Shown in pieces: positions 1 to 64,000 of a stretch of 64,000 nt of DNA (the stretch's first letter is position 1; each line of letters opens with the position of its first letter). The DNA is from an uncultured bacterium (lineage in GTDB: Bacteria > Armatimonadota > UBA5829), in contig CALJES010000008.1 of the NCBI GenBank assembly GCA_938074205.1, positions 124,001 to 188,000 of the forward strand. Direction: 5' to 3'. The translations under genes were made by a program, and so were the position numbers. The notes beneath the pieces are model-generated. The model worked only from the letters and a program-made list of their open reading frames with translations, ran no database searches and was not told the DNA's origin.

Positions 1-203
1 GGTTAGTTGTGAGGCACAGTCGACTTCAGGCGGCACATGTAGATGGCCATCGGGATCATCGAGTAGTTATGGCTCTTTCCTTGGCAGGTTTGGCTTGTGA
101 AGGAGAAACAGTCATCGAGGGCGCCGAGGCGGTCGCGGTAACGTTTCCAACGTTCGCAGATTTGATGAGAAGCGTCGGCGGAGAAGTGGGGATTGAGGAG
201 TAA
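1..203 (+). CDS. aroA: 3-phosphoshikimate 1-carboxyvinyltransferase (EPSP synthase), C-terminal fragment
   Basis: The open frame enters from the left edge and stops at 203, so only the last ~67 codons are present. The visible segment carries the family's C-terminal signature: GHRDHRVVMAL (the D-H-R of the PEP/shikimate-3-phosphate site), then a spacer and a V-x-x-TFPTF motif followed by a short acidic tail. In the family this enzyme joins PEP to shikimate-3-phosphate in the cytoplasm, the sixth step of the chorismate pathway. An internal GTG at position 9 is not the real start because the frame is open upstream of it. The next gene is a chorismate synthase homologue 115 bp downstream, consistent with a shikimate operon. 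The N-terminal domain and start lie outside the window. Confidence 0.93.
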   Translation, partial: LVVRHSRLQAAHVDGHRDHRVVMALSLAGLACEGETVIEGAEAVAVTFPTFADLMRSVGGEVGIEE

Positions 204-221
204 CTGGCAATACCAGCCTCC

Positions 222-299
222 GGGTATCAGCTTCCGACTGTTGGCTGCTAAGGCTGACAGCCGTAAGCTGATGACGAACCGTCAGAAGCTGAAAGCCAA
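222..299. repeat. Inverted-repeat-rich spacer between aroA and aroC
   Basis: The spacer contains nested complementary segments: TCAGCTTC (227-234) with GAAGCTGA (285-292), GGCTG/CAGCC (252-262) around one base, and TTGGCT (241-246) with AGCCAA (294-299). The word AGCTGA recurs. It could fold in the mRNA just before the GTG start of the next gene, but there is no U-run and no recognised riboswitch. Its function is unknown. Confidence 0.4.
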
Positions 300-317
300 A
301 CAAGAGGAGGTATCCAA

Positions 318-1655
318 GTGATAGGCTGCCACTTTGGAAGAATGTTTCAGGTAACCGTCTCCGGAGGCTCATACCAGGACGGACTAACAACACTGATACA
401 AGGTGTCCCGCCGGGAATGTACATCACAGAACAGGAAATTTACGGCGACTTGCTTCTTCGCAAGCCTGGTGCTGATGAGCTCTCCAGCCCGCGCAAAGAA
501 CCAGATCTGCCCATAATATACACTGGGCTGAACTGTGCAGATACGGTCCCCGGAGCGGGTAATAAGTTGCAAACCAATGGTACGCCGCTGACTATACTAA
601 TTCCCAACCTCGACCGCCACGACATCCACGTGAAGCAGTATCAAGACACCAACCGGACACCCAGGCCAGGGCATGCGTCATACGCATCCTTTCTGAAATA
701 CGGTCCTGCAGATGATGCCATAGGTGCGGGGTTCTTTAGCGGGCGGTATACGGCAACAATCGTCGCAGCGGGTTATGTTGCCAAGAAAGTTCTACGCACG
801 TGCGGGATCCGTGTTTTCTCCTATGTCCGCGAACTTGCTGGCGTGCGTTGTCCTGACGTGGACCACGAATCGGCCTACGCTTACACGGAATCCTACAAAC
901 GCATGCGCAGGGATACAGATCCGTTTAATCAGGAGCTTTACGTCAAAGGGCGCCTTAACATGGAAATGCGCTTCTTGGAAAAAGCGAAAGTGTTTGCGGA
1001 AGTCGAGCAGCAAATCGATGAGATTCGCAGCAAAGCTCCACGCATCCCAGTCGAAAAGATTCGCGAGGAGTACGGAGTTCACGAGGTAATAAATTGTCCC
1101 AACATAGCTGCCGCGGACGAAATGATGGAAGCTACTCGACGTATCACTGAAACCGGGGATTCAGCAGGAGGAGTTGTTGAAGTTGTAGTTCTCGGGGTAC
1201 CGCCAGGCCTGGGAGAGCCAGTGTTTATGAAATTGGACGGAGAACTGGGCCAAATGCTCGGAATAGCATCCATTAAAGGTGTGGAGATTGGCGCTGGATT
1301 TGGCGTGAAAGATATGACCGGTTCGGAGTGCAACGACCAAATGCGTGCGGTAGACGGAAAAGTCGTATTCCTGTCTAATAATGCCGGCGGCATCACGGGC
1401 GGCTTGTCGACGGGTCAGCCGATCGTCGCTCGGGTCGCCGTAAAACCTACCCCGACCATAAATAAACCGCAAAAGACGATCGACAAGTATACGCTTCAGA
1501 ACGCCGAGCTTGCCGCAATCACAAGGCGAGATCCCACGATTGTGAATCGGGTCTGGCCAGTCTGCGAGAATTTCACAGCTCTGGTGCTTCTGGACATGCT
1601 AATGATTCACTACGGATACCAAGCCATTAAGGACAAAATCTGTGCTCAAGGGTGA
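318..1655 (+). CDS. aroC: Chorismate synthase homologue, divergent active site
   Basis: The 445-residue product aligns along its whole length with chorismate synthase, the FMN-dependent enzyme converting EPSP to chorismate. Seen in the sequence: an N-terminal FGRMFQVT block, RPGHA (H119), an AAGYVAKK helix, GGVVEVVVLGVPPGLG (about 285-300), and the SNNAGGITGG-LSTGQPI block with VAVKPTPTI near residue 370-390. It is longer than the usual 360-390 residues, with an insertion of about 50 residues before the GGVVE block. Several normally invariant residues are changed: GESHG reads GGSYQ (16-20), the RSSARET FMN loop reads FFSGRYTAT, and GRHDPC reads TRRDPT. Start GTG 318 has an AGGAGG site just upstream. 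Its position after aroA argues for the shikimate pathway, but catalytic activity is uncertain. Confidence 0.8.
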   Translation: MIGCHFGRMFQVTVSGGSYQDGLTTLIQGVPPGMYITEQEIYGDLLLRKPGADELSSPRKEPDLPIIYTGLNCADTVPGAGNKLQTNGTPLTILIPNLDRHDIHVKQYQDTNRTPRPGHASYASFLKYGPADDAIGAGFFSGRYTATIVAAGYVAKKVLRTCGIRVFSYVRELAGVRCPDVDHESAYAYTESYKRMRRDTDPFNQELYVKGRLNMEMRFLEKAKVFAEVEQQIDEIRSKAPRIPVEKIREEYGVHEVINCPNIAAADEMMEATRRITETGDSAGGVVEVVVLGVPPGLGEPVFMKLDGELGQMLGIASIKGVEIGAGFGVKDMTGSECNDQMRAVDGKVVFLSNNAGGITGGLSTGQPIVARVAVKPTPTINKPQKTIDKYTLQNAELAAITRRDPTIVNRVWPVCENFTALVLLDMLMIHYGYQAIKDKICAQG

Positions 1656-1723
1656 AACATATCTCCTTTCCCCTGTTTGCAAGGTTTGATATATGGAAAG
1701 ATAGGTTTTTGTGAGAGATAACG

Positions 1724-2728
1724 ATGAACATACTAGAGTTTGAGGCTACTCTTTTCGAGCTTCGTGAACGAAAGTATCGACATCCTGAGGTCGATGTTAT
1801 AGGACAAGGCTTCAGACCCGTAAGCGGCAAATGCGCCGACTTTACCGTGGTCTGCCACGAAGGGCGATACCACTTTTTCTACATCGAGCGAAGATTGGTC
1901 GAGGGCACGCCGTTCTACCCGGGCAATGAGATATACTTCGGGCATGCGTCCACAGCTAACTTTTTCGACTGGGAAGTGCACGACCCAGTGATGCTTATTC
2001 GCCCTGGCACGTGGGAAGGCGCACATGTGTGGGCACCTTGCATTATGAAATACGGCGGCCGGTACGTTATGGCATATACAGGGGTAAACAACCGTATCTC
2101 CCAAAACATAGGGCTTGCATTCAGTGACAATCTATTCGATTGGGAACGCTGGGAAGGGAATCCAATTTCGCCATGCAAGAACAGGCCATGGGCTGCTTGG
2201 TGGGAAGACCGCATATCTAGCTGCCGCGACCCCCATATCTTTCAGCACGATGGGAAAGTGTGGATGACTTACACAGCCAATACAAAGGAAGGGGCTTCGT
2301 GCGTAGCGCTGACCAGCACGAATGATCTGGAGCATTGGGAAGATCACGGTCCCATACTAGTGGGGCCGAACGAAGGCTACGAATGCAGACTCGAAGGCGG
2401 ACATGTGCAAGGAAGCCTAGAGTCCACCAACTTGCTCACAAGGAACGGCAAGTGGTACCTTCTTGTAAGTGCTGCTATCCGAGGCACCAACATACGACAC
2501 TGGGCGTTCGAGAGCGAGCGCATGGACAAGTTCGACTTCGAAGCACGCCGCGAATTCTGGCCGCAGGGCGGCGGTGTCGAAATTGTTAAGGATCGGGACA
2601 ATAAGTCCCTGATTGCAGGCATGTGCTCTGGATATATCGGGTTTGGAGAAGTTGACTGGTCGGCGCCGCAGCCAGTAGGCCGAAGTATTGAATCGCGCGA
2701 ACAATTGGAAGCCTGGGTTTACCCCTAG
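1724..2728 (+). CDS. Five-bladed beta-propeller glycosidase-like protein (GH43/GH32 type)
   Basis: A 334-residue protein with no signal peptide, probably cytoplasmic. Its repeated W/Y-G-R-Y-V-M-A-Y-T and W-M-T-Y-T strands are those of the GH43/32/62 propeller fold. The three acidic residues expected of the fold can be placed: D39 in the first blade (CADFTVV), D169 in CRDPHIF, and E233 in LESTNLL, each followed by a K/R-Y-hydrophobic strand. Such enzymes act on arabinose-, xylose- or fructose-containing glycans; the substrate cannot be read here. It sits between aroC and the C1 cluster, 68 bp after aroC, with no obvious sugar partner beside it. It could instead be a non-catalytic propeller. 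Confidence 0.7.
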   Translation: MNILEFEATLFELRERKYRHPEVDVIGQGFRPVSGKCADFTVVCHEGRYHFFYIERRLVEGTPFYPGNEIYFGHASTANFFDWEVHDPVMLIRPGTWEGAHVWAPCIMKYGGRYVMAYTGVNNRISQNIGLAFSDNLFDWERWEGNPISPCKNRPWAAWWEDRISSCRDPHIFQHDGKVWMTYTANTKEGASCVALTSTNDLEHWEDHGPILVGPNEGYECRLEGGHVQGSLESTNLLTRNGKWYLLVSAAIRGTNIRHWAFESERMDKFDFEARREFWPQGGGVEIVKDRDNKSLIAGMCSGYIGFGEVDWSAPQPVGRSIESREQLEAWVYP

Positions 2729-2843
2729 CCTGGGTCCAGATTTTCCAGATTCAGGAAGGGACTTGCCAGGACCGCGCCAAAAGGTTTATTCTAGGGACGT
2801 GGTCTTCACTACTAGACCAGCATAATAAACGGAGGTATTCACC

Positions 2844-3668
2844 TTGCTTATCGTCGGAGAGCGTATAAATACTAGTAGAAAAGTAAAGGGGGAGCCGGTA
2901 GTAGAGCACGCCGTCGTCAACCGAGATGCCGGTTACATAAAAGACCTCGCGATTAAGCAGTTTGAGGCCGGGGCGACTTACATAGACATCAACGCCGGCA
3001 CACTCACCTCTGGGGAGCCAGAAGCCCTTGAATGGTTGACAAAGGTCGTAATGGAAGCGGTAGATGCTCCAATCTCTTTTGACACTCCTAACCCGGCGGC
3101 GCTCGAGCGAGCTCTCAAGGCGTATGACCCCGCAAAAGGTCAACCCATGATCAATTCAATAACGGCGGAGTCGGAGCGCTATACAAATGTGCTTCCTTTT
3201 GTTCTGGAATACAAGGCGAAAGTTATCGCCCTTGCCATGGACGACAGCGGAATTCAGCAAGATCCCGGAAAGCGACTTGCTGTGGCTAAGAGTCTCGTGG
3301 AAAAGCTCCTTGCTGCCGGCGTACCCATGGATGACATATACGTGGACCCTCTCACGTTTCCCATCGGAACAGGCAGCGACGTCGCAGTGGCGATGCTGAA
3401 TATTATCGAAAACATCAAATCCCAATATCCTGAAGTTCACGTAATTGCGGGACTGTCCAACATTTCACACGGAATGCCCGCGCGAAAACTGCTTAACCAA
3501 GCAATGACCGTGCTCGCCATGGGTAGAGGGCTAGACGCCGGGATACTTGATCCGAACGACCGGTACTTGATGGCGCTAATTTACGCTACCGAGGCCCTAC
3601 TTGGACGAGACGATTATTGTATGAACTACATAACCAAATCGCGCGAAGGCGCGTTCGAAGGTCTGTAG
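2844..3668 (+). CDS. acsE: Methyltetrahydrofolate:corrinoid methyltransferase (AcsE-like)
   Basis: A 274-residue TIM barrel of the pterin-binding (DHPS/MeTr) family. Visible are GERINTSRK (5-13), the pterin-pocket strand ATYIDINAGT, SFDTPN, and MINSITAE at the expected spacings. In acetogens the enzyme moves the methyl group of CH3-H4folate to the cobalt of the corrinoid iron-sulfur protein; relatives form part of MetH or glycine-betaine and aromatic demethylase systems. Start TTG 2844 is chosen because GGAGGT lies at 2831-2836, 7 bp upstream. It is followed by metF, metV and fhs, so a folate C1 role is strongly supported. No corrinoid protein or CODH/ACS subunit is encoded in the window, so the acceptor is unknown. 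Confidence 0.87.
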   Translation: MLIVGERINTSRKVKGEPVVEHAVVNRDAGYIKDLAIKQFEAGATYIDINAGTLTSGEPEALEWLTKVVMEAVDAPISFDTPNPAALERALKAYDPAKGQPMINSITAESERYTNVLPFVLEYKAKVIALAMDDSGIQQDPGKRLAVAKSLVEKLLAAGVPMDDIYVDPLTFPIGTGSDVAVAMLNIIENIKSQYPEVHVIAGLSNISHGMPARKLLNQAMTVLAMGRGLDAGILDPNDRYLMALIYATEALLGRDDYCMNYITKSREGAFEGL

Positions 3669-3770
3669 CTGACTTATGCGCGCTGACGAAACTGTCATAT
3701 GCGCGGCTCCGAGATTGTCGGGGCCGTGCGTTTGCGAATATAGGCATTTAAGAACTGAGGCAGAAACGAG

Positions 3771-4727
3771 ATGGTATCGGGAAGTCGACTCGAACGGCTG
3801 CTGAGACAAGGTGAATTTGTTGTGTGCGGCGAGATGAGTCCGCCACAAGGTGCCGACAAGGCACCAATTCTCAAGAAATGCGAGTATTTCCGCGGTTATG
3901 TAGATGCCGTAAATCTTACCGACAATCAGACCGCCATTGTAAGGATGAGCTCAATTGTGTCGAGCTTCTTTGTGCTTGAGGGTGGTTGTGAGCCCATTAT
4001 GCAGATGACCTGTCGCGACCGCAACAGATTGGCACAACAATCGGATCTCTTAGGAGCTTATGCGATAGGGATCCGCAACGTACTGTGCTTGACCGGAGAT
4101 TATCAGACGTTCGGCAATCAAGGCGATGCCAAAGGGGTGTTCGATCTTGACTCAGTGCAATTGATCCACACGGTTGCCGACATGAACCGCGGCAGATTGC
4201 TTTCGGGCGACGAGTTGAAACCGCCGCCCGCTTTTTTCATTGGGGGCGCTGCAAATCCTTTTGCTGAGCCGCTCGAGATGCGGATAATCCGACTTGAGAA
4301 GAAGGTAGCTGCCGGAGTGCACTTTATTCAGACTCAGCCCGTTTTTGACTGGTCGCGGTTTGAGAAGTGGATGTCGGCAGTACGCGATGTGGGACTGGAT
4401 GAGAAAGTATTCATAATAGTCGGGGTAATGCCAGTACGATCGGCTAAGGCACTGCTATATATGCGGGACGAGGTACCCGGTATGAGCATTCCGGATGAAT
4501 GCATAAAACGGATGGAATCAGCACAGGATCCGAAAGAAGAAGGCATAAGAATGTGTGTTGAGACGATGCAGCGACTGCGCAATACCCCCGGCGTGCGAGG
4601 TATCCACATAATGCCGGTAATGTGGGAGTCTATTACACCTCGTCTGGTTGAAGAAGCCGGACTTCTTCCACGCCCTGAGCCTTTATCAATAGAAGAGACA
4701 AGTCCTGAAACTGCGGAGACTAGTTGA
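3771..4727 (+). CDS. metF: Methylenetetrahydrofolate reductase, MetF type
   Basis: A 318-residue protein with the FAD-binding TIM-barrel features of MetF: CGEMSPPQGAD (E21 at the position of the general acid), the NLTDNQ pterin/FAD strand, MQMTCRDRNRL, LCLTGDYQ, and FIQTQPVFD in the second half. It reduces methylene-H4folate to methyl-H4folate in the cytoplasm. The stop TGA at 4725-4727 is separated by a single base from the ATG of metV, so the two should be translationally coupled. This is the metF-metV arrangement of acetogens and related anaerobes, where MetV supplies a partner subunit. Upstream lies the methyltransferase that uses its product. Confidence 0.93.
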   Translation: MVSGSRLERLLRQGEFVVCGEMSPPQGADKAPILKKCEYFRGYVDAVNLTDNQTAIVRMSSIVSSFFVLEGGCEPIMQMTCRDRNRLAQQSDLLGAYAIGIRNVLCLTGDYQTFGNQGDAKGVFDLDSVQLIHTVADMNRGRLLSGDELKPPPAFFIGGAANPFAEPLEMRIIRLEKKVAAGVHFIQTQPVFDWSRFEKWMSAVRDVGLDEKVFIIVGVMPVRSAKALLYMRDEVPGMSIPDECIKRMESAQDPKEEGIRMCVETMQRLRNTPGVRGIHIMPVMWESITPRLVEEAGLLPRPEPLSIEETSPETAETS

Positions 4728-4728
4728 A

Positions 4729-5172
4729 ATGAGTAAGTTTACAGAAGCAATTGCAGAGTTCACTGAGAAGCACCCTACTCTTTACCGCTGCGTGCTGCTC
4801 GGGGAGAACATGTTCAAGAAAGCAATCTTCGGCTGCCAAGACTGCGGCCAATGTGTGCTAAGCTACAACGCATTCGTGTGTTGTATGAGGTGTCCCAAGC
4901 AAATGCGTAACGGCCCCTGCGGTGGCACCAGGGCAAATGGACGCTGCGAGGTTTATCCCAACCGTCCTTGTATATGGTGGCTTATATATAAGCGAGCCAA
5001 GTGGATGGGCCGCGCTGCAAAGTTAAAGAAATACCACGTGCCTGTTGACCGGCGACTGGAGCATACCAGCGCCTGGATGAACATGTTCGCCGGAAGAATC
5101 CTACCCTTAGATCTGTCTAAGGAACTGCGCGAAATAGAGCTTCCGAAGAAAGAGCCACCGCCAAAGTGGTAG
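4729..5172 (+). CDS. metV: MetV-like partner of methylenetetrahydrofolate reductase (cysteine-rich)
   Basis: A 147-residue protein of the MTHFR C-terminal domain family. It is rich in cysteines set in FGCQDCGQC, VCCMRCPKQ, NGPCGG and RPCIWW motifs between residues 35 and 85, fitting a metal or iron-sulfur cluster site; in acetogens MetV binds zinc or clusters and couples MetF to electron donors. The ATG follows the metF stop by one base. The C-terminal third is basic and tryptophan-containing, without transmembrane helices. No Hdr or Rnf-like subunit is adjacent, so the electron donor is unknown. Confidence 0.82.
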   Translation: MSKFTEAIAEFTEKHPTLYRCVLLGENMFKKAIFGCQDCGQCVLSYNAFVCCMRCPKQMRNGPCGGTRANGRCEVYPNRPCIWWLIYKRAKWMGRAAKLKKYHVPVDRRLEHTSAWMNMFAGRILPLDLSKELREIELPKKEPPPKW

Positions 5173-5190
5173 TCGAATTTCTAATTTCAC

Positions 5191-5235
5191 GGTGGCGAGT
5201 TAGCGAGATTGAGTGTAAAACAAAACTCGCGCACC
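5191..5235 (+). promoter_or_regulatory. Hairpin between metV and fhs
   Basis: GGTGGCGAGTT (5191-5201) pairs with AACTCGCGCACC (5224-5235), giving 11 base pairs with one bulged G around a 22-base loop. No T-run follows, so it is not a classical terminator. It may stabilise the mRNA, attenuate transcription or separate two units. It does not resemble the tetrahydrofolate riboswitch. Confidence 0.45.
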
Positions 5236-5275
5236 CATTTACAAGTAAGAATACTTCCTAGCTCAGAGGTGGTTT

Positions 5276-6943
5276 ATGTTATCTGACGTAGAGATTGCCC
5301 AGCAAAGCACGCCCAAGCACATTCGAGACATAGCCGCTGATCTCGGGATAACCGAAGACGATCTCATATACTACGGTCGCGACAAAGCAAAGATTCCTCT
5401 CGACGTACTGGAGCGCCTTAAGGATAAAACCGATGGAAAACTGATATTGGTGACGGCCATAACTCCAACTCCAGCTGGCGAGGGGAAGACAACAACCGCA
5501 ATAGGCCTTGCAGACGCGCTGCACAGACTCGGAAAGCGGACGTGCCTTGCACTGCGCGAGCCGTCGCTGGGTCCTTGCTTCGGAGTCAAAGGAGGCGCTG
5601 CTGGGGGCGGATATGCCCAAGTTGTGCCGATGGCCGACATAAACCTCCATTTCACTGGGGACCTGCATGCGGTAACTACTGCGCATAACTTACTTGCCGC
5701 TATGCTTGACAACCACATCCACCAGGGCAACGAGTTGCAAATAGACATTCATTCGATAATATGGAAGCGCGTAATAGATATGAACGAGCGCGCCCTCAGG
5801 CAAATAGTGATAGGACTGGGTGGGAAAGCCAACGGCGTGCCTCGGGAGTCCGGTTTCGACATTACGACAGCTTCGGAAATAATGGCCCTCTTGTGCTTGT
5901 CGCACGACAGGCAGGATCTGCAACATCGACTCGAACGTGTCATCGTGGCGCTAGACAGGAACGGCAAGCCGATTACGGCTAAAGACCTCCAAGCTTCAGG
6001 AGCTATGACAGTAGTCCTCAAGGACGCTATAATGCCTAACCTGGTTCAAACTCTGGAACATACACCAGCGTTTGTTCACGGCGGGCCTTTCGGCAACATT
6101 GCGCACGGGTGCAACTCGATAATCGCCACAAAGCTTGGGTTGAAGTTGGCTGACTACCTCGTGACGGAAGCAGGATTCGGCAGTGACCTTGGCGCGGAGA
6201 AGTTCTTCAACATAAAGTGCCGCATTGCCGGGCTCAAACCGTCGGCTGTCGTCGTTGTCGCGACCATAAGGGCCCTGAAAATGCACGGTGGGGTTCCAAT
6301 GTCGGATCTGCAGTCGAGCAACCCTGCGGCTCTGGAAAAGGGTGTCGAAAATCTTGAGAAACACTGCGAGAATGTGCGGAATGTAGGTCTGGAACCTATA
6401 GTAGCGATTAACAGGTTCCCAACGGATAGCGAAGAGGAAATCGAAGTGCTCTCTCGGTTCTGCAGCTGTGCGGGAGTAAAATGGGCGCTTTCAGAAGTAT
6501 GGGCGAAGGGGAGTGAGGGCGGCGTTCAGCTCGCAGAACTTGTTCTGGATGCCTGCCAGCACGAATCTCATTTCCAGCCGTCTTACCCGTTGGAGATGAG
6601 CATAAAGGACAAGATAAACCATATCGCGCAGAACTTCTACGGCGCGGACGGAGCAAAGTTTCTACCGGCTGCCGAATCGCAGATTAAGCAGATCGAATCG
6701 CTGGGATTCGGAAATCTTCCAGTTTGTATGGCAAAATGTCAGACATCGCTGTCCGACGATCCCAAAGCCTACGGCAGACCTCGAAACTTTGAGATCACGA
6801 TACGCGGAGCCAAAGTAAGCGCCGGAGCGGGGTTTGTGGTAGCCTACGCGGGGGACATTATGACCATGCCAGGGCTTCCAAAGGTACCAGCTGCAACGAA
6901 AATAGGCATGAAGCCGAACGGCGAAGTCTACGGATTGTTCTAG
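5276..6943 (+). CDS. fhs: Formate-tetrahydrofolate ligase
   Basis: A 555-residue protein of normal family length. It shows the nucleotide-binding loop TPTPAGEGKTTT around residue 65, SLGPCFGVKGGAAGGG, NLHFTGDLHA, and the HGGPFGNIAHGC segment, all hallmarks of the ATP-dependent formate-activating enzyme. It makes 10-formyl-H4folate in the cytoplasm, feeding both the methyl branch (with the upstream metF and acsE) and purine synthesis, for which an AICAR transformylase is encoded at 50659. Start ATG 5276 follows an AGAGGTGG site. FolD-type cyclohydrolase/dehydrogenase is not in the window and must be elsewhere. Confidence 0.96.
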   Translation: MLSDVEIAQQSTPKHIRDIAADLGITEDDLIYYGRDKAKIPLDVLERLKDKTDGKLILVTAITPTPAGEGKTTTAIGLADALHRLGKRTCLALREPSLGPCFGVKGGAAGGGYAQVVPMADINLHFTGDLHAVTTAHNLLAAMLDNHIHQGNELQIDIHSIIWKRVIDMNERALRQIVIGLGGKANGVPRESGFDITTASEIMALLCLSHDRQDLQHRLERVIVALDRNGKPITAKDLQASGAMTVVLKDAIMPNLVQTLEHTPAFVHGGPFGNIAHGCNSIIATKLGLKLADYLVTEAGFGSDLGAEKFFNIKCRIAGLKPSAVVVVATIRALKMHGGVPMSDLQSSNPAALEKGVENLEKHCENVRNVGLEPIVAINRFPTDSEEEIEVLSRFCSCAGVKWALSEVWAKGSEGGVQLAELVLDACQHESHFQPSYPLEMSIKDKINHIAQNFYGADGAKFLPAAESQIKQIESLGFGNLPVCMAKCQTSLSDDPKAYGRPRNFEITIRGAKVSAGAGFVVAYAGDIMTMPGLPKVPAATKIGMKPNGEVYGLF

Positions 6944-7271
6944 CTTTTGGCAAAGTGTCGAGGCCTCGTGTAAAAGATGGCCTTTGCTGCGAACCCCCGA
7001 TCTGACAAACGCCATAATTGCAGCGCCCCGAACTAGAAAATTTCGTATTTGCCGCAAGCCAACACGAGCACGCTACGCGGAGATGAATGTTTCGAAAAAC
7101 CTGCTTCGCTAAACCGGTATATGAAAGGTCATGGCTGAGCCAGTCGCGTTTTATAGAGGATTAGATTTCTGGTGTGCGAATTCCCCATTCAAACCCTTGC
7201 GTAAAACACCGATTTATGGTATACAGAAAATGGTCGAAATGATTAGGCAAATGTTCTCTGGGGTGGTCAAA
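6944..7271. other. Intergenic region after fhs
   Basis: 328 bp with no convincing gene. A short CGAGGCCTCG palindrome lies near 6960, flanked by GCAAAG and CTTTGC, which may act as a weak terminator for fhs. The reading frame of the following prepilin gene is open back to 7131, but the leader sequence and the ribosome binding site favour a start at 7272. Confidence 0.4.
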
Positions 7272-8132
7272 ATGCACATTCGAAAGAGACTAGGTTTTAC
7301 ACTAATCGAGCTGCTGGTTGTGATAGCGATCATCGCTATCTTGGCTGCGATATTGTTCCCTATCTTTATATCGGCTCGAGAAAGCGCTAGGGTGACGAAA
7401 TGTGCCGCGAACCTTGCTAATATTGGTCGAGCGTTGGCGATGTATCGCGATGACTACGACGGCCGCAACTGCCATATCTGGCAGAACGGTGTTCGTTCAC
7501 CGGGTGGAGCCGATGATCAAGGCAGTTTCTTCTGGGTCATAACGCGCTATGTGGGTCAGAGGATGGACTGGTCAACTCCGACCGGTAATGAAAACAAGGA
7601 CCGAAACACGGTATACAAGTGCCCGAGTGCTCCGTGGTTGAAGCAGCAGACACAAGGTACAGTCACAGTTGAGGGTAAGACTTATCAGATAGGTATCGGC
7701 AGCCGATTGAACGTGGGTTTTGCGTATACGATGAACGAAACCAATTGGAATCATGGTAAGTTCGCCGCAGGCGGCCTCAAGGACTGCGAATTCAAACGGC
7801 CATCCCAGATTATATTTGTCGGCGAAGGCATGGGCTGGGTGTCCTATGGGATCGGATACGGAGACGGCAAAGTTATCAACAACAACCAGATTTCAGGTCC
7901 GACCAGATCCGGTGACGGCTGGAACAGTATCAACCCCGCACCCGACGAAATCATACCTATGGTAGACAAAGGTCCGAACGGCGAAACCGGTATAGGACCC
8001 CGGCATGGATCTTGGTGCAAGATTTACAATCTACGCGTAAGCCACAATGGCGGTACGATGTTTATGTTTTACGACGGCCACACTAAGCTACTTAAAGTAA
8101 CGAAGGGACTCAATTGGAGAGTAGATATCTAG
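7272..8132 (+). CDS. Prepilin-like secreted protein with N-methylation leader (H-X9-DG type)
   Basis: Start ATG 7272 gives a short basic leader, MHIRKRLG, cleaved before [18 protein letters not shown], the classic type IV pilin/type II pseudopilin hydrophobic stretch. GGGGTGG lies just upstream. The 286-residue protein continues with [21 protein letters not shown] and ends with a MFMFYDGH motif about ten residues from the C-terminus. That layout is typical of the large H-X9-DG pilin-like family that is expanded in Planctomycetes, Lentisphaerae and Armatimonadota. Members are anchored by the N-terminal helix and are thought to be pseudopilin or surface proteins; individual functions are unknown. 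A strong terminator follows, so it is probably monocistronic. Confidence 0.85.
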
Positions 8133-8167
8133 TGCGGCAAAGTCGAATCTCTCGCCCTCCTTCCAAT

Positions 8168-8204
8168 AATGCGCCGCAACCTTGACGGTTGCGGCGCATT
8201 TGCT
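8168..8204 (+). terminator. Rho-independent terminator after prepilin gene
   Basis: A perfect 14-bp stem, AATGCGCCGCAACC (8168-8181) with its complement at 8187-8200, closes a 5-base loop and is followed by a short T-containing tail (TTTGCT). It lies 35 bp after the stop codon and separates the prepilin gene from the sulfatase pair. Confidence 0.8.
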
Positions 8205-8294
8205 ATCGCCAAACCTGGGAAGGTCAAAACGACTAAATGGACTAACCTGTAATCGAGTACCTAGAACACGCGCGCAGAAACGGGCACTTTGGAT

Positions 8295-9737
8295 ATGCAA
8301 AAGGACAGACTTACTCGTAGAGACATTCTCAAAAGAGCAATAGCGGTAGGCACTTTTGTACTTATTCCATCCACGGCGAGCAAGGAATCCGCACACGGAG
8401 CAAGCTCGACACCCCAAACCCAGAGAAAACCAAACTTCCTACTTGTATTTCCCGATCAGCACCGTTTCGATTGGGTACCGTGGAACCCTAAAGTACCCTT
8501 GAGGATGCCAAACCTTGAAAAGCTGGCGGCTCGAGGGGTTCGGTTCAACTGGGCTTTCACGCCTTCGCCCTTATGCGCGCCTGCAAGAGCTTGTCTGGCG
8601 TCTGGACGCGAGTATGAGCGATGTGGTGTCAAGAATAACGGGCAGGACTACCCCGCCAGCCAGCCAACTTTCTACAAACTTCTGCGCGACAGCGGCTACT
8701 GGGTGATGGGTTGTGGGAAATTTGATTTGCATAAGGCCTCGCCGATATGGGGACTCGACGGCAAGAACTTGTTGACTGAATGGGGATTCTCCGATGGTAT
8801 AGACAACGCAGGCAAACAAGATGCTGTTGCATCCGGACAAGACAAGCCGCGTGATCCGTATATGGCTTTTTTGGAGCGACGCGGACTGAGGCAGGCGCAT
8901 ATTGAAGACTACAAGAAGCGTTCAAAGATCGGCAAAGCTGCGGTATTTCCCACGCCGCTGCCCGACGATGCCTATTGCGACAACTGGGTGGGGCAGAATG
9001 CTCTGGATCTTATAAGAAACGTGCCTGAGGGAAAGCCGTGGTTCCTGCAGGTGAACTTCGTAGGACCGCATCCTCCGTGGGATATCACTGAGAGTATGGG
9101 CAAACTCTACGAAGGCGTCGACTTCCCACAGCCCAACCGCGGTGCTCAACTGACTCCGGAGCAGAATACCGCCGTTCGAAGAAACTACTCAGCGATGATA
9201 ACCAATATCGACCGCTGGCTGGGAATACTTGTCGAGGAACTGAAGAAAAGGAATGAACTTGGCAACACGTTTATCATTTACTCCTCTGACCATGGTGAAA
9301 TGCTGAACGACCAGGGGCTGTGGGGAAAGTCTGTCCCGTATCAACCGTCTGTCGGAGTACCGCTTGTTATTGCGGGTCCGAGCATTAAGAGAGGACTTGT
9401 TACGAACGCACCTACAAGCCTGATAGACCTGACCGCAACGATTTTGGACTACGCCGCTGTGGCTGCGCCGCCGGACGTTGACGGTGTTTCGCTGAGGACT
9501 GTACTTGAGGGCAACAAGCAAAGACACAGAGAGTATGTGCGCTCGGCATTGAACGACTGGCGACTAGTCTTCGACGGGCGATACAAGCTAGTTACGGGCT
9601 ACCCGGACCGCGACGATATATTGCTGTTCGATCTTGAAGCAGACCCTGAGGAAAATCGGGACTTGGCAAAGGACCGTAGGAGTATAGTAGATCGGCTATC
9701 AGATGTCATTGGACCGGGGAAGGGAGAAAACAAATGA
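8295..9737 (+). CDS. Tat-exported sulfatase
   Basis: A 480-residue type I sulfatase (alkaline phosphatase superfamily). The N-terminus has a twin-arginine signal, TRRDILKRAIAVGTF (7-21). The formylglycine site is CAPAR (94-98), a cysteine-type C-x-P-x-R motif that is followed by the expected ACLASGR. Metal-binding FPDQ (D54) and YSSDHGEM near residue 330 are present. It should hydrolyse sulfate esters of a polysaccharide or oligosaccharide outside the cytoplasmic membrane. An in-frame TTG at 8289 is an alternative start. The stop overlaps the next sulfatase by ATGA, so the two are co-translated. No sulfatase-maturating enzyme is encoded nearby. Confidence 0.92.
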   Translation: MQKDRLTRRDILKRAIAVGTFVLIPSTASKESAHGASSTPQTQRKPNFLLVFPDQHRFDWVPWNPKVPLRMPNLEKLAARGVRFNWAFTPSPLCAPARACLASGREYERCGVKNNGQDYPASQPTFYKLLRDSGYWVMGCGKFDLHKASPIWGLDGKNLLTEWGFSDGIDNAGKQDAVASGQDKPRDPYMAFLERRGLRQAHIEDYKKRSKIGKAAVFPTPLPDDAYCDNWVGQNALDLIRNVPEGKPWFLQVNFVGPHPPWDITESMGKLYEGVDFPQPNRGAQLTPEQNTAVRRNYSAMITNIDRWLGILVEELKKRNELGNTFIIYSSDHGEMLNDQGLWGKSVPYQPSVGVPLVIAGPSIKRGLVTNAPTSLIDLTATILDYAAVAAPPDVDGVSLRTVLEGNKQRHREYVRSALNDWRLVFDGRYKLVTGYPDRDDILLFDLEADPEENRDLAKDRRSIVDRLSDVIGPGKGENK

Positions 9738-11122
9738 GCGATGCCAAAAAGCTAGTAACGCGCAGACAATTCCTGCAAGCAACTATCGGAGCGGCTGCAT
9801 CGATGGCTGTCTGCGATGCTTGTGCAGGCAGACAGGAAACCCCGAACTTTGTGATCATCTACGCTGATGACCTGGGATACAACGATCTTTCCTGCTATGG
9901 CTCTGATCTCATCAACACCCCTCGAATTGACCGCATGGCCGCAGAGGGAATCAAGTTCACAGATTTCTATTCCGCGGCGGCTGTGTGCACGCCGTCCCGC
10001 GCTGCCCTTCTGACAGGATGCTATCCCATAAGGGTAAATCTCCCCAGCGTGCTCGGACCGTTCTCGCCCATAGGAATCAGTGACAGAGAGGTCACGCTTG
10101 CAGAATTGCTTAAGACCAGAGGCTATGCAACAGCGTGCATAGGCAAGTGGCACCTCGGAGACCAGAAACCTTTCCTACCTACACGACACGGGTTCGACTA
10201 TTATTTCGGACTCCCATACTCGAACGACATGCCGCGGCCAAATTGGCCTGTGCCGCTCATACGCAACGAGCAGATAATCGAGCAGCCCGTAGTGCAAGAA
10301 ACGCTTACAGAACGCTACACTTCTGAGGCTGTTCGTTTCATAAACCGGAATCGGAACAGGCCGTTCTTCCTATACCTCGCTCACACGATGCCGCATGTGC
10401 CCCTCAGTGTTTCCGAGAAGTTTGCGGGCAGGTCAAAGCGAGGCCTTTACGGCGATGTCGTAGAATGCATCGATTGGAGTACTGGCGAGATACTCGACAC
10501 ACTTACAAGCCTTGGCCTGGATAAGAACACGCTAGTCATATTCGCCTCCGACAACGGGCCGTGGCTTTCAATGCGAGAAAATGGAGGAAGCGCACTGCCT
10601 CTGCGCGACGGCAAAGGCACCACTTGGGAAGGTGGTATGCGCGTTCCCGGAATAGCCTGGTGGCCCGGGCGCATTCCCAAGGGGGTAGTATGCAGAGAAG
10701 TGGTGTCGACAATCGACCTCTATCCGACCTTCGCAGCCTTAGCCGGAGCACGACTTCCGACCGATAGGATTATAGATGGCAAAGATGTACGTCCGCTGCT
10801 TTTCGGAAACAGGCCAGCAATAAGTCCGCACAAAGCGTTTTTCTACTACTGGAAGGACGAACTGCAGGCTGTACGCTCAGGCAAGTGGAAACTTGTTCTG
10901 GAGCATAAGTCACGCGACGGAAAGAAAGTTATACCACAGCAGCTCTTCAATCTTGAGACAGACATAGGCGAGACGACAGATGTAAGTGCTCAATATCCGA
11001 GCGTGGTAAGACGACTAATGGCATACGTAGAAGAAATGCGCGAGGATCTCGGTGACGCGTTGGTAGGCAAACCCGGTAAGAACCGCCGTCCTTGCGGAAG
11101 AGTTTCCGTCCAATCGCAGTAA
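9734..11122 (+). CDS. Tat-exported arylsulfatase-family protein
   Basis: A 462-residue sulfatase with a twin-arginine leader (VTRRQFLQATIGAAASMA, 8-25) and a cysteine beside the cleavage region. The formylglycine motif is CTPSR (85-89) followed by AALLTGCYPIR, the textbook form. The metal-site strand IIYADDLGYNDLSCYG (41-56) and GKWHLG are also complete. This is the arylsulfatase A/N-acetylgalactosamine-6-sulfatase-like branch. Translation is coupled to the preceding sulfatase (4-bp overlap), suggesting the pair removes different sulfates from one substrate in the periplasm. Confidence 0.93.
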   Translation: MSDAKKLVTRRQFLQATIGAAASMAVCDACAGRQETPNFVIIYADDLGYNDLSCYGSDLINTPRIDRMAAEGIKFTDFYSAAAVCTPSRAALLTGCYPIRVNLPSVLGPFSPIGISDREVTLAELLKTRGYATACIGKWHLGDQKPFLPTRHGFDYYFGLPYSNDMPRPNWPVPLIRNEQIIEQPVVQETLTERYTSEAVRFINRNRNRPFFLYLAHTMPHVPLSVSEKFAGRSKRGLYGDVVECIDWSTGEILDTLTSLGLDKNTLVIFASDNGPWLSMRENGGSALPLRDGKGTTWEGGMRVPGIAWWPGRIPKGVVCREVVSTIDLYPTFAALAGARLPTDRIIDGKDVRPLLFGNRPAISPHKAFFYYWKDELQAVRSGKWKLVLEHKSRDGKKVIPQQLFNLETDIGETTDVSAQYPSVVRRLMAYVEEMREDLGDALVGKPGKNRRPCGRVSVQSQ

Positions 11123-11259
11123 GCGCAAATCACTACTCCACAAATCGTCTGGGCGCAAGATCAGGGGCTGTGATTCCGCGTAGTGTAGCACAAACCTAGG
11201 TAAACAGGGGTCGCTGCCAAGGCATGTGTTGACGCCGAAAGCGAACGATCCTGGTCTGG

Positions 11260-11288
11260 TTGACGGTTCCGCTTAGAACGTGTTAGCA
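11260..11288 (+). promoter_or_regulatory. Candidate sigma-70 promoter close to a start codon
   Basis: TTGACG (11260-11265) and TTAGCA (11283-11288) are 17 bp apart. The -10 box ends only 10 bases before the ATG at 11299, so the transcript would have almost no leader. No Shine-Dalgarno is visible there, consistent with leaderless translation. The -10 match is weak. Confidence 0.35.
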
Positions 11289-11298
11289 TTAGTACGTT

Positions 11299-12666
11299 AT
11301 GACACGAATTGGTGAAAAACCTAACGTAGTTGTGTGCTTGTGTGACCAACTCCGCGCGTTCGAGCTCGGCTGCTATGGGCACAAGATGGTGAAAACCCCC
11401 AACATAGACCGCTTGGCGGCCGAAGGTGTGCGGTTTGAAATCGCATGCAGCAATAACCCAGTATGCACACCTGGTAGGTCCATTCTAATAAGCGGCCAAT
11501 ACAGCCGAACGTGCCAAGGGACGCTTGTCAACTGTGGTGAGCCCGTACGCGAACGAGTGCAATTGCCTGAACCCACGCTGGCGGAGATCTTGAAGGACGC
11601 CGGCTATAAGACCGGATTGGTGGGCAAATGGCACATCGCGCCAGCACCGGAAGTTGTTGGCTTCGAGTTCGCAGTGTATCCGCACCATCAACATCGCTAC
11701 ACAGGGCAAACTTTCCACCGGAGCTTCGGCGAGGACATTATAGTTGAGGGGTTTGGTGCCGATTACGAAATCGAGGAGCTCACTAATTTTATACGTCAGT
11801 ATCGAGGCAGACCATTTTTCTTGTTCCACAACATATCTCAGCCTCACATGCCGCTAGCGGACATGCCCGACAGATTCAAGAGGATGTATTCTCCGAATGA
11901 CGTCCTGCTTCGACCGAACGCTTTCGACGATGGCGGACTGGCACATGATGAGAATTGGTTCCGAATTTACCTTTATGATTACCTATATTACGAGAAGCAT
12001 CTTCCATATACCGAAGAGCCTTTGCCCGACGGCTTCGATCTTAGAAACCTCACTGCGCTCTACTACGGTTCCATAAGCTGGGCTGATGAACAAGTCGGCG
12101 CGCTTATGAGAGCACTGGAAGAAGCTGGTGTTGCTGAGGATACACTTGTGGTCTTTACCTCTGACCACGGCGACAATCTGGGTAGCCATCAGTTGTTCAA
12201 TAAAGATCAACTTTATGAGGAATCGATTCGGATACCGCTCATCATCTGGTGGCCGGGCGGGTTGAAGCCCAGGAAGGTAAGCTGGCAGGTAGCATCACTT
12301 GTAGACATAGTTCCCACCGTGCTCTCATTCGTCGGCGTCAGCACCCCTCAAACTTGCCAAGGCACGGACCTTTCGAATGTGGTTCGAGGACAAGCCGACA
12401 TCACGGGGGAGAACTGTGCTTTCATCGAAACCTCAGGAGGCGCAGTGGGCATTCGAACGCTTAGGCACCTTTACGGAGTTCGCAAAGAGCGCACGCCAGA
12501 CGCGCGAACCACCGTAGTCACAGACGACAGGTTTATGTTTTTCGACGTTGTCAGCGACCCTTATCAGCTCGATAATCTAGTCCATTCTGAGGCTAACGGC
12601 GAAGTGGCGGCGCGTCTTAGGGAGCGTGTGCTCCAGTGGGATGTCCAGACGCCGTGGAAGATATAG
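11299..12666 (+). CDS. Sulfatase without signal peptide
   Basis: A 455-residue sulfatase with CTPGR (56-60) as the formylglycine motif and VVVCLCDQLRAFELGCYG at the metal site. GKWHIAP and FTSDHGDNLGSHQ are in place. Unlike the neighbouring sulfatases it starts directly with MTRIGEKPNV and has no Tat or Sec signal, so it probably works in the cytoplasm on imported sulfated oligosaccharides, as IdsA/choline-sulfatase-like relatives do. It is transcribed separately from the preceding pair (176-bp gap) and converges with the secreted protein gene at 12705. Confidence 0.9.
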   Translation: MTRIGEKPNVVVCLCDQLRAFELGCYGHKMVKTPNIDRLAAEGVRFEIACSNNPVCTPGRSILISGQYSRTCQGTLVNCGEPVRERVQLPEPTLAEILKDAGYKTGLVGKWHIAPAPEVVGFEFAVYPHHQHRYTGQTFHRSFGEDIIVEGFGADYEIEELTNFIRQYRGRPFFLFHNISQPHMPLADMPDRFKRMYSPNDVLLRPNAFDDGGLAHDENWFRIYLYDYLYYEKHLPYTEEPLPDGFDLRNLTALYYGSISWADEQVGALMRALEEAGVAEDTLVVFTSDHGDNLGSHQLFNKDQLYEESIRIPLIIWWPGGLKPRKVSWQVASLVDIVPTVLSFVGVSTPQTCQGTDLSNVVRGQADITGENCAFIETSGGAVGIRTLRHLYGVRKERTPDARTTVVTDDRFMFFDVVSDPYQLDNLVHSEANGEVAARLRERVLQWDVQTPWKI

Positions 12667-12704
12667 GCTAGGCGACTCGCGCTGGAGTATTCGAAGAAAC
12701 GCTT

Positions 12705-15431
12705 TCAGCGCACAACCACACTCGTCGCCGCTATGTAGCGTTCTCCAGCAGCGGTAGTATAGAGGGTACCTTTTACGTCCACCCACTTTCCCTCAGCAGC
12801 GCCGTGATTGGCCTTGACTACTCTGATACCTGCAAGACCCTTGGGATCTGCGACGTATAGGAATCCGTTGTAGCAAGCTGTGACAAGCACGCTCGCGAGT
12901 GAGACTAAGGATCCATCCGGCTTACCTTTCACGCTGAGCGCATTATCACTGTCCGCCGGTGGCTCGGTTGACCCTGTCGTTTTGTAGAAAAGATAATCGA
13001 AGTCTATGGTTTGTCTTTCCTGTGACCCGTTCACTCCAAAAACTATTCTATTCGCAGAGCTGGGATAGGCAGTACCCGCAAAGACGGGAATGGGACGTTC
13101 ATCTACATAGCAGGCATAGCTTGCTCCCTTGAGCACAAACCTGTATTGGTGCCAGGTCGTACCATCCAGCGCGTACTCCGCATCAAAACGCGATGCTCCG
13201 TCTGCCTTGGCAGCTACTTTCTCGGGCAAGATGGCGAAGGTTATGTAGCGAAGACCATCCGATAGCGTAATGTTCGCCGTACTAGGGCCAACTGAGGCCG
13301 AATTGCACCTGGCACGCTCAAGCACGGTTTCACCGACCGAATTGACAGCGTTCCAATTGCGGTACCACCGGATCTTGCTGCCCGGCACGTCAGACACGTC
13401 TGTAATCTGCAGGACTCCCAATTCAGGATCCACATGAGTCCAGAATTCGCTGCCACCGTCATCTAATGCTTCCCACATCGGGACTGACGATGTCGGCAGT
13501 ACGTCTCCGTGGTACTCCACTTGCCACGTTTCGGCTGCCGCGCGGAAGCACGCCGGTGCGGAAGCAAGCCCGCCGTTATCAAATGCAAATATCGCGTAGT
13601 AGCGTGCCACCCCGTTCGCTAGAGGGCTATGTCGAAAGCTGCTGCGGGCGCCGCATTTAACACCCGAAATGTAAGCGACCAACTCCCCATCTGTCGGACA
13701 ACGGGGACAACGATCTCCTCGAGATCGAATAATCGCCCCCGCCAGATCCCTATCGGAGGGATTCGTCAATGCGATTGTAACCGCTCCGTTGGTTCCGACA
13801 GCTACCACGTCCGCCGGCGCAGCTGGTGGACTGGTATTGGGCCCCAGTTTGAATGCTCCTGCAGGAGCGCTCCACTCACTCCATCCGCCCTTATTGTGAA
13901 TTCTCACAAAAGTGTAGTAATTCAGGCTGACCTCAAGCGGAGCACTCACGTGGTCATTCTCAGAACTACAGACCTCGCCCGAATCATACACTGAACCGTC
14001 ATGCAGTACATTTGTGGTATTGATGTGCACCTCATATTTGTCGTGCCACTGGCCGACCCATTCGACGCGCACCCTTGGGCCCTCTACACGCGAATCAGCC
14101 TGAGGATAAGCGATTTTGGGTGCGGAGGGCGGAATCGCCGCGCAGTCGCAGGTGAAGCGCTGAGCATACACAGCTCCGCCGACGTCCGTGCATAAGAGCT
14201 GCACGCATAGTCCATCTCTGGAACGCACAGCCAAACACCCGCTGCGGACTCCACCGGAAGCCGTGTTTACATCGAACCGGTCGCCGACGGCAGCACCCTC
14301 TGATGTGAATCTCATTCCCTTGATAACATTGGGATGCCCACTAGTTAGGTCCTCATACGTTATGAGATAGGTATCGGCATGCTGAATATACGCGGCCCCG
14401 GTAGGGACGCCAAAATCCGGCCATGAGACGGCAAACAAACCTTGGTTGAGCCAATTGCCTTTGCTGTCCACAATAAGCGCATACGTTCGGTAGTACTCTG
14501 TCGAGGTCAGCTTCTGAAGAACTACGCAATAACTTCCGTCTGACGTGTTGCACACCAAGCAGATCGGAATATCCTGACCATTGGGCGCATATGGGTAGCC
14601 GCCCCAGTAGAGAGGAATATTTGCGCCGACCAAGGTTCGAGTAGAGGCTTGAACGCGCTGCGCATAGATGTCAGAGTACCCGTTGTCTTGACCTGTTCCG
14701 ATGTAATTGCGGTAGTCCTGCCAAACCACTAAGAACTCCCCAACTATTGGATTGAACGCAACCTTCGGACTGTAGCTGTCGTAAGGAGCAGTAGAATCCC
14801 TCAAGTGCAACTCTGGACCCATCGGCTTGCCAGTCCTATCAAAGAATCGCCCCATTATTTGCTTCTTGCCATCGATTCTTTCTGTCCACACCACCAAGAA
14901 TTGCCTGTTAACTGGATCGTACGCTGCATCTACACTGTTCTGATACCCTGGTTTACTCACAAGTATAATGTGGCTGCCAACCTTATTGCCATCGCTAGAG
15001 ATCCGCTGACCCAGGACGTCATCCTCTCCACCTGATAGTCCTGCCACCACTATCCCCTGGTAGACAACAAACCATTCCCCGTTAGTGGAATTGTACGCGG
15101 CTACGCCTATAACCGCCTTGACAGACGTTGGGTCTGGCGAAATGTAGAACTCTGAAGCAATAGGAGTACCAAGATCCGGGTCGAATCTTCGAGCTTTGAG
15201 CTGCCAACCGTTGGGGTCCGTGACGTCTACCCAGAGAACGAGGAACTGGTCAGCTGCTTCGTTATAGCATATAGCCGGCCAGAAAGCCCCGCTTTGGCAC
15301 ACTGGAATCGGTGAACCGATCAGACTCGCAGCGCCGATCAGGTGACACACGGAGACCAGTGTCACGCACATGGGAATAATGGGCAATACTCTGCACAGAG
15401 TTCCGCAGGCTAGTCGTGTTAAGACCGACAT
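12705..15431 (-). CDS. Large secreted protein: propeller-like repeats, FN3-like, LamG-like and OB-fold domains
   Basis: A 908-residue exported protein with an N-terminal hydrophobic signal. The first ~430 residues hold repeats of the form FLVLW-x-D / FVVYQ / FLVVWTER / FLVVWQDYRN, suggesting a beta-propeller. Two fibronectin-III-like segments follow (about 435-540 and 540-640), then a concanavalin/LamG-like stretch (about 645-820), and finally a C-terminal ~80-residue OB-fold-like module containing ACYNGFLYVAD, GIRVV and GERYI. No catalytic motif is recognisable. The same C-terminal module ends the next protein (15480) and occurs inside the protein at 25201. It is likely a surface protein that binds carbohydrate or cell wall, co-transcribed with the FG-GAP gene 48 bp upstream. 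Confidence 0.75.
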   Translation of the reverse strand: MSVLTRLACGTLCRVLPIIPMCVTLVSVCHLIGAASLIGSPIPVCQSGAFWPAICYNEAADQFLVLWVDVTDPNGWQLKARRFDPDLGTPIASEFYISPDPTSVKAVIGVAAYNSTNGEWFVVYQGIVVAGLSGGEDDVLGQRISSDGNKVGSHIILVSKPGYQNSVDAAYDPVNRQFLVVWTERIDGKKQIMGRFFDRTGKPMGPELHLRDSTAPYDSYSPKVAFNPIVGEFLVVWQDYRNYIGTGQDNGYSDIYAQRVQASTRTLVGANIPLYWGGYPYAPNGQDIPICLVCNTSDGSYCVVLQKLTSTEYYRTYALIVDSKGNWLNQGLFAVSWPDFGVPTGAAYIQHADTYLITYEDLTSGHPNVIKGMRFTSEGAAVGDRFDVNTASGGVRSGCLAVRSRDGLCVQLLCTDVGGAVYAQRFTCDCAAIPPSAPKIAYPQADSRVEGPRVRVEWVGQWHDKYEVHINTTNVLHDGSVYDSGEVCSSENDHVSAPLEVSLNYYTFVRIHNKGGWSEWSAPAGAFKLGPNTSPPAAPADVVAVGTNGAVTIALTNPSDRDLAGAIIRSRGDRCPRCPTDGELVAYISGVKCGARSSFRHSPLANGVARYYAIFAFDNGGLASAPACFRAAAETWQVEYHGDVLPTSSVPMWEALDDGGSEFWTHVDPELGVLQITDVSDVPGSKIRWYRNWNAVNSVGETVLERARCNSASVGPSTANITLSDGLRYITFAILPEKVAAKADGASRFDAEYALDGTTWHQYRFVLKGASYACYVDERPIPVFAGTAYPSSANRIVFGVNGSQERQTIDFDYLFYKTTGSTEPPADSDNALSVKGKPDGSLVSLASVLVTACYNGFLYVADPKGLAGIRVVKANHGAAEGKWVDVKGTLYTTAAGERYIAATSVVVR

Positions 15432-15447
15432 AGCTTACTCACCCACC

Positions 15448-15467
15448 AAAGCGCCGTTATGCGCTTT
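15448..15467 (-). promoter_or_regulatory. Intercistronic hairpin
   Basis: AAAGCGC (15448-15454) and GCGCTTT (15461-15467) form a 7-bp stem with a 6-base loop between the two minus-strand secreted-protein genes. The tail on the minus strand is G-rich, not T-rich, so it may be an attenuator or processing site rather than a full terminator. Confidence 0.45.
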
Positions 15468-15479
15468 CATGATTGTAAC

Positions 15480-18071
15480 CTAGGAAGCGTTTGATACCAC
15501 TGAACTCGCTTCAATGTACCTTTCGCCTGACGCGCTGGTGCGAACAGTTCCACGGACGTCAACCAGCTCCCCGATCTTTCGACCATGGTTTGGTTGTGCC
15601 ACTCTTATCCCGTTCGTTCGATCCAGTGACTCAACATAGAAGAACGACTCGTAGCAAGCTGATACAACTACCCGCGGTACCACTACTGGAGCAGAATCAT
15701 CCAGATCCTTCGTGTCGGATATCGACCGGGCGCGTTCAGCTGTACCAACAGTGCAAGTCGGAAGCGTGTTATTGAGGATATCATTGATGTAATCACGCTC
15801 GTAGAAGCGCAATCCCGATCCGCCGTGACCCTGACCGGTTAAAACATCGAGATCTCCGTCGCCATTCCAGTCTTTGACGTCCGCTCCTGAAATCATCTGC
15901 AAACAATAGTCTTTGAGGATTATAACGCCCTCGGCGTTGGCTGCAAACATCGGCGTCTGGCCCGCGGCTCCGCTACCGATGTTCTTGTAGAAGCGAACAT
16001 TGTTCTCAAAGTTACATCCGATGAAGTCTTTCTTGCCGTCTCCGTCCCAATCCACAAATGAACCTAGGTTGGGTCTAGTGTATGTAACTGTCTGCCCACC
16101 GAATGTGATCGTAGCTCTGGCCGCCAAGACTGGTGCCGCATCAGTTCCAATATTCTTGTACCAGTAGTAGCCTCCCGCGGACGTGTTGTCGTCTGCCTGC
16201 ACGACGTCTTTCTTGCCGTCATTGTTCCAATCACACACAAGCACACTCGAGCGTGAACCGGGACTGTCAATAGGTTGCCCACCTGCATACAGTCTAGTTC
16301 CGGCCGCAAGTACGGGCTCGGCATCGGTACCTATGTTGAGAAACAGGGTTATCCAGCCGCTACCGTCAGCCACAATCAGGTCCTTTTTGCCATCGTTATT
16401 CCAGTCGGTAATATCTGGGCGGGCGTGGCCGCCACTTGACATCAGACATATCGGCTGACCTCCTGCATACAGCTTTTGCCCCGTGTCAAACACAGGGAAC
16501 AATCTGTTTGTCGTGTTTCGGAAGTACCAAACGAAACCATCTGTGTCTCCGGCGACAAGGTCAGGCTTTCCGTCGTTGTTCCAATCGACCATGCGCACAC
16601 CGTTTTGCCGAACGGCATCGCAGATTTGGAAGCGTTCTGTATAGGGCGAACCGTTGTATTCGTCGCGCCGCACGAAAATCGGCTCCGACGCTGTGCCGAC
16701 ATTCTTGTGAAGTCCGCCATAGTACCTGGGCAAGGTAGCTTCAGAGGCCGGAGTGCGCTCCCAGAATCTTCCCGCAACTATATCGAGCAAGCCATCGCCA
16801 TCCCAGTCGGCAACTTTGACTCCAGAGTGGGCATCGGCGATGAAATAAGGAGTCTTGTACGCCACGATTTCGCCGAGGGCAAAAACCGGATTGGTTCGAG
16901 TTCCTATATTTCGAAACCAATAGATAGGACCGGGCTGACACCCTGCAAATAGGTCTAGGTCGCCGTCGTTGTCTATGTCTGCGACATCGAAACGCGGCGT
17001 GGAGAGCACGATATCTGTTCCGCCAGCCTGCACGGCAACACACTCCGAAAGCTGCGGGTCACCGTTGGAATCCCTGCCTAAGCTTCTATAAAGCCAGCAC
17101 TTGTTGTTACTGCCAACGATTATGTCGCTTCCCGCGTGACCATCCCCATCCCAATCGCCTACAAACGTGATGGAAGGGAACCAGCCTCCAGCCGAGGGTC
17201 CCCCAGGAATAGGTGTACCATTGGCAGTCTGCAGCGGACCTACCCGGGTGAAGGTCAATGGCCCGCCCGGCGCGGTAGTGTTTCTGTAAAATACGATCTT
17301 GCCTGCGTCTGGACCGTCTGAAAAACTTGGGAAGAAGTCGAGGTCGCCATCACCATCCCAGTCGTGGAACGCAACAGTTACCCAGCTCCTGTTATCCGCG
17401 CTGCGCGGGAGCGTGAAGAGCGACCCGCCGGAGGTAAGGCGCCCTCGCTCCACGAACCGATTTTCTCCCACGTTTTCATAGCAATAAACCCACGGCTCTA
17501 CTCCTCCTTTGAACAGGTCCAGGTCGCCATCACCGTCAAAATCCACAAAGTGATCGAAGTGACTGGCATTGATCTCCCGACGTTTGTAGCCTTCGCGGAA
17601 GAAGTCACCGTCTCCCACAAGACCACTATACCGCTGAGGTTTGCCCAGTCCTGACTCGACGGTGTCGAAATACACCGCATAGGTCGTATACGTGTGATCG
17701 GGAATAACGAAGTGAACTGTGATCTTTGAAACTGGATAGTATCTTTCAACCCTCGACGGAAGTAGATACTTCTCGTAACCAGGTCTTGAAGAGTCCACAG
17801 TTTTGGGTTTTCCAGAGGCATCGTATGCTATCACCTCAACGGTGTCAGGGTCGAACACTCCTTTAGCACCAAGGGACAGCAAGGTGGCTTGAGGATCGAT
17901 ATCCACCGTCGCCGACGACATCGAGCGAGATACACCTCTAGGGTTAACTGTCACTAGAACGCGGTAATGACAGGGCGACGTCCATTCCGGTGCAGAACCA
18001 CACCAAACAACTGCTGACGCCGAAATGGAAAGCGATACCCCAAGAACTAATCGCAACATCAATTTCATCAA
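15480..18071 (-). CDS. Secreted FG-GAP/VCBS-repeat protein with C-terminal OB-fold module
   Basis: An 863-residue exported protein with signal peptide (LMLRLVLGVSLSISASAVVWCG). From residue ~165 to 770 it is built of calcium-binding FG-GAP/VCBS repeats: VDFDGDGDLDLFKG, HDWDGDGDLDFF, DIDNDGDLDLFAG, DWNNDGKPDLVAGD, DWNGDGDLDVLTG and others, at least ten copies, the integrin-like seven-bladed propeller type. An N-terminal ~150-residue segment has a LamG/DUF2341-like look (HYRVLVTVNP). The last ~80 residues repeat the OB-fold module seen in its downstream neighbour (FFYVE, GIRVA, GERYIEASSVV). Start ATG 18071 has a GGAGG site. It probably binds a polymer on the cell surface, and no enzymatic residues are evident. 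Confidence 0.85.
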   Translation of the reverse strand: MMKLMLRLVLGVSLSISASAVVWCGSAPEWTSPCHYRVLVTVNPRGVSRSMSSATVDIDPQATLLSLGAKGVFDPDTVEVIAYDASGKPKTVDSSRPGYEKYLLPSRVERYYPVSKITVHFVIPDHTYTTYAVYFDTVESGLGKPQRYSGLVGDGDFFREGYKRREINASHFDHFVDFDGDGDLDLFKGGVEPWVYCYENVGENRFVERGRLTSGGSLFTLPRSADNRSWVTVAFHDWDGDGDLDFFPSFSDGPDAGKIVFYRNTTAPGGPLTFTRVGPLQTANGTPIPGGPSAGGWFPSITFVGDWDGDGHAGSDIIVGSNNKCWLYRSLGRDSNGDPQLSECVAVQAGGTDIVLSTPRFDVADIDNDGDLDLFAGCQPGPIYWFRNIGTRTNPVFALGEIVAYKTPYFIADAHSGVKVADWDGDGLLDIVAGRFWERTPASEATLPRYYGGLHKNVGTASEPIFVRRDEYNGSPYTERFQICDAVRQNGVRMVDWNNDGKPDLVAGDTDGFVWYFRNTTNRLFPVFDTGQKLYAGGQPICLMSSGGHARPDITDWNNDGKKDLIVADGSGWITLFLNIGTDAEPVLAAGTRLYAGGQPIDSPGSRSSVLVCDWNNDGKKDVVQADDNTSAGGYYWYKNIGTDAAPVLAARATITFGGQTVTYTRPNLGSFVDWDGDGKKDFIGCNFENNVRFYKNIGSGAAGQTPMFAANAEGVIILKDYCLQMISGADVKDWNGDGDLDVLTGQGHGGSGLRFYERDYINDILNNTLPTCTVGTAERARSISDTKDLDDSAPVVVPRVVVSACYESFFYVESLDRTNGIRVAQPNHGRKIGELVDVRGTVRTSASGERYIEASSVVSNAS

Positions 18072-18216
18072 TTATTTCCTCCATTCCGTCTTGGTCAGTC
18101 GCTGCAACGCACAAAAGGCGCGTCTACTCGGATTATTGGACTACGCCACACAACCGCAGTATATCCCCTGACCTAGACTGACGTCAACAGTCAGGTGTCG
18201 TCACAAACATTCTATA

Positions 18217-18225
18217 TGCTATAAT
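18217..18225 (+). promoter_or_regulatory. Extended -10 promoter for the heparinase gene
   Basis: TGCTATAAT at 18217-18225 is a perfect extended -10 box (TGn plus TATAAT at 18220-18225), about 85 bp before the start codon at 18311. No good -35 is seen at the usual distance, which extended -10 promoters can do without. The divergent FG-GAP gene shares this intergenic region. Confidence 0.5.
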
Positions 18226-18263
18226 TTCTGCTGAGGCATCAGTGAATTGGGAGCAGGAGCGTC

Positions 18264-18283
18264 TGGCTTATTCGCCTAAGCCA
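18264..18283 (+). promoter_or_regulatory. 5' UTR hairpin of the heparinase mRNA
   Basis: TGGCTTA (18264-18270) pairs with TAAGCCA (18277-18283) around a TTCGCC loop. It lies between the extended -10 promoter and the GTG start, so it would be at the 5' end of the transcript. Possible mRNA stabiliser or regulator; no known family recognised. Confidence 0.35.
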
Positions 18284-18310
18284 TATAGTTTAGATTGGGG
18301 GTAAGCTGAA

Positions 18311-21049
18311 GTGTTTAAAAGGGTAATGATTACGATTTGCGCGCTCGTAGCACTCGTCATCGGTACAGCAAGACTTGCAGCGGGACCTGAACTGGATAGG
18401 GTGCTGGACTATATGTTCATGGATCAAAGTGTCCCTATGCGCGGCCCGCAGTTGCTTTTTGATGTCCAGCGCGAGATAAAGTTGACAGCAGAGACGCGCA
18501 TCGGCCAGACGTTTGTCACGGGTCCCGAGACAGCAAGGTTGGCGAGGATCCGAGCTTACTTAGCGCCCACGGCGGATTGGACTCCCGGCGAAGGTGCCGA
18601 GCTGACACTGTGGGATAGTCCTGCTCGTACTAAACGGCTTGCCAGCTTTGTTGTCACGTACGAAGACAGGGTGTTCCACTTCAATCAAGTCGAGTGGGAC
18701 CTGAATGCCGATGTAGAGCCGAACACCACATACTACTTCGAGATAACTTATGCCGGCTCGGGGGACGGCAAGCTGGGGCGCGTAGGCGTTATGAACGGCA
18801 GAGATGCCTACAGACATGGCCAAGGGTATCTGAATGGCGTAGAAGCTGACTTCGACATTTGCTTCCAGACACACTCGCGCCGAGCCTACGATCCCATCAG
18901 GAACCTAAAGGAGACCTTCGCCAGGTTTAATCTTGAACTTCCAGGCTTGAGGAAAGTGAAAGCTGCTGTCGAGAAAGGCGATTTCGAAACTGCTATCGAG
19001 GAAACCGTCGCGTACTTTGAAGCTCGGAAGGAGCCTTTTGCTATTATCAATCCGTCTCAGGTGGCAAAGCGCGATCCGAATTTCGACTTGACAAAAGCAA
19101 ATCAGATGCTCGAAAAGGACTGGCGCCACGTGGATATGGAAGGTTACGAGGGTCGAAAGATCCTAATCAATGCCTACAATGCTACGGGCGACGACAAGTA
19201 CATAAAGAAATTAAACGACTTGCTGATAGACTGGTATGTGCACAGACCACCCCCTAGCAAATCCAAAATAGGCGGCCATCCTTGGGATGATACGTGGTCG
19301 TCTTTGTCTACGGGCCTGCGCATAGGCCACGGATTTGTAGCGTACTCTTGGATGAGCAGGTCGCCTGCATTCAGTACTGATTGTCGGTTCGTTTACATTA
19401 TTGGATTGGCTGACCACTGCAATACCCTGGTCGCGTACGGCGCAGACGCTGGTGGCAATTGGGCTTTCACGCAGAACTGCGCAATGCTGACATTCGCAAT
19501 GAATTTTCCCGAATTCAAGGAAAGCACCATTTGGAAAAAGACCGCGATCGAAAGGCTCGCAGCGTCAATAAAGAGAGACATCCTTCCAGACGGCGTGGAA
19601 ACGGAGTCGGCCCCCAGCTACCAACGGATGGCGTATAATCCTCTGGCAACGAGCGTCTACGACGAATTGATCGTCAAACGAGGCTTGAAAACACCTTTCG
19701 CCAAGGAGCTTCGTCAAATACTCGAACGGCAAGCTGAGTACTTTATGTACATAGCAATGCCGAACGGGGTTACACCCTACCTAGGTGACTGGGCGCATGA
19801 GAACCAGCGGGCTGCAATTCTCGCCGACGCTAAGCGTTTCAACCGCAAGGATATGCTCTATGTAGCCACGGCAGGCAAGGACGGTATCAAGCCCAAAGAG
19901 ATCTCTAAACTGTACCCTTGCGCAGGCATCGTCACCATGAGAAGCGACTGGGGCGACAAGGGAAGACCTTTTGAGAACGCACGCTATCTTATGCTGCACG
20001 GCGTGCACTTCGGAGCTCACGGCCACCAAGATCTGAATGGGATTGCAGGGCTATATGCCTACGGACGCGAGCTCTTATATGACCCTGGATCGCACATTTA
20101 CGGATCCCCAGAGCACTTCAAGTTGACAACCGCGAGTTCCCACAACTTAATGACGATTGACGGCGAAGATCAAAATCGAAATTCCAAAGCAGAATTCAAA
20201 AACTGGTGTACCACACCTATCGCGGACTACATATCAAGTTGGGTTGATGCTTACAAAGGTGGAGACTACACCCGCGAAATCTTCTACATCCGCACAGACG
20301 GTGAACCGGGAGTATTGGACTACTGGTTGGTTCGTGATACTGCAAATGGCAGCGGCGAACACTCCTTAGAACAGCGGTGGCGATTCGTATACGAAACTCC
20401 TGTTGAAACCGACGAACGCACGCTTGTAACGAAAACTACGCACCAATCTGGGGGCAATCTCGCGATATTGCAGATTGCCCCCGCTAATATGACTCTTCAA
20501 CGCACAACCACCGACGTGTGGCTATGGCGTAATGAACTCGATACGGCTCCTTGCCAGATTCCGACGGTGAACTACGTAGTTCGGCGACAGCTTCCGGGCG
20601 CTATCGATACTCTCCTGATCCCATTCGAGGGGCAGGAGATGCCTATGTTCTTAACACGGACACTGGAAAGAAGCTCCGACGGGTTGGACACGGTGTTTAC
20701 CGTGACACATGGCGGCGTTGAAGATACCTTTGTCTATCAGCGAGCCCCTGCACGCAAGGATATCCGGGAATGTGGAATCTCCTTCAACGGGGAACGCTTG
20801 TTCGTCCGGCGGGTAGAAGGCAAGCTGAAGTCCGCACTCTTGGTGAACGGGTCTGAACTCGTGGTTGATGGCAAGCACGTCATAAGTGCCGCAAAGCCCT
20901 TATCCTGGGTGGCAATCACATTCGAGGGAGCAAAGATCAAAGCTTATTCAAGCTCTGCAGAGGGATCGCTAGTCGTGTCCTGGAACCGCGGCACCAAGAT
21001 CACTATCCAGAATATGAAGACGGACGAGCTGCTCCGACTCTGCAAGTAA
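18311..21049 (+). CDS. Secreted heparinase II/III-family polysaccharide lyase
   Basis: A 912-residue protein with signal peptide (VMITICALVALVIGTARLAAG). An N-terminal ~200-residue beta-rich domain is followed by an (alpha/alpha)-toroid that contains GGNWAFTQNCAM, the ETESAPSYQRMAY segment with a candidate catalytic tyrosine, then the beta-sandwich heparinase II/III domain opening with FGAHGHQDLNGIAGL and SSHNLMTIDGEDQN. These N, Y and H positions match the lyase family that cleaves uronic-acid polysaccharides (heparan-like, alginate, ulvan-like) by beta-elimination. Start GTG 18311 lies 9 bp after a G-run. The neighbouring sulfatases would desulfate the same substrate. The exact specificity is not deducible. 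Confidence 0.88.
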   Translation: MFKRVMITICALVALVIGTARLAAGPELDRVLDYMFMDQSVPMRGPQLLFDVQREIKLTAETRIGQTFVTGPETARLARIRAYLAPTADWTPGEGAELTLWDSPARTKRLASFVVTYEDRVFHFNQVEWDLNADVEPNTTYYFEITYAGSGDGKLGRVGVMNGRDAYRHGQGYLNGVEADFDICFQTHSRRAYDPIRNLKETFARFNLELPGLRKVKAAVEKGDFETAIEETVAYFEARKEPFAIINPSQVAKRDPNFDLTKANQMLEKDWRHVDMEGYEGRKILINAYNATGDDKYIKKLNDLLIDWYVHRPPPSKSKIGGHPWDDTWSSLSTGLRIGHGFVAYSWMSRSPAFSTDCRFVYIIGLADHCNTLVAYGADAGGNWAFTQNCAMLTFAMNFPEFKESTIWKKTAIERLAASIKRDILPDGVETESAPSYQRMAYNPLATSVYDELIVKRGLKTPFAKELRQILERQAEYFMYIAMPNGVTPYLGDWAHENQRAAILADAKRFNRKDMLYVATAGKDGIKPKEISKLYPCAGIVTMRSDWGDKGRPFENARYLMLHGVHFGAHGHQDLNGIAGLYAYGRELLYDPGSHIYGSPEHFKLTTASSHNLMTIDGEDQNRNSKAEFKNWCTTPIADYISSWVDAYKGGDYTREIFYIRTDGEPGVLDYWLVRDTANGSGEHSLEQRWRFVYETPVETDERTLVTKTTHQSGGNLAILQIAPANMTLQRTTTDVWLWRNELDTAPCQIPTVNYVVRRQLPGAIDTLLIPFEGQEMPMFLTRTLERSSDGLDTVFTVTHGGVEDTFVYQRAPARKDIRECGISFNGERLFVRRVEGKLKSALLVNGSELVVDGKHVISAAKPLSWVAITFEGAKIKAYSSSAEGSLVVSWNRGTKITIQNMKTDELLRLCK

Positions 21050-21051
21050 AA

Positions 21052-21078
21052 AATGCCCCGCCTCTCTGGCAGGGCATT
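21052..21078. terminator. Bidirectional terminator between heparinase gene and PEP-CTERM pseudogene
   Basis: AATGCCC (21052-21058) pairs with GGGCATT (21072-21078) and GCC/GGC extends the stem inside it around a TCTCT loop, with one C/A mismatch. It starts 3 bp after the heparinase stop and lies beyond the 3' end of the minus-strand pseudogene, so it can serve both. The minus-strand product is followed by a T-run (TTTTTTAC). Confidence 0.7.
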
Positions 21079-21101
21079 CACAAGTATGAGCAGCATGCTT
21101 G

Positions 21102-21834
21102 CTATACTTTACGACGTCTCAGGTGTCCAACGAGACCAAGTGCAAGCACGCCCAGACTCGCCAGACTTGACGGCTCTGGAACTACACTTATGTTGTCTAT
21201 CAGTATCCAGTCTTCGGGAAAGTCTGATCGACCGAAGTTCTCCAGTTGCACCTGGCCGACGCCAGCGGCAGCACCAGTCACGCTGTAATTGAGCGTGCCC
21301 AGCAGGACACCATTGTGATAGAACGTGGATGTCTGAGCTGTCAGGTCGACAACGACATCAAGTCGATTCCACTGATCATCTACCAGCGTGACTGCAGGCA
21401 AAACTTGTATTGCTCTAGCGCTTCTAGCGTATTTTTCATACCAGCGTGACTGCAGGCAAAACCAACCCATAGCCGCCGATCCTGGGCCGAGCGGTGTTTC
21501 CATACCCGTACCACCTGGCGAAGTTCTTGCCCGCTGCGTCATTGAACCACGCTGCCCATATGTTGCCGCCCGAGCTGATACCCGGGTACGCCTCTAAGCT
21601 GCACAAGATGACGTTCCCAGTAACCGGGGCTATGTCCACCGTGGCTCTGAATGCCGTGCCGCCAAGACCAATTTGCACAGCTTGGTTGGTTACATTGATG
21701 CCTACACCAACTCCGTACCAACCGTCGTTGCCTGCCAGCAGTTCGTCGGGATAATTAAACCCTTCGAACCAGGCCGCCGCCGTATCTGGTGCAACAGCAA
21801 CCAGAATTCACAGTAATACTAGTGCGTAGCGCAT
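21102..21834 (-). pseudogene. Disrupted PEP-CTERM/LamG-like secreted protein
   Basis: Reading from ATG 21834 (AAGGAG at 21845-21850), the frame encodes a signal-like start MRYALVLL, an in-frame TGA as codon 9, then ILVAVAPDTAAAWFEGF and a LamG-like domain with FARWYGYGNTARPRIGG. At 21381-21462 a 58-bp insertion shifts the frame. Deleting it joins GLVLPAVTLV directly to DDQWNRLDVV. The rest of the domain and a PEP-CTERM sorting tail (VVPEPSSLASLGVLALGLVGHLRRRK) follow. Two independent lesions show that it is not expressed as one protein. Intact, it would be exported and sorted by an exosortase-type system. It resembles the LamG-like parts of the protein at 25201. Confidence 0.85.
21381..21462. 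repeat. 24-bp direct repeat flanking a 34-bp insert
   Basis: The 24-base word TACCAGCGTGACTGCAGGCA+AAAC occurs at 21381-21404 and again at 21439-21462. Between the copies are 34 bases containing two close copies of TCTAGCG. The period of 58 is not a multiple of three, which explains the frameshift in the PEP-CTERM pseudogene. Confidence 0.95.
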
Positions 21835-22012
21835 TCTGTGTAATCTCCTTCCCCTCTTCAGATATGAAAGTGTATAACCCAACAGTCCTGGAACGGAGCC
21901 ATTAGGCTCAAGGAGCGGCTTTAGCATAACCTATTATCTTGGTATCACGAGGCATGGCTGGTGTCAACTGGTAGAATTAACTGGTTTATTCAATTCGACC
22001 AATTTCCCTGAC

Positions 22013-23606
22013 ATGTGGAAGGACATATGCGCATCGGGACGAAAAGAGGCACTAGTAGCAATACTTACAAAGCTGCGGAGTGGACGTAAAACGGACCAGC
22101 CTGAAAGGATCTTACGCAAGGTATGCCGAGCCTTAAACCTTCTGAGCAAGCTTGCGAACGACTATCAAGGCTTGTTTCCATCCGTTATTGAGTTAGAAAC
22201 CCTGCGCATGCCCCAGGAGCTACCACCTAAAATTCCCGGCCAAAGAAATGAAGATCGTGCCCACCCAGGCAGCAACTTAATGCACGACAAATATGTGCTG
22301 GCGACAATGTATGGACTCGCGAACTCGGAAGGACGTCAATATGCGGCCCCCGCTGACCGTTACCTGCGCCATTTCGCAGTCCATTGCACAAATACGGTAA
22401 CAGGACTCTTCCCATGGGGAGAACACGCTTTTTGGGACGTCAAGCACGACCGAATAGGCAACAGTTTTCCGCTGGCATACGACTGGTGGACTAACCCAGC
22501 TATTCACGATCACTTGTCTGCCCCACCGTTTTGGCTGTGGGAAAAGCTGCATGAGTACAATCCAAGGTGCGTCGAACGTTTTGCGGAAGGCCTCGACTAT
22601 CATTGGCGAGAGGGAGAACCCGTCGAGTACTGCCGCCACGCAAACATCGAAATAAGAGAACGCCCCCCTAGAGAAGCTAGGTCGTGCGACTTCCCGCGCC
22701 ACGGCGGATTCTACATTATGGATTGGGCTTTCGCCTACACGAGAACCGGACGCGTAGACTTCCTGCACCAGATTTGCAAGATGCTCGACTACTGGTGGGA
22801 AAAGCGAGACCCATCCACCGGAATGCTCCCACTTGAGAGCAAGACACCGCCAGAGATTACCGCTATTTACGGACTGACTTCTCCCGGGCAAGCCATGTCG
22901 CTAGCGATGAGCCTTTTCGAAACGGCCGAGTTTATCAGAAGAACCATTAGCACAAGACAAACAAAACTCACGCAGAACGGCCACCCGGACAAGGTAAATG
23001 ACCCCGTAGACGTACAACAGTTAAGGCGCCTGGAAAATTTGGCGCAAATCATGTGGGACCGCGCTGAAGCCTATGCAAACTCTTTTCTAATTCTACCGCA
23101 CGATCTCGACAACAAGGTTTGGGTAAGCTGCACTCGTCTCGACACGGGGGAAATTGGGGGCACTATGAAGTGTTGGGGAAGTGTTTACGGTTCCGGCATA
23201 GCGGCCGGAGCAGCGAGGATGTGCGTTGGATTTTACCGGATGACACATGATGAAAGATGATGAAAGATACCTGCAGTTCGCAGAATCAGTTGCGCGCGGT
23301 TACAAGAATGAGCCTTTGCCGCAGGACGCTGTTGTGCCGGTGTCGGATGCTGGAACAGTGATCGCACTCTTTGCAGACATGTACGATGTCACACGTAAAA
23401 AGGCTTGGTTGGATGAGGGATTGAAAACAGCGGACAGTGTTATCGATGTCTATTTTGACCACGACTTACCACGAGGAGAAGCACACATCAACTACTACTA
23501 CTCACAAATGGGACCTCGCATCCTGATACACTCACTTGCACGAATCGCACTGTTGGCATTGGATCCCGATAACTGCTTAGTTGAACCGGACTATTCCGCA
23601 GGATGA
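22013..23606 (+). pseudogene. Frameshifted (alpha/alpha)-barrel carbohydrate-active protein
   Basis: Two adjacent frames (22013-23260 and 23247-23606) together encode one protein of about 527 residues. A perfect 10-bp tandem duplication at 23248-23267 breaks it. Removing one copy gives a continuous FYRMTHDERYLQFAES junction. The translation is rich in aromatic helices (FPWGEHAFWD, DFPRHGGFYIMDWAFAYTRTG, MLDYWWEKRDPSTGMLP, MGPRILIHSLARIALL), the look of an (alpha/alpha)6 toroid such as pectate-lyase, AGE or unsaturated glucuronyl hydrolase-type proteins. I cannot name the family. No signal peptide is seen. As written it makes a 415-residue product that lacks the last helices. The only ribosome binding site near ATG 22013 is weak. 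Confidence 0.75.
23248..23267. repeat. Perfect 10-bp tandem duplication in coding sequence
   Basis: TGATGAAAGA occurs twice head to tail (23248-23257 and 23258-23267). One copy restores the reading frame of the surrounding gene; two copies put the downstream 117 codons out of frame. Confidence 0.95.
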
Positions 23607-23719
23607 AAACCCGCCAACATTGGCTACCTGTACTGTGAAAAGGTCCCGCCGGACCACGCACAGCGGGAGCTGCACGATAACGAAGCCGCTTGCATTCCAA
23701 CGGCAGCAGGAACACTTTA

Positions 23720-24820
23720 CTAGGGCACCTCTATCAGCTCGTCGACTATGTCCGGCCGAATGGTTATAGTTTGCGGGCCATCAGGACCTGTCTTTTCGAT
23801 TCGGCTGATAACGAGGTTTACCCCGGCTCTGCCTATCTCTGACTGTTTCTGGACAACCTTAACTATCGGCGGCATATTTGCCACAGCCGGGAAGCCGCCG
23901 TCGAAGTAAGCCGCCAGCTCGATATCCTCAGGTATCCTTAGCCCCAATTCCCTCGCGGCGCTTATGGTGCTTATTGCAAAGAAATCATTCAACGCGAAGA
24001 CAGCAGTTACTGGCTCCTTGAGCGCCCTCAAGTAGGTGAGCACATGCTTGTACTCATAATAGTCTTTGGAAAACACGATTGGCGGGCAGATCAACTCGGG
24101 ATCTACCCCGATCCCGTGATCCACGAGCGCTTGCTCGTATCCACGGCGGCGTTCCAGTATTGAAGTGTGTAGATTGGGCTCCACGTAGGTGAAGTGCGCA
24201 ATGCGCCTGTGACCCCGTTCTATGAGAATACGCGTGGCTTCATATGCGCCCCAGAAGTGGTCACTCGAAACGTAGTCAACTTCAAATTCCACGGGCTTGT
24301 GGTCCAAGAATACAAGAGGGTATCCGAGCCTTCTCAACCGGTCAAAAACTGGCAGGTTGTCGCGGAGAGCCACAGGTATCACCATAGCCCCTTCAATACC
24401 TTCTTCCATCAACCGCTCAAGTTCTCCATGCTCTGTGGCTGCGCAGTTATCCGAATCAAAAAGAACTGGCTTGTAGCCTTGCTTTCGGAGCTCTCGAGCG
24501 GCGCTTCTCACAACCCCAGTCGGAAAAGGGCTCACTATTTCCGGTACAAACAACGCTACGGCCTTCGTTCTTACACTGGTGTTTTGCCGACCCCCTGCAA
24601 CGAATGTACCACGGGCTGCTCTTCTAACAAGCAGGCCTTCGCTCACCAGCGAGGCTAGTGCTCGGCTTACGGTTGCTCGGTTCGCATTGAAACGCTCTGC
24701 CAGCTCACGCTCCGGGGGTATGCGATCGCCGACAGACATATGGTCAAGTATTTCCTTACGAAGTATCTCGCGTATCTGCTGATATGGAGCGGGTGCTCCC
24801 GGTTCTCTGATGATCGGCAT
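23720..24820 (-). CDS. GntR-type transcriptional regulator with LacI-like sugar-binding domain
   Basis: A 366-residue regulator. Residues ~10-78 form a GntR winged helix (PYQQIREILRKEIL, RIPPERELAERF, NRATVSRALASLVSEGLLVRR), followed by a type-1 periplasmic-binding-protein fold as in LacI/AraR: VALFVPEIVSPFPTGVV, GAMVIP, PLVFLDHKP, VSSDHFWGAYEATRILIERGHRRIAHF, and AVFALNDFFAI. This is the AraR-like architecture that senses a sugar or oligosaccharide. Divergent from the LamG/OB-fold gene at 25201 and next to the broken barrel gene, it is the only transcription factor in the carbohydrate region and the obvious candidate to control it. Confidence 0.9.
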   Translation of the reverse strand: MPIIREPGAPAPYQQIREILRKEILDHMSVGDRIPPERELAERFNANRATVSRALASLVSEGLLVRRAARGTFVAGGRQNTSVRTKAVALFVPEIVSPFPTGVVRSAARELRKQGYKPVLFDSDNCAATEHGELERLMEEGIEGAMVIPVALRDNLPVFDRLRRLGYPLVFLDHKPVEFEVDYVSSDHFWGAYEATRILIERGHRRIAHFTYVEPNLHTSILERRRGYEQALVDHGIGVDPELICPPIVFSKDYYEYKHVLTYLRALKEPVTAVFALNDFFAISTISAARELGLRIPEDIELAAYFDGGFPAVANMPPIVKVVQKQSEIGRAGVNLVISRIEKTGPDGPQTITIRPDIVDELIEVP

Positions 24821-25200
24821 TTACCCCTCCTTAATCGCCACGCTTCAGTTCCATTCGTTTATGAGGAGCTGCGTGGACTATGCCAATTCCCCAATCACTT
24901 TACCTGATCGAGCCCAATTTGTCAACCGCAAGTAGCTTTTGTCTCCTATGGCCTCCGTTTGAGACGACAAGAACGCCTCCGACGGTGGTGTACAGGCCTC
25001 CAGGAAAAATTAGCCGGAGTAGCAAATACTGGTAATTTTACCGGGTTGACATGGCACCTATTTAAAGGTATGGCACATATGGTACAACCAAAAGCGTAGT
25101 GGTTGGATGTCTGCAGTTGTGGACGCGCGGACCGGGTTCTGCAAGATCCATGGTAGGCTTGTCCACAAAATATCTCGAGGAAAAGGGAGGGATTAGGCAG
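24821..25200. promoter_or_regulatory. Divergent regulatory region between the GntR-LacI gene and the LamG/OB-fold gene
   Basis: 380 bp without a gene. Near the right end lies a near-palindrome CTGGTAATTTTACCGG (25029-25044, 7-bp arms with one mismatch) just before TTGACA (25046-25051), with TATGGC 17 bp later as a weak -10. A second imperfect palindrome, ACCTATTTAAAGGT (25057-25070), falls in the spacer. These fit an operator overlapping a promoter for the 25201 gene; the regulator encoded at 23720 is the natural ligand. The assignment is inferred from position and symmetry only. Confidence 0.45.
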
Positions 25201-27843
25201 ATGAAACGACTACCCCTATTAGCTCTCGCCTTGCTCGCAATAGTCTGCAGCACGTCAGCCTATTGCGACGTACCGCCAACCAACAGATTCCTGTTGTGGT
25301 ATCTCGGTAACACCCTGCTGGCAAATCCGAACTCAGCAGGACCAGGTATCAGCTTCACTAAGCAATACCCAATGGCTGGTGGTATGCTGGACGGTGTGAT
25401 CGTTGATGATCCTGAGGCGACAGACGGCAAAGCGCTGTTTATCAGTGACAACAGCACGTCGGATATGGTCTGGTATAGGAGCCAACCTGGATGCTTATTC
25501 GACAATTCCAGTGGTGCTACCATTGTCGGTCGTGTCAAGGTAACTAGTGACATTCATGGCGAGGACGGCAGCGCGGGCGCAAACCTCAGCATACTGGACG
25601 CCACTGAGGGAAGCGGCCTTCGATCTGGGTATCACTGGGGCGGAGCCAACGGACACGTGATTGAGACGATACGCGGCGAGTCTGCGGAGTTTCCGACTGG
25701 AGACGGTCAATACCATATTCTGCGAATGACAGCTCAAGGAAATGTCTATGGGAAACAGTGTCCGTGGGATGAGAACTTTGAGGACTATGAGGTTGGCCAA
25801 CCTCTGGTTGGCCAAGACGAATGGATCGGCAATGCGGGCGGCGGATATGACCCGCAGAATCCGACTCAGCTCGTTTCCGGCCTAACTGTAGTTGATGATC
25901 CAGATGAAGCTACTCGGCCAACCCATGGAAAGGTTACGGCATTCGTAGGCGGCGACGCCATATACCAGGGCTATGTGCGTGTATTGGCAGCACCGGATCC
26001 CAACACCAATGAGATGGTAGTGGAATGTGATATTAAAGGCACCGGAGACGTTAAGACCTGTTGGTTCCTTGACGTTAATGACCTCAATGGCGTCAACATT
26101 TGCCAGTGGTACGGGGCGTCATCGACTTGTAGACCAAGGATTGCTGGAACGGTAAATGTGGGCACGACGCGGCCTCTAACCTGCAACGGGCAGTGGGATC
26201 ACTTGAAGATTGTTATAAACACGCAAACTAAGAGAGCCAAGTTTTATCTGAATGGCGAGGTTGACCCGAACTACCCGGACGGCTTGGATTACACTAACCG
26301 CCCCGGCGTGGGACCATGCGTGGAAAAGATCGGCCAAATTGCTTTTCGGAGCCCGTGGGACTACCAAGGTAGGAACGTGCTTTACTTTGACAACTTGTCG
26401 GTAAACGGCGTTCCTGTGACGGAGGGCTTCCGAACAATCAAGCTCTACGTTGACGAGAATCCGGAACCCGTGCTTGCTATTTCACCGGCGTCACCTGCGT
26501 GGACTGGCTGGGCTAACAACTTCTTTGGCTTTGGTTCCACTTCGATCGCAGGCCAGCAGGATGTTTACTTCGACTGGGTAACTGCAACCAACAGAGGCGC
26601 GTTCGCACCCGGCGAGGAAGTTGCCGTGCTGGGCCACAGCTTGGTACCAGGTGCACCCGTGAGCACGATCGACGATGCAAAGACTTGTCCAGATGGAACC
26701 CCGGTTGTAATACCGGAGGCAGTGGTCACCGCATCGTTCGTGAACAACCTGACTGAGATGTCCCCGATCGGATTCGCGATTGAGAAGCCTGACCGAACTG
26801 CCGGGATACGCGTAGTCCAGAGCGGTGGTTACGCCACTTCGCCAGGTGAGAAGGTTTCCATCACCGGCTTCACGGCCACCGTAAACGGCGAGCGCGTGAT
26901 ATTAGCGAGCGAGATTACAAGCCTGGGCACCGGCTTTGACACTCCGGCGCCGTTGGCGATGAATCAGAAGGCTAGTGGCGGCGGTGTATTCGGAGGCCAG
27001 CCGAATGTGTGGGATGTGCACCAGGCGATGGAGACATTCAGCTACCCTGACGGAGCGCTAATTGGGCAGAACCTGTGGTACGGCAATGCACCGGCGTCAC
27101 GTATAGGAGTGACTGGCGGCGTTCTCAGAGTCCAGGGAGGAGCCGGCGCATTTACGGCTGCCCATTCCGCTGGGACTGCGCTGGGTGCGGAGTCGTTCGA
27201 GATGAGCGTAAAGATGAAGCGCGGAGTCGGCACGGCGAATATATGGCAGCTATTTGCATACGACTCCCAGGGCGTAGAGCTCGTAAGATGGTACGGTTCA
27301 GGCACTAGTGCCAGGCCGAGAATCGGCGGTTCCATCCTACCGTCAATTGTGCTGACTGACGACAACTGGCACACGCTGAAGATCAATTACACCTTCGCGA
27401 CAAATACAGCCGAGTTCTTCTTCGACGGCGTATCCAAGGGAACGATTACCGGCCTAACAGGGAACGATATCTTGGGCCGGGTCGAGTTCATGGTCTACGA
27501 CCAGCCGGCCTTGACTGACAACTACGCGCTGTTCGACGACCTACAGGTTGACGGATTCACGGTGTCGACTCCGGCGGTCGGACTCAGCAACGTCGGTCTG
27601 CTTGTGCGCGTCTTCGGAAAGATCACAGAGATGAACATAACAGGTGATCTAGACGGTTGGTTCCGCATCGAAGACGGGTCGCGTGTCAATCAGCCTGCTG
27701 CGTCCGGCATCCGGTGTAGAGTGCCCGAATGGGACACGCTGATGATGTTCGTGCAAGTAGGTGACTATATCCAAGCCACAGGAGTGCTCGGCGTAGACAA
27801 CGGCTTGCGCTATCTGTGGACGACGGATTACTGCAAGTACTGA
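25201..27843 (+). CDS. Secreted LamG-like/OB-fold multidomain protein with nested domains
   Basis: Start ATG 25201 follows GGGAGGG and gives a Sec signal, MKRLPLLALALLAIVCSTSAYC; the frame is open upstream but this start is clearly better. The 880-residue product has a first LamG-like domain that seems to be interrupted by a second LamG-like unit (about 215-425, from ENFEDYE to FDNLSVNG), the host resuming at IKLYVDENPEPV. An OB-fold-like module (about 485-575) contains TAGIRVV and GERVILASEIT. A third LamG-like unit (about 610-785, METFSYPDG to FDDLQVDG) splits a second OB-fold module that resumes at GLSNVGLLVRVFGKIT. No catalytic residues are recognised. It is likely a surface or extracellular glycan-binding protein, probably under the divergent GntR-LacI regulator. 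Confidence 0.75.
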   Translation: MKRLPLLALALLAIVCSTSAYCDVPPTNRFLLWYLGNTLLANPNSAGPGISFTKQYPMAGGMLDGVIVDDPEATDGKALFISDNSTSDMVWYRSQPGCLFDNSSGATIVGRVKVTSDIHGEDGSAGANLSILDATEGSGLRSGYHWGGANGHVIETIRGESAEFPTGDGQYHILRMTAQGNVYGKQCPWDENFEDYEVGQPLVGQDEWIGNAGGGYDPQNPTQLVSGLTVVDDPDEATRPTHGKVTAFVGGDAIYQGYVRVLAAPDPNTNEMVVECDIKGTGDVKTCWFLDVNDLNGVNICQWYGASSTCRPRIAGTVNVGTTRPLTCNGQWDHLKIVINTQTKRAKFYLNGEVDPNYPDGLDYTNRPGVGPCVEKIGQIAFRSPWDYQGRNVLYFDNLSVNGVPVTEGFRTIKLYVDENPEPVLAISPASPAWTGWANNFFGFGSTSIAGQQDVYFDWVTATNRGAFAPGEEVAVLGHSLVPGAPVSTIDDAKTCPDGTPVVIPEAVVTASFVNNLTEMSPIGFAIEKPDRTAGIRVVQSGGYATSPGEKVSITGFTATVNGERVILASEITSLGTGFDTPAPLAMNQKASGGGVFGGQPNVWDVHQAMETFSYPDGALIGQNLWYGNAPASRIGVTGGVLRVQGGAGAFTAAHSAGTALGAESFEMSVKMKRGVGTANIWQLFAYDSQGVELVRWYGSGTSARPRIGGSILPSIVLTDDNWHTLKINYTFATNTAEFFFDGVSKGTITGLTGNDILGRVEFMVYDQPALTDNYALFDDLQVDGFTVSTPAVGLSNVGLLVRVFGKITEMNITGDLDGWFRIEDGSRVNQPAASGIRCRVPEWDTLMMFVQVGDYIQATGVLGVDNGLRYLWTTDYCKY

Positions 27844-27892
27844 AGCGTATAGCCAACTGGCTGACGCGACCACTCGTTAGATGAGTTCTGAC

Positions 27893-27924
27893 TCAGTGGG
27901 TGTCCTTGCAAGGACACCCACTGA
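27893..27924 (+). terminator. Perfect 32-bp palindrome after the LamG/OB-fold gene
   Basis: The sequence reads the same on both strands from 27893 to 27924 (arms TCAGTGGGTGTCCTTG and complement), 50 bp after the stop. As RNA it makes a 14-15-bp stem with almost no loop. The tail (AACATTTATGG) has few Ts, so termination efficiency is uncertain, but it is the first strong structure after the gene. A palindromic protein-binding site is an alternative. Confidence 0.6.
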
Positions 27925-27995
27925 ACATTTATGGTTCGCGTGAAATAATCCGCGCTCGATTGTGGAATAACTTATAGGCACACAGTGCGCAGTGT

Positions 27996-28061
27996 GAGAC
28001 TGTCTCGATTTGCCGCACCTTGTGCTTTCGTAGTGGCCGGGTTGCGTAGCGAGACAGTCTC
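27996..28061. repeat. Inverted repeat with self-complementary arms
   Basis: GAGACTGTCTCG (27996-28007) and CGAGACAGTCTC (28050-28061) are exact reverse complements 42 bp apart, and each arm is itself an odd palindrome (GAGAC-n-GTCTC). Both are bordered by CAGTGCGCA (27983-27991 and 28063-28071), a direct repeat. It could form one large stem-loop or two small hairpins. No coding sequence lies between the arms. Confidence 0.6.
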
Positions 28062-28080
28062 CCAGTGCGCAAACGAAGAG

Positions 28081-28113
28081 CGGCCCCCGGGGTTGGACCC
28101 CAGGGGCCGTTTT
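28081..28113 (+). terminator. GC-rich terminator
   Basis: CGGCCCC (28081-28087) and GGGG (28089-28092) pair with CCCC (28098-28101) and GGGGCCG (28103-28109), leaving one C/A mismatch and a TTGGA loop; TTTT follows. It terminates rightward transcripts, and lies just past the 3' end of the converging minus-strand RNA-binding protein gene, which it may also serve. Confidence 0.75.
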
Positions 28114-28140
28114 GACTAAGATTTCAGAAGCCCCAGCCCA

Positions 28141-28440
28141 CTACCAGCGACGTCGACCGCCACCTCCGAAACCGCCGCGTCCGCCAAAACCACCGCCTCC
28201 GCGGTCATTGTTTCGAGGACGAGCTTCGTTCACGGTGAGTGTGCGACCGCCGAACTCCTTGCCATTCGCGGACTCGATCGCAGCTGCAATGTTGTCTTCG
28301 GGGATTTCCACGAACGCAAATCCCTTGTTGCCGATAATTCTCACTTCTGCTACCGGACCATGCTGCTCGAAAAGCTTGCGCAGGTCTTCCTCAGTAGTGT
28401 CATACGACATGTTTCCTACGTACAGTGTCTTGTTGGCCAA
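28141..28440 (-). CDS. Glycine-rich RNA-binding protein (single RRM)
   Basis: A 99-residue protein with one RNA recognition motif: RNP-2 LYVGNM (6-11) and RNP-1 KGFAFVEI (about 39-46), then a C-terminal tail rich in Gly and Arg ([19 protein letters not shown]). Bacterial proteins of this type bind single-stranded RNA, are often induced by cold and act as RNA chaperones. Start TTG 28440 is supported by GAAGG seven bases upstream; its frame has no earlier candidate. It stands alone between the convergent terminator and the heparinase gene, which ends 191 bp upstream of its start on the same strand. Confidence 0.92.
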
Positions 28441-28631
28441 TTCAATGCCTTCTTTCTGGGTGGTTGACCCTTGGAATTAGAGTCTGCAACGGTCACGGGG
28501 AATGGCCAAGATAATCCTACCACAGAGCTTCCGAGCCACATACCACGACGCCGGTGCGCCTCATTACGCATCGTTCTGAACTCGATGCACATACCATTAT
28601 ACCCGGAATTCAATGTCTTTGCAACATTATT

Positions 28632-31163
28632 TCAAAAATTTATATCAACATTGTCCTGTCCTGCGCTTGCGGCGTGAACCGATTCGCCGTGAAACGTCAC
28701 GCTTCTCACATTCGCCCCGGACAAGCGAACAACCTTACCATCCTTGCAGCGCAATACTACTACCTCAGCATCCACACTCAGTTCTTCGTCCAGTATTGAC
28801 ACTCGATGCGCGTCCTTCCAAGACACGATTACGTAATCCGTTTCATCACCGCGCGTGATCTTGATCGCCGATACCCCTACAGGATTGCCACCGATAGCCA
28901 ATCGACTAACTTTCACATCCGGAACAGTCAGCCCTTTGTACGGATAGAGAACGAGATCGAACGCCACCGGTGCCGGGCCACTTCGGGAATATTTCCATCC
29001 TTTGGATTTGATCGGTTCGTTTGACTCCATTCGATGCGTCGCTATGAAAAACTCGACAGGCTCCGAAGCTAGCCCGTCGGTATCCACCGGAATCATTAGC
29101 AGTTGACCCTCTTTGGTATACCCGTCAGCGTGTTCAACGGGATAACACGTGTGCACAGCCTTTGTAGCCGGGTCTTCAACAAGGCCCGCATCCTCTGCGA
29201 AGTGCCAATTCTGGTCGTAGGTATGCTCGCCGTCGCCCTCAACACGATCTATGACAACCCAATAGTCGGGCTTCACGAAAACGATACCTCTGATATGCAT
29301 AAGCTTTTCATAACCGTCGAATGAGCCCAGCACGTAATCAAAGCCATCGTTTGAAACCCAGCGCCGCGTCTTTCCGGCAGCCCTCGGTTGATTTTTGCCG
29401 TCAATTGTTATGGTATTGTGATAAGACGTTTGGGGATACAGCTCCACGTCAGCCCGCTCGTAGCTGCGGATTCCGGGGTCGATCAAAAGCTCTCGACCGT
29501 AAGCGTAAGCGGTTATGTTCAACACATCGTCGTGTCCATGAGCACCCCTGCTCGTCTTGAACACGAGATGCCTCGCGTGCTCATAGGGTTTTTCGTTGTA
29601 GCTACTCCTCATGACGCTCCACTGGCCTTGGGGAAAGTTCACAGAAGCCTTTTCGGGCATTTTTCCTTCTTTGCCCTTAGTCCAAACGTATTTAATGTCT
29701 TCACGTTTGAAGTACTCGAAAGCCTTCGGCAGCGGATACGCTGCACCACCTCCCCAGTCGCCAATTGCCGGCATATTCCCGTCGGGCTGCGTCACTGCGG
29801 CAAGAAAATCTTGTGTCTTGTTAAGGCGCGACCGGACTTCGGGATCAACGGCAATACCAGACTCGTCCAGCGCTTGGAGTGTCCCAAGCATAGCGTTGTA
29901 TGCGAAGCAGACATAGCCCGGCGCGTCTTCCATCTCCTTGCCGTCCGGATGCACATCGCGCAACACATTCCGTTCAAAGCTGGTTTTGCCATACTCCAAC
30001 CAGATCGGCCGGTCAGCAAAGAAGTGAAACTGCATGGCAATCGACATGACTGCCCCCGTGGAATGTGCAAGCCAGTTTCCACCCGTGAAATTGTCGTTCT
30101 TGAGATAGTCTGCATGTTCCCAGATAGAGTAGAGCCAGTTTGCCCACAGTTCGTCATCCACGTTCTTTGTTGCCGTCAACCTGGCAAAGCGTGACGTGAG
30201 CCAGCCTGCTCGCGCGGCGCTGTCCAGTGTTCGCCAGGTTGGGTAGTCGGCACCGCTCATCACTTCCGGCTTAGGATTGGCATCGATCCAGTCGTAGAAA
30301 ATCGATTTCAAGTAACGAGCCCAGCCTATGTCACCCGTATGGTAAGCAGCATCAACCGGCGCTCCAATAGGCGAGCCGCGGTTGAGGAAGTTCTTGTGTT
30401 CGTACCAGTCACTAGTCTTCATATAAGCCCAATCTATAGGAACAACCTCGATGCGCTTTATTCCGGCAAAGTCAAGCTCGCCTCTGCGCAGCGCTTCCTG
30501 CCGTGACAAGTCGATCTTAGGATTGCGCGGTTCGGCCGGGTACTGCTTGGCGCAATAAGCTCTCAGTGATGAGCAGGCGGCTTTCCAATTCTTCTGCTGG
30601 CAATACTTGTAAAACTCCTCCAGCCCTGGCACACCGGGCTTGATTCGCTCATAGAGCAGGCGCGTTACCTCGTTGAGTCGCGGATGCTCGTAACCCTTAT
30701 AAATGCGCAGACCGTGTACCAACGCACCTTCGGAACCTTCCCCAAGGTCGAACTTGACCCAACGAGCCTTCACTTTAGGAAGTCGCAAAACTTGGAATAG
30801 GCCTAAATCTTTTTTCTCAAAAATGGGCTTATAGGGACCTTGTGGGGACTTTGAGGATACCTCGATGCGGACCCTCTTGGCATTGCGGTCTCCGCCGGCA
30901 CCTGCCGTCCCGAAGTCCACGCGGTCGAAGATCCGCTCCTGTCCCAAATCGACAATAAATACCTGTTTCTGATGCTCCTTGGCAAACACCAGCCTACCTT
31001 TCGGTACCGGTGCGTCACTCAACAGTTCATTGGGATTCTGATCACCAACCAGCTTTGCGCTGCAGATGACGCTGGCGCCCATTTTGGGGGACGCCCAGTT
31101 GACCGGGTATGCACAAACGGCTCCCGAAACGAATAGGGCAATAAGCGTCGCGAATACTGTCAT
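28632..31163 (-). CDS. Secreted heparinase II/III-family lyase with N-terminal discoidin-like domain
   Basis: An 843-residue protein with signal peptide (MTVFATLIALFVSGAVCA). Residues ~20-155 look like an F5/8 type C (discoidin, CBM32-like) domain: VFIVDLGQERIFDRVDF, KRVRIEVSS, RWVKFDLGEGSEG. The helical toroid follows with GGNWLAHSTGAVMS and DAPGYVCFAYN, then the C-terminal heparinase domain with RGAHGHDDVLNITAY and TSYHNTITIDGKNQ. Candidate catalytic N, Y and H are therefore present, as in the gene at 18311, but the two proteins differ in the N-terminal domain and probably in substrate. It is the last of a seven-gene minus-strand run that starts at the NagB-like gene. Confidence 0.88.
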   Translation of the reverse strand: MTVFATLIALFVSGAVCAYPVNWASPKMGASVICSAKLVGDQNPNELLSDAPVPKGRLVFAKEHQKQVFIVDLGQERIFDRVDFGTAGAGGDRNAKRVRIEVSSKSPQGPYKPIFEKKDLGLFQVLRLPKVKARWVKFDLGEGSEGALVHGLRIYKGYEHPRLNEVTRLLYERIKPGVPGLEEFYKYCQQKNWKAACSSLRAYCAKQYPAEPRNPKIDLSRQEALRRGELDFAGIKRIEVVPIDWAYMKTSDWYEHKNFLNRGSPIGAPVDAAYHTGDIGWARYLKSIFYDWIDANPKPEVMSGADYPTWRTLDSAARAGWLTSRFARLTATKNVDDELWANWLYSIWEHADYLKNDNFTGGNWLAHSTGAVMSIAMQFHFFADRPIWLEYGKTSFERNVLRDVHPDGKEMEDAPGYVCFAYNAMLGTLQALDESGIAVDPEVRSRLNKTQDFLAAVTQPDGNMPAIGDWGGGAAYPLPKAFEYFKREDIKYVWTKGKEGKMPEKASVNFPQGQWSVMRSSYNEKPYEHARHLVFKTSRGAHGHDDVLNITAYAYGRELLIDPGIRSYERADVELYPQTSYHNTITIDGKNQPRAAGKTRRWVSNDGFDYVLGSFDGYEKLMHIRGIVFVKPDYWVVIDRVEGDGEHTYDQNWHFAEDAGLVEDPATKAVHTCYPVEHADGYTKEGQLLMIPVDTDGLASEPVEFFIATHRMESNEPIKSKGWKYSRSGPAPVAFDLVLYPYKGLTVPDVKVSRLAIGGNPVGVSAIKITRGDETDYVIVSWKDAHRVSILDEELSVDAEVVVLRCKDGKVVRLSGANVRSVTFHGESVHAASAGQDNVDINF

Positions 31164-31260
31164 ACCTGCACCTCCTGCTCAAATGTGGGTGACCGCCGCC
31201 TGCAAGATTCGGTCTATAGGATCGCCTTGACGTATGACACGGTCTGGAGGCTAGAAACGC

Positions 31261-32184
31261 TCACGCACTCACCTTCCTGACAAGTTTCACGCCTTGCTCC
31301 CACCAAGACTTAAGGAAATCCGTTTCCAAGCTGCGCAGCGCAAGCCAGCCATTGGCCTTCTTGAGATCAAGTTCTGCGGAGATCACCTGCTCGTCGTGCA
31401 TGCCAGCCTCAACGAGTATGCGGCCGCTGGGCGAAATGATCCGACTTTGACCGTGGGAGCCCTCGTTTCTCGTCTTGTCCCACGGCGCGTTGGCGTGTGC
31501 TACATAGACGCTGTTCTCAACCGCCCTAGCCACGATTTGCGCTCGATACGGCTCGATCTTCTCAGGAGCCTCAAGACCAGACTCGTGGGAAATGTAGAAA
31601 ACAACCCTTGCTCCAGCCAGCACAGGCAGGCGCACCAGCTCAGGATATCGCTCATCGTGGCATATAATGATGGAACAACTAACACCATCTATGGGGAAAA
31701 CGCTCATGTGATCGCCTGGGACGGCCCACCGCTCGCCTGCAAGCTGAATCTTGTGATATCGCTCAATAACCTTTCCCTGCGGACTTATTACAATAGCAGA
31801 ATTGAACATCTTGGCTTGCGTGAACGTGGGAATCCCAGCAATGACATAAACACCTGAAGCTGCAGCCGTTTTGCAGAGTTTGCCTTCAGCCTCTTCAAGG
31901 TCACGCTTGCCCAGCTTTTCGATGACGTCCGGAAAGTACCCCGTTACCGAACACTCCGGGAAGAGTATCACCCGGGCTCCTTTTGCCGAGCAATCCTTGA
32001 TGTATTCCTTGTGACGTGCAACGTTACTGTCAAGATCTCGGCACGACCGGAATTGCACAACTGCAACTCGCATATTCTGAGAAGCTGGTTTAGCATGACT
32101 CACAGACTCGATTCCCTCTGACTGGAGAAAAAGTATCGGCGAAACAACAGCGGCTTTGATTACTTCTCTGCGTGTCCACCGCAT
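31261..32184 (-). CDS. Carbon-nitrogen hydrolase (nitrilase superfamily) with Tat-like leader
   Basis: A 307-residue amidase-type protein. The catalytic triad of the superfamily is complete: E77 in FPECSVTGY, K145 in RYHKIQLAG, C175 in IICHDERYPE. The N-terminus has a twin-arginine-like signal (TRREVIKAAVVSPILFL, 4-20), so it may act outside the cytoplasm, unusual for the family. Members hydrolyse amides or nitriles, including N-carbamoyl compounds. Within the sugar cluster it might act on an amide-bearing sugar or peptide decoration, but the substrate is unknown. It follows the Gfo/Idh gene by 6 bp. Confidence 0.87.
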   Translation of the reverse strand: MRWTRREVIKAAVVSPILFLQSEGIESVSHAKPASQNMRVAVVQFRSCRDLDSNVARHKEYIKDCSAKGARVILFPECSVTGYFPDVIEKLGKRDLEEAEGKLCKTAAASGVYVIAGIPTFTQAKMFNSAIVISPQGKVIERYHKIQLAGERWAVPGDHMSVFPIDGVSCSIIICHDERYPELVRLPVLAGARVVFYISHESGLEAPEKIEPYRAQIVARAVENSVYVAHANAPWDKTRNEGSHGQSRIISPSGRILVEAGMHDEQVISAELDLKKANGWLALRSLETDFLKSWWEQGVKLVRKVSA

Positions 32185-32190
32185 CGGCAG

Positions 32191-33351
32191 CTAGACTTGG
32201 CCCCCGGCATAGAGCTCACTTATCTCAACAGGCCGCCCCAGTTTTATCGATCGTTCAGCTGCAATCGGTATTTCTACGCTTCTGAGTCCAATCGTGCCAT
32301 CCGCGTACGGCTTCGAACCTGTCTGGATGCACTTGATGAACTCTTCAAGCTCCACGCGGGAACCGCGGTGCCCCGGTTCCTTTGGCTCCGGAAACTTGAC
32401 CTTTATCACCTCACGATGGTCGCGCGAGGTGATCAGGTGAATCTCTTCTTTGTGAAGATGGCATTCACATTTGCCCTTATCACCAATTGCCCACCACTCA
32501 ACTTCTTCGCCCCACGGCGCGAAGAAGCACAAGCCCAGGCAGCCTTTCACGCCGTTTTCGTAATCAACCGTAACCCACGCGTGGTCGATGATCTCGAACT
32601 CCTTGTGGACATTCTTACCGCCGGTCGCGAACACGCGAACCGCCCGCACACTATCCCCTAGCATCCAGTTGAAAATATCAAAGTGGTGGCAGTTTTTTTC
32701 TACTAGAGCTCCACCCGAGATTTCGCGCATTCGCCACCAAGCCTTCTGTTCTTCCAAGGAAACTTCTGTCCTGGCTTCCTGTGCAGCTCGCGCAGCTTCG
32801 AAACTGTCTGCAAACTGGCTGCTTTTTGTCCGCAGTGTATGAGCATATTGTATCAGTAGGTTCTGAAACGGTGCACGGAACTCTTTGCAGAACACCATTT
32901 GCAGAGTGCCGATAGCGCCACTCTGGATTATTTCCACAAACCTGTGAAATTGAGGGTTGTATCGGCAGAGCAGCCCCACTTCGAGGATCTTGCCGGACTT
33001 CTCCGCAGCCTCCATCATTGCAAGGCAATCCTCTACTGTAGGCGCCATCGGCTTTTCCGTAAAAACGTGCTTGCCGCAAGCAAAGGCTTTCTCAGCCTGC
33101 GGCCGATGTAAGTGGTTAGGTGTAGCGATTACAACTGCCTCGACGTCGGGATCTTCTATCAACTGGTCAGCGTCAAGGTAGAGCTTGCACTCGGGACCCA
33201 CGTATTGCCGCGCAGATTCAAGATGCTCTGGGTTGATATCACATATCGCGACCACTTCAGCAGCCGGGATCTGCGTCAAGTTGTAGACGTGGCCCGACGC
33301 GCCCATTAAGCCAAGGCCGATTACGCCGCACTTTACTTTTTTATTCGCCAT
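32191..33351 (-). CDS. Gfo/Idh/MocA-family oxidoreductase
   Basis: A 386-residue NAD(P)-dependent dehydrogenase. It has an N-terminal Rossmann fold (GVIGLGLMGASGHV, 8-21; VVAICDINPEHL), the ATPNHLHRPQAEKAF strand, and the EKP motif (KHVFTEKPMAP) that carries the catalytic lysine region. The C-terminal half forms the substrate-binding sheet and includes a GALVEKNCHHFDIFNW segment with the usual histidines. Family members oxidise or reduce sugars, inositols and uronates. The position between a TIM-barrel protein and a nitrilase in the same run indicates sugar catabolism. No signal peptide is seen. Confidence 0.93.
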   Translation of the reverse strand: MANKKVKCGVIGLGLMGASGHVYNLTQIPAAEVVAICDINPEHLESARQYVGPECKLYLDADQLIEDPDVEAVVIATPNHLHRPQAEKAFACGKHVFTEKPMAPTVEDCLAMMEAAEKSGKILEVGLLCRYNPQFHRFVEIIQSGAIGTLQMVFCKEFRAPFQNLLIQYAHTLRTKSSQFADSFEAARAAQEARTEVSLEEQKAWWRMREISGGALVEKNCHHFDIFNWMLGDSVRAVRVFATGGKNVHKEFEIIDHAWVTVDYENGVKGCLGLCFFAPWGEEVEWWAIGDKGKCECHLHKEEIHLITSRDHREVIKVKFPEPKEPGHRGSRVELEEFIKCIQTGSKPYADGTIGLRSVEIPIAAERSIKLGRPVEISELYAGGQV

Positions 33352-33372
33352 AGCACATCCTTTCTCAAAAGA

Positions 33373-34752
33373 CTAGAACCAACTGACCGTATACTTCTCT
33401 GGACATTCTAGGCTGACGCGGTAAAGCCAATCCCAAAATCGCCAGCGCTCTAGCTCGTCGAGGTTGCCTATCGCGTTCCTACCACCCCGACATTTCCCCC
33501 TGATGATTTTTCTTTGCTTCTCGCTCAACTGCCCAGCGTCCCAGTCTGCTAGCAACTCCACGAATAGTTCACCTTCGGTCTCCCCGCCAAGTACTTGTCC
33601 CATGGTTTTCCGGCCGAAGTCGCGCAGGCTGTCTTCCGGCCAGTGTATAAAGTGCGAGAAGGCTAAGTAATTGAGTGCCCACGGAATATGCCTACACGTA
33701 ACCTCTCCGTGAATGCTTACCCCCTCAAGTCCGGTTTGATAAGCCCGGAGGCAACCCTCCTTGATTGCGCTGACAGCCAGATCGTATCTGCCTATCCAAT
33801 TCCACTGGCTCGCTTGATGTAGGAAACCGGCGCTTCTCTTGCTGGGGGGTCTCACTTCAACAGGCCACCGAGGGTTCTCGAGCACTTCGCGAGGTACGCC
33901 GTCATCTAAGAACTTCTTCAGCGGAAGCTGGTCGAAGCGCACCATTTCCGTAATCGTCCACTGACAAATACCGTCGGGATGGATTTTGTCGAACATCGCT
34001 GGCCTATTGCAGTTCATGAACCGATGGGATCTGCCTTCAGGGTCGGACCCTGGTAGAAAACCGGTGTATGTAGCATAAGTCACAAGTTTGTCTTGCAGCA
34101 GATCGGATATAGCCTCCAGTGCTGGTACATAGCTCAGAGCTTGGAGCCGGAAGAAATCAGGGTCGTCAGTAGGCCAAGTACTCTTGTGAGCTCTACATCG
34201 TGGTTCGTGGCAGACGACAAAGTCGCCGTTTTCGAGGTTCGCCCCACCTACAGCAAACTCCCTGAAGAGCCACTGAAGCCCGTTAGTAAGCCAGTCAATG
34301 TATGCTGGGTGAGTAGGACACGCGCCGTGTTCCTGGGGCTCGCCTTTCTCGTCCACCATTCGTGCATCAGGGTTTTTCCGAAGAAACGTCTCAAGGTTGT
34401 AGGTATGGTCGCCCTCGTAATAGACGCCGCCGTACCACGTAGTTCCGACACCCGGCATTATCGCGACTCCCTTAGAAGCCGCGTAATCGGCAACAGCTTT
34501 CGAGTATTCGATACCCCCGTGCGAATCTCTTAAGAATCCCCAGATTACGATGCCTTTGACTCCAAGTGCAACAGCAAAGTCCGTAAGCCGTCGATAGTCT
34601 TCGACGAACGTTTCCGGACGTTTGAGATACTTGTTGGCACAGCCGAAGTTCTGCAGTCCCGGATCGTCAAGCACCCAATTAGTACTGTGATCCCACGTCC
34701 AAAAGTAACTACTGGGCAACGCCGGTTCTTGAGGCCTATCAAGTTTCCACAT
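33373..34752 (-). CDS. Putative TIM-barrel glycosidase-like protein
   Basis: A 459-residue protein with no signal peptide. ATG 34752 is chosen because GGGAGA lies eight bases upstream; an in-frame TTG at 34773 would add seven residues. The sequence alternates beta strands and helices like a (beta/alpha)8 barrel: VKGIVIWGFLRD, GVAIMPGVGTTWYGGV, ENGDFVVCHEPRC, KLVTYATYTGFLPG, GVSIHGEVTC. Acidic residues at strand ends (E in ENGDF and HGE) could be catalytic. I do not recognise the family; it resembles uncharacterised proteins of polysaccharide loci. It is flanked in the same direction by a beta-helix lyase-like gene and an oxidoreductase. Confidence 0.6.
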   Translation of the reverse strand: MWKLDRPQEPALPSSYFWTWDHSTNWVLDDPGLQNFGCANKYLKRPETFVEDYRRLTDFAVALGVKGIVIWGFLRDSHGGIEYSKAVADYAASKGVAIMPGVGTTWYGGVYYEGDHTYNLETFLRKNPDARMVDEKGEPQEHGACPTHPAYIDWLTNGLQWLFREFAVGGANLENGDFVVCHEPRCRAHKSTWPTDDPDFFRLQALSYVPALEAISDLLQDKLVTYATYTGFLPGSDPEGRSHRFMNCNRPAMFDKIHPDGICQWTITEMVRFDQLPLKKFLDDGVPREVLENPRWPVEVRPPSKRSAGFLHQASQWNWIGRYDLAVSAIKEGCLRAYQTGLEGVSIHGEVTCRHIPWALNYLAFSHFIHWPEDSLRDFGRKTMGQVLGGETEGELFVELLADWDAGQLSEKQRKIIRGKCRGGRNAIGNLDELERWRFWDWLYRVSLECPEKYTVSWF

Positions 34753-34821
34753 TGCTGTATTCTCCCGATACAAACCACCATGCGATGGCCAAAGTTTGTC
34801 AATCTTAGCGCCGGCTGACGT

Positions 34822-36111
34822 TCACTCTGAGTTGAATCCTATCTCCGCTTTACCTTCCCTCATCTTGTTTTCGATCTTCGCCCCGCCGCGCAGAAGATTT
34901 CCCATTATGACGGCCGATTTCTGATCCTCCCCGAGTACAATTTGCTTTTTGTCCGCGTTCATAAAGTCGCAGTTCGACACAGTGAGGGCTGCGCCGTTTG
35001 AGTAAATACAAGGTTCCCCTTTGTTTTCAGCATCCCAAGTGATAAAGTGACAAGCATTGAATGTGACATGGCCGTTGCCCAACACTCGCGCGTGGTTAAT
35101 TGTCTCCTGTGGCAAGCCCCAGAACCCGCAGTTCGTAAACTTGACCGGACCGTTGTTGGTCTCTCGGATGTCGATACCTGCCATAAACTGACAGTTGACG
35201 AACTGTAATCCGGCGTGCGGTTGGCACTTTTCGACCAAAACCGCACAGGGTCCTATATCCGCACCAGAGTTACTGACTACGACGTTGCCAGGACCGGCAT
35301 CACTTGCAGCCAGAAAGTGAAAGCCAACACGGAAGAAAATCGTGAAAGTGTTGTGGATGAATTGCCAATCGGTGCGTCCGATCTTGAAACCGGTGCCGTT
35401 CTTGTAGGTGTAATCCTTCATCAGCGGAATATCCCAAAACGGCCATAGGTGGACGTCTTCAATCCGTCCAACGTCGAAACACTTGTCGATAAAGATGCCC
35501 GTTTTGATCGGCTGGGCATAAAGACCTTTAATATAGTGCCGACCGCAGGGCCTAGTGCCGAAGTCCACAGCCTGCCAAGGATTGACGAGCAGCACGTCGA
35601 CTATCGAGCAGTTGTCACCTTCTCCAGCGATGCACCACGGATACGGAACAGGATTCTTGCGATCTTGTTCCGGGTAGTAGACAGCCAAGCCCTTGATCAC
35701 CGAATCGTGACGCATAAAAATGAACGCCGGCCCGTCTTCCTTTCCCTTGCCCTCGACCGCAAGGAGCACAGACCCTTTATAGTTTTCAACGTCAATACCC
35801 CTGATAGCACCGGTCAGGCTCGGCGGAGCCTGGAAAACCCCTTGAAGCGTTACTTGCGACGGGATTTCCAGATGACCCTTAATCAGATAAGCACCCGACG
35901 GCACGAAGACGATCCCTCCGGTCTTGCCAGCCTCATTTAGAGCTTTCTGGAATGCTTCGGTATCGTCAGTAGCACCGTCGCCTTTAGCACCAAAATTGAT
36001 GACACTGTATACGCCCTTCTGGCCGATAACAGTCTCGGAGATGTCTGCTGCTTGGACAACAGATGATGCGGCTAATAGCGAAACAAGGAATGCGACTCCA
36101 ACTGTGCTCAT
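34822..36111 (-). CDS. Secreted right-handed beta-helix protein (pectate-lyase/GH28-like)
   Basis: A 429-residue protein with a Sec signal (MSTVGVAFLVSLLAASSVVQA). It opens with the pectate_lyase_3 signature, SVINFGAKGDGATDDTEAFQKALNEA, then FVPSGAYLIKGHLEIPSQVTLQG, and continues with many short N/G-rich beta-helix coils (VKFTNCGFWGLP, GNGHVTFNACHF, ALTVSNCDFMNAD). The fold is shared by rhamnogalacturonases, epimerases and lyases; no catalytic set is clear. Its ATG overlaps the PfkB stop (ATGA at 36108-36111), showing translational coupling. It probably acts on the same polysaccharide outside the cell. Confidence 0.82.
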   Translation of the reverse strand: MSTVGVAFLVSLLAASSVVQAADISETVIGQKGVYSVINFGAKGDGATDDTEAFQKALNEAGKTGGIVFVPSGAYLIKGHLEIPSQVTLQGVFQAPPSLTGAIRGIDVENYKGSVLLAVEGKGKEDGPAFIFMRHDSVIKGLAVYYPEQDRKNPVPYPWCIAGEGDNCSIVDVLLVNPWQAVDFGTRPCGRHYIKGLYAQPIKTGIFIDKCFDVGRIEDVHLWPFWDIPLMKDYTYKNGTGFKIGRTDWQFIHNTFTIFFRVGFHFLAASDAGPGNVVVSNSGADIGPCAVLVEKCQPHAGLQFVNCQFMAGIDIRETNNGPVKFTNCGFWGLPQETINHARVLGNGHVTFNACHFITWDAENKGEPCIYSNGAALTVSNCDFMNADKKQIVLGEDQKSAVIMGNLLRGGAKIENKMREGKAEIGFNSE

Positions 36112-37253
36112 GACCGGTTTCCTCCTAACAAGAGATTAGTTTCAATTCGTCCTACAACCAACGCGCATATCTCCAAACTCTCGCACAGTATAACAACAAT
36201 TGGATTAAGTGTCCAGTCCAACTGGCTATATAACGACCAAACCTTTTCTCGCGTCACGTTCTTATTTATCGTGTGGGGCGATGTTACGGATAATCCCGCC
36301 ACAACTGCCCCCAATTTGTGAGCCTCAGTCAGTCCCATTCCCTCTGCCAATCCCACAAGAACACCTGCCAAATGCGCGTCGCCTGCGCCAGCAGTGCTCA
36401 CCTGTTCCACATCCAGCGCAGGAACGTGTACGATATTTGCTCCGTCCCACGACCAGCTGCCTTCACGTCCCGCAGTGATAGTGATCGCTATCTCCGGATT
36501 AACCAACACGGCTCGGTCAATAGCAAGTTGAACTATTCTTTGCATTTCGCTGCTATCCCCTGGTAAACCAGCAAGCACGGACGCCTCGTCGCGATTCACA
36601 GCCAATAGATCAACCTTACGTAACAGCCCTGATCCAACTGTCGACGCGATTTCTTCGGATGTGAAAGAGGCTGCACGATAAAGACCGTGGTCGGTTGCTA
36701 GTTCGAGCAGTGCACGTCGCACATCCATAGGAACCTCAGGCGCAGCGAGTGCGATGCCCCGTGGTCCTATTCTGCGAAATTCGGGCTGGGCTCTAAATAC
36801 GAAATCGGGATCAACCTTGGAACTCGCGGAGTCGTCCGTTGTTAGATTTCCGCCCGTGCCGTCCGGGTAGACAAAACAGAAAGAGAACAGCGTGGAATCA
36901 CCGGGAGATACCTCGACGTAACGCAGATCGAGTCCGATTTCCGACATTTCGCGCAGAAGCTTGTGCCCTACATCGTCGTCTCCGACTTTGCCTATGGGAA
37001 TAGCTTCAAAATCTGACCGAGAAAGAACTTTCACGTAGTGAGCAATTATATGCAGTTTGCAATAGTCGCGGCGGTCCAGGAAGTGCCCGCCTCTGCTCTC
37101 CTCACGACCAAGGGTAGCATTGCCGCGGATGGCAAAGAACACGCCCGCACCGATCCCTCCAACCCCGATCATCGCGGAGAACTTTCCAGCTCTGATGGCC
37201 GCCGGCGACTTTTGGCAGCAACTGTTCTGCGCGGTACTTGCAAAATCACTCAT
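36108..37253 (-). CDS. PfkB-family carbohydrate kinase
   Basis: A 381-residue kinase from ATG 37253 (a GTG 15 bases earlier is possible). Characteristic signatures are GVGGIGAGVFF near the N-terminus, GKVGDDDVG, DLLAVNRDEA, and the anion-hole/catalytic motif STAGAGDAHLAGVLVGL in the C-terminal third, where the D of GAGD is the base. The family phosphorylates ribose, fructose, 2-keto-3-deoxygluconate, tagatose-6-P, fructose-6-P and similar sugars. The start overlaps the stop of the NagB-like gene by ATGA. Coupled to a GlcN-6-P deaminase-type enzyme, it may phosphorylate a fructose-6-P-like or keto-sugar intermediate. Confidence 0.85.
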   Translation of the reverse strand: MSDFASTAQNSCCQKSPAAIRAGKFSAMIGVGGIGAGVFFAIRGNATLGREESRGGHFLDRRDYCKLHIIAHYVKVLSRSDFEAIPIGKVGDDDVGHKLLREMSEIGLDLRYVEVSPGDSTLFSFCFVYPDGTGGNLTTDDSASSKVDPDFVFRAQPEFRRIGPRGIALAAPEVPMDVRRALLELATDHGLYRAASFTSEEIASTVGSGLLRKVDLLAVNRDEASVLAGLPGDSSEMQRIVQLAIDRAVLVNPEIAITITAGREGSWSWDGANIVHVPALDVEQVSTAGAGDAHLAGVLVGLAEGMGLTEAHKLGAVVAGLSVTSPHTINKNVTREKVWSLYSQLDWTLNPIVVILCESLEICALVVGRIETNLLLGGNRS

Positions 37254-38122
37254 ACGCCCAAGTCCCACTCAGGATGTTCGCTGATGGGATGCCGCGCGGT
37301 GTCGATTGTGGCGGTGATCAACGCGTCAGGGTGTTCCTGAAGCAATGTAATCGGATATTCCGGGGTTGGATAGCCAAAAAGAGCGACTCGGAGAGCTGTT
37401 GCTTTCCATGTGCCGGTGTCGCTCCACAATCTTACCTTCTTGGCTGAGAGGCATTCCTTCATACCCAGCGTAACGGACATCGGCGGCACGAACTGGTATG
37501 CAGCACCAAAGCTGCGCTGTGCAAGCGCTAAGATTGTGTCAACATTGTTGTATTGGACGCGAATCGTTGATTCCCTGAGTTCGTCAAGGGTAATCTGGCT
37601 AAAGGGCTCGCGCCGAGCCTGGTTGTAAGCCACGTGGCCGTCTTGGCCCCAGCCTCCGTACGTTATGTCTATTGGCGCCGCCCATATGCGTTCCCGTACC
37701 TCCTCGATATTGTTCGGAGTCAGCCACACCCTGTTTTCCTCTGGAACGGCCAGGCCGGGATCTATAGGATCGTAGAAATGCTTCTCCATAAACCCCCGAA
37801 AACAGTATGGGTGGTTTCGAGGCAATTCGCGGCCTTGCCAGTCAAGGCATTCGTCCATGTGGAAGACAACCAGCCCCTTCAAACTCACCCTTTCCATGTT
37901 CACCAAATCAGTGAAAGGCTTGTACCAGCAAGCGGGACCACAAGGGATTATCGCGCGGAGTTCGCCCCTCGCTTTGATTTCGTCAACCAGTTCTCGAGCC
38001 ATCAGGTAGCCCATTTCCTCGGAATCCTTGACCAACCTGAATGGTACTTTGAGGTTGGGATGCCCTTCCAGCTCAGTGTAGGGAATCTTACACCATTCGT
38101 AAAGTTCCTTCGCAGTCACCAT
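37250..38122 (-). CDS. NagB-like glucosamine-6-phosphate isomerase/deaminase family protein
   Basis: A 290-residue protein from ATG 38122, chosen for AGGAGG at 38133-38138 ten bases upstream; the frame is open further but would run into the divergent sulfatase. Family motifs: IIPCGPACWYKPF (phosphate loop region), VVFHMDECLDW with the D90-E91 dyad where NagB has its catalytic base, and GGWGQDGHVAYNQA (157-169) with the conserved histidine. In the family this means GlcN-6-P to Fru-6-P or a related aldo-keto/deamination step; 6-phosphogluconolactonase is the alternative. It is the first gene of the coupled minus-strand operon, and divergent from a sulfatase. Confidence 0.85.
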   Translation of the reverse strand: MVTAKELYEWCKIPYTELEGHPNLKVPFRLVKDSEEMGYLMARELVDEIKARGELRAIIPCGPACWYKPFTDLVNMERVSLKGLVVFHMDECLDWQGRELPRNHPYCFRGFMEKHFYDPIDPGLAVPEENRVWLTPNNIEEVRERIWAAPIDITYGGWGQDGHVAYNQARREPFSQITLDELRESTIRVQYNNVDTILALAQRSFGAAYQFVPPMSVTLGMKECLSAKKVRLWSDTGTWKATALRVALFGYPTPEYPITLLQEHPDALITATIDTARHPISEHPEWDLGV

Positions 38123-38291
38123 AAACCGCAGGCCTCCTAAACACATATTGCTTCTCACGTCTGGAATAAGCGTTATCGGACTGCCACTGATTGGTTCAAC
38201 CAAGAACTCGATGCATCCTTCAGGCAGGATTACTGTCGGTTTGCCATTAAGTGTGACCGTAGCAGATAATTCATCCGACCCGGGGGCCAGA

Positions 38292-39713
38292 ATGGAAGAC
38301 AAGGGACTTACGCGGAGACAATTCCTTGCTGCGGCGGGTTTGTCGACTGCAGCGATGGCGTTGGGAACTGGTTTGTTCACGGCTGAACCAAAACGGCCCA
38401 ATGTTCTTTTGATCACCGCGGATGATGCAAACTGGGACTCTTTCGGGTGCACCGGAAGCAAAGCCCCGGACATTTCGCCAAACATAGACGCGCTGGCCAC
38501 AGAAGGAATTCGCTTAGAGCATGCGCATGTTACCAGTGCTATATGCCAACCTTCGAGGTCGGTCATCGGAACGGGCAGATACCCACACAGGAACGGCGCC
38601 CTAGGATTCGATCCGATAAGAATGGATGTTCCCACAATAGTTGAGTGCTTAAAGTCTTCAGGGTACTACACCGGCATATTGGCAAAGGTTGAACACATGA
38701 CTCCGCCGACGAAGTTTCCTTGGGACACGGTTGTCAGGGGACCTGAACTAGGAAACGGGCGCAGCCCACACCTTTACTATCAGCATACGAAGGCCGTAAT
38801 AGAACGTGCGAAGGCTGAAGGAAAGCCTTTCTTCTTAATGGCAAACTCGCAGGACCCCCATCGACCGTTCCCAAGCATAGATGAGCCTTCGGAAAACTTA
38901 ACCCGGGTTTACAAGCCCGAAGAAGTCGACGTTCCGAGATTTCTGCCACAGGGGATTCCAGATATCCAAAAGGAAATCGCACAGTACTATACGGCTGTCC
39001 ACAGGTGCGACGAGACTGTAGGTCAGGTGCTAAAGGCGCTTCGTGAGACGGGTTCTGAGGAAAACACGATAGTTATCTTCCTAAGCGACAACGGAATCTC
39101 AGTACCCTTCGCCAAAACCAACTGTTACGAAAACAGCACAAAAACGCCATTAGTAGTCAGATGGCCAGGTAAGATAAAGCCAGCGACAGTTGATCGCGAA
39201 CACTTTGTCAGCGGGATAGACCTAATTCCGACCTTGATCGACTCACTTGGACTGAAACCGGTTGAGGGAATGGACGGAAGCTCATTCCTGCCCATTCTGC
39301 AAGGCACAAGGCAGCCAGCAAGAAACAAGGTCTTCACATTCATCACAAGCACTGCAGGCAAAAGGTTTTACCCAATGCGCTCTGTGCGCACCGCAACCAG
39401 AAGTTATATATTCAACGCTTGGTCGGACGGAAAGACCGAGTTTAAGAACGAGCCTATGAGCGGGCTTACGTGGAATGCTATGTTAGAAGCAGGCAAGGAA
39501 GACCCAAAGATAGCAGCGCGGTGTGATTTCTATCTGCACAGAGTGCCTGAGGAATTCTACGACCTGACCAGCGACCCGTGCGAACTAAATAACTTGATCT
39601 CCTCAGAGTCGCACCGTAAGGAGGTAGACCAGTTTCGAGAAGAACTGCTTAGCATGATGAAAAGCACGGGTGACCCGCTACTTGAAGAGTTCCGGAAACG
39701 AATAGGTGCTTGA
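38292..39713 (+). CDS. Tat-exported sulfatase
   Basis: A 473-residue sulfatase from ATG 38292, which places a twin-arginine motif at the N-terminus (LTRRQFLAAAGLSTAAMALG, 6-25). The reading frame is open upstream, but a GGGGG run and the signal support this start. The formylglycine site is CQPSR (85-89), metal-site ITADDANWDSFGC (41-53), and FLSDNGISVPFAK later. Similar to heparan N-sulfatase-like/GlcNAc-type sulfatases in overall layout. It is divergent from the NagB operon across 169 bp, so both are probably driven from this shared region. Confidence 0.92.
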   Translation: MEDKGLTRRQFLAAAGLSTAAMALGTGLFTAEPKRPNVLLITADDANWDSFGCTGSKAPDISPNIDALATEGIRLEHAHVTSAICQPSRSVIGTGRYPHRNGALGFDPIRMDVPTIVECLKSSGYYTGILAKVEHMTPPTKFPWDTVVRGPELGNGRSPHLYYQHTKAVIERAKAEGKPFFLMANSQDPHRPFPSIDEPSENLTRVYKPEEVDVPRFLPQGIPDIQKEIAQYYTAVHRCDETVGQVLKALRETGSEENTIVIFLSDNGISVPFAKTNCYENSTKTPLVVRWPGKIKPATVDREHFVSGIDLIPTLIDSLGLKPVEGMDGSSFLPILQGTRQPARNKVFTFITSTAGKRFYPMRSVRTATRSYIFNAWSDGKTEFKNEPMSGLTWNAMLEAGKEDPKIAARCDFYLHRVPEEFYDLTSDPCELNNLISSESHRKEVDQFREELLSMMKSTGDPLLEEFRKRIGA

Positions 39714-39733
39714 GAGGTGCTGCTGAAAAAGGG

Positions 39734-40555
39734 CTACCAGCTGTGGCTGTGCAAACCGCCAGCGAAAAGGCTGACACCTATAAACGTAATCAAGGTGCAG
39801 ATGAAACCCATCACCAGCAGCCTGTTTGCTAATTTACCTCTTCTACCCTGGAATACGCGCACGTGCAGGTAGGCAGCATAAACCAGCCACGTCACAAGCG
39901 ACCATGTCTCCTTTGGATCCCAACTCCAATAGCTACCCCAAGCGCTTTGTGCCCACATAGAACCTGTTACTATGCCGACCGTAAATAAAGGAAAGCCCAG
40001 CCCTACCATTCTGTATGCGAAGCGGTCCAGCGTATCCAGCGAAGGAAGTGCTCTTTGCCACCGGCCAACACGTTTATTTTTCAGCAGACTGTCATGGACA
40101 CAATGGAGCAGGCCGGAGGCGAAAGCTAGTGTGAAACCAGCGTAGCCACCCAAGCTCGTTACGACATGGACAGTGCTCCATCTGCTCCTGAGAGCAGGCA
40201 TTAGAAGCTGATTGGTGCTCCTGGGAGCAAGGGAAGCAAAGGTTATGGCTGCTAAACAGATGAGCGCTGCCGCCGCGCCAAGTACAGCCGGCCTGCGCGT
40301 GCCCCGACTAGCCAAGAAGAGAGCTATGACTGCCCAGCCGACGAATAACAGAGACTCCCGGAGGTTGGTAAAAGGCGCGCGCCCCAGCTCAACACCTGCT
40401 GCAGTAATCAGAGCGGCGTGGGCGACGAGACCAGTGGCCGCAACAGTTCTGGCAGCCCTGGTTTTCTCAGACGAGCTTCCTGCGCCCCAGAGAAACAGAA
40501 CTGCAGCAGCAGTGTAGCAGATACCGGCAACTAACCATAGAATAGTCGGCAGCAT
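39734..40555 (-). CDS. ccsA: CcsA/HemX-family cytochrome c assembly protein
   Basis: A 273-residue polytopic membrane protein with about eight TM helices. It contains the tryptophan-rich haem-handling motif WSWDPKETWSLVTW with nearby periplasmic/transmembrane histidines (HVVTSLGGYAGF; the terminal GLHSHSW). The family carries haem across the membrane or stabilises HemA (HemX). It lies 3 bp after hemA, in the order hemA-ccsA, as in hemAX operons. A second CcsA homologue lies upstream of hemA, so the two probably have different jobs: this one HemX-like, the other partner of ResB. Confidence 0.85.
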   Translation of the reverse strand: MLPTILWLVAGICYTAAAVLFLWGAGSSSEKTRAARTVAATGLVAHAALITAAGVELGRAPFTNLRESLLFVGWAVIALFLASRGTRRPAVLGAAAALICLAAITFASLAPRSTNQLLMPALRSRWSTVHVVTSLGGYAGFTLAFASGLLHCVHDSLLKNKRVGRWQRALPSLDTLDRFAYRMVGLGFPLFTVGIVTGSMWAQSAWGSYWSWDPKETWSLVTWLVYAAYLHVRVFQGRRGKLANRLLVMGFICTLITFIGVSLFAGGLHSHSW

Positions 40556-40558
40556 AGT

Positions 40559-41857
40559 CTAAAATTTGTTTCCTTCTTCCTGATTGTTTTGAGCATCCAA
40601 GCAAATTCCGAACAACTCACACAGTAAATCAATGCCCACAGGAGGCTCACCGGAAGCTAGGTAGTCCTTTATCCGAATGGTAGGATCGTGACATATCTTG
40701 CTGACTAAGGATCGTGTCATGGCTTCGATTGCCTCCAGCTGCTCGGCAGTGAGATCCGGAACCCTGCGTTTCAACTTGCTCACTTCGGCCTGTCGAATCG
40801 CTTCGAACTTGTCTCGCATCGCGCTGATGATCGGCACGGCATCCATCGCGCGATACCGCTTCAGAAAACGCTGCACTTCTTCATTAATAATGGCCTCTGC
40901 GCGCTCAATCTCTGCTCTTCGAGCAGCTTTGTCCTTTTCAACAACGGTTTGCAGGTCGTCGATGTTATAAAGAAAGATTCCATCGAGATGTGCTGCAGAA
41001 GGGTCCACATTACGCGGCACCGCGATATCGATGATGAACATAGGTCGGCCACGCCTAGTCGAAACCGCACGCCGCAGCACTTCCCGCTCGATAATAGGTT
41101 TGCGAGCACCTGTGGATGCTATGACTATGTCCGCGCTCGGCAGAAATGCTTCCAAATCTTCAAAGCCCAGCGGCTGCGCTCCGTATTTTCCAGCCAACTC
41201 AGCCGCACGAGAGCGGCTGCGATTCACCACCAATACACTATTGGCGCCAGCACTCAGCAAGTTTGAGACTGTTAGCTCAGCCATCTTTCCAGCACCGATG
41301 ACCATAACAGTGCATTCGCCAAGGTCGTCAAAAATCGACTCAGCTAGCCGAGCAGCCGCCGAGCCGACCGAGAACGCGCCGCGCCCAATCGCTGTTTCTG
41401 TGCGTACCCGCTTGCCGACTGAAATTGCGTGGTGAAATAGGTAGTTCAAGACAGAGCCCGTAGACTGAGCCTTGCGAGCTATTGCATAAGCCGTTTTGAC
41501 CTGAGCGAGTATTTGGTCTTCCCCTGTAACCATCGAATCGATCCCCGAGGCCACGCGAAACAAGTGAGCCGCCACTTCATGATCGTGCATGAAATAAAGA
41601 TATGGAGCGTATAATTCACTAGCTAGGTTACAGTAAGATCCAAGCCACTCCGAAATGGCTCGGCCGCCGTCTGCTGAGGTGCAGCAAGCGTAGACCTCAG
41701 TTCGATTGCACGTGGACAGAATAACCGATTCCGAAGTCTGTGCACGAGTTCTGAGGTTTGCAAGAGCTACTGGAAGTTGGGATTCGTCGATGCTCAGTTG
41801 CTCCCTAGTTTCGACAGGCGCAGTCCTGTGGTTTAGCCCTACGCAGAGCAAATGCAT
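40559..41857 (-). CDS. hemA: Glutamyl-tRNA reductase
   Basis: A 432-residue protein with all signatures of the NADPH-dependent enzyme making glutamate-1-semialdehyde, the first step of C5 haem synthesis. GLNHRTAPVETREQLS lies at the N-terminus, the catalytic cysteine C50 in STCNRTEVY, GIDSMVTGEDQILAQ, and the NADPH fold MVIGAGKMAEL. The C-terminal dimerisation helices are complete. It is placed between two cytochrome c assembly genes, tying haem production to haem export. Start ATG 41857; the gene upstream ends 13 bp away. Confidence 0.96.
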   Translation of the reverse strand: MHLLCVGLNHRTAPVETREQLSIDESQLPVALANLRTRAQTSESVILSTCNRTEVYACCTSADGGRAISEWLGSYCNLASELYAPYLYFMHDHEVAAHLFRVASGIDSMVTGEDQILAQVKTAYAIARKAQSTGSVLNYLFHHAISVGKRVRTETAIGRGAFSVGSAAARLAESIFDDLGECTVMVIGAGKMAELTVSNLLSAGANSVLVVNRSRSRAAELAGKYGAQPLGFEDLEAFLPSADIVIASTGARKPIIEREVLRRAVSTRRGRPMFIIDIAVPRNVDPSAAHLDGIFLYNIDDLQTVVEKDKAARRAEIERAEAIINEEVQRFLKRYRAMDAVPIISAMRDKFEAIRQAEVSKLKRRVPDLTAEQLEAIEAMTRSLVSKICHDPTIRIKDYLASGEPPVGIDLLCELFGICLDAQNNQEEGNKF

Positions 41858-41870
41858 CTTAGACTCCTCA

Positions 41871-42692
41871 CTAGGCGTAGCTATGCAGTCCGCTAAGGAG
41901 GAAGCTCACCCCGAAAAGTGTGAACAGTACTGCGACGAAGCCTATTATTGCCAGGATAGCAGACCTCCGCCCTCGCCAACCCATCGTGACGCGGGTATGC
42001 AGGTAGGCTGCGTAGATGAACCAAGTCACCAGCGCCCAGGTCTCTTTGGGATCCCACCCCCAATATCGACCCCAAGCATACTGAGCCCACATGGCTCCGG
42101 TGATTATGAGGAGTGTTTGCATAAGAAAGCCGAATGCCATAACTCGATACATGGTTCGGTCCAAGGAGTCCGACTGAGGCAATCGGCTCCGCCAAAACGA
42201 GTCGGTATGCCGCTCAGCGCGTTCCCTAGTCAAGTAAAGAACAGCCAACACGAAAGCCACCATAAAAGACGAATAAGCTAATACGGCCGTAGCAATGTGA
42301 GGCACTCGCCAAGCGCTTTTTAGAGCAGGCATCACGTAGACTTCCTCACTCGGGAGGAAGTAGGCCACTAAGGCAAACACGCAGATGAGTGGTATCACAA
42401 AAGCTCCGTAAATATCAGTCTTACAAGATGCTTCAATTACAAGGTAGACAACAACCGCCGCCCAAGTGAATGAGATCAAGTATTCGTAGAGATTTAGGAA
42501 AGGAGGATGACCTGTAGATAGGTATCTGAGAATCAGCGAAGCCGTATGCGAACACAGCCCGACAGCGAGCAAGCCTCTTCCGACTGACCGACGGTGAGCT
42601 TGTCTGCTGAACAAATTGACCAGATAGAGCACCGCTGAAACAACGTATAGCCAGAACGAAATCCTAAACAACAGAGCAGCAACTGAAATCAT
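41871..42692 (-). CDS. ccsB: Cytochrome c biogenesis protein CcsB/CcsA (ResC)
   Basis: A 273-residue, eight-TM protein with the WWD-type motif WGWDPKETWALVTWF, preceded by AWRVPHIATAVLAY and ending with LSGLHSYA. In system II, ResC/CcsA with ResB/Ccs1 exports haem and attaches it to apocytochrome c. Its ATG overlaps the resB stop (ATGA at 42689-42692), so ResB and CcsB are made together. It and the HemX-like protein at 39734 are clear paralogues with the same length and motif. Confidence 0.92.
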   Translation of the reverse strand: MISVAALLFRISFWLYVVSAVLYLVNLFSRQAHRRSVGRGLLAVGLCSHTASLILRYLSTGHPPFLNLYEYLISFTWAAVVVYLVIEASCKTDIYGAFVIPLICVFALVAYFLPSEEVYVMPALKSAWRVPHIATAVLAYSSFMVAFVLAVLYLTRERAERHTDSFWRSRLPQSDSLDRTMYRVMAFGFLMQTLLIITGAMWAQYAWGRYWGWDPKETWALVTWFIYAAYLHTRVTMGWRGRRSAILAIIGFVAVLFTLFGVSFLLSGLHSYA

Positions 42693-44125
42693 CTTTCCTC
42701 CTTTGAGTCAACCACACAGATAGCGTTCAGCACGAATTCAACGTCCTCCTCGGTGGCTTCATCCGCGGAACGTGCAGGACAACCCAACGTCACTGTCGTC
42801 TCGCCATCTTGGTCAACAGCGCAGATTCTCAGTTCGCGACGCGGAACGTAGAACGACAGAAAAACGCCGGCGACAACCAACGCGAAACCGACATAGACAA
42901 TGGGTAGACCCGGGTTTCTAGAGACCTCTAGAACTGTGTATGTAACGGCCTTTGCAAGCCGGATGCGGTAGCCGTTATAATCGGCTGAATCTCCAACTTG
43001 CAACCAACCCAGCCTTTTCCAACCGCCTATCCATCTAGTCTCTTCGATCTTATCGGTGACAAGCAGGTCGCATGCGGGATTAAGTGGCATATCGGTCGCG
43101 TTGACGGCTTCCCCTCCCACGTAGTCCGGTACCGCGTTGTGCACGTATAGAGAAAGCCTTTTCCCCTCGATTTCAATCGACTTCAGCAGGTCCTCAGGGC
43201 TGTGAAGGCTTGCAAGACCAAACTCAACCCAAGCAGTTCCGCCTTTGGGAGATTTGACGTGGACGACGAACCCCTCCAGGCCATAACTGGACTGGTAGAA
43301 GGCGATACCTTTGTACACTAGCGGGCGATTGACATCAATAATCCCTTTTCTTTTCAGCCTACCGCCCTCTCGAACTTCAACGTAGCTTCGATAAGCCGTG
43401 GGTCGGCGCTGCGCGTCCGTAAGTATTCTGAACCTTCGTAGGTGAACACTGAAGCCGAGTTCCACCGGATGCGAACTCGAATTCGACCAATATGAATCCG
43501 ATGATCTGCCTTCAGCAATCATCATAGTACCGCGAGACCCGAAGAATACCCCGATAACGGCACCGATGAATATGACCAATATACTCAAGTGAGTTATGTA
43601 GGGACCCCACATGCCGAGCCTACCCTTCACGGCATAGATAAAGGAAGAACTTCCGGACGCCGCACTCTTTACGTTATAACCCCTCTTCTTGAGGACAGGC
43701 GAAGCGTTCGAGATCACCTCTTCAGCAGACGCTTCTTTTCGGGTAAAGCACTTCGACTTGGGGTAGCTCAGGATCTCGCGCGGGTCGACAATTATTTTGG
43801 GCGCAAACGTCCGCTGCCAGGTTGATGAGAATCTCCTAACTGTACACACTGTGAGATTTAGAGCCAGCAGAAGCAAGAGAAGAATGTACCAAGCACTGTG
43901 ATACACATCGTCCAGATTGAAGCTTCGTATAACGGCGTAACCAAGCTGCCCATAAGCCTTGATATATTCCTGCTGTGAGGCGTTCTGCTTTATTACGGTG
44001 CCCAACATTGAAGCGCCCGCTACAAGTAAGAGCAGCAGTATTGCGGTCCTCATCGAGCTGAAAAAGCTCCAGAAAGAGAACGAGTTGGTTACGGGTTTTT
44101 GAGTCTGGTTGTCCGTGTGGGTCAT
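42689..44125 (-). CDS. resB: Cytochrome c biogenesis protein ResB (Ccs1)
   Basis: A 478-residue membrane protein. The first helices (MRTAILLLLLVAGASMLGTVI, about 26-46, and AWYILLLLLLALNLTVC) and the third (GPYITHLSILVIFIGAVIGVFFG) frame a large periplasmic region (about 205-400), and a final helix (PIVYVGFALVVAGVFLSFYVPRREL) closes the protein, the standard ResB layout. It is the system II partner of CcsB, whose gene overlaps its end. First gene of the haem/cytochrome run. Confidence 0.93.
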   Translation of the reverse strand: MTHTDNQTQKPVTNSFSFWSFFSSMRTAILLLLLVAGASMLGTVIKQNASQQEYIKAYGQLGYAVIRSFNLDDVYHSAWYILLLLLLALNLTVCTVRRFSSTWQRTFAPKIIVDPREILSYPKSKCFTRKEASAEEVISNASPVLKKRGYNVKSAASGSSSFIYAVKGRLGMWGPYITHLSILVIFIGAVIGVFFGSRGTMMIAEGRSSDSYWSNSSSHPVELGFSVHLRRFRILTDAQRRPTAYRSYVEVREGGRLKRKGIIDVNRPLVYKGIAFYQSSYGLEGFVVHVKSPKGGTAWVEFGLASLHSPEDLLKSIEIEGKRLSLYVHNAVPDYVGGEAVNATDMPLNPACDLLVTDKIEETRWIGGWKRLGWLQVGDSADYNGYRIRLAKAVTYTVLEVSRNPGLPIVYVGFALVVAGVFLSFYVPRRELRICAVDQDGETTVTLGCPARSADEATEEDVEFVLNAICVVDSKEER

Positions 44126-44396
44126 TATTCAGTACTTAAGAAGGAGACGCACGATGATAGGCAGCGCTGGAGCAAAAAGTGAGCTTTCCCGATTCCAATA
44201 TATCGGAATTGACGCCGCAGCGCAAGTCTTGACTATGCAACATGTGGAGCGCACAATGTTAGGCAAAACTTGGGCCGCACTAACGCTCTACTACGCCAAC
44301 AGGCGATCCCTAATTCCCTACCCAATCCCCCCGCGTCACTCTTGCATTAGGGTCGAGCGAGCGCTGCGCCCACATCCTCCGAAATAAGACATTGGC
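44126..44396. other. Intergenic region between the resB operon and a membrane protein gene
   Basis: 271 bp. A 92-codon rightward frame (44109-44387) crosses it but overlaps resB, lacks a ribosome binding site and has no recognisable motif, so it is not called. No strong hairpin was seen. The resB promoter must lie here. Confidence 0.4.
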
Positions 44397-46349
44397 CTAG
44401 GTTAGGAACTGATAAATCGGCACGTGGAAGACCCAGCCGATTAGGGTCCAGATAGCCTGCGTCAGGATATCCCCGAGAATTAACCCCACAAAGAAGGGCA
44501 CTCCGCCTCGATAGGCTCGGTGTCCACCGAAACGCAACAGACAAACCTTCACAAGCCACGCCAGGAAAAACGGCACAATAAAAGCGTTCATAGTAAGGGT
44601 GTTACACAGGACGTAGCCCAAGGGATGCAAGCCGTGGAAGCCGGCCGACCTTATTCCGGCGAGCAAAACAGTCAATGCGCCACCAAACAGCATCGCAGCT
44701 ATTCCTACTTGATCCCTGAACATACCAACTGAGGCTAATCTTTTGACTTCGTCGAATGCTATGGACACCTTTCGAATGGGGTACTGCTCTGCTTTGGCTG
44801 TTGCCGCACCGACTTCGTACCATTTTGCTAGTGTGGTTCCCCACCCAATGGCGATAGCTGTCACCGTGCCCAAACCCGCCAACACGATAACTGTCCTCAA
44901 GGGTATACGTGCGTGTTCGGCCAGATTGATACCCTCCATCAAATACGGCATGGACTGGGCACGTATGTCGACGTGGACAAGGCTGAACAATCCACTGGCT
45001 AACAGGGATTGGTCAGACCATCCAGCAGTAGTTGTGACCGAAGCGGCAACCCTATTGGGCGTGAACAAGAGCGGGGCAAATGTCCATTGAGCTCCCGCTT
45101 CCGCGCGGACACGCGCACCGCTGACCACGTATGCGACATACACGCAAAAAGTTATAACAGCAGCTTCAGTAGGCAAACCTGCGTAAATCATCAGAAACAC
45201 GCAGATCAACGAACAGAAGACGGCACCAAAAGCAAAACGCCTAGCCGTTCGCTGCTCACGCTGAGAAATGATTTGCGCAACGCTCCGCCAGTGCTGCCGA
45301 CCCATCCATAAAACGATTCCGCAAAAGGCAATCCAGGCACCTGCTGCCTGCTCTTCGCGGTAGGGAAACCTGGAAGCTGCCGTTCCCAGACCGCCGGCTT
45401 CAATACCAAACGCAGCACCCAAAACATACACGAATCGCATTACAAGTGCCAGAAACCAGCAGCTGAAACTGACATCACCAGGGACGAAATAAGCCAACCC
45501 AACCGCCATCGGATAAAGTCCTACGGGAAATGGCGGAAAGGCATTCCAAGGCGGACTGGCATCAGCGAATGTTATGTAGAAGGCTTTCAGCTGTAAAGCC
45601 GGGACTGAGGGCCACCAATGGTGCAAGACGAGCAGGGTTTGCAGAATGGCGGGCGCCGCAAAACCGATCCAGAAGAGTGGGCGTATGGTGAGGTCACTTC
45701 TTGAATCAACCAACTGAAGTGGGACCATAGTCACAGGAAACGTCAGTCGCTCGTGGTTCACCCATATCCGACTCAGAATCCCTGCAAGACAGATCCACAG
45801 GCCGCTCAGTGACAAGAGGTACAAGCTCCAGAAAACAATCGGCACAATCCACGCATTCCAAGGTACACCATCGGCACCTCTGTAGAATCCGTGGGCGGCC
45901 TGGGCGTCGCGTAGTACAGGCAGTCTCTGCAATGCAGGCAGAAAGCTCGACCATTGAGGCTGAGTCTCTGAGAGATATTGCACATAACCCATCCCTGCGG
46001 CCACGAATCGTAGACCACCATAGCCAACGATCGGAAGGGTGATAGTGAGAACTATGTAGACTAACAGCAGTTCGTTTTGGTCGAAGGGAAGCCAACGATG
46101 CAGCAAGCGAACCGCAACGAGATAGAGCACTGTAGGAATCATCAACGAGTAGCACAACAGGTGCACACCCACGGCCAGTTCGCTGTCCGCTACCCAAATT
46201 AGCAAGCACGCTTGGAGAAAAATAATGAGAGCGAGAACGCGGAACCTTACTCGCAGTACGGGCAAACTTTCCAGCGGTTTAATGGGTCCGCTGTGCTTTT
46301 GAAATTCCGAATGAGGATCGGGCCGGTCACATGGTGTGTCAAAACTCAC
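44397..46349 (-). CDS. Large polytopic membrane protein, DUF6785/OPT-like
   Basis: A 650-residue protein with roughly 14 hydrophobic helices, for example VLALIIFLQACLLIWVA, LVYIVLTITLPIVGYGGL, VIVLAGLGTVTAIAIGW. The layout, with a conserved-looking YGGLRFVAAGMGYVQYL region and long loops rich in W, P and aromatic residues, matches uncharacterised DUF6785-type proteins that are distantly oligopeptide-transporter-like. The cargo is unknown. It lies between dprA and the cytochrome c genes on the same strand, but gaps of 74 and 271 bp make shared function unlikely. Confidence 0.6.
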   Translation of the reverse strand: MSFDTPCDRPDPHSEFQKHSGPIKPLESLPVLRVRFRVLALIIFLQACLLIWVADSELAVGVHLLCYSLMIPTVLYLVAVRLLHRWLPFDQNELLLVYIVLTITLPIVGYGGLRFVAAGMGYVQYLSETQPQWSSFLPALQRLPVLRDAQAAHGFYRGADGVPWNAWIVPIVFWSLYLLSLSGLWICLAGILSRIWVNHERLTFPVTMVPLQLVDSRSDLTIRPLFWIGFAAPAILQTLLVLHHWWPSVPALQLKAFYITFADASPPWNAFPPFPVGLYPMAVGLAYFVPGDVSFSCWFLALVMRFVYVLGAAFGIEAGGLGTAASRFPYREEQAAGAWIAFCGIVLWMGRQHWRSVAQIISQREQRTARRFAFGAVFCSLICVFLMIYAGLPTEAAVITFCVYVAYVVSGARVRAEAGAQWTFAPLLFTPNRVAASVTTTAGWSDQSLLASGLFSLVHVDIRAQSMPYLMEGINLAEHARIPLRTVIVLAGLGTVTAIAIGWGTTLAKWYEVGAATAKAEQYPIRKVSIAFDEVKRLASVGMFRDQVGIAAMLFGGALTVLLAGIRSAGFHGLHPLGYVLCNTLTMNAFIVPFFLAWLVKVCLLRFGGHRAYRGGVPFFVGLILGDILTQAIWTLIGWVFHVPIYQFLT

Positions 46350-46423
46350 GGAGAGGATTCTACCAAAACATCCCCTCTGAGAACCAGCTGTAGAACTTAT
46401 CTGCAGACTAACCGATCAAGCAA

Positions 46424-47533
46424 CTACAGCACTCTCACGTAGGCGTTACCGGGAACGCGACGGGCAATATTCTTCATTTCCAGTATGGTGAGAGTTCCGG
46501 CAACCAGCGGCGCCGGCAACCCAGTTTTCTCAATTATCTCATCTACTGCGATTGGATCCAAAGAAAGAAGGGACGCTATCTTGCGCTCATTATCATTTGC
46601 TAGTGATTCTATGGGAAGTGTGAGCTGGCGTGGCTCGTCAGTTTCCGGCTGCAAACCAAGCTCAGCTAGTATGTCGTCAGCTGAGTCGACCAACTTTGCG
46701 CCGTCTTTGATCAGCGCGTGACAGCCAGAGTTTCGGTGATCATCTATGTTGCCGGGCACCGCGTATACATCTTTACCCTGTTCTGCTGCATAACCGGCTG
46801 TAATCAGCGCACCTGAAGCCGCTGGGCTTTGGCAAACCAAAACTCCGAGACTCATTCCGCTTATCAGCCTATTTCTCGGTGGAAACCTCCACGCTTCTGG
46901 CGCGGCTCCGAACGGAAACTCCGATACAACGGCTCCTGCCTCGGCTATCAGCTCAAAAAGCTTACGGTTTTCCGGCGGATAGTTGACATCGATGCCGCAA
47001 CCCAAGAACGCTATGGTTCTGCCGCCAGCTTCCAGCGCGCCCTTGTGGGCTGCACTGTCTATTCCTCTGGCACCCCCACTGACTATAGCCAGCCCACTGG
47101 AAGCTAGATCCCTTGCAAGCTTTGCAGCCACGGACAGGCCATATTGGCTTGCCCGCCTTGAGCCAACAATCGCAATGGACATCTTGTCTGACTCCAAGAG
47201 CCTCCCGCGAACATAAAGTAGAACTGGCGGATCATAGATGTTTCTGAGGTTTACCGGATAGTTTTCGGAGCAGATAGGTAGCAGCGTGACGTTCAGCCGC
47301 TCTATCAGATTGAGATCCTTCTCGATGGCAGCAGGAACGGGCCCGTGAATCTTCGCCACAACGTTGTCCGTGACTCTGTCAACTTTGCGCAGCTCCGCCT
47401 CCGACGCTTCGAAAACAGCCTGAGGACCGCCAAAGCAATCCAGCAATGCACGCCCAAGAGTTGGTGAGAGTTCAAGTCGACTAAACCGCAGCCAAGCACG
47501 TAGTTCTAGATCGTCCAACTCGCAAACCCGCAC
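46424..47533 (-). CDS. dprA: DNA processing protein DprA
   Basis: A 369-residue protein. The central Rossmann-like domain is textbook DprA/Smf: YPVNLRNIYDPPVLLYVRG, IAIVGSRRASQYG, IVSGGARGIDSAAHKGAL, GCGIDVNYPPENRKL, SEFPFGAAPEAWRFPPRNRLISGMS. An N-terminal helical SAM-like domain (about 1-70) and a C-terminal winged helix (about 300-365) are present. It loads RecA onto incoming single-stranded DNA during natural transformation. GTG 47533 is the likely start. Together with the prepilin-like genes it hints at competence, although no com genes are in the window. Confidence 0.96.
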   Translation of the reverse strand: MRVCELDDLELRAWLRFSRLELSPTLGRALLDCFGGPQAVFEASEAELRKVDRVTDNVVAKIHGPVPAAIEKDLNLIERLNVTLLPICSENYPVNLRNIYDPPVLLYVRGRLLESDKMSIAIVGSRRASQYGLSVAAKLARDLASSGLAIVSGGARGIDSAAHKGALEAGGRTIAFLGCGIDVNYPPENRKLFELIAEAGAVVSEFPFGAAPEAWRFPPRNRLISGMSLGVLVCQSPAASGALITAGYAAEQGKDVYAVPGNIDDHRNSGCHALIKDGAKLVDSADDILAELGLQPETDEPRQLTLPIESLANDNERKIASLLSLDPIAVDEIIEKTGLPAPLVAGTLTILEMKNIARRVPGNAYVRVL

Positions 47534-47632
47534 AAAAAGAACTCATGCCCGCGGCTAATGCAGGCTGACTGTTGGCAAGTGAGACGCAAGCTGCAAAAGC
47601 GCTCTGTCGGCGACATCCCCATTCTCAAAATC

Positions 47633-49357
47633 TCAAAACGGCCTCGGTGCCCCACTCGGCGGGCCTTGAGGGGGAGGTCCCCCAAATCCTGGAGCCGGAG
47701 GTGGAGGTGGAGGCGGCGGTGCTTCTATTTCAGGCGGCGCTTCAGGTCCCGAAGGGGTCTCAGCCCCGGTCGGCGGTGTCGGAGGTTTTGGTGGCTCAGT
47801 CGGCTTAGTTTTTGGTTCCTTCGTCTGCTTACCGGATTCCTCACCTGGAGTTACTCTGCGAGGCGGCGGAAGGCTTGAATCTGTAATTATATACCATTCC
47901 TGGACCACTAGGTTTCCAGCATAATCTTTCGCTGACACTGTTATGTAATGCAAACCGTCGGGCTTTATGTAAACAGCTTGTTTGCCCGCTCCACCTACAG
48001 GGGTCACATATGAAACGGTCGAAGTGGGCAAGTCGACGGAGGTTTCAACCGGCTGACCATCCAGCGTGATTGCGGCCGTAGAGAAATCAACGCCGCTTCC
48101 CATATCGTAGAGCACTGCCGATATCTTAATCGGAGGTGCCGGTGACATTAGAGATCCGCTCGGTGGCTTGACCGAATAAACCTTGGGCGGCAGTTGGTCA
48201 GCTGCGTCCGGACTGAAGCAGTGTAGAACTCCGTCATCTGTCAACACAAGCAGAACTCCGTCCGCAATCGTTGGCGAAGAAGCAGCGTCACAATAGAGCG
48301 CTGTTGGCGTTGTTACTGTAGATGGCGAAATCGGGTATCTCCACTTAAGCGAGCCATCTTGAGCAGCAAATGCAGCGACAACCCCTCGGGCACCGGTAAC
48401 CCATACCGTATCTCCCGCAACTACAGGGCTGGACATCGGTGTAGCCTGCAAGTCTGCAGGCTGTGTCCACTTAAATATGGGCTGCCTGGCATTGGTCAGA
48501 TACGCATAGATCTTCTTGTCTTTGCAGGGCACGTAAATGTCATACCCTTGAGCAGCCGGCGTGGCGGCCACCTCAGCCGGCAAAGTTACGTGCCATTTTT
48601 GCTGCCCGCTTCGGGTAGACAGGCCATACATGCTGTTTCCGACTGCCATTACGACAATGCTTTCCGTTATCACAGGTGAGGAATCAGTCGGGGCCACAGG
48701 CAACCGAAAGATCCATCGGAGTTTCCCTGTTGACTGCGCTATGCCGTACAAGTTGCCATCCATGCTGGCGGCAACAACCATTCCCGAGCCAACTGCAATT
48801 CCTATTGCTATGTCATCGCGGGCTGTAAACACCCATCGTCGCTCGCCTGTTTCCGCTTCTATAGCGTAGATCGACTCGTCATCGGCCCCTACATAGATCA
48901 TATTGTCAGCAATTACAGGCGGACAGCGTATGGCTCCGCGGACTCGATAAGCCCACCGGAAAGTGCCGGTTTCTGCATCCACGCAGTAAAGGTTCTCATC
49001 CGTAGCGCCGAAATAGATCGCACCCCTATAGTATGCAGGGGTGCACTTGACGGACCCCCCCAAACTCTGCTCTCGGGGATACCGCCACTTTAGGGTACCG
49101 CTCTCGAGATCAACCGCATATACCCTATCCCCGCACGCAAAATACGCCGTGCCATTAACAACGATCGGCGACGCAGCATTGTTGTCGAACTTGTTTGCTA
49201 CGTACTGCCACTTCAGAGCTATGGGTAAAGAAAGCTGCTGCGACGTGGAACTCGACTGGGTGGGGTCGTATCTCGCCATAACCATTTCCGCTGACGCACA
49301 AGTGGCGGCGACGACTACAAGTAGCGCTACAATTATGGCTCTACTGCCAAATCGCAT
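47633..49357 (-). CDS. Secreted PQQ-type beta-propeller protein with proline-rich tail
   Basis: A 574-residue protein from ATG 49357 (GGAGG at 49367-49371; an upstream in-frame ATG at 49399 is poorer). Signal peptide MRFGSRAIIVALLVVVAATCASA. Residues ~45-365 are PQQ/Trp-docking repeats: GTAYFACGDRVYAVDLESGTLKWRY, GAIYFGATDENLYCVDAETG, MIYVGADDESIYAIEAETGERRW and more, about eight blades. Next comes an Ig/bacterial-like domain (about 395-500; SAVLYDMGSGVDFSTAAITLDG, HYITVSAKDYAGN), and a C-terminal tail almost entirely Pro, Glu, Lys, Gly (about 515-574). No dehydrogenase residues are evident, so it is probably a structural or assembly protein at the envelope, similar in concept to BamB. Confidence 0.82.
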   Translation of the reverse strand: MRFGSRAIIVALLVVVAATCASAEMVMARYDPTQSSSTSQQLSLPIALKWQYVANKFDNNAASPIVVNGTAYFACGDRVYAVDLESGTLKWRYPREQSLGGSVKCTPAYYRGAIYFGATDENLYCVDAETGTFRWAYRVRGAIRCPPVIADNMIYVGADDESIYAIEAETGERRWVFTARDDIAIGIAVGSGMVVAASMDGNLYGIAQSTGKLRWIFRLPVAPTDSSPVITESIVVMAVGNSMYGLSTRSGQQKWHVTLPAEVAATPAAQGYDIYVPCKDKKIYAYLTNARQPIFKWTQPADLQATPMSSPVVAGDTVWVTGARGVVAAFAAQDGSLKWRYPISPSTVTTPTALYCDAASSPTIADGVLLVLTDDGVLHCFSPDAADQLPPKVYSVKPPSGSLMSPAPPIKISAVLYDMGSGVDFSTAAITLDGQPVETSVDLPTSTVSYVTPVGGAGKQAVYIKPDGLHYITVSAKDYAGNLVVQEWYIITDSSLPPPRRVTPGEESGKQTKEPKTKPTEPPKPPTPPTGAETPSGPEAPPEIEAPPPPPPPPAPGFGGPPPQGPPSGAPRPF

Positions 49358-49619
49358 GTCCAAAATCCTCCACACCCGCACCCAAAGCTGCTTGAACACT
49401 TCGAACTCGAGAAACGCAGCCCAGATGCAACGTCACGATTATAACCGTCGGTAAATGCGCGCGTCAACCGAAGAGCCTAAGAAGCCGCAATTTATTAGAC
49501 TAGAGCCCCACTGGAGCAGTTCCTGACCGATAGTTGAGTAAGAAAGAAATTCAAGGAAAAGAGGTATTTGCCGGGTTAGATACTCGGATCACACGCTTAG
49601 AATCCAGGCTTCCTACTTA

Positions 49620-50357
49620 CTAGAACAGGTCGAACGTTACGGTGACACCTTCCATAGAAATGCTGCAGGTTCCCTGTGATGCGTCCACCTGAACATTTGA
49701 AATCTGCATCTTCGCGGACTGGTTCGATAGCTTGCCCAAGCGTTCCACAGTACCCGAAACCGTAAGCAAAATCTGGGGAGGCCGAGTAGTAAGCTTCAAT
49801 ATGCCGGACAAAGTATATTTTGCTAGAGGAGTATCCTGTTGGGATCTAACTTCCGCATTCCCCTCAAGGGTAAAGGAATCTTTTGAAATCGCAAACTTCA
49901 CCGGCACGGAGAGCTGTCCTAGCTTAGCTCTACCATTACCTGAGAATCTGCCGCCAGTGTCAACCGTAGCCGAAACATCTGAAACCGAATGGGGTACCAG
50001 GCGTATCTCAGCTCTGCGATTGCGCAGTCCGCCAGCATCTAAAATGTAAGTGCCCACCAACTCGGCGCCTGATATTCGCGCGTTCATCGACACCTCCGCA
50101 GAGATCTCTCCGTTTGACGAACGTCTCAAAACGGCTTTCTGCCCCGGGATACCGGGTATGTAAACAACTCCTTGGGCTTCGCCTGAGCCGTCGCTGTTGA
50201 CGATGCCCTGTATATTAGCCACGCTGAACCCACCGAGTCGCATCTCTTCGGGCCATTCCCATGCCTGAGCCAAACAAGGTGAGAAGGCACAGAGTGCTAG
50301 CAAACAAGCGAGCAACGCTCGCAGGTAATCACAGCCCAGAATTCTGTCGTCAAACAT
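49620..50357 (-). CDS. Secreted protein of unknown function
   Basis: A 245-residue protein with a signal peptide (LRALLACLLALCAFSPCLAQA). The mature part is almost all beta strands with alternating polar/hydrophobic residues (SGEAQGVVYIPGIPGQKAVL, SVSDVSATVDTGGRFSGNG, KYTLSGILKLTTRPPQILLT), reminiscent of AsmA/LptA-like or repeated jelly-roll beta proteins. I do not recognise the family. It stands alone: 260 bp downstream of its stop lies the start of the propeller gene, and upstream is a 301-bp gap. Confidence 0.6.
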   Translation of the reverse strand: MFDDRILGCDYLRALLACLLALCAFSPCLAQAWEWPEEMRLGGFSVANIQGIVNSDGSGEAQGVVYIPGIPGQKAVLRRSSNGEISAEVSMNARISGAELVGTYILDAGGLRNRRAEIRLVPHSVSDVSATVDTGGRFSGNGRAKLGQLSVPVKFAISKDSFTLEGNAEVRSQQDTPLAKYTLSGILKLTTRPPQILLTVSGTVERLGKLSNQSAKMQISNVQVDASQGTCSISMEGVTVTFDLF

Positions 50358-50658
50358 ACCCTAAAACCCGATTACACCAAGTTCGGCACGTTTTGCGGCT
50401 TACCTGGCTGCAGCTGTGCTATCGTACTACAACCGGCTTACCATAACATCGACCGGACGGGATGTCAACCGGTCATTCGAACCATGTATATCAGACGTTT
50501 GCCCGGCGGGATATTTACCGCAAGACCGAAGGATTCCAACGAGTAATCACGAATTCTGAGAAGGATAGCAAGCACACTCTCCTTGACGCAGGAGACTAAC
50601 TAAAGGGCGCAACAATTCTTGTACGCACCGACATTACCATCATGCAGGAGGAATCGCA
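50358..50658. other. Divergent intergenic region
   Basis: 301 bp holding the start regions of the minus-strand secreted protein and the plus-strand AICAR transformylase. GACCGG (50451-50456) and CCGGTC (50469-50474) form a 6-bp inverted repeat, a possible operator. AGGAGG at 50646-50651 sets the TTG start at 50659. No gene is seen. Confidence 0.4.
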
Positions 50659-51792
50659 TTGGGAACAGATTTCAGAGCCAAGTATTTCAGCCGCACGAAA
50701 AGCGAGTTCCCGGACGAGATCGAAGTACTGGGTGTAACTTACGTTAAAGTTGAAGACCTGCGCTATGGCACTAACCCTCACCAAGCCGCCAGCTTCTATA
50801 GACCCAAGGACTCGCAGGGGCTACCGTTTGGACACATGGAAATCCTTAAGACCGGTAAATCTGGCTTGTCCGAAACCAATTATGGTGACTTAAATCACGG
50901 CGCTAACATCGTTAAGTACTTCGACAGACCAGCCTGCGCTGTCATGAAGCATCTGAACCCGAGCGGTGTAGCGGTCGCGCCAACGGGCACTAAGACGGTA
51001 AGCAGTGAGTCAAGTCTGAAATCGGTCTATGTGAGAGCAAGAGATGCTGATGCCGTAGCAGCATTTGGCGGAACTGTGGTTTTTAACACAGCAGTGGATG
51101 CTGAAACTGCGCGCGAGATAATGACAAGCGTCGTCGAAGTAGTTGCTGCGCCAGACTTCGAAGATGAGGCTGTTCAGATTCTGTCCGACCACGAAACTTA
51201 CAAGATGAATAAGGAGATCAGAATCATCAAGCTCCCGAACTTGATGAGACTTCCGAAGTGGGTGGGCGACGACGCCGCTCCGACGATCAAAGTACTTGCA
51301 GACGGTAGCCTCGTGGTTGCCGAACCGTTGCTTACAGGGATCAAAGGCCCACAAGACCTAATGCCCGCGTCCACTAAGCACCCTCGGCACGGTGACGTTA
51401 CAATTCAGAAGCTGCCCACAGACGAGCAGACACAGGACCTGCTGTTCAGCTGGTACGTGAACTTGAGCGTGAGATCGAACGGCGTCGTGATCGCCAAGAA
51501 CGGCGTTACTCTAGCAGTCGGCACAGGGCAACAAGACCGCGTCTCTGCTGTTCAGCAAGCAATAGAGAAGGCCCGTGAGCGTTTCAAAGGCCCTGAGACC
51601 CTGGAAGGTGCCGTGCTGAGCTCAGATGCGTTCTTCCCATTTAGAGACAGTGTAGACGCCTGCGCGGAAGCGGGTATCGCGGCGATAATTCAGCCCGGCG
51701 GCTCTGTAAGAGACTGGGAGTCAATTCAAGCCTGCAACGAGCACGGCATTGCGATGGTCTTCACCGGCGAACGGTGCTTCTCGCATCACTAA
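50659..51792 (+). CDS. purH: Stand-alone AICAR transformylase (second domain of PurH)
   Basis: A 377-residue protein covering only the AICAR formyltransferase domain: DLRYGTNPHQAASFY (33-47), the catalytic KHLNPSG (K97, H98), AFGGTVVFN, FSWYVNLSVRSNGVV, GTGQQDRVSAV, and SDAFFPFRDSVDACAEAGI ... QPGGSVRD near the end. The N-terminal MGS-like IMP cyclohydrolase domain of normal 510-590-residue PurH is absent and is not encoded alongside. The enzyme uses 10-formyl-H4folate, the product of fhs at 5276, to formylate AICAR. TTG 50659 is supported by AGGAGG seven bases upstream. Cyclisation to IMP must be done by a separate protein. Confidence 0.9.
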   Translation: MGTDFRAKYFSRTKSEFPDEIEVLGVTYVKVEDLRYGTNPHQAASFYRPKDSQGLPFGHMEILKTGKSGLSETNYGDLNHGANIVKYFDRPACAVMKHLNPSGVAVAPTGTKTVSSESSLKSVYVRARDADAVAAFGGTVVFNTAVDAETAREIMTSVVEVVAAPDFEDEAVQILSDHETYKMNKEIRIIKLPNLMRLPKWVGDDAAPTIKVLADGSLVVAEPLLTGIKGPQDLMPASTKHPRHGDVTIQKLPTDEQTQDLLFSWYVNLSVRSNGVVIAKNGVTLAVGTGQQDRVSAVQQAIEKARERFKGPETLEGAVLSSDAFFPFRDSVDACAEAGIAAIIQPGGSVRDWESIQACNEHGIAMVFTGERCFSHH

Positions 51793-51869
51793 CTAGAAGA
51801 TCACTTGAGGAATGTGAGCGGGCAAAGGTGCGAAGGTTTACAAAAATAGAACGTTTGCGCGATGTGCGC

Positions 51870-53510
51870 TTACTTGCCGGCAGCAGCTTTCTGTTTGTCC
51901 GTGGCACTCCCAGACTCAGACTTGGCTTCATAGATGTCGAACCCGACGCTGATGTCTCTTATAGTCCACCCAGGCTTGTATTCTTTCATCTGAAGCACGA
52001 TCTTCCCGTCTAGAGAGCGCAGCACTGCCCTACCAATCGTTCGATCTTCATATGACGCCTTCGAGTCCCAGGGAGGAACCGCGATATCAAAAATCTTACC
52101 CGCTGAGCGAGCGCGCGCAAGCTCCTCGATCGGACGCGGCGTAACGAGCTCCAGCGTCTGGCCGGATCGACCAATGGACGCTACTGGCCCATACCAGCGT
52201 GCCTGTTCGGGATCGACAAGCTTTACTAGCACGGAGTTCTGCGAGATTGGAGCGTAAGAATACTCCGGCCGCGTTACCCCCAAGTAAGTGCCGCCAGTTG
52301 AATGCGGCGTAAGTACAACGTAGCCGGCGTTGGCATACACGAGCTTCTCATATCTGTCGTCCCACACGACTTGCCTTGCCAACAGTCGCTGGAAACTCGG
52401 TAATGACGCAGCGAGTTCTAGCTTTCCGGGGTCGCCCGGCAGAAACGTCGACGAAACAATTCTGCCTACTCCCTTTTCGGGATTCGGCATCGGTGGAGCA
52501 TAAACGCCAACTCCTTTTCGAATGTCCGCCCCACCTAGCGGCCGCATCGCATAGTAGACGGCCTTGCACTGTTTACCCTGTGATTCCAAAACTACAGCGC
52601 GGGCAACCGGAACTGCTGTGAGGCTCTCATAATAAAAATCCCATCCCTTTGTCATCAGCCAGACAACTGAACCCCCTGAAAGTTGGTGGTCAGTTACAAA
52701 GCTCACCATAGAGCCAGATATGGATGATACTTCTCCAATTTGGTACGGCCTCGCTACCTCCTTAACTTCCTCCGGGGGTACAGGTATGCCCATCTTCTGC
52801 AGCAGTTCTGTCAAGTATCGCTCACGCTCCGGGGTTGGCGGGTGCGAGGAGAATATCTTTGGAGGTTCTCCCCCCTGCTCGGTTTGGAACCTGCGAATCT
52901 TCCGCAACGCGAGAAGCAAACCAGCCGGATTGAACCCAGCCTTATGACACAATTCGACGCCAATTTCATCAGCCTGCCTCTCGTCTCCCCGCGAGTACTT
53001 AAGCGTATACAACTGGTGAGCAAGATCAGCGATGTTTGTCCACGTCTCATTTGCATTCAGAGCAGTCAACAATACCGCCAATATTATCTGCCGGCGCTGT
53101 GCTTTGAGAATTGCGTCTATAGTGTGTCGGCGATCTACGTGCACTATCTCGTGAGCAAGAACACCAACCCTTTCATCGTGTCTCAATACATTCCAAAGCC
53201 TTTCGGAGAAGTAAATGAAGCCTCCCGGAACAGCGAAGGCGTTAAGTTCATCGGTGCGCAAGATTCGGAAATGGTACTTTATCTCGGGCCTCCATACGTA
53301 CTTCACGAGCTTTTGGCCTATCTCGCTGATTTCTCTGAGAGCTTTTTCGTCCGAGATTTGCGGCGTCTCTTTGAGTATCTGCTCGTCGACCTTCTTGCCG
53401 AGATCTATCTCTTCCTGAAGCGAAACGGCGCCCGCCGATAGCGCTGCCAACATATGCACGAGCGCACAGAAACAAAAGACTAGACCGCGACACTTGTTGA
53501 CCATCATCAC
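51870..53510 (-). CDS. Secreted M48-family zinc metalloprotease
   Basis: A 546-residue protein with an N-terminal signal (LVFCFCALVHMLAALSAGAVS). The M48 core is at residues 60-235: VPGGFIYF, the zinc motif HEIVH (120-124), and the third ligand region ERQAD (177-181), followed by SSHPPTPERERYL. The C-terminal half (about 250-530) is beta-rich and unlike known M48 tails. This BepA/YfgC-like group degrades misfolded outer-membrane or periplasmic proteins. No TPR repeats are seen, unlike BepA. It ends with a charged KQKAAAGK-type tail. Confidence 0.9.
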   Translation of the reverse strand: MMMVNKCRGLVFCFCALVHMLAALSAGAVSLQEEIDLGKKVDEQILKETPQISDEKALREISEIGQKLVKYVWRPEIKYHFRILRTDELNAFAVPGGFIYFSERLWNVLRHDERVGVLAHEIVHVDRRHTIDAILKAQRRQIILAVLLTALNANETWTNIADLAHQLYTLKYSRGDERQADEIGVELCHKAGFNPAGLLLALRKIRRFQTEQGGEPPKIFSSHPPTPERERYLTELLQKMGIPVPPEEVKEVARPYQIGEVSSISGSMVSFVTDHQLSGGSVVWLMTKGWDFYYESLTAVPVARAVVLESQGKQCKAVYYAMRPLGGADIRKGVGVYAPPMPNPEKGVGRIVSSTFLPGDPGKLELAASLPSFQRLLARQVVWDDRYEKLVYANAGYVVLTPHSTGGTYLGVTRPEYSYAPISQNSVLVKLVDPEQARWYGPVASIGRSGQTLELVTPRPIEELARARSAGKIFDIAVPPWDSKASYEDRTIGRAVLRSLDGKIVLQMKEYKPGWTIRDISVGFDIYEAKSESGSATDKQKAAAGK

Positions 53511-53608
53511 GAATCTCCGGTTTTGAAAAGATAGCTCCCGAATCCCTTATACCTTATAGAGGATAGACGCAGAAAACGCGCGAGGTTCACTCACCTGGAA
53601 TAGGAATC

Positions 53609-53977
53609 TCAATGGTTATAGCGGGCAGTCGTGTCTATAGGTTCCGCCGGCATCGGCTCTCCGTTTTGGTCGATGACGACTGGTCGGCGGCAGATATCGC
53701 AGCAGAAGCTTTTCCTAGATTCGTAGACCTCGTTCTTGCTAGCACAATACGGACAAAAGAGAGAACGTGTGGGCTCCTTGCCTAGAATGGACACATAAAT
53801 CATAGCGCCAATAAGCACAAGCATGGAAAGAATAATCACCGGCGCACCGATTATCGAGATGCCGAGCACAGCGAAAACAAGCCCGACAAGTAAAGCAAAG
53901 CCTGCGTACATAAATATCTTGTGCGTTTTTCGCTCAAGATCTCTGACTGTAGAGAACTCTATCTTAAGAGGGGCCAT
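53609..53977 (-). CDS. Small membrane protein with C-terminal zinc ribbon
   Basis: A 122-residue protein. Two adjacent helices (FMYAGFALLVGLVFAVLGISII and VIILSMLVLIGAMIYVSIL) are followed by a four-cysteine ribbon, CPYCASKNEVYESRKSFC-CDIC, so a metal-binding domain faces one side of the membrane. The function is unknown; such proteins are often annotated as zinc-ribbon or DUF membrane proteins. Between a metalloprotease gene and a prepilin gene on the same strand. Confidence 0.7.
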   Translation of the reverse strand: MAPLKIEFSTVRDLERKTHKIFMYAGFALLVGLVFAVLGISIIGAPVIILSMLVLIGAMIYVSILGKEPTRSLFCPYCASKNEVYESRKSFCCDICRRPVVIDQNGEPMPAEPIDTTARYNH

Positions 53978-54005
53978 AGCTCTGCTCAGAGCGTTCTTGC
54001 GAGGT

Positions 54006-54824
54006 CTAGTCCAATTCAGTATAGGAATGCCACCGCTCTAATTGCTGCAGCCGAGCCTCAAGATGCTCTATGCCTCTCACCCGGGCGGCGTGGCCATCGG
54101 CGAATAGAGTGTTGCAATATGCCACCTTGTTTTCAGGCATAACGTAATCGCCGAGGTGCCAAAACCATATGTCGCCCAGTAGGGCCTTCCTTGCACTACT
54201 AATTACCGCACTCAAAGGCGCACCGATGCGTGTGCGCTTGCCGCTGATATCTACCTCGGGAGCCAATGCTGTGCGCGGAACCTTGGGAGGATTCTCACCG
54301 GATGAACCCAGGTAATCGCGCTGATTCGCCGCGTAGTACTCGTAGCTGCACCCCGTCTGGCGCCAAACAGGAACACCTGCCCTAACACCTCCACCGAACC
54401 CATCGCAACTCTTGGGTAGACCTGTATCGCTCGGACAGCAGAAAACACTCCGCTTTGTATAGGAGCGGGTGCCGTCGGGCAGTTTAGCAGAGACCATGCC
54501 ACCGGGTATGAACGGCATGAGGATTTCCTGGATGGTCTTCTGCCCCTTCGTAGCAGGTGAACCGGGAATGCCCCAGGGCACGGCGGCCGGGAATTGCTCA
54601 TCGTAATCGTCCAAGTACATCCGGAAGGCGATACCCAACTGACGCATATTAGCCAGGCATTCCGTCGTCTGGGCATTTCGTTTCGCTTTTACCAGAACAG
54701 GAAAGCCAATTGCCGCCAACACGCCTACAATCGCAAGGACTGCTACCAGCTCCACAAGCGTGAAAGCTCGGGCTGATTTCCTTGCTTTAGCCACTGCTTT
54801 AAGTTTTACGGGCCGCCCTGTCAT
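54006..54824 (-). CDS. Prepilin-like protein with N-methylation leader
   Basis: A 272-residue protein with a long basic leader (about 20 residues, KAVAKARKSARA) cleaved before FTLVELVAVLAIVGVLAAIGFPVLV, followed by TECLANMRQLGIAFRMYLDDYDEQFPA, the same layout as the protein at 7272. Near the C-terminus AYCNTLFADGHAARVRGIEHLEARL carries the DGH motif. The leader is longer than usual for class a pilins, so a downstream start is possible, but no internal methionine suits better. It belongs to the same expanded pseudopilin-like family and is likely exported through a type II/IV pilus machinery encoded elsewhere. Confidence 0.83.
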   Translation of the reverse strand: MTGRPVKLKAVAKARKSARAFTLVELVAVLAIVGVLAAIGFPVLVKAKRNAQTTECLANMRQLGIAFRMYLDDYDEQFPAAVPWGIPGSPATKGQKTIQEILMPFIPGGMVSAKLPDGTRSYTKRSVFCCPSDTGLPKSCDGFGGGVRAGVPVWRQTGCSYEYYAANQRDYLGSSGENPPKVPRTALAPEVDISGKRTRIGAPLSAVISSARKALLGDIWFWHLGDYVMPENKVAYCNTLFADGHAARVRGIEHLEARLQQLERWHSYTELD

Positions 54825-55413
54825 TTCTCCCAGCCCCCTGCGCCACTACTACACGGCGCAGCCGTTGAAGGCTCTGGTCTCATTGTACACTATGATTTCG
54901 GCAAAGTCAACCGTAAGTCTTGCCTTTGGCAATATGTTCGCAAGAAGTGTTGGTTAATATTAGACTCAGTGGAATTATCAGCAGGTTTCAGCCTTTTCTG
55001 GATAACCTAGTTATGGTTATGAGAACTTAAACCCATAACACTGTAACACTTCAAGCACCCTACCTTTCAGAATGATAGTCCCCTCAGACCCGTCGTTGTG
55101 CATAGTATACCCGACTTAGAACCAGGCCGTTGTTTGGAAGGTGCAACTGCGTTTCGGAAACGTCGCCGAAAAATTATACTATCACATTTAATTGGCGAGT
55201 CTTTGAACGGCTCAGCTAATCATGATGACCTCTCGGTTTTCCATACCATGGCTTTGTATTGTAGTTTATGACGGGATACACCAATATCACTAGCCAGCAT
55301 AGAAAAGTTGGATCCGTCCAACTGCTTGCGAAATTGTCAGCTACCAGATACCGCAGTATAATCAAGTTTGCGTATATAACCCACCTGCAGCCGTTTTCTG
55401 GAGTGTAAAGCCT
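54825..55413. other. 589-bp intergenic region upstream of argC
   Basis: No gene, tRNA or known riboswitch is recognised. AGTTGGA (55306-55312) and TCCAACT (55317-55323) form a 7-bp hairpin capped by a TCCG tetraloop, about 90 bp before argC; there is no T-run after it. The region is AT-richer than its neighbours. It must hold divergent promoters for argC and the prepilin gene. Confidence 0.4.
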
Positions 55414-56451
55414 ATGATTAGAGTAGGAATTATAAGCGCGTCAGGCTATGCTGGTGCTGAGCTTGTTCGATACTTGCTTGGTCACCCCGCTGCGAAGATT
55501 ACATACCTTTCCTCGAAGACGTATGCGGGTCAACCGCTTTCGAACGCGTATCCCTCGCTCATAACCCAGGACCTGCCTTTGTGTGAAGATTACGATCCCG
55601 ACGTGGCGGCTGAGAGGTCGGATATTTTATTTCAAGCTCACGGTAATGGCATCGGAATGAAAATTGCACCCGCTTTGCTCGAGCGTGGAAAAAAGTTTGT
55701 GGACATCCCAGCCGACTTTCGTTTGAAGGACGCTAATACATACAGGCAGTACTACGGCATAGAACACACTGCCACAGAGCTACTGTCAGAGGCAGTTTAC
55801 GGTATTCCTGAGCTGCACGCTCCAGAAATAGCGAAGGCGAGGATAGTGGCCAACCCGGGGTGCTACGCGACAGGAGCAATTCTAGCCCTAGCTCCTCTGG
55901 TGGCGGAGCGCCTAATAGATACGGAGTCAATAATAATCGACTCGAAATCCGGGGTATCTGGTGCGGGCCGTTCAAAGGTGGAAGTATCCAATATCTTTAC
56001 TGAGGTGAACGAAGGGTTTAAAGCTTATGCGGTGGCCGGGCATAGACACATACCCGAGATTGAACAAGAGCTCTCGTTGCTCGCAGGTAAGCGCATCTGT
56101 GTAACATTCACGCCACACTTGGTTCCAATGAATCGTGGTATTCTAACTACTGCTTATGCCAAGCTCCTATCCGAAAAGGAAAATCTGACTGATCTGTACC
56201 AAGATTTCTACACAGGGAAGAAGTTTGTAGTAGTACTCCAGGAGGGAGTCCAGCCCAACACAAAGAACGTTCTCGGAAGCAATTATTGCCATATAGGCAT
56301 CGCGAAAGATTCCCGTAATGGAATGGTGATCATAACCAGTGCTATTGACAACATGGGCAAGGGTGCAGCTGGCCAGGCCGTCCAAAACATGAACCTTATG
56401 TGCGGTTTTGAAGAACAACTTGGTCTGAAAAACCCGGCAGTGTTTCCATAA
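55414..56451 (+). CDS. argC: N-acetyl-gamma-glutamyl-phosphate reductase
   Basis: A 345-residue NADPH-dependent enzyme of arginine synthesis (third step). Rossmann start VGIISASGYAGAELVRYLLGHP, YLSSKTYAGQ, DIPADFRLKD, and the catalytic cysteine in VANPGCYATGAILAL are all present, as is SKSGVSGAGR and the terminal NMGKGAAGQAVQNMN. It is followed after 32 bp by argJ. Start ATG 55414 lies 8 bp after a GGAG-like site (CTGGAGTG). Confidence 0.97.
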   Translation: MIRVGIISASGYAGAELVRYLLGHPAAKITYLSSKTYAGQPLSNAYPSLITQDLPLCEDYDPDVAAERSDILFQAHGNGIGMKIAPALLERGKKFVDIPADFRLKDANTYRQYYGIEHTATELLSEAVYGIPELHAPEIAKARIVANPGCYATGAILALAPLVAERLIDTESIIIDSKSGVSGAGRSKVEVSNIFTEVNEGFKAYAVAGHRHIPEIEQELSLLAGKRICVTFTPHLVPMNRGILTTAYAKLLSEKENLTDLYQDFYTGKKFVVVLQEGVQPNTKNVLGSNYCHIGIAKDSRNGMVIITSAIDNMGKGAAGQAVQNMNLMCGFEEQLGLKNPAVFP

Positions 56452-56483
56452 AAAGTGCATCTACTGGCGGGGAAGTTCAGGGG

Positions 56484-57743
56484 GTGCCTTTTGACGCCAA
56501 CAATAACAAGAAGATGTATTATGGAAACGGAGGTTTGCGTCAACACATGCGACCTGTAGACGGCGGAGTTACAGCGGCACGCGGATTTAAGGCAGCAGGT
56601 GTCAGATGCGGTATTAAGACACGTGGTCTTGACCTGGCGCTCATTTGCTCCGACGTCGACTGTACAGCCGCAGGAGTGTTCACTACCAATGCATTCCAAG
56701 CTGCGCCAGTATTGGTAAGCAGGAAACGGTTAGCGTCTGGCCGAGCAAGAGCTATCATTGCAAATAGTGGAAATGCCAATGCCATAACTGGCATGCGCGG
56801 AATAAGGGACGCGGAGGAGATGTGCGCGTGTATCGCTGGTGAGTTGGGGGTGGACCAAGAGATGGTTGTTGCGGCATCAACCGGGATTATTGGCGTTCCA
56901 CTACCGATTGACAAGATAAAAGCAGGTATCCGCGAGGCTTTCAGAGTGCTGTCTGCAAACGGCGGTCCGAAGGCAGCTGAGGCAATTATGACCACCGATA
57001 CTCGTCCGAAGTTGTCGGCTTACGAAATTGATGTCGACGGGAGGACGGTAAGAATTGGCGCTATTGCTAAAGGTGCCGGGATGATATGCCCGCAAATGGC
57101 AACAATGCTTTGCTTTATCACTACCGACGCCGCTATAAGTGCCGAACTCTTGCAGGATATGCTTGCCCAATCAGTAGACAGCACGTTCAACTGCCTGACA
57201 ATTGATGGGGAGATGAGCACCAACGACTCGGTGATCGCATTGGCAAATGGACTATCGGGTTGCCAAATAGAAGGTGATACCGCTGAATCAGAGATTTTTC
57301 ACCGTGCTTTGACGCAGGTATGTTCAGACTTGGCTAGGGCGATAGCTCGCGATGGGGAAGGAGCAACAAAGTACGTTGAAGTGGTGGTAGGCGGCGCTGC
57401 GAGCGATGCGGATGCCAGAAAAGCAGCTCTAGCTGTGGGAAAGTCGCCTTTAGTTAAGACAGCGGTGTTTGGTGGGGATCCAAACTGGGGCCGGGTATTG
57501 TGCGCCGTTGGGGCATCGGGTGTTGAGGTTGATCCGGATAAAGTGGCAATGTGGTTCGGAAATGTGCAGATCGTGAAAGAGGGCGAGCCAATTCAATACG
57601 ATGAAGAGTTAATGCGCTCAACTATGTCTAGCACGGATTTGCGAATCACGGTCGACATGGGCATTGGAAACGGCTGCGCAACCGTATATACATGTGATTT
57701 ATCTTATGACTACGTGCGGATCAACGCTGAATACCACACCTAA
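56484..57743 (+). CDS. argJ: Arginine biosynthesis bifunctional protein ArgJ
   Basis: A 419-residue Ntn-type ornithine acetyltransferase. The autoproteolysis and nucleophile motif is KGAGMICPQMATMLCFITTDA (about 197-216), where the T before M is normally the cleavage nucleophile; VDSTFNCLTIDGEMSTND and the C-terminal NGCATVYTCDLSYDYVRINAEYHT follow the family exactly. It recycles the acetyl group from N-acetylornithine to glutamate and may also make N-acetylglutamate. GTG 56484 is used; ATG at 56514 or 56547 may be the true start because the first ~20 residues are not family-like. Confidence 0.95.
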   Translation: MPFDANNNKKMYYGNGGLRQHMRPVDGGVTAARGFKAAGVRCGIKTRGLDLALICSDVDCTAAGVFTTNAFQAAPVLVSRKRLASGRARAIIANSGNANAITGMRGIRDAEEMCACIAGELGVDQEMVVAASTGIIGVPLPIDKIKAGIREAFRVLSANGGPKAAEAIMTTDTRPKLSAYEIDVDGRTVRIGAIAKGAGMICPQMATMLCFITTDAAISAELLQDMLAQSVDSTFNCLTIDGEMSTNDSVIALANGLSGCQIEGDTAESEIFHRALTQVCSDLARAIARDGEGATKYVEVVVGGAASDADARKAALAVGKSPLVKTAVFGGDPNWGRVLCAVGASGVEVDPDKVAMWFGNVQIVKEGEPIQYDEELMRSTMSSTDLRITVDMGIGNGCATVYTCDLSYDYVRINAEYHT

Positions 57744-57783
57744 GTGACCCACCACTTGCCAGGAGAATTCACGGAGACGTAGA

Positions 57784-58638
57784 TTGGAAGGACGGCGGTT
57801 TGCAGTGGCAGCAATCTGTCGTGCGGCGCAAACAGCATTGATTTCGTACGCACTGATGCACCTGTGGCCCATCGCGTGTTGCGCCTCACCCAGCAGATTC
57901 CCAGAATCAACTGCTGAGTCCTCGTCTAGTGGCAGTTTAGAGCTTACGTTTAGAAAAGCTTTTGAGGGGGCTCAGATCATTGACTTACGCCGGTGTAGGG
58001 TGTCCTCTGTGGTTATGCTGCGGGATGTTATAAAAATCCCGCCTCCTCGTTTACCTGTGCTGGTGAAGCGCTTCAAGCGGGATCAACTGCCCAAAGTGCT
58101 GAGGCCGGTCTTTTCGCGGCGGGGAGCCGGCGGCGCAACTATTCACGGGCGATACGTGGCGATTCTTGAAACAGATTTCCAAAAGGAGTATGAGGACATA
58201 CTGCGGCACGAGCTTGTGCATGCTTACATTACCCTGGCTTCTCCTAAGCCGCTGCCGTTCTGGTTTCAGGAAGCCAGCGCGGTAATGTTTTCCACGGGAA
58301 AGGTTTGGAAGTTCTACGGTAAGCCATCAGAAAGTGAGCCTAGGATGATTGTCGGAAAGATAGTTGAGTTGGACCCCAGCTACAGGCAAAAACTGCAAAG
58401 CTTCGATTTTCTGCTGGAAAAAGCTGGCAAGGAGAAGTTCTACCGGTGGTATCGCAAATGCGTGATAACTGGGAATGTTGACCCGCGAGAATTGCTGGGG
58501 AGACCCGCGGTTCGGCCGCCACAGACGCAGGCAGTAGAAAATGCTCTACCAACCTGGCTGTGGATCGGCAGTGCCACAGTAGTGGTCTTGGTTCTAGCCG
58601 TAGGACTCTATATATCTCGAAGAGAATCGGCGGGTTAA
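57784..58638 (+). CDS. Membrane-anchored gluzincin-type metallopeptidase-like protein
   Basis: A 284-residue protein. The zinc motif HELVH (142-146) lies in DILRHELVHAYITL, and LPFWFQEASAVMFS supplies E163, the third ligand expected of peptidase MA-like gluzincins. An N-terminal hydrophobic stretch (about 9-33, with CC) can be a signal or lipoprotein-type leader, and a C-terminal helix (WLWIGSATVVVLVLAVGLYI) anchors it. A short domain before the zinc site (IKIPPPRLPVLV) is unassigned. It could be an extracytoplasmic peptidase or sensor protease. TTG 57784 is the best start in view, after CGGAG. Confidence 0.65.
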   Translation: MEGRRFAVAAICRAAQTALISYALMHLWPIACCASPSRFPESTAESSSSGSLELTFRKAFEGAQIIDLRRCRVSSVVMLRDVIKIPPPRLPVLVKRFKRDQLPKVLRPVFSRRGAGGATIHGRYVAILETDFQKEYEDILRHELVHAYITLASPKPLPFWFQEASAVMFSTGKVWKFYGKPSESEPRMIVGKIVELDPSYRQKLQSFDFLLEKAGKEKFYRWYRKCVITGNVDPRELLGRPAVRPPQTQAVENALPTWLWIGSATVVVLVLAVGLYISRRESAG

Positions 58639-58814
58639 CTCTCCCGAAGTTACTATTCTTACCCCAAACTGGCTGACAAGGTGAGCCATTTTCATAACTG
58701 AAAGGCATTGTTGAGGTGGCTAACAGACCCCGAATGGACCGACGGCTTCGCGAAAAATGCTCCCTAAAGATCGCTTTCCATGTCTCCGATAATCCATAAT
58801 AAGAGTATAGGGAC

Positions 58815-58905
58815 GAAAAGGGCAAACTCTTCGAAAGAAGGGGACGCAAAGCCGAACGGGGCTAAATCCTGCATTGAGACAGGACATGCCGGCCGGGTTG
58901 CCGTT
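58815..58905 (+). ncRNA. Cyclic-di-GMP-I riboswitch aptamer (GEMM)
   Basis: The conserved core of the GEMM class is found in order: GGGCAAAC (58820-58827), a hairpin closed by GAAA (CTTCGAAAGAAG), then GGGACGCAAAGCC (58841-58853), a second small hairpin to GGGGCTAAA, a third stem TCCTG/CAGGA (58867-58884), and a CCGGGTTGCC closing strand (58893-58902) that pairs back with GGCAAAC. Bases of the ligand pocket (the A after GACGC and the C-G of the paired strands) are in the usual places. It lies in the 5' leader of the FlgM-like gene at 59006, so the gene should be controlled by cyclic-di-GMP. Confidence 0.92.
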
Positions 58906-58917
58906 TCCGAAAGTCGA

Positions 58918-58973
58918 GGGTTTGCCTTTTTTGTTGTCACGTGCTATGATGTAAGTTAACCAAGGGCAAACCC
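58918..58973 (+). promoter_or_regulatory. Expression platform: alternative pairing and T-run
   Basis: GGGTTTGCC (58918-58926) is followed directly by TTTTTT. Its last seven bases are complementary to GGCAAAC of the aptamer (58821-58827), which also pairs in the aptamer's own P1. A second copy, GGGCAAACCCC (58964-58973), is complementary to the full GGGTTTGCC. The three segments compete: aptamer pairing would free the middle segment to pair with the downstream copy. The T-run fits a terminator decision. Which state is ON is not evident. Confidence 0.6.
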
Positions 58974-59005
58974 CGATGGTTTTAGATTGCGGGGTGAGGA
59001 AAAAG

Positions 59006-59308
59006 ATGAAAATCTCAGCAGCGGAGTCGAACAGAGCGAGGACTGACAGCAAGAAGACCGAAGAGAAGATTCTGCCGGCAGTTAGACCTAGAGCAGGCGT
59101 GAGTCTGCGGGAAGGATTGACGAGACAGCTATCGCCTTTGGAGCAAGGCATGTTGGTAGCAGAGTCTGCCCTCAAAAACGTACCGGACGTGCGAGAAGAA
59201 CTGGTCCGCGATTTGAAGAGCCGTATAGAGAGCGGCGAGTACGATGTGAGCTCCGAGGAAATTGCTGAAATGATGCTGCGCCGCCTGTCTGCCGACAAAA
59301 TAAGATAG
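59006..59308 (+). CDS. flgM: FlgM-like anti-sigma-28 factor
   Basis: A 100-residue protein from ATG 59006, preferred over ATG 58976 because GGGGTGAGGA lies just upstream and an extra 10 residues are not family-like. The C-terminal half contains the FlgM helix motif: VREELVRDLKSRIESGEYDVSSEEIAEMMLRRL. The N-terminal half is low-complexity, K/R/T-rich and probably disordered, also as in FlgM. It would bind and inhibit sigma-28 until the flagellar hook is complete. No other flagellar gene is present, and it is isolated between two regulatory structures, with a terminator after it. The cyclic-di-GMP riboswitch upstream ties it to the motile/sessile switch. Confidence 0.85.
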   Translation: MKISAAESNRARTDSKKTEEKILPAVRPRAGVSLREGLTRQLSPLEQGMLVAESALKNVPDVREELVRDLKSRIESGEYDVSSEEIAEMMLRRLSADKIR

Positions 59309-59335
59309 GTCAAATCCGATAACGGAGGCAGTCTG

Positions 59336-59374
59336 AGCCGAGGCATAGTATGATCCCCTAGCCTCGGCTTTTTG
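59336..59374 (+). terminator. Rho-independent terminator after flgM
   Basis: AGCCGAGGC (59336-59344) pairs with GCCTCGGCT (59361-59369) and TAG/CTA extends it inside the loop; TTTTTG follows. It isolates the riboswitch-flgM unit from parA. Confidence 0.88.
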
Positions 59375-59459
59375 TTTATGGCGCATGGGAAGGAGTCAAC
59401 GGTATAAACCGAGAAATAAAGCTGCAGGATAATAGACTCGCAATATAGTCGAGAAGGCA

Positions 59460-60245
59460 ATGGCGATAGTTTTCGCGGTTGTGAATCAAAAAGGCGGTGT
59501 GGGTAAGACGACGACGGCGGTGAGTTTGGCTGCATGTCTCGCTGAGGAAGGACGCAAGTGCCTGCTGGTCGACTCGGATCCCCAGGGGAACGCAACGAGT
59601 GGTGTAGGTGTTATTAAATCGAGCATAGGTGAGTGTATATACGATGTGTTAATTAACGAGGTGCCTATCGAGAGAGTTATTGTCCCGACGGAGACGCCAA
59701 ATCTGTACCTGGCCCCGGCTAAGCTTGACCTGGCTGGTGCTGACATTGAGCTAATGTCTATGATGTCGCGCGAAACGAAGCTCAGGCAGGCTGTGTCGAG
59801 AGTAGTAAACGACTACGATTTCGTGATTATAGATTGTCCACCTTCTTTGGGACTGCTCACCGTTAATGTTCTAACTGCAGCCCAATATGTTATCCTGCCC
59901 ATACAATGCGAGTATTATGCGTTGGAGGGGATCAGCCAGCTTTTGAGAACCGTGGAGTTGGTACGACAGCATCTGAATCCACGACTTGAGATTGCGTTTG
60001 TGCTATTGACAATGTTTGACTATCGGACTAATCTGTCACAGCAGGTGGTCGACGAGGTCCGGCGGTTTTTTGGGGAGAAGGTTTCATCGGTGCTTATTCC
60101 CCGAAACGTAAGACTAAGCGAGGCTCCAAGCCACGGGAAACCCATAACAAGCTACGATCCAAAATCCAAGGGCGCTGAGGCGTATAGGAAATTCGCGGCA
60201 GAGGTGATGGCCTTTTGGAAAAGCGAGGTCTCGGCAAAGGACTAG
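59460..60245 (+). CDS. parA: Chromosome partitioning ATPase ParA (Soj)
   Basis: A 261-residue ParA with the deviant Walker A motif KGGVGKTTT (11-19, both signature lysines), VDSDPQGNATSG as switch I/Walker A', and FVIIDCPPSLG (about 122-132) as Walker B. It dimerises with ATP, coats the nucleoid and, with ParB-parS, moves origins apart. The gene overlaps parB by 31 bp. No plasmid-type N-terminal DNA-binding domain is present, which marks it as chromosomal. Confidence 0.97.
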   Translation: MAIVFAVVNQKGGVGKTTTAVSLAACLAEEGRKCLLVDSDPQGNATSGVGVIKSSIGECIYDVLINEVPIERVIVPTETPNLYLAPAKLDLAGADIELMSMMSRETKLRQAVSRVVNDYDFVIIDCPPSLGLLTVNVLTAAQYVILPIQCEYYALEGISQLLRTVELVRQHLNPRLEIAFVLLTMFDYRTNLSQQVVDEVRRFFGEKVSSVLIPRNVRLSEAPSHGKPITSYDPKSKGAEAYRKFAAEVMAFWKSEVSAKD

Positions 60246-61087
60246 GAGCGCTGATCCCAGGGGCGGACAGGGATCAACAACAGAGGTCGATCGAACTGAA
60301 TATTGACAGCATCAGCTCCAACCCGTACCAGCCGCGGGAGTCGGTCGACGAGGAGAAGCTCCAGGAACTGGTAAGCTCGATTCGCATGCACGGTGTGCTG
60401 CAGCCGGTAGTGGTAAGGCCGAAGGGGGCGGGAAGTTATGAGTTAGTCGCTGGCGAGCGACGCCTGCGAGCTGCTAGAGCAGCGGGGCTGGCAACTATTC
60501 CTGCTGTTGTGCGCCAACTGACCGATGAACAGAGCCTTCAGATAGCGCTGATTGAAAATCTTCAACGCGAGGACATCAACCCCCTCGACGCAGCAGCTGC
60601 CTATCGTCGATTGATGGAAGAATTTGGGCTTACGCAGGACGAAATAGCTTTGACGCTTGGAAAGAGCCGGTCCGCTGTCGCCAACACGTTGCGATTATTG
60701 AACTTGCCGTCAGAGGTGCGTGATTATGTCCGATCCGGAGAGTTGTCGGAGGGGCATGCTCGGGCTGTGCTCAGTCTGAGCGACGAGGATCTTCAGCGCA
60801 GGTTAGCGCGGCTGGCAATTGAGAAGTCGCTGTCAGTTCGAGAAACGGAGAGGCTTGCAAGACAATGGTTAGCTCAGGGTGTCAGTCGCGAAGCAATGCA
60901 AAATGTTTCACGTGAAACATCTCCGCGGGAACTCGATCCAAATATTGCAGAAATAGAGTCTAGGCTCCGAGAGATATTCCGCACAAAGGTAAGCCTCATT
61001 ATCAACAAGGACCGTGGCCGCATAGAGATAGAGTTCTACTCCTCTGAGGATTTGGAGCGCATTCTCAGTTTGTTAACGGGTTACTAG
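60215..61087 (+). CDS. parB: Chromosome partitioning CTPase ParB (Spo0J)
   Basis: A 290-residue ParB starting at TTG 60215 inside parA; the start MEKRGLGKGLGALIPG is typical of chromosomal ParB. The CTP-binding N-terminal domain contains SIRMHGVLQPVVV and VAGERRLRAARAAGL (GERR motif) near residue 80. The helix-turn-helix DNA-binding domain (about 135-200; LTQDEIALTLGKSRSAVANTLRLLNLP) recognises parS. The C-terminal dimerisation segment is short but complete. It nucleates on parS and spreads. A consensus parS lies within its own coding sequence (60904-60919). Confidence 0.97.
   Translation: MEKRGLGKGLGALIPGADRDQQQRSIELNIDSISSNPYQPRESVDEEKLQELVSSIRMHGVLQPVVVRPKGAGSYELVAGERRLRAARAAGLATIPAVVRQLTDEQSLQIALIENLQREDINPLDAAAAYRRLMEEFGLTQDEIALTLGKSRSAVANTLRLLNLPSEVRDYVRSGELSEGHARAVLSLSDEDLQRRLARLAIEKSLSVRETERLARQWLAQGVSREAMQNVSRETSPRELDPNIAEIESRLREIFRTKVSLIINKDRGRIEIEFYSSEDLERILSLLTGY
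60904..60919. promoter_or_regulatory. parS centromere site
   Basis: TGTTTCACGTGAAACA, a perfect 16-bp palindrome identical to the bacterial consensus parS, lies within parB and is translated as part of its NVSRET segment. It is the ParB loading site and is usually found close to the replication origin. It marks the end of the window as origin-proximal. Confidence 0.96.
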
Positions 61088-61316
61088 GTTACCTCTAAGG
61101 CTTAGCGTACGATATATAGAACAGTCTCGGGCCTGTGAGCCCAGGTTCCCCTCGACGCACCACAGCGTCTAATTCCAGTTTCACCGCGGAATCTGCCCTA
61201 GTATGATCTTATTTGCGATTTCCGCTAAAAGCCATTACCGAATAATCGAACTACCCGCGAACTTGTCGGCTCCGGACGGTGTCTAATTCACGTGCATATG
61301 TAACAAGGCTCCAGAC

Positions 61317-61887
61317 ATGAACGAGTGCAACCTATTAGACAGAGCGAAACAGGGTGAGCCCAGTGCATTCGAAGCGCTCGTTCGACCACATCAAAACCGA
61401 CTGCTGAAGCTAGCGCTTTGTGCTGTCCAGGAGCCACGAAGATGCAGAGGATATTTTGCAGGATACTTTGATCAGGGCGTACACGTCACTGCGGTCATTC
61501 AGAAGAGAGTGCGCCTTCTCGACGTGGTTGACCCGCATACTCATAAATGTGACTCGCAACAGACTTCGCAGCGACGAGAGGCTACGCCTTCGTTTGAGGA
61601 TGATGCCGACGTCAGTATTTGGCAGGAGCGCTGATCCTGAGGAAAGGTTGGATAAACAAGAAAGACGAGAGTTTCTCCGGAGGGCTTTGGTGGCGCTACC
61701 CAGTCATTACCGTGAGCCGCTGATCATGTTTCACTAACAAGAAATGTCTTATGAGGAGATAGCGGACGTGCTCCAGGTGCCTGTAGGTACCGCGCTCCCG
61801 TCTTGCAAAGGGTCGCAGGCTTTTGCACGGCGCATTGCTGGCACTCGGCTATCCCCTTGACGACTGGCAGGGGGCTCGTTCTCATGA
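61317..61887 (+). pseudogene. Decayed ECF sigma factor
   Basis: A sigma-70 family gene broken by several lesions. The N-terminus (LLDRAKQGEPSAFEALVRPHQNRLLKLAL) is in one frame. After a shift near 61418, region 2 continues (SHEDAEDILQDTLIRAYTSLRSFRREC, STWLTRILINVTRNRLR) and reaches region 4 (ALVALPSHYREPLIMFH), where TAA at 61735-61737 stops it inside HYREPLIMFH-*-QEMSYEEIADVLQVPVGT. A further shift near 61792 would be needed to read RSRLAKGRRLLHGALLALGYP, and a further 1-base change in the G-run near 61870 to reach the TGA overlapping the anti-sigma ATG. Intact, it would direct RNA polymerase to envelope-stress-type promoters. Several errors in one assembly stretch are an alternative. Confidence 0.8.
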
Positions 61888-62444
61888 AGTGCCCGCGCTC
61901 AAGAAAACTTATAGATATCGAATCCTATGCGTCCCTTTCTGCGCCTGCGCTCAGGGAACTAGAGCTGCACGCGTCGCAATGCTCCGAGTGTGCGGCGTAC
62001 AGGAAAGCTGCACGAGCTTGCATTGCTGCGCTCACTGAAGACGCGGCGTACGTGGATGAGACATCTGATGTCGCGCGGATGCTCTTCGACCGCGTTTGCG
62101 CGAGGGTACGCGGACGGCTTACTACGTTGAAGCCCCAAGCAGCTGTCCCTAGACCCCTGAGCTGGTCGGACGATCGGTTGAGCGGAGTGCCTAGCACAGC
62201 ACGCAAGCTGATGACGACGGTTGCAGCGTCTTTGCTGATTGCACTTACGATAATGTTTTCAGTTGCACACCAGCCTAGCCAATCCGTTGATGCCATTGCT
62301 GTCCGTCGTATGTTTTCGATTTGTGTTCAGGAAGCTCCCAACGGCCGAGTATATGCGTCCGTGGCCTCGCGCACAGCAGCGGGAAAAATTGGTGGCAGTC
62401 CTTTTTGGCCTTGCGATAGCTCTCGCCGCTTACGGCAGCGGTAG
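61884..62444 (+). CDS. Zinc-finger anti-sigma factor, probably damaged at the C-terminus
   Basis: From ATG 61884 the 186-residue product contains the anti-sigma ZAS motif H-x3-C-x2-C (H29, C33, C36) in LHASQCSECAAYRKAARACIAAL and a single helix (about 112-132; TTVAASLLIALTIMFSVAH), the layout of RsiW/ChrR-type membrane anti-sigma proteins. It follows the ECF sigma remnant directly, as a cognate partner would. The last ~50 residues (after QPSQSVDAIAVRRMF) are unlike a protein tail and overlap the next gene by 92 bp, suggesting a frameshift there. With its sigma factor dead, its function is doubtful. Confidence 0.6.
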   Translation: MKCPRSRKLIDIESYASLSAPALRELELHASQCSECAAYRKAARACIAALTEDAAYVDETSDVARMLFDRVCARVRGRLTTLKPQAAVPRPLSWSDDRLSGVPSTARKLMTTVAASLLIALTIMFSVAHQPSQSVDAIAVRRMFSICVQEAPNGRVYASVASRTAAGKIGGSPFWPCDSSRRLRQR

Positions 62445-64000
62445 ATTTGTGCTCCAGGCTAGCTCACGAGCACAGATGCTTGTGTCCGTCGTGCTAATCG
62501 CAGCAGGTGCTAGTGTAGTTCTCGTAGATGTCCGCTTTGCAAAGCCGCACCTACTTTGGTTGGGAGCGCTTATCGCTGGGTCGACACTGCTGGGTCATTG
62601 CGGACTCGGAACCATTTGGGGCGACGAGCTTGCCCGTTCAGCAGCAGAGTATGCCCACCTGCCTAGATACAGCTACTATGCCGCCCTCATAGCTTCTTGG
62701 ACAGTATTCGTAGCCTCAGCGTGTGTGATCGCTGCGCTGATGGTTGGCGAAAATTGGCTACAATGGATGCACATAGGTTCGTGGGCGGGTGCTGTCTTTG
62801 CGGCCATTGCAGCCCTTTTGCACACCGCATCGGCACTTCTTCTCATGAAAACCGGACTCAATTTCTCGGTGCCAATTCTGTCCCAAGTCGTCTTATGGGG
62901 GCTGATCTCGCCAGGCGCCGCATATGGATTTGCCAATTTCCGGTCCCGACCGGTTTACAGCTGGGTCGGGGTTGTGGTGATAATACTCTCTGCGGCTGGA
63001 TACTCCGCCCTAGCATGCAGAGGTGCATCCGCATATTTTGCGCTAAAGAAGCTACACTCGGACGCCGCATATGTATACGTGCACTTCCGTAATGAAAACA
63101 CCTGGCACCAAACATTCGACGATAGTGGCAGCGTGTTGAGACTCGAACGGTGCCGCAAATTCCTAACTGACTATCCTTTCTGCGCATATCGTCCCGCCGC
63201 AATGACCCTACTAGCAGAAACAGAGTTTGAACTCTGGAAGTTTGACCAGGCATTACGTACCGCCCACCGAGTGCGCAAGCGCTACAAGCACCTGAACAGC
63301 CTCTCGTCAATTATCGGCTCTCTCGCGGCATACACGTCGGGCTCTCCTGAACAATTCTTCAGCGTTACTCAGGACAGCTCTTTCCTGCAACGTTGGTCTA
63401 CTACATATGGTGCACTTATCGCAGCCGCAGCGGCTGAGCGAGCCGGCTGTGTCCGTCGCGCCTTAGGCAGCTATAATTCATACGCCGAGTTTCTTAGCGG
63501 CTTATATCCGACCGGCTGGCATGAGGAATCCCTTGCGTACGCAAGGGCGAATGCCAATAGAATGCACGCATTGATTGCCGCGGGGCACGACAAGATACCG
63601 CGCGGCACAGTGGTTGGCAGAGTCATTCTGGACGGTAGACCGGTGGCCGGCATACGCATAGTATTAGTGCGACCGCACCCTGACGCCGCCCTACCCAGCG
63701 AGTCCAAGCAGTTCAGGGGCGCGTGGAGCATCCCAGCCTGGAGTGGCATGTGCGCAGTTTCCGGAAGAGACGGCAGCTTCAGGCTGGCCCGCGTTCCCTA
63801 TGCAGAATACGAAGTGGTGGTCGGTTTGCCTGCACAGCTGGCTCGTCGAGGCATCGTAATAGCATCTTCGGTCAAACCAGTCACGGTGCACAGCGATCTT
63901 ACATCAGTGCAGGAAATACGCCTGGTACCAGCCATCAAGCAGCTCTCACCCGTCGCAGGAAGCACGGTCTCGACTGAGCCCCTGCTCGTGTGGAAGCCTT
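62353..64000 (+). CDS. Seven-TM membrane protein with extracytoplasmic helical and carboxypeptidase-regulatory-like domains (partial)
   Basis: An open frame from ATG 62353 that is still open at the window end, over 549 residues. Seven hydrophobic segments lie in the first ~230 residues (LVAVLFGLAIALAAYG, MLVSVVLIAAGASVVLV, LLWLGALIAGSTLLG, YYAALIASWTVFVASACVIAAL, IGSWAGAVFAAIAALL, PILSQVVLWGLISPG, SWVGVVVIILSAAGYSALA). Next come ~180 helical residues with TPR-like alternation (RCRKFLTDYPFC, EFELWKFDQALRTAHRV), and then a carboxypeptidase-regulatory-like beta domain (TVVGRVILDGRPVAGIRI ... VSGRDGSFRLARVPYAEYEVVVGLP, near 415-495). I do not know the family. Its start overlaps the damaged end of the anti-sigma gene. 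The stop is outside the window. Confidence 0.7.
   Translation, partial: MRPWPRAQQREKLVAVLFGLAIALAAYGSGRFVLQASSRAQMLVSVVLIAAGASVVLVDVRFAKPHLLWLGALIAGSTLLGHCGLGTIWGDELARSAAEYAHLPRYSYYAALIASWTVFVASACVIAALMVGENWLQWMHIGSWAGAVFAAIAALLHTASALLLMKTGLNFSVPILSQVVLWGLISPGAAYGFANFRSRPVYSWVGVVVIILSAAGYSALACRGASAYFALKKLHSDAAYVYVHFRNENTWHQTFDDSGSVLRLERCRKFLTDYPFCAYRPAAMTLLAETEFELWKFDQALRTAHRVRKRYKHLNSLSSIIGSLAAYTSGSPEQFFSVTQDSSFLQRWSTTYGALIAAAAAERAGCVRRALGSYNSYAEFLSGLYPTGWHEESLAYARANANRMHALIAAGHDKIPRGTVVGRVILDGRPVAGIRIVLVRPHPDAALPSESKQFRGAWSIPAWSGMCAVSGRDGSFRLARVPYAEYEVVVGLPAQLARRGIVIASSVKPVTVHSDLTSVQEIRLVPAIKQLSPVAGSTVSTEPLLVWKP

Follow-up and report, generated by a model that had tools for sequence, protein, structure and literature searches.

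Control of flagellar operons by c-di-GMP riboswitches is known from Clostridioides difficile, in which Cd1 (Cdi-1-3), located before the flgB operon, is an OFF switch: in response to c-di-GMP, transcription terminates and the flagellar genes, with sigD in the same controlled operon, are shut down (PMC6366702, PMC9262584). The flgM leader analyzed here carries an aptamer of the same class. However, whereas Cd1 turns off early flagellar genes together with sigD, this leader is predicted to be an ON switch, placed on an anti-sigma factor and behind a sigma-28 promoter. An ON switch with mutually exclusive aptamer and terminator, as predicted here, is found in the cGAMP riboswitch (GEMM-I type) of Geobacter metallireducens pilM, but in pilM the terminator is formed with the 3′ strand of the aptamer (called A there), in contrast to the 5′ strand used in the flgM leaders (PMC9262584). 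In enteric bacteria, FlgM synthesis is inhibited by the sRNAs OmrA and OmrB (PMC7549644). As in those bacteria, the FlgM level would set sigma-28 activity, and FlgM would be controlled after transcription has started; the post-transcriptional regulator there is an sRNA, whereas a ligand-binding leader is predicted here. Enteric flgM has a sigma-28-dependent promoter. The aptamer, FlgM, and the sigma-28 control of flgM are each already known kinds, but we found no report in the open-licence literature of a riboswitch on flgM or any anti-sigma factor; most subscription papers were outside the scope of this search. Such a riboswitch would target an anti-sigma factor, so that one short RNA connects an entire regulon to a second messenger, and it would sit within the feedback loop of the regulon that it controls. 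The arrangement suggests how the almost unstudied phylum Armatimonadota chooses between swimming and settling, since c-di-GMP, the signal of sessile life, could apparently set the strength with which the swimming program brakes itself.

The window, a 64-kb stretch of an Armatimonadota genome (G000; 3.0 Mb, 97.9% complete) that has FliA, three flagellin-domain genes, and six GGDEF matches, contains a single Rfam match. This is a c-di-GMP-I (GEMM-I) aptamer at 58811–58905 on the plus strand, which was found by covariance search with RF01051 (72.9 bits, gathering score 35, E = 2.2e-12, model positions 1–87 of 87). The gene behind it, at 59006–59308 (+), encodes a 100-aa anti-sigma-28 factor, FlgM, which scores 54.4 bits with PF04316 against a curated cut-off of 25; the match covers profile positions 4–54 of 55, including the C-terminal sigma-binding region, and an alignment of 14 relatives bears out the assignment. 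The start codon is placed at 59006, where MKIS is conserved and the Shine-Dalgarno (SD) sequence GGGGTGAGG precedes it; the mechanical open reading frame opens at an in-frame ATG at 58976. Both identifications, a GEMM-I aptamer and an FlgM-type protein behind it, had been proposed in an earlier sequence-only reading of this DNA and are upheld by these scores.

That the aptamer binds c-di-GMP and changes expression is inferred, as there are no binding or reporter data. An A at the contact position before GCAAAC marks cGAMP-type (GEMM-Ib) aptamers, and it could be argued that the ligand is another dinucleotide such as cGAMP, because this A is found at several of the other GEMM sites in the class. 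However, the contact position is G in the window, in the GGCAAAC at 58821–58827 inside the aptamer, and in all flgM leaders of the class, which is the c-di-GMP rather than the cGAMP type. We consider a different ligand very improbable.

To see whether the pairing is a matter of chance, we searched 61 Armatimonadota genomes from 27 families, nearly all of them metagenome genomes filed under Armatimonadota/Armatimonadetes, for the aptamer and for FlgM. In 33 of the 61 genomes, from 13 of the 27 families, flgM is preceded on its own strand by an aptamer at a distance of a few hundred bases (one of the 33, G009, was counted although its pair is split over two contigs). In the class to which the window's genome belongs, the arrangement is present in 22 of the 23 flgM-bearing genomes, so the search for GEMM aptamers before flgM in relatives, which had been put forward as a check, came out in favor of the pairing. 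The exception, G023, has flgM with neither the aptamer nor the promoter motif described below. Class genomes without flgM (G006, G007, G010, G012, and G024) also have no flagellin match and no FliA above the cut-off. Across the whole sample, 32 of the 46 genomes whose FliA exceeds the cut-off have the arrangement, versus 1 of the 15 others (p = 3e-5), and that one genome is only 69% complete. The idea that a GEMM aptamer came to stand next to flgM by chance or as a relic finds support only in the missing leader of G023 and is contradicted by its presence in 33 genomes and 13 families with a covarying platform; we regard it as hardly tenable.

Upstream of the aptamer, a pattern search and the conservation of the leaders identified a promoter of the sigma-28 (FliA) type, CTAAAG-N16-CCGATAAT, at 58764–58793 (+). 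The pattern TAAAN15-17CCGATAA has one match in the 64 kb versus 0.05 expected. With up to three mismatches, CTAAAG-N15/16-CCGATAAT is found in 29 of 33 flgM leaders, exactly in the window, and in 2% of shuffles. It precedes the aptamer by about 27 nt in the 29 leaders, with 22–43 nt (usually 25–32) between the promoter end and GGCA, and among 42 other GEMM sites of the class the motif occurs once (Fisher 2e-15). The sigma-28 consensus of E. coli is TAAAGTTT-n11-GCCGATAA (PMC2859248). The elements expected of such a promoter, a TAAAG −35, an GCCGATAA −10, and a spacing of about 15 nt, are present, and the spacing in the window is one base longer than in the E. coli consensus. In relatives, the exact pattern also stands before one flagellin gene (G030:C69) and one cheW gene (G019). 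Since the motif is frequent in flgM leaders, rare elsewhere, and shared with flagellin and cheW genes, sigma-28, which FlgM inhibits, is most likely the factor that transcribes the leader, although this rests on sequence motifs. The sequence-only reading missed this promoter and with it the feedback loop, as well as the role of the SD sequence as a fourth strand and a sigma-28 site before a c-di-GMP enzyme.

Other candidate promoters were less convincing. A CGATAA adjoining the aptamer was rejected as a sigma-28 −10 element because transcription would then start inside the aptamer and because it is common to other GEMMs. Four exact matches to the pattern in G015–G018 fall, by eye, in the terminal part of a different reading frame ahead of an RsbW-like gene, a location that suggests coding conservation and not promoter function. 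A possible second promoter, sigma-70-like (TTGCCT-N17-TATGAT, matching at 9 of 12 positions and with a TG ahead of the −10), overlaps the Y strand and U-run at 58922–58950 (+). Its −10 box, with at least five of six matches at a spacing of 17, recurs in 5 of 22 class leaders against a null of 2%, which is suggestive only; if real, it would yield flgM mRNA without the aptamer.

The part of the leader that follows the aptamer contains strands that compete with it. Strand A, AAAAGGGCAAACTCTT at 58816–58831 (+), is the aptamer 5′ strand and doubles, through its pairing with strand Y, as the 5′ arm of a predicted terminator. Strand Y with its U-run, GAGGGTTTGCC-TTTTTT at 58916–58932 (+), would form the 3′ arm of this long-range intrinsic terminator, a prediction based on conservation and minimum free energy; it contains GGGTTTGCC at 58918–58926, followed by T6 at 58927–58932. 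With their flanks, A and Y form 16 continuous pairs, AAAAGGGCAAACUCUU with GAGGGUUUGCCUUUUUU, at −20.5 kcal/mol (p = 0.003 when the downstream leader is dinucleotide-shuffled 300 times). A second complementarity, that of GGGCAAACCCC at 58964–58974, has p = 0.007, and the three mutually complementary strands claimed in the sequence-only reading are thus located where it had described them. A GUUUGCC-like Y strand with a U-run, complementary to the aptamer 5′ strand, is present in 22/22 class leaders. Y and the U-run are retained in every one of them, amid variable neighboring sequence, and Y abuts the U-run in nearly all, with one intervening base in two (G019 and G025). As controls we used 42 other GEMM aptamers of the class genomes, placed by their covariance coordinates: at most 2 of these have an A:Y terminator (Fisher 3e-15), and 15 have the usual terminator against the aptamer 3′ strand. 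The expression platform on flgM therefore takes the 5′ strand, whereas sister riboswitches of the same genomes take the 3′ strand. Over 24 leaders, the A:Y pairing has a Fisher-combined p of 1e-22, to be discounted for relatedness; all these Fisher values overstate the case, because related leaders are not independent samples.

Folding of both states, which the sequence-only reading had called for, gave two competing structures. For RNA that ends with the U-run, the minimum free energy is −53.4 kcal/mol with A:Y and −34.3 kcal/mol with the aptamer kept. This 19 kcal/mol advantage of the A:Y fold means that the ligand could act only kinetically. A simple scan of the window leader found no local GC-rich hairpin directly before the U-run, and a local hairpin terminator was set aside. 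As in an intrinsic terminator, the 3′ arm abuts a U-run and has a complementary 5′ arm, which here is the aptamer, about 90 nt upstream. We infer that the polymerase stops at this long-range A:Y terminator.

Two further strands and the SD sequence extend this competition. Strand X (58906–58919, +), whose pairing is supported by a swap test, is a variable segment directly before Y that pairs with strand X′, AAGGGCAAACCCCGAT at 58962–58977 (+). As judged from pairing and covariation, X′ pairs either with X and Y or, via CCCCG, with the SD sequence of flgM (CGGGGTGAGG, 58990–58999, +); covering of the ribosome-binding site by X′ is possible in many leaders. Native X:X′ pairs average −20.4 kcal/mol versus −14.8 kcal/mol for partners from other genera, a gain of 5.7 kcal/mol (p = 5e-5 with one leader per genus), and all four Watson-Crick pair types occur at several X:X′ positions, the pairs having been chosen by the folding program. 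Opening the SD sequence of the window costs 6.1 kcal/mol without X and 1.6 kcal/mol with X; over the 22 leaders, the means are 4.9 and 2.6 kcal/mol (p = 0.007), and the SD sequence opens more easily with X available in 16 of them, G000 included. In G016 and G018 it lies inside the X:X′ helix, which gives the opposite translational sign, and the covariation between X′ and SD is marginal (p = 0.04, one leader per genus). A second, translational layer of control besides termination is likely, but we are less sure of it. In aptamer-flgM leaders outside the class, Y and the U-run are mostly absent and no significant platform was found. A shared platform there of 3′ strand and SD (GGAGGCAA against UUGCC) looked suggestive by eye, but the swap test did not bear it out (p = 0.41) and we do not claim it.

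Taken together with the X:X′ and SD evidence, the A:Y terminator favors an ON switch by termination, and we consider it probable that a c-di-GMP-I ON riboswitch gates the sigma-28/anti-sigma-28 feedback loop. In the proposed mechanism, the leader would be transcribed by sigma-28 RNA polymerase. In the absence of c-di-GMP, the nascent Y strand would invade the aptamer 5′ strand and form the terminator; no flgM would be transcribed, and sigma-28 would stay active. With c-di-GMP, the aptamer would retain its own 5′ strand and the polymerase would read on; the competition is kinetic, and with ligand bound the aptamer can win it. In the read-through RNA, X is predicted to pair with X′. So paired, X and Y could no longer reach the aptamer, and X′, both in G000 and in the majority of its relatives, would leave the ribosome-binding site uncovered. 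The FlgM so made would bind sigma-28 and the late flagellar genes would stop; that it binds and inhibits sigma-28/FliA is inferred without binding data. The sign, c-di-GMP raising FlgM, is likewise an inference from the terminator architecture, and it agrees with the sign given in the sequence-only reading.

The same strands can be read in other ways. In an OFF switch, the bound aptamer would free X, X:X′ would hide the ribosome-binding site, and FlgM would fall, with A:Y as a mere folding alternative. The two leaders with the SD sequence in the X:X′ helix fit this scheme, as does a short pyrimidine stretch after the aptamer that can pair with SD in several leaders. However, availability of X eases SD opening in the majority of leaders, this genome's among them, and the U-run directly after Y is needed by a terminator but not by a folding alternative; we therefore think an OFF switch unlikely. 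It could also be suggested that control is purely translational: A, Y/X, X′, and SD would just compete, and the polymerase would not truly terminate at the U-run. The entire aptamer is enclosed by the terminator stem, an unusual arrangement, and the general lack of Y and U-run outside the class indicates that control is probably translational there. Within the class, the conservation of both elements in every leader speaks against this, and we hold it to be no more probable than the OFF switch. The ON switch by termination remains our preferred reading.

FliA-dependent c-di-GMP enzymes exist, such as PdeH/YhjH of E. coli, where c-di-GMP acts via YcgR on the motor. A comparable enzyme might belong to the sigma-28 regulon of G000, with a riboswitch on flgM instead of YcgR on the motor. 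The only other exact promoter match in this genome is directly before a GGDEF-HD gene (L126, G000:C12:413600-414793, minus strand), whose product is HD-GYP-like with GGEEF and HHExxDGxGYP motifs; the sigma-28-type promoter stands 17–35 nt upstream. A sigma-28-like site with up to three mismatches lies 5–49 nt before a start codon of the gene in 13 of 14 full-length class orthologues (L126, L212–L224), for which we estimate a chance expectation of about 0.02 each. This conserved promoter suggests that sigma-28 may also set the level of the c-di-GMP that is read by its own brake, an inferred loop through the messenger. In its closed form, sigma-28 would transcribe both the enzyme and the riboswitch-flgM unit, and act through c-di-GMP and FlgM back on sigma-28; we offer this tentatively, as possible without being able to call it likely. 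If true, the loop would mean self-limiting flagellation or a bistable swim/settle switch, depending on whether cyclase or phosphodiesterase activity dominates, and it would be kept across much of an Armatimonadota class.

The target of FlgM is not certain, since G000 has two FliA/WhiG-type sigma factors above the curated cut-off (G000:C8:69925-70596 and G000:C18:53588-54250) as well as a divergent second FlgM-like gene. Two such sigma factors are also found in many class relatives. The divergent FlgM-like frame lies in the flagellar cluster of G000 between flgJ-like and flgN-like genes (L199:2396-2683, +; 95 aa; 13.7 bits, under the cut-off), which may bring the number of FlgM proteins in G000 to two.

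On the 3′ side, a terminator-like hairpin read from the sequence, AGCCGAGGC...GCCTCGGCT-TTTT at 59336–59373 (+), indicates that flgM is monocistronic before parA, and similar hairpins follow the flgM stop codon in most relatives, as judged by eye. In the window, parA and then parB follow the flgM unit (59460–61087). At 18 of the 33 loci, some of them outside the class, parA is directly behind the riboswitch-flgM unit, from which we conclude that the neighborhood is old.

Several observations concern other GEMM aptamers. Another one in G000 (G000:C15:73945-74041, L128) precedes an HD-GAF-GGDEF gene (from L128:1363) and has a canonical 3′-strand terminator; it is a c-di-GMP riboswitch on a c-di-GMP enzyme. 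In the class, the G before GCAAAC is replaced by A in the aptamers L164, L177, L178, L180, L181, L184, and L189. Tandem GEMM aptamers, spaced within about 200 nt, are found at G004:C49, G008:C3, G014:C205, G037:C116, and G037:C93.
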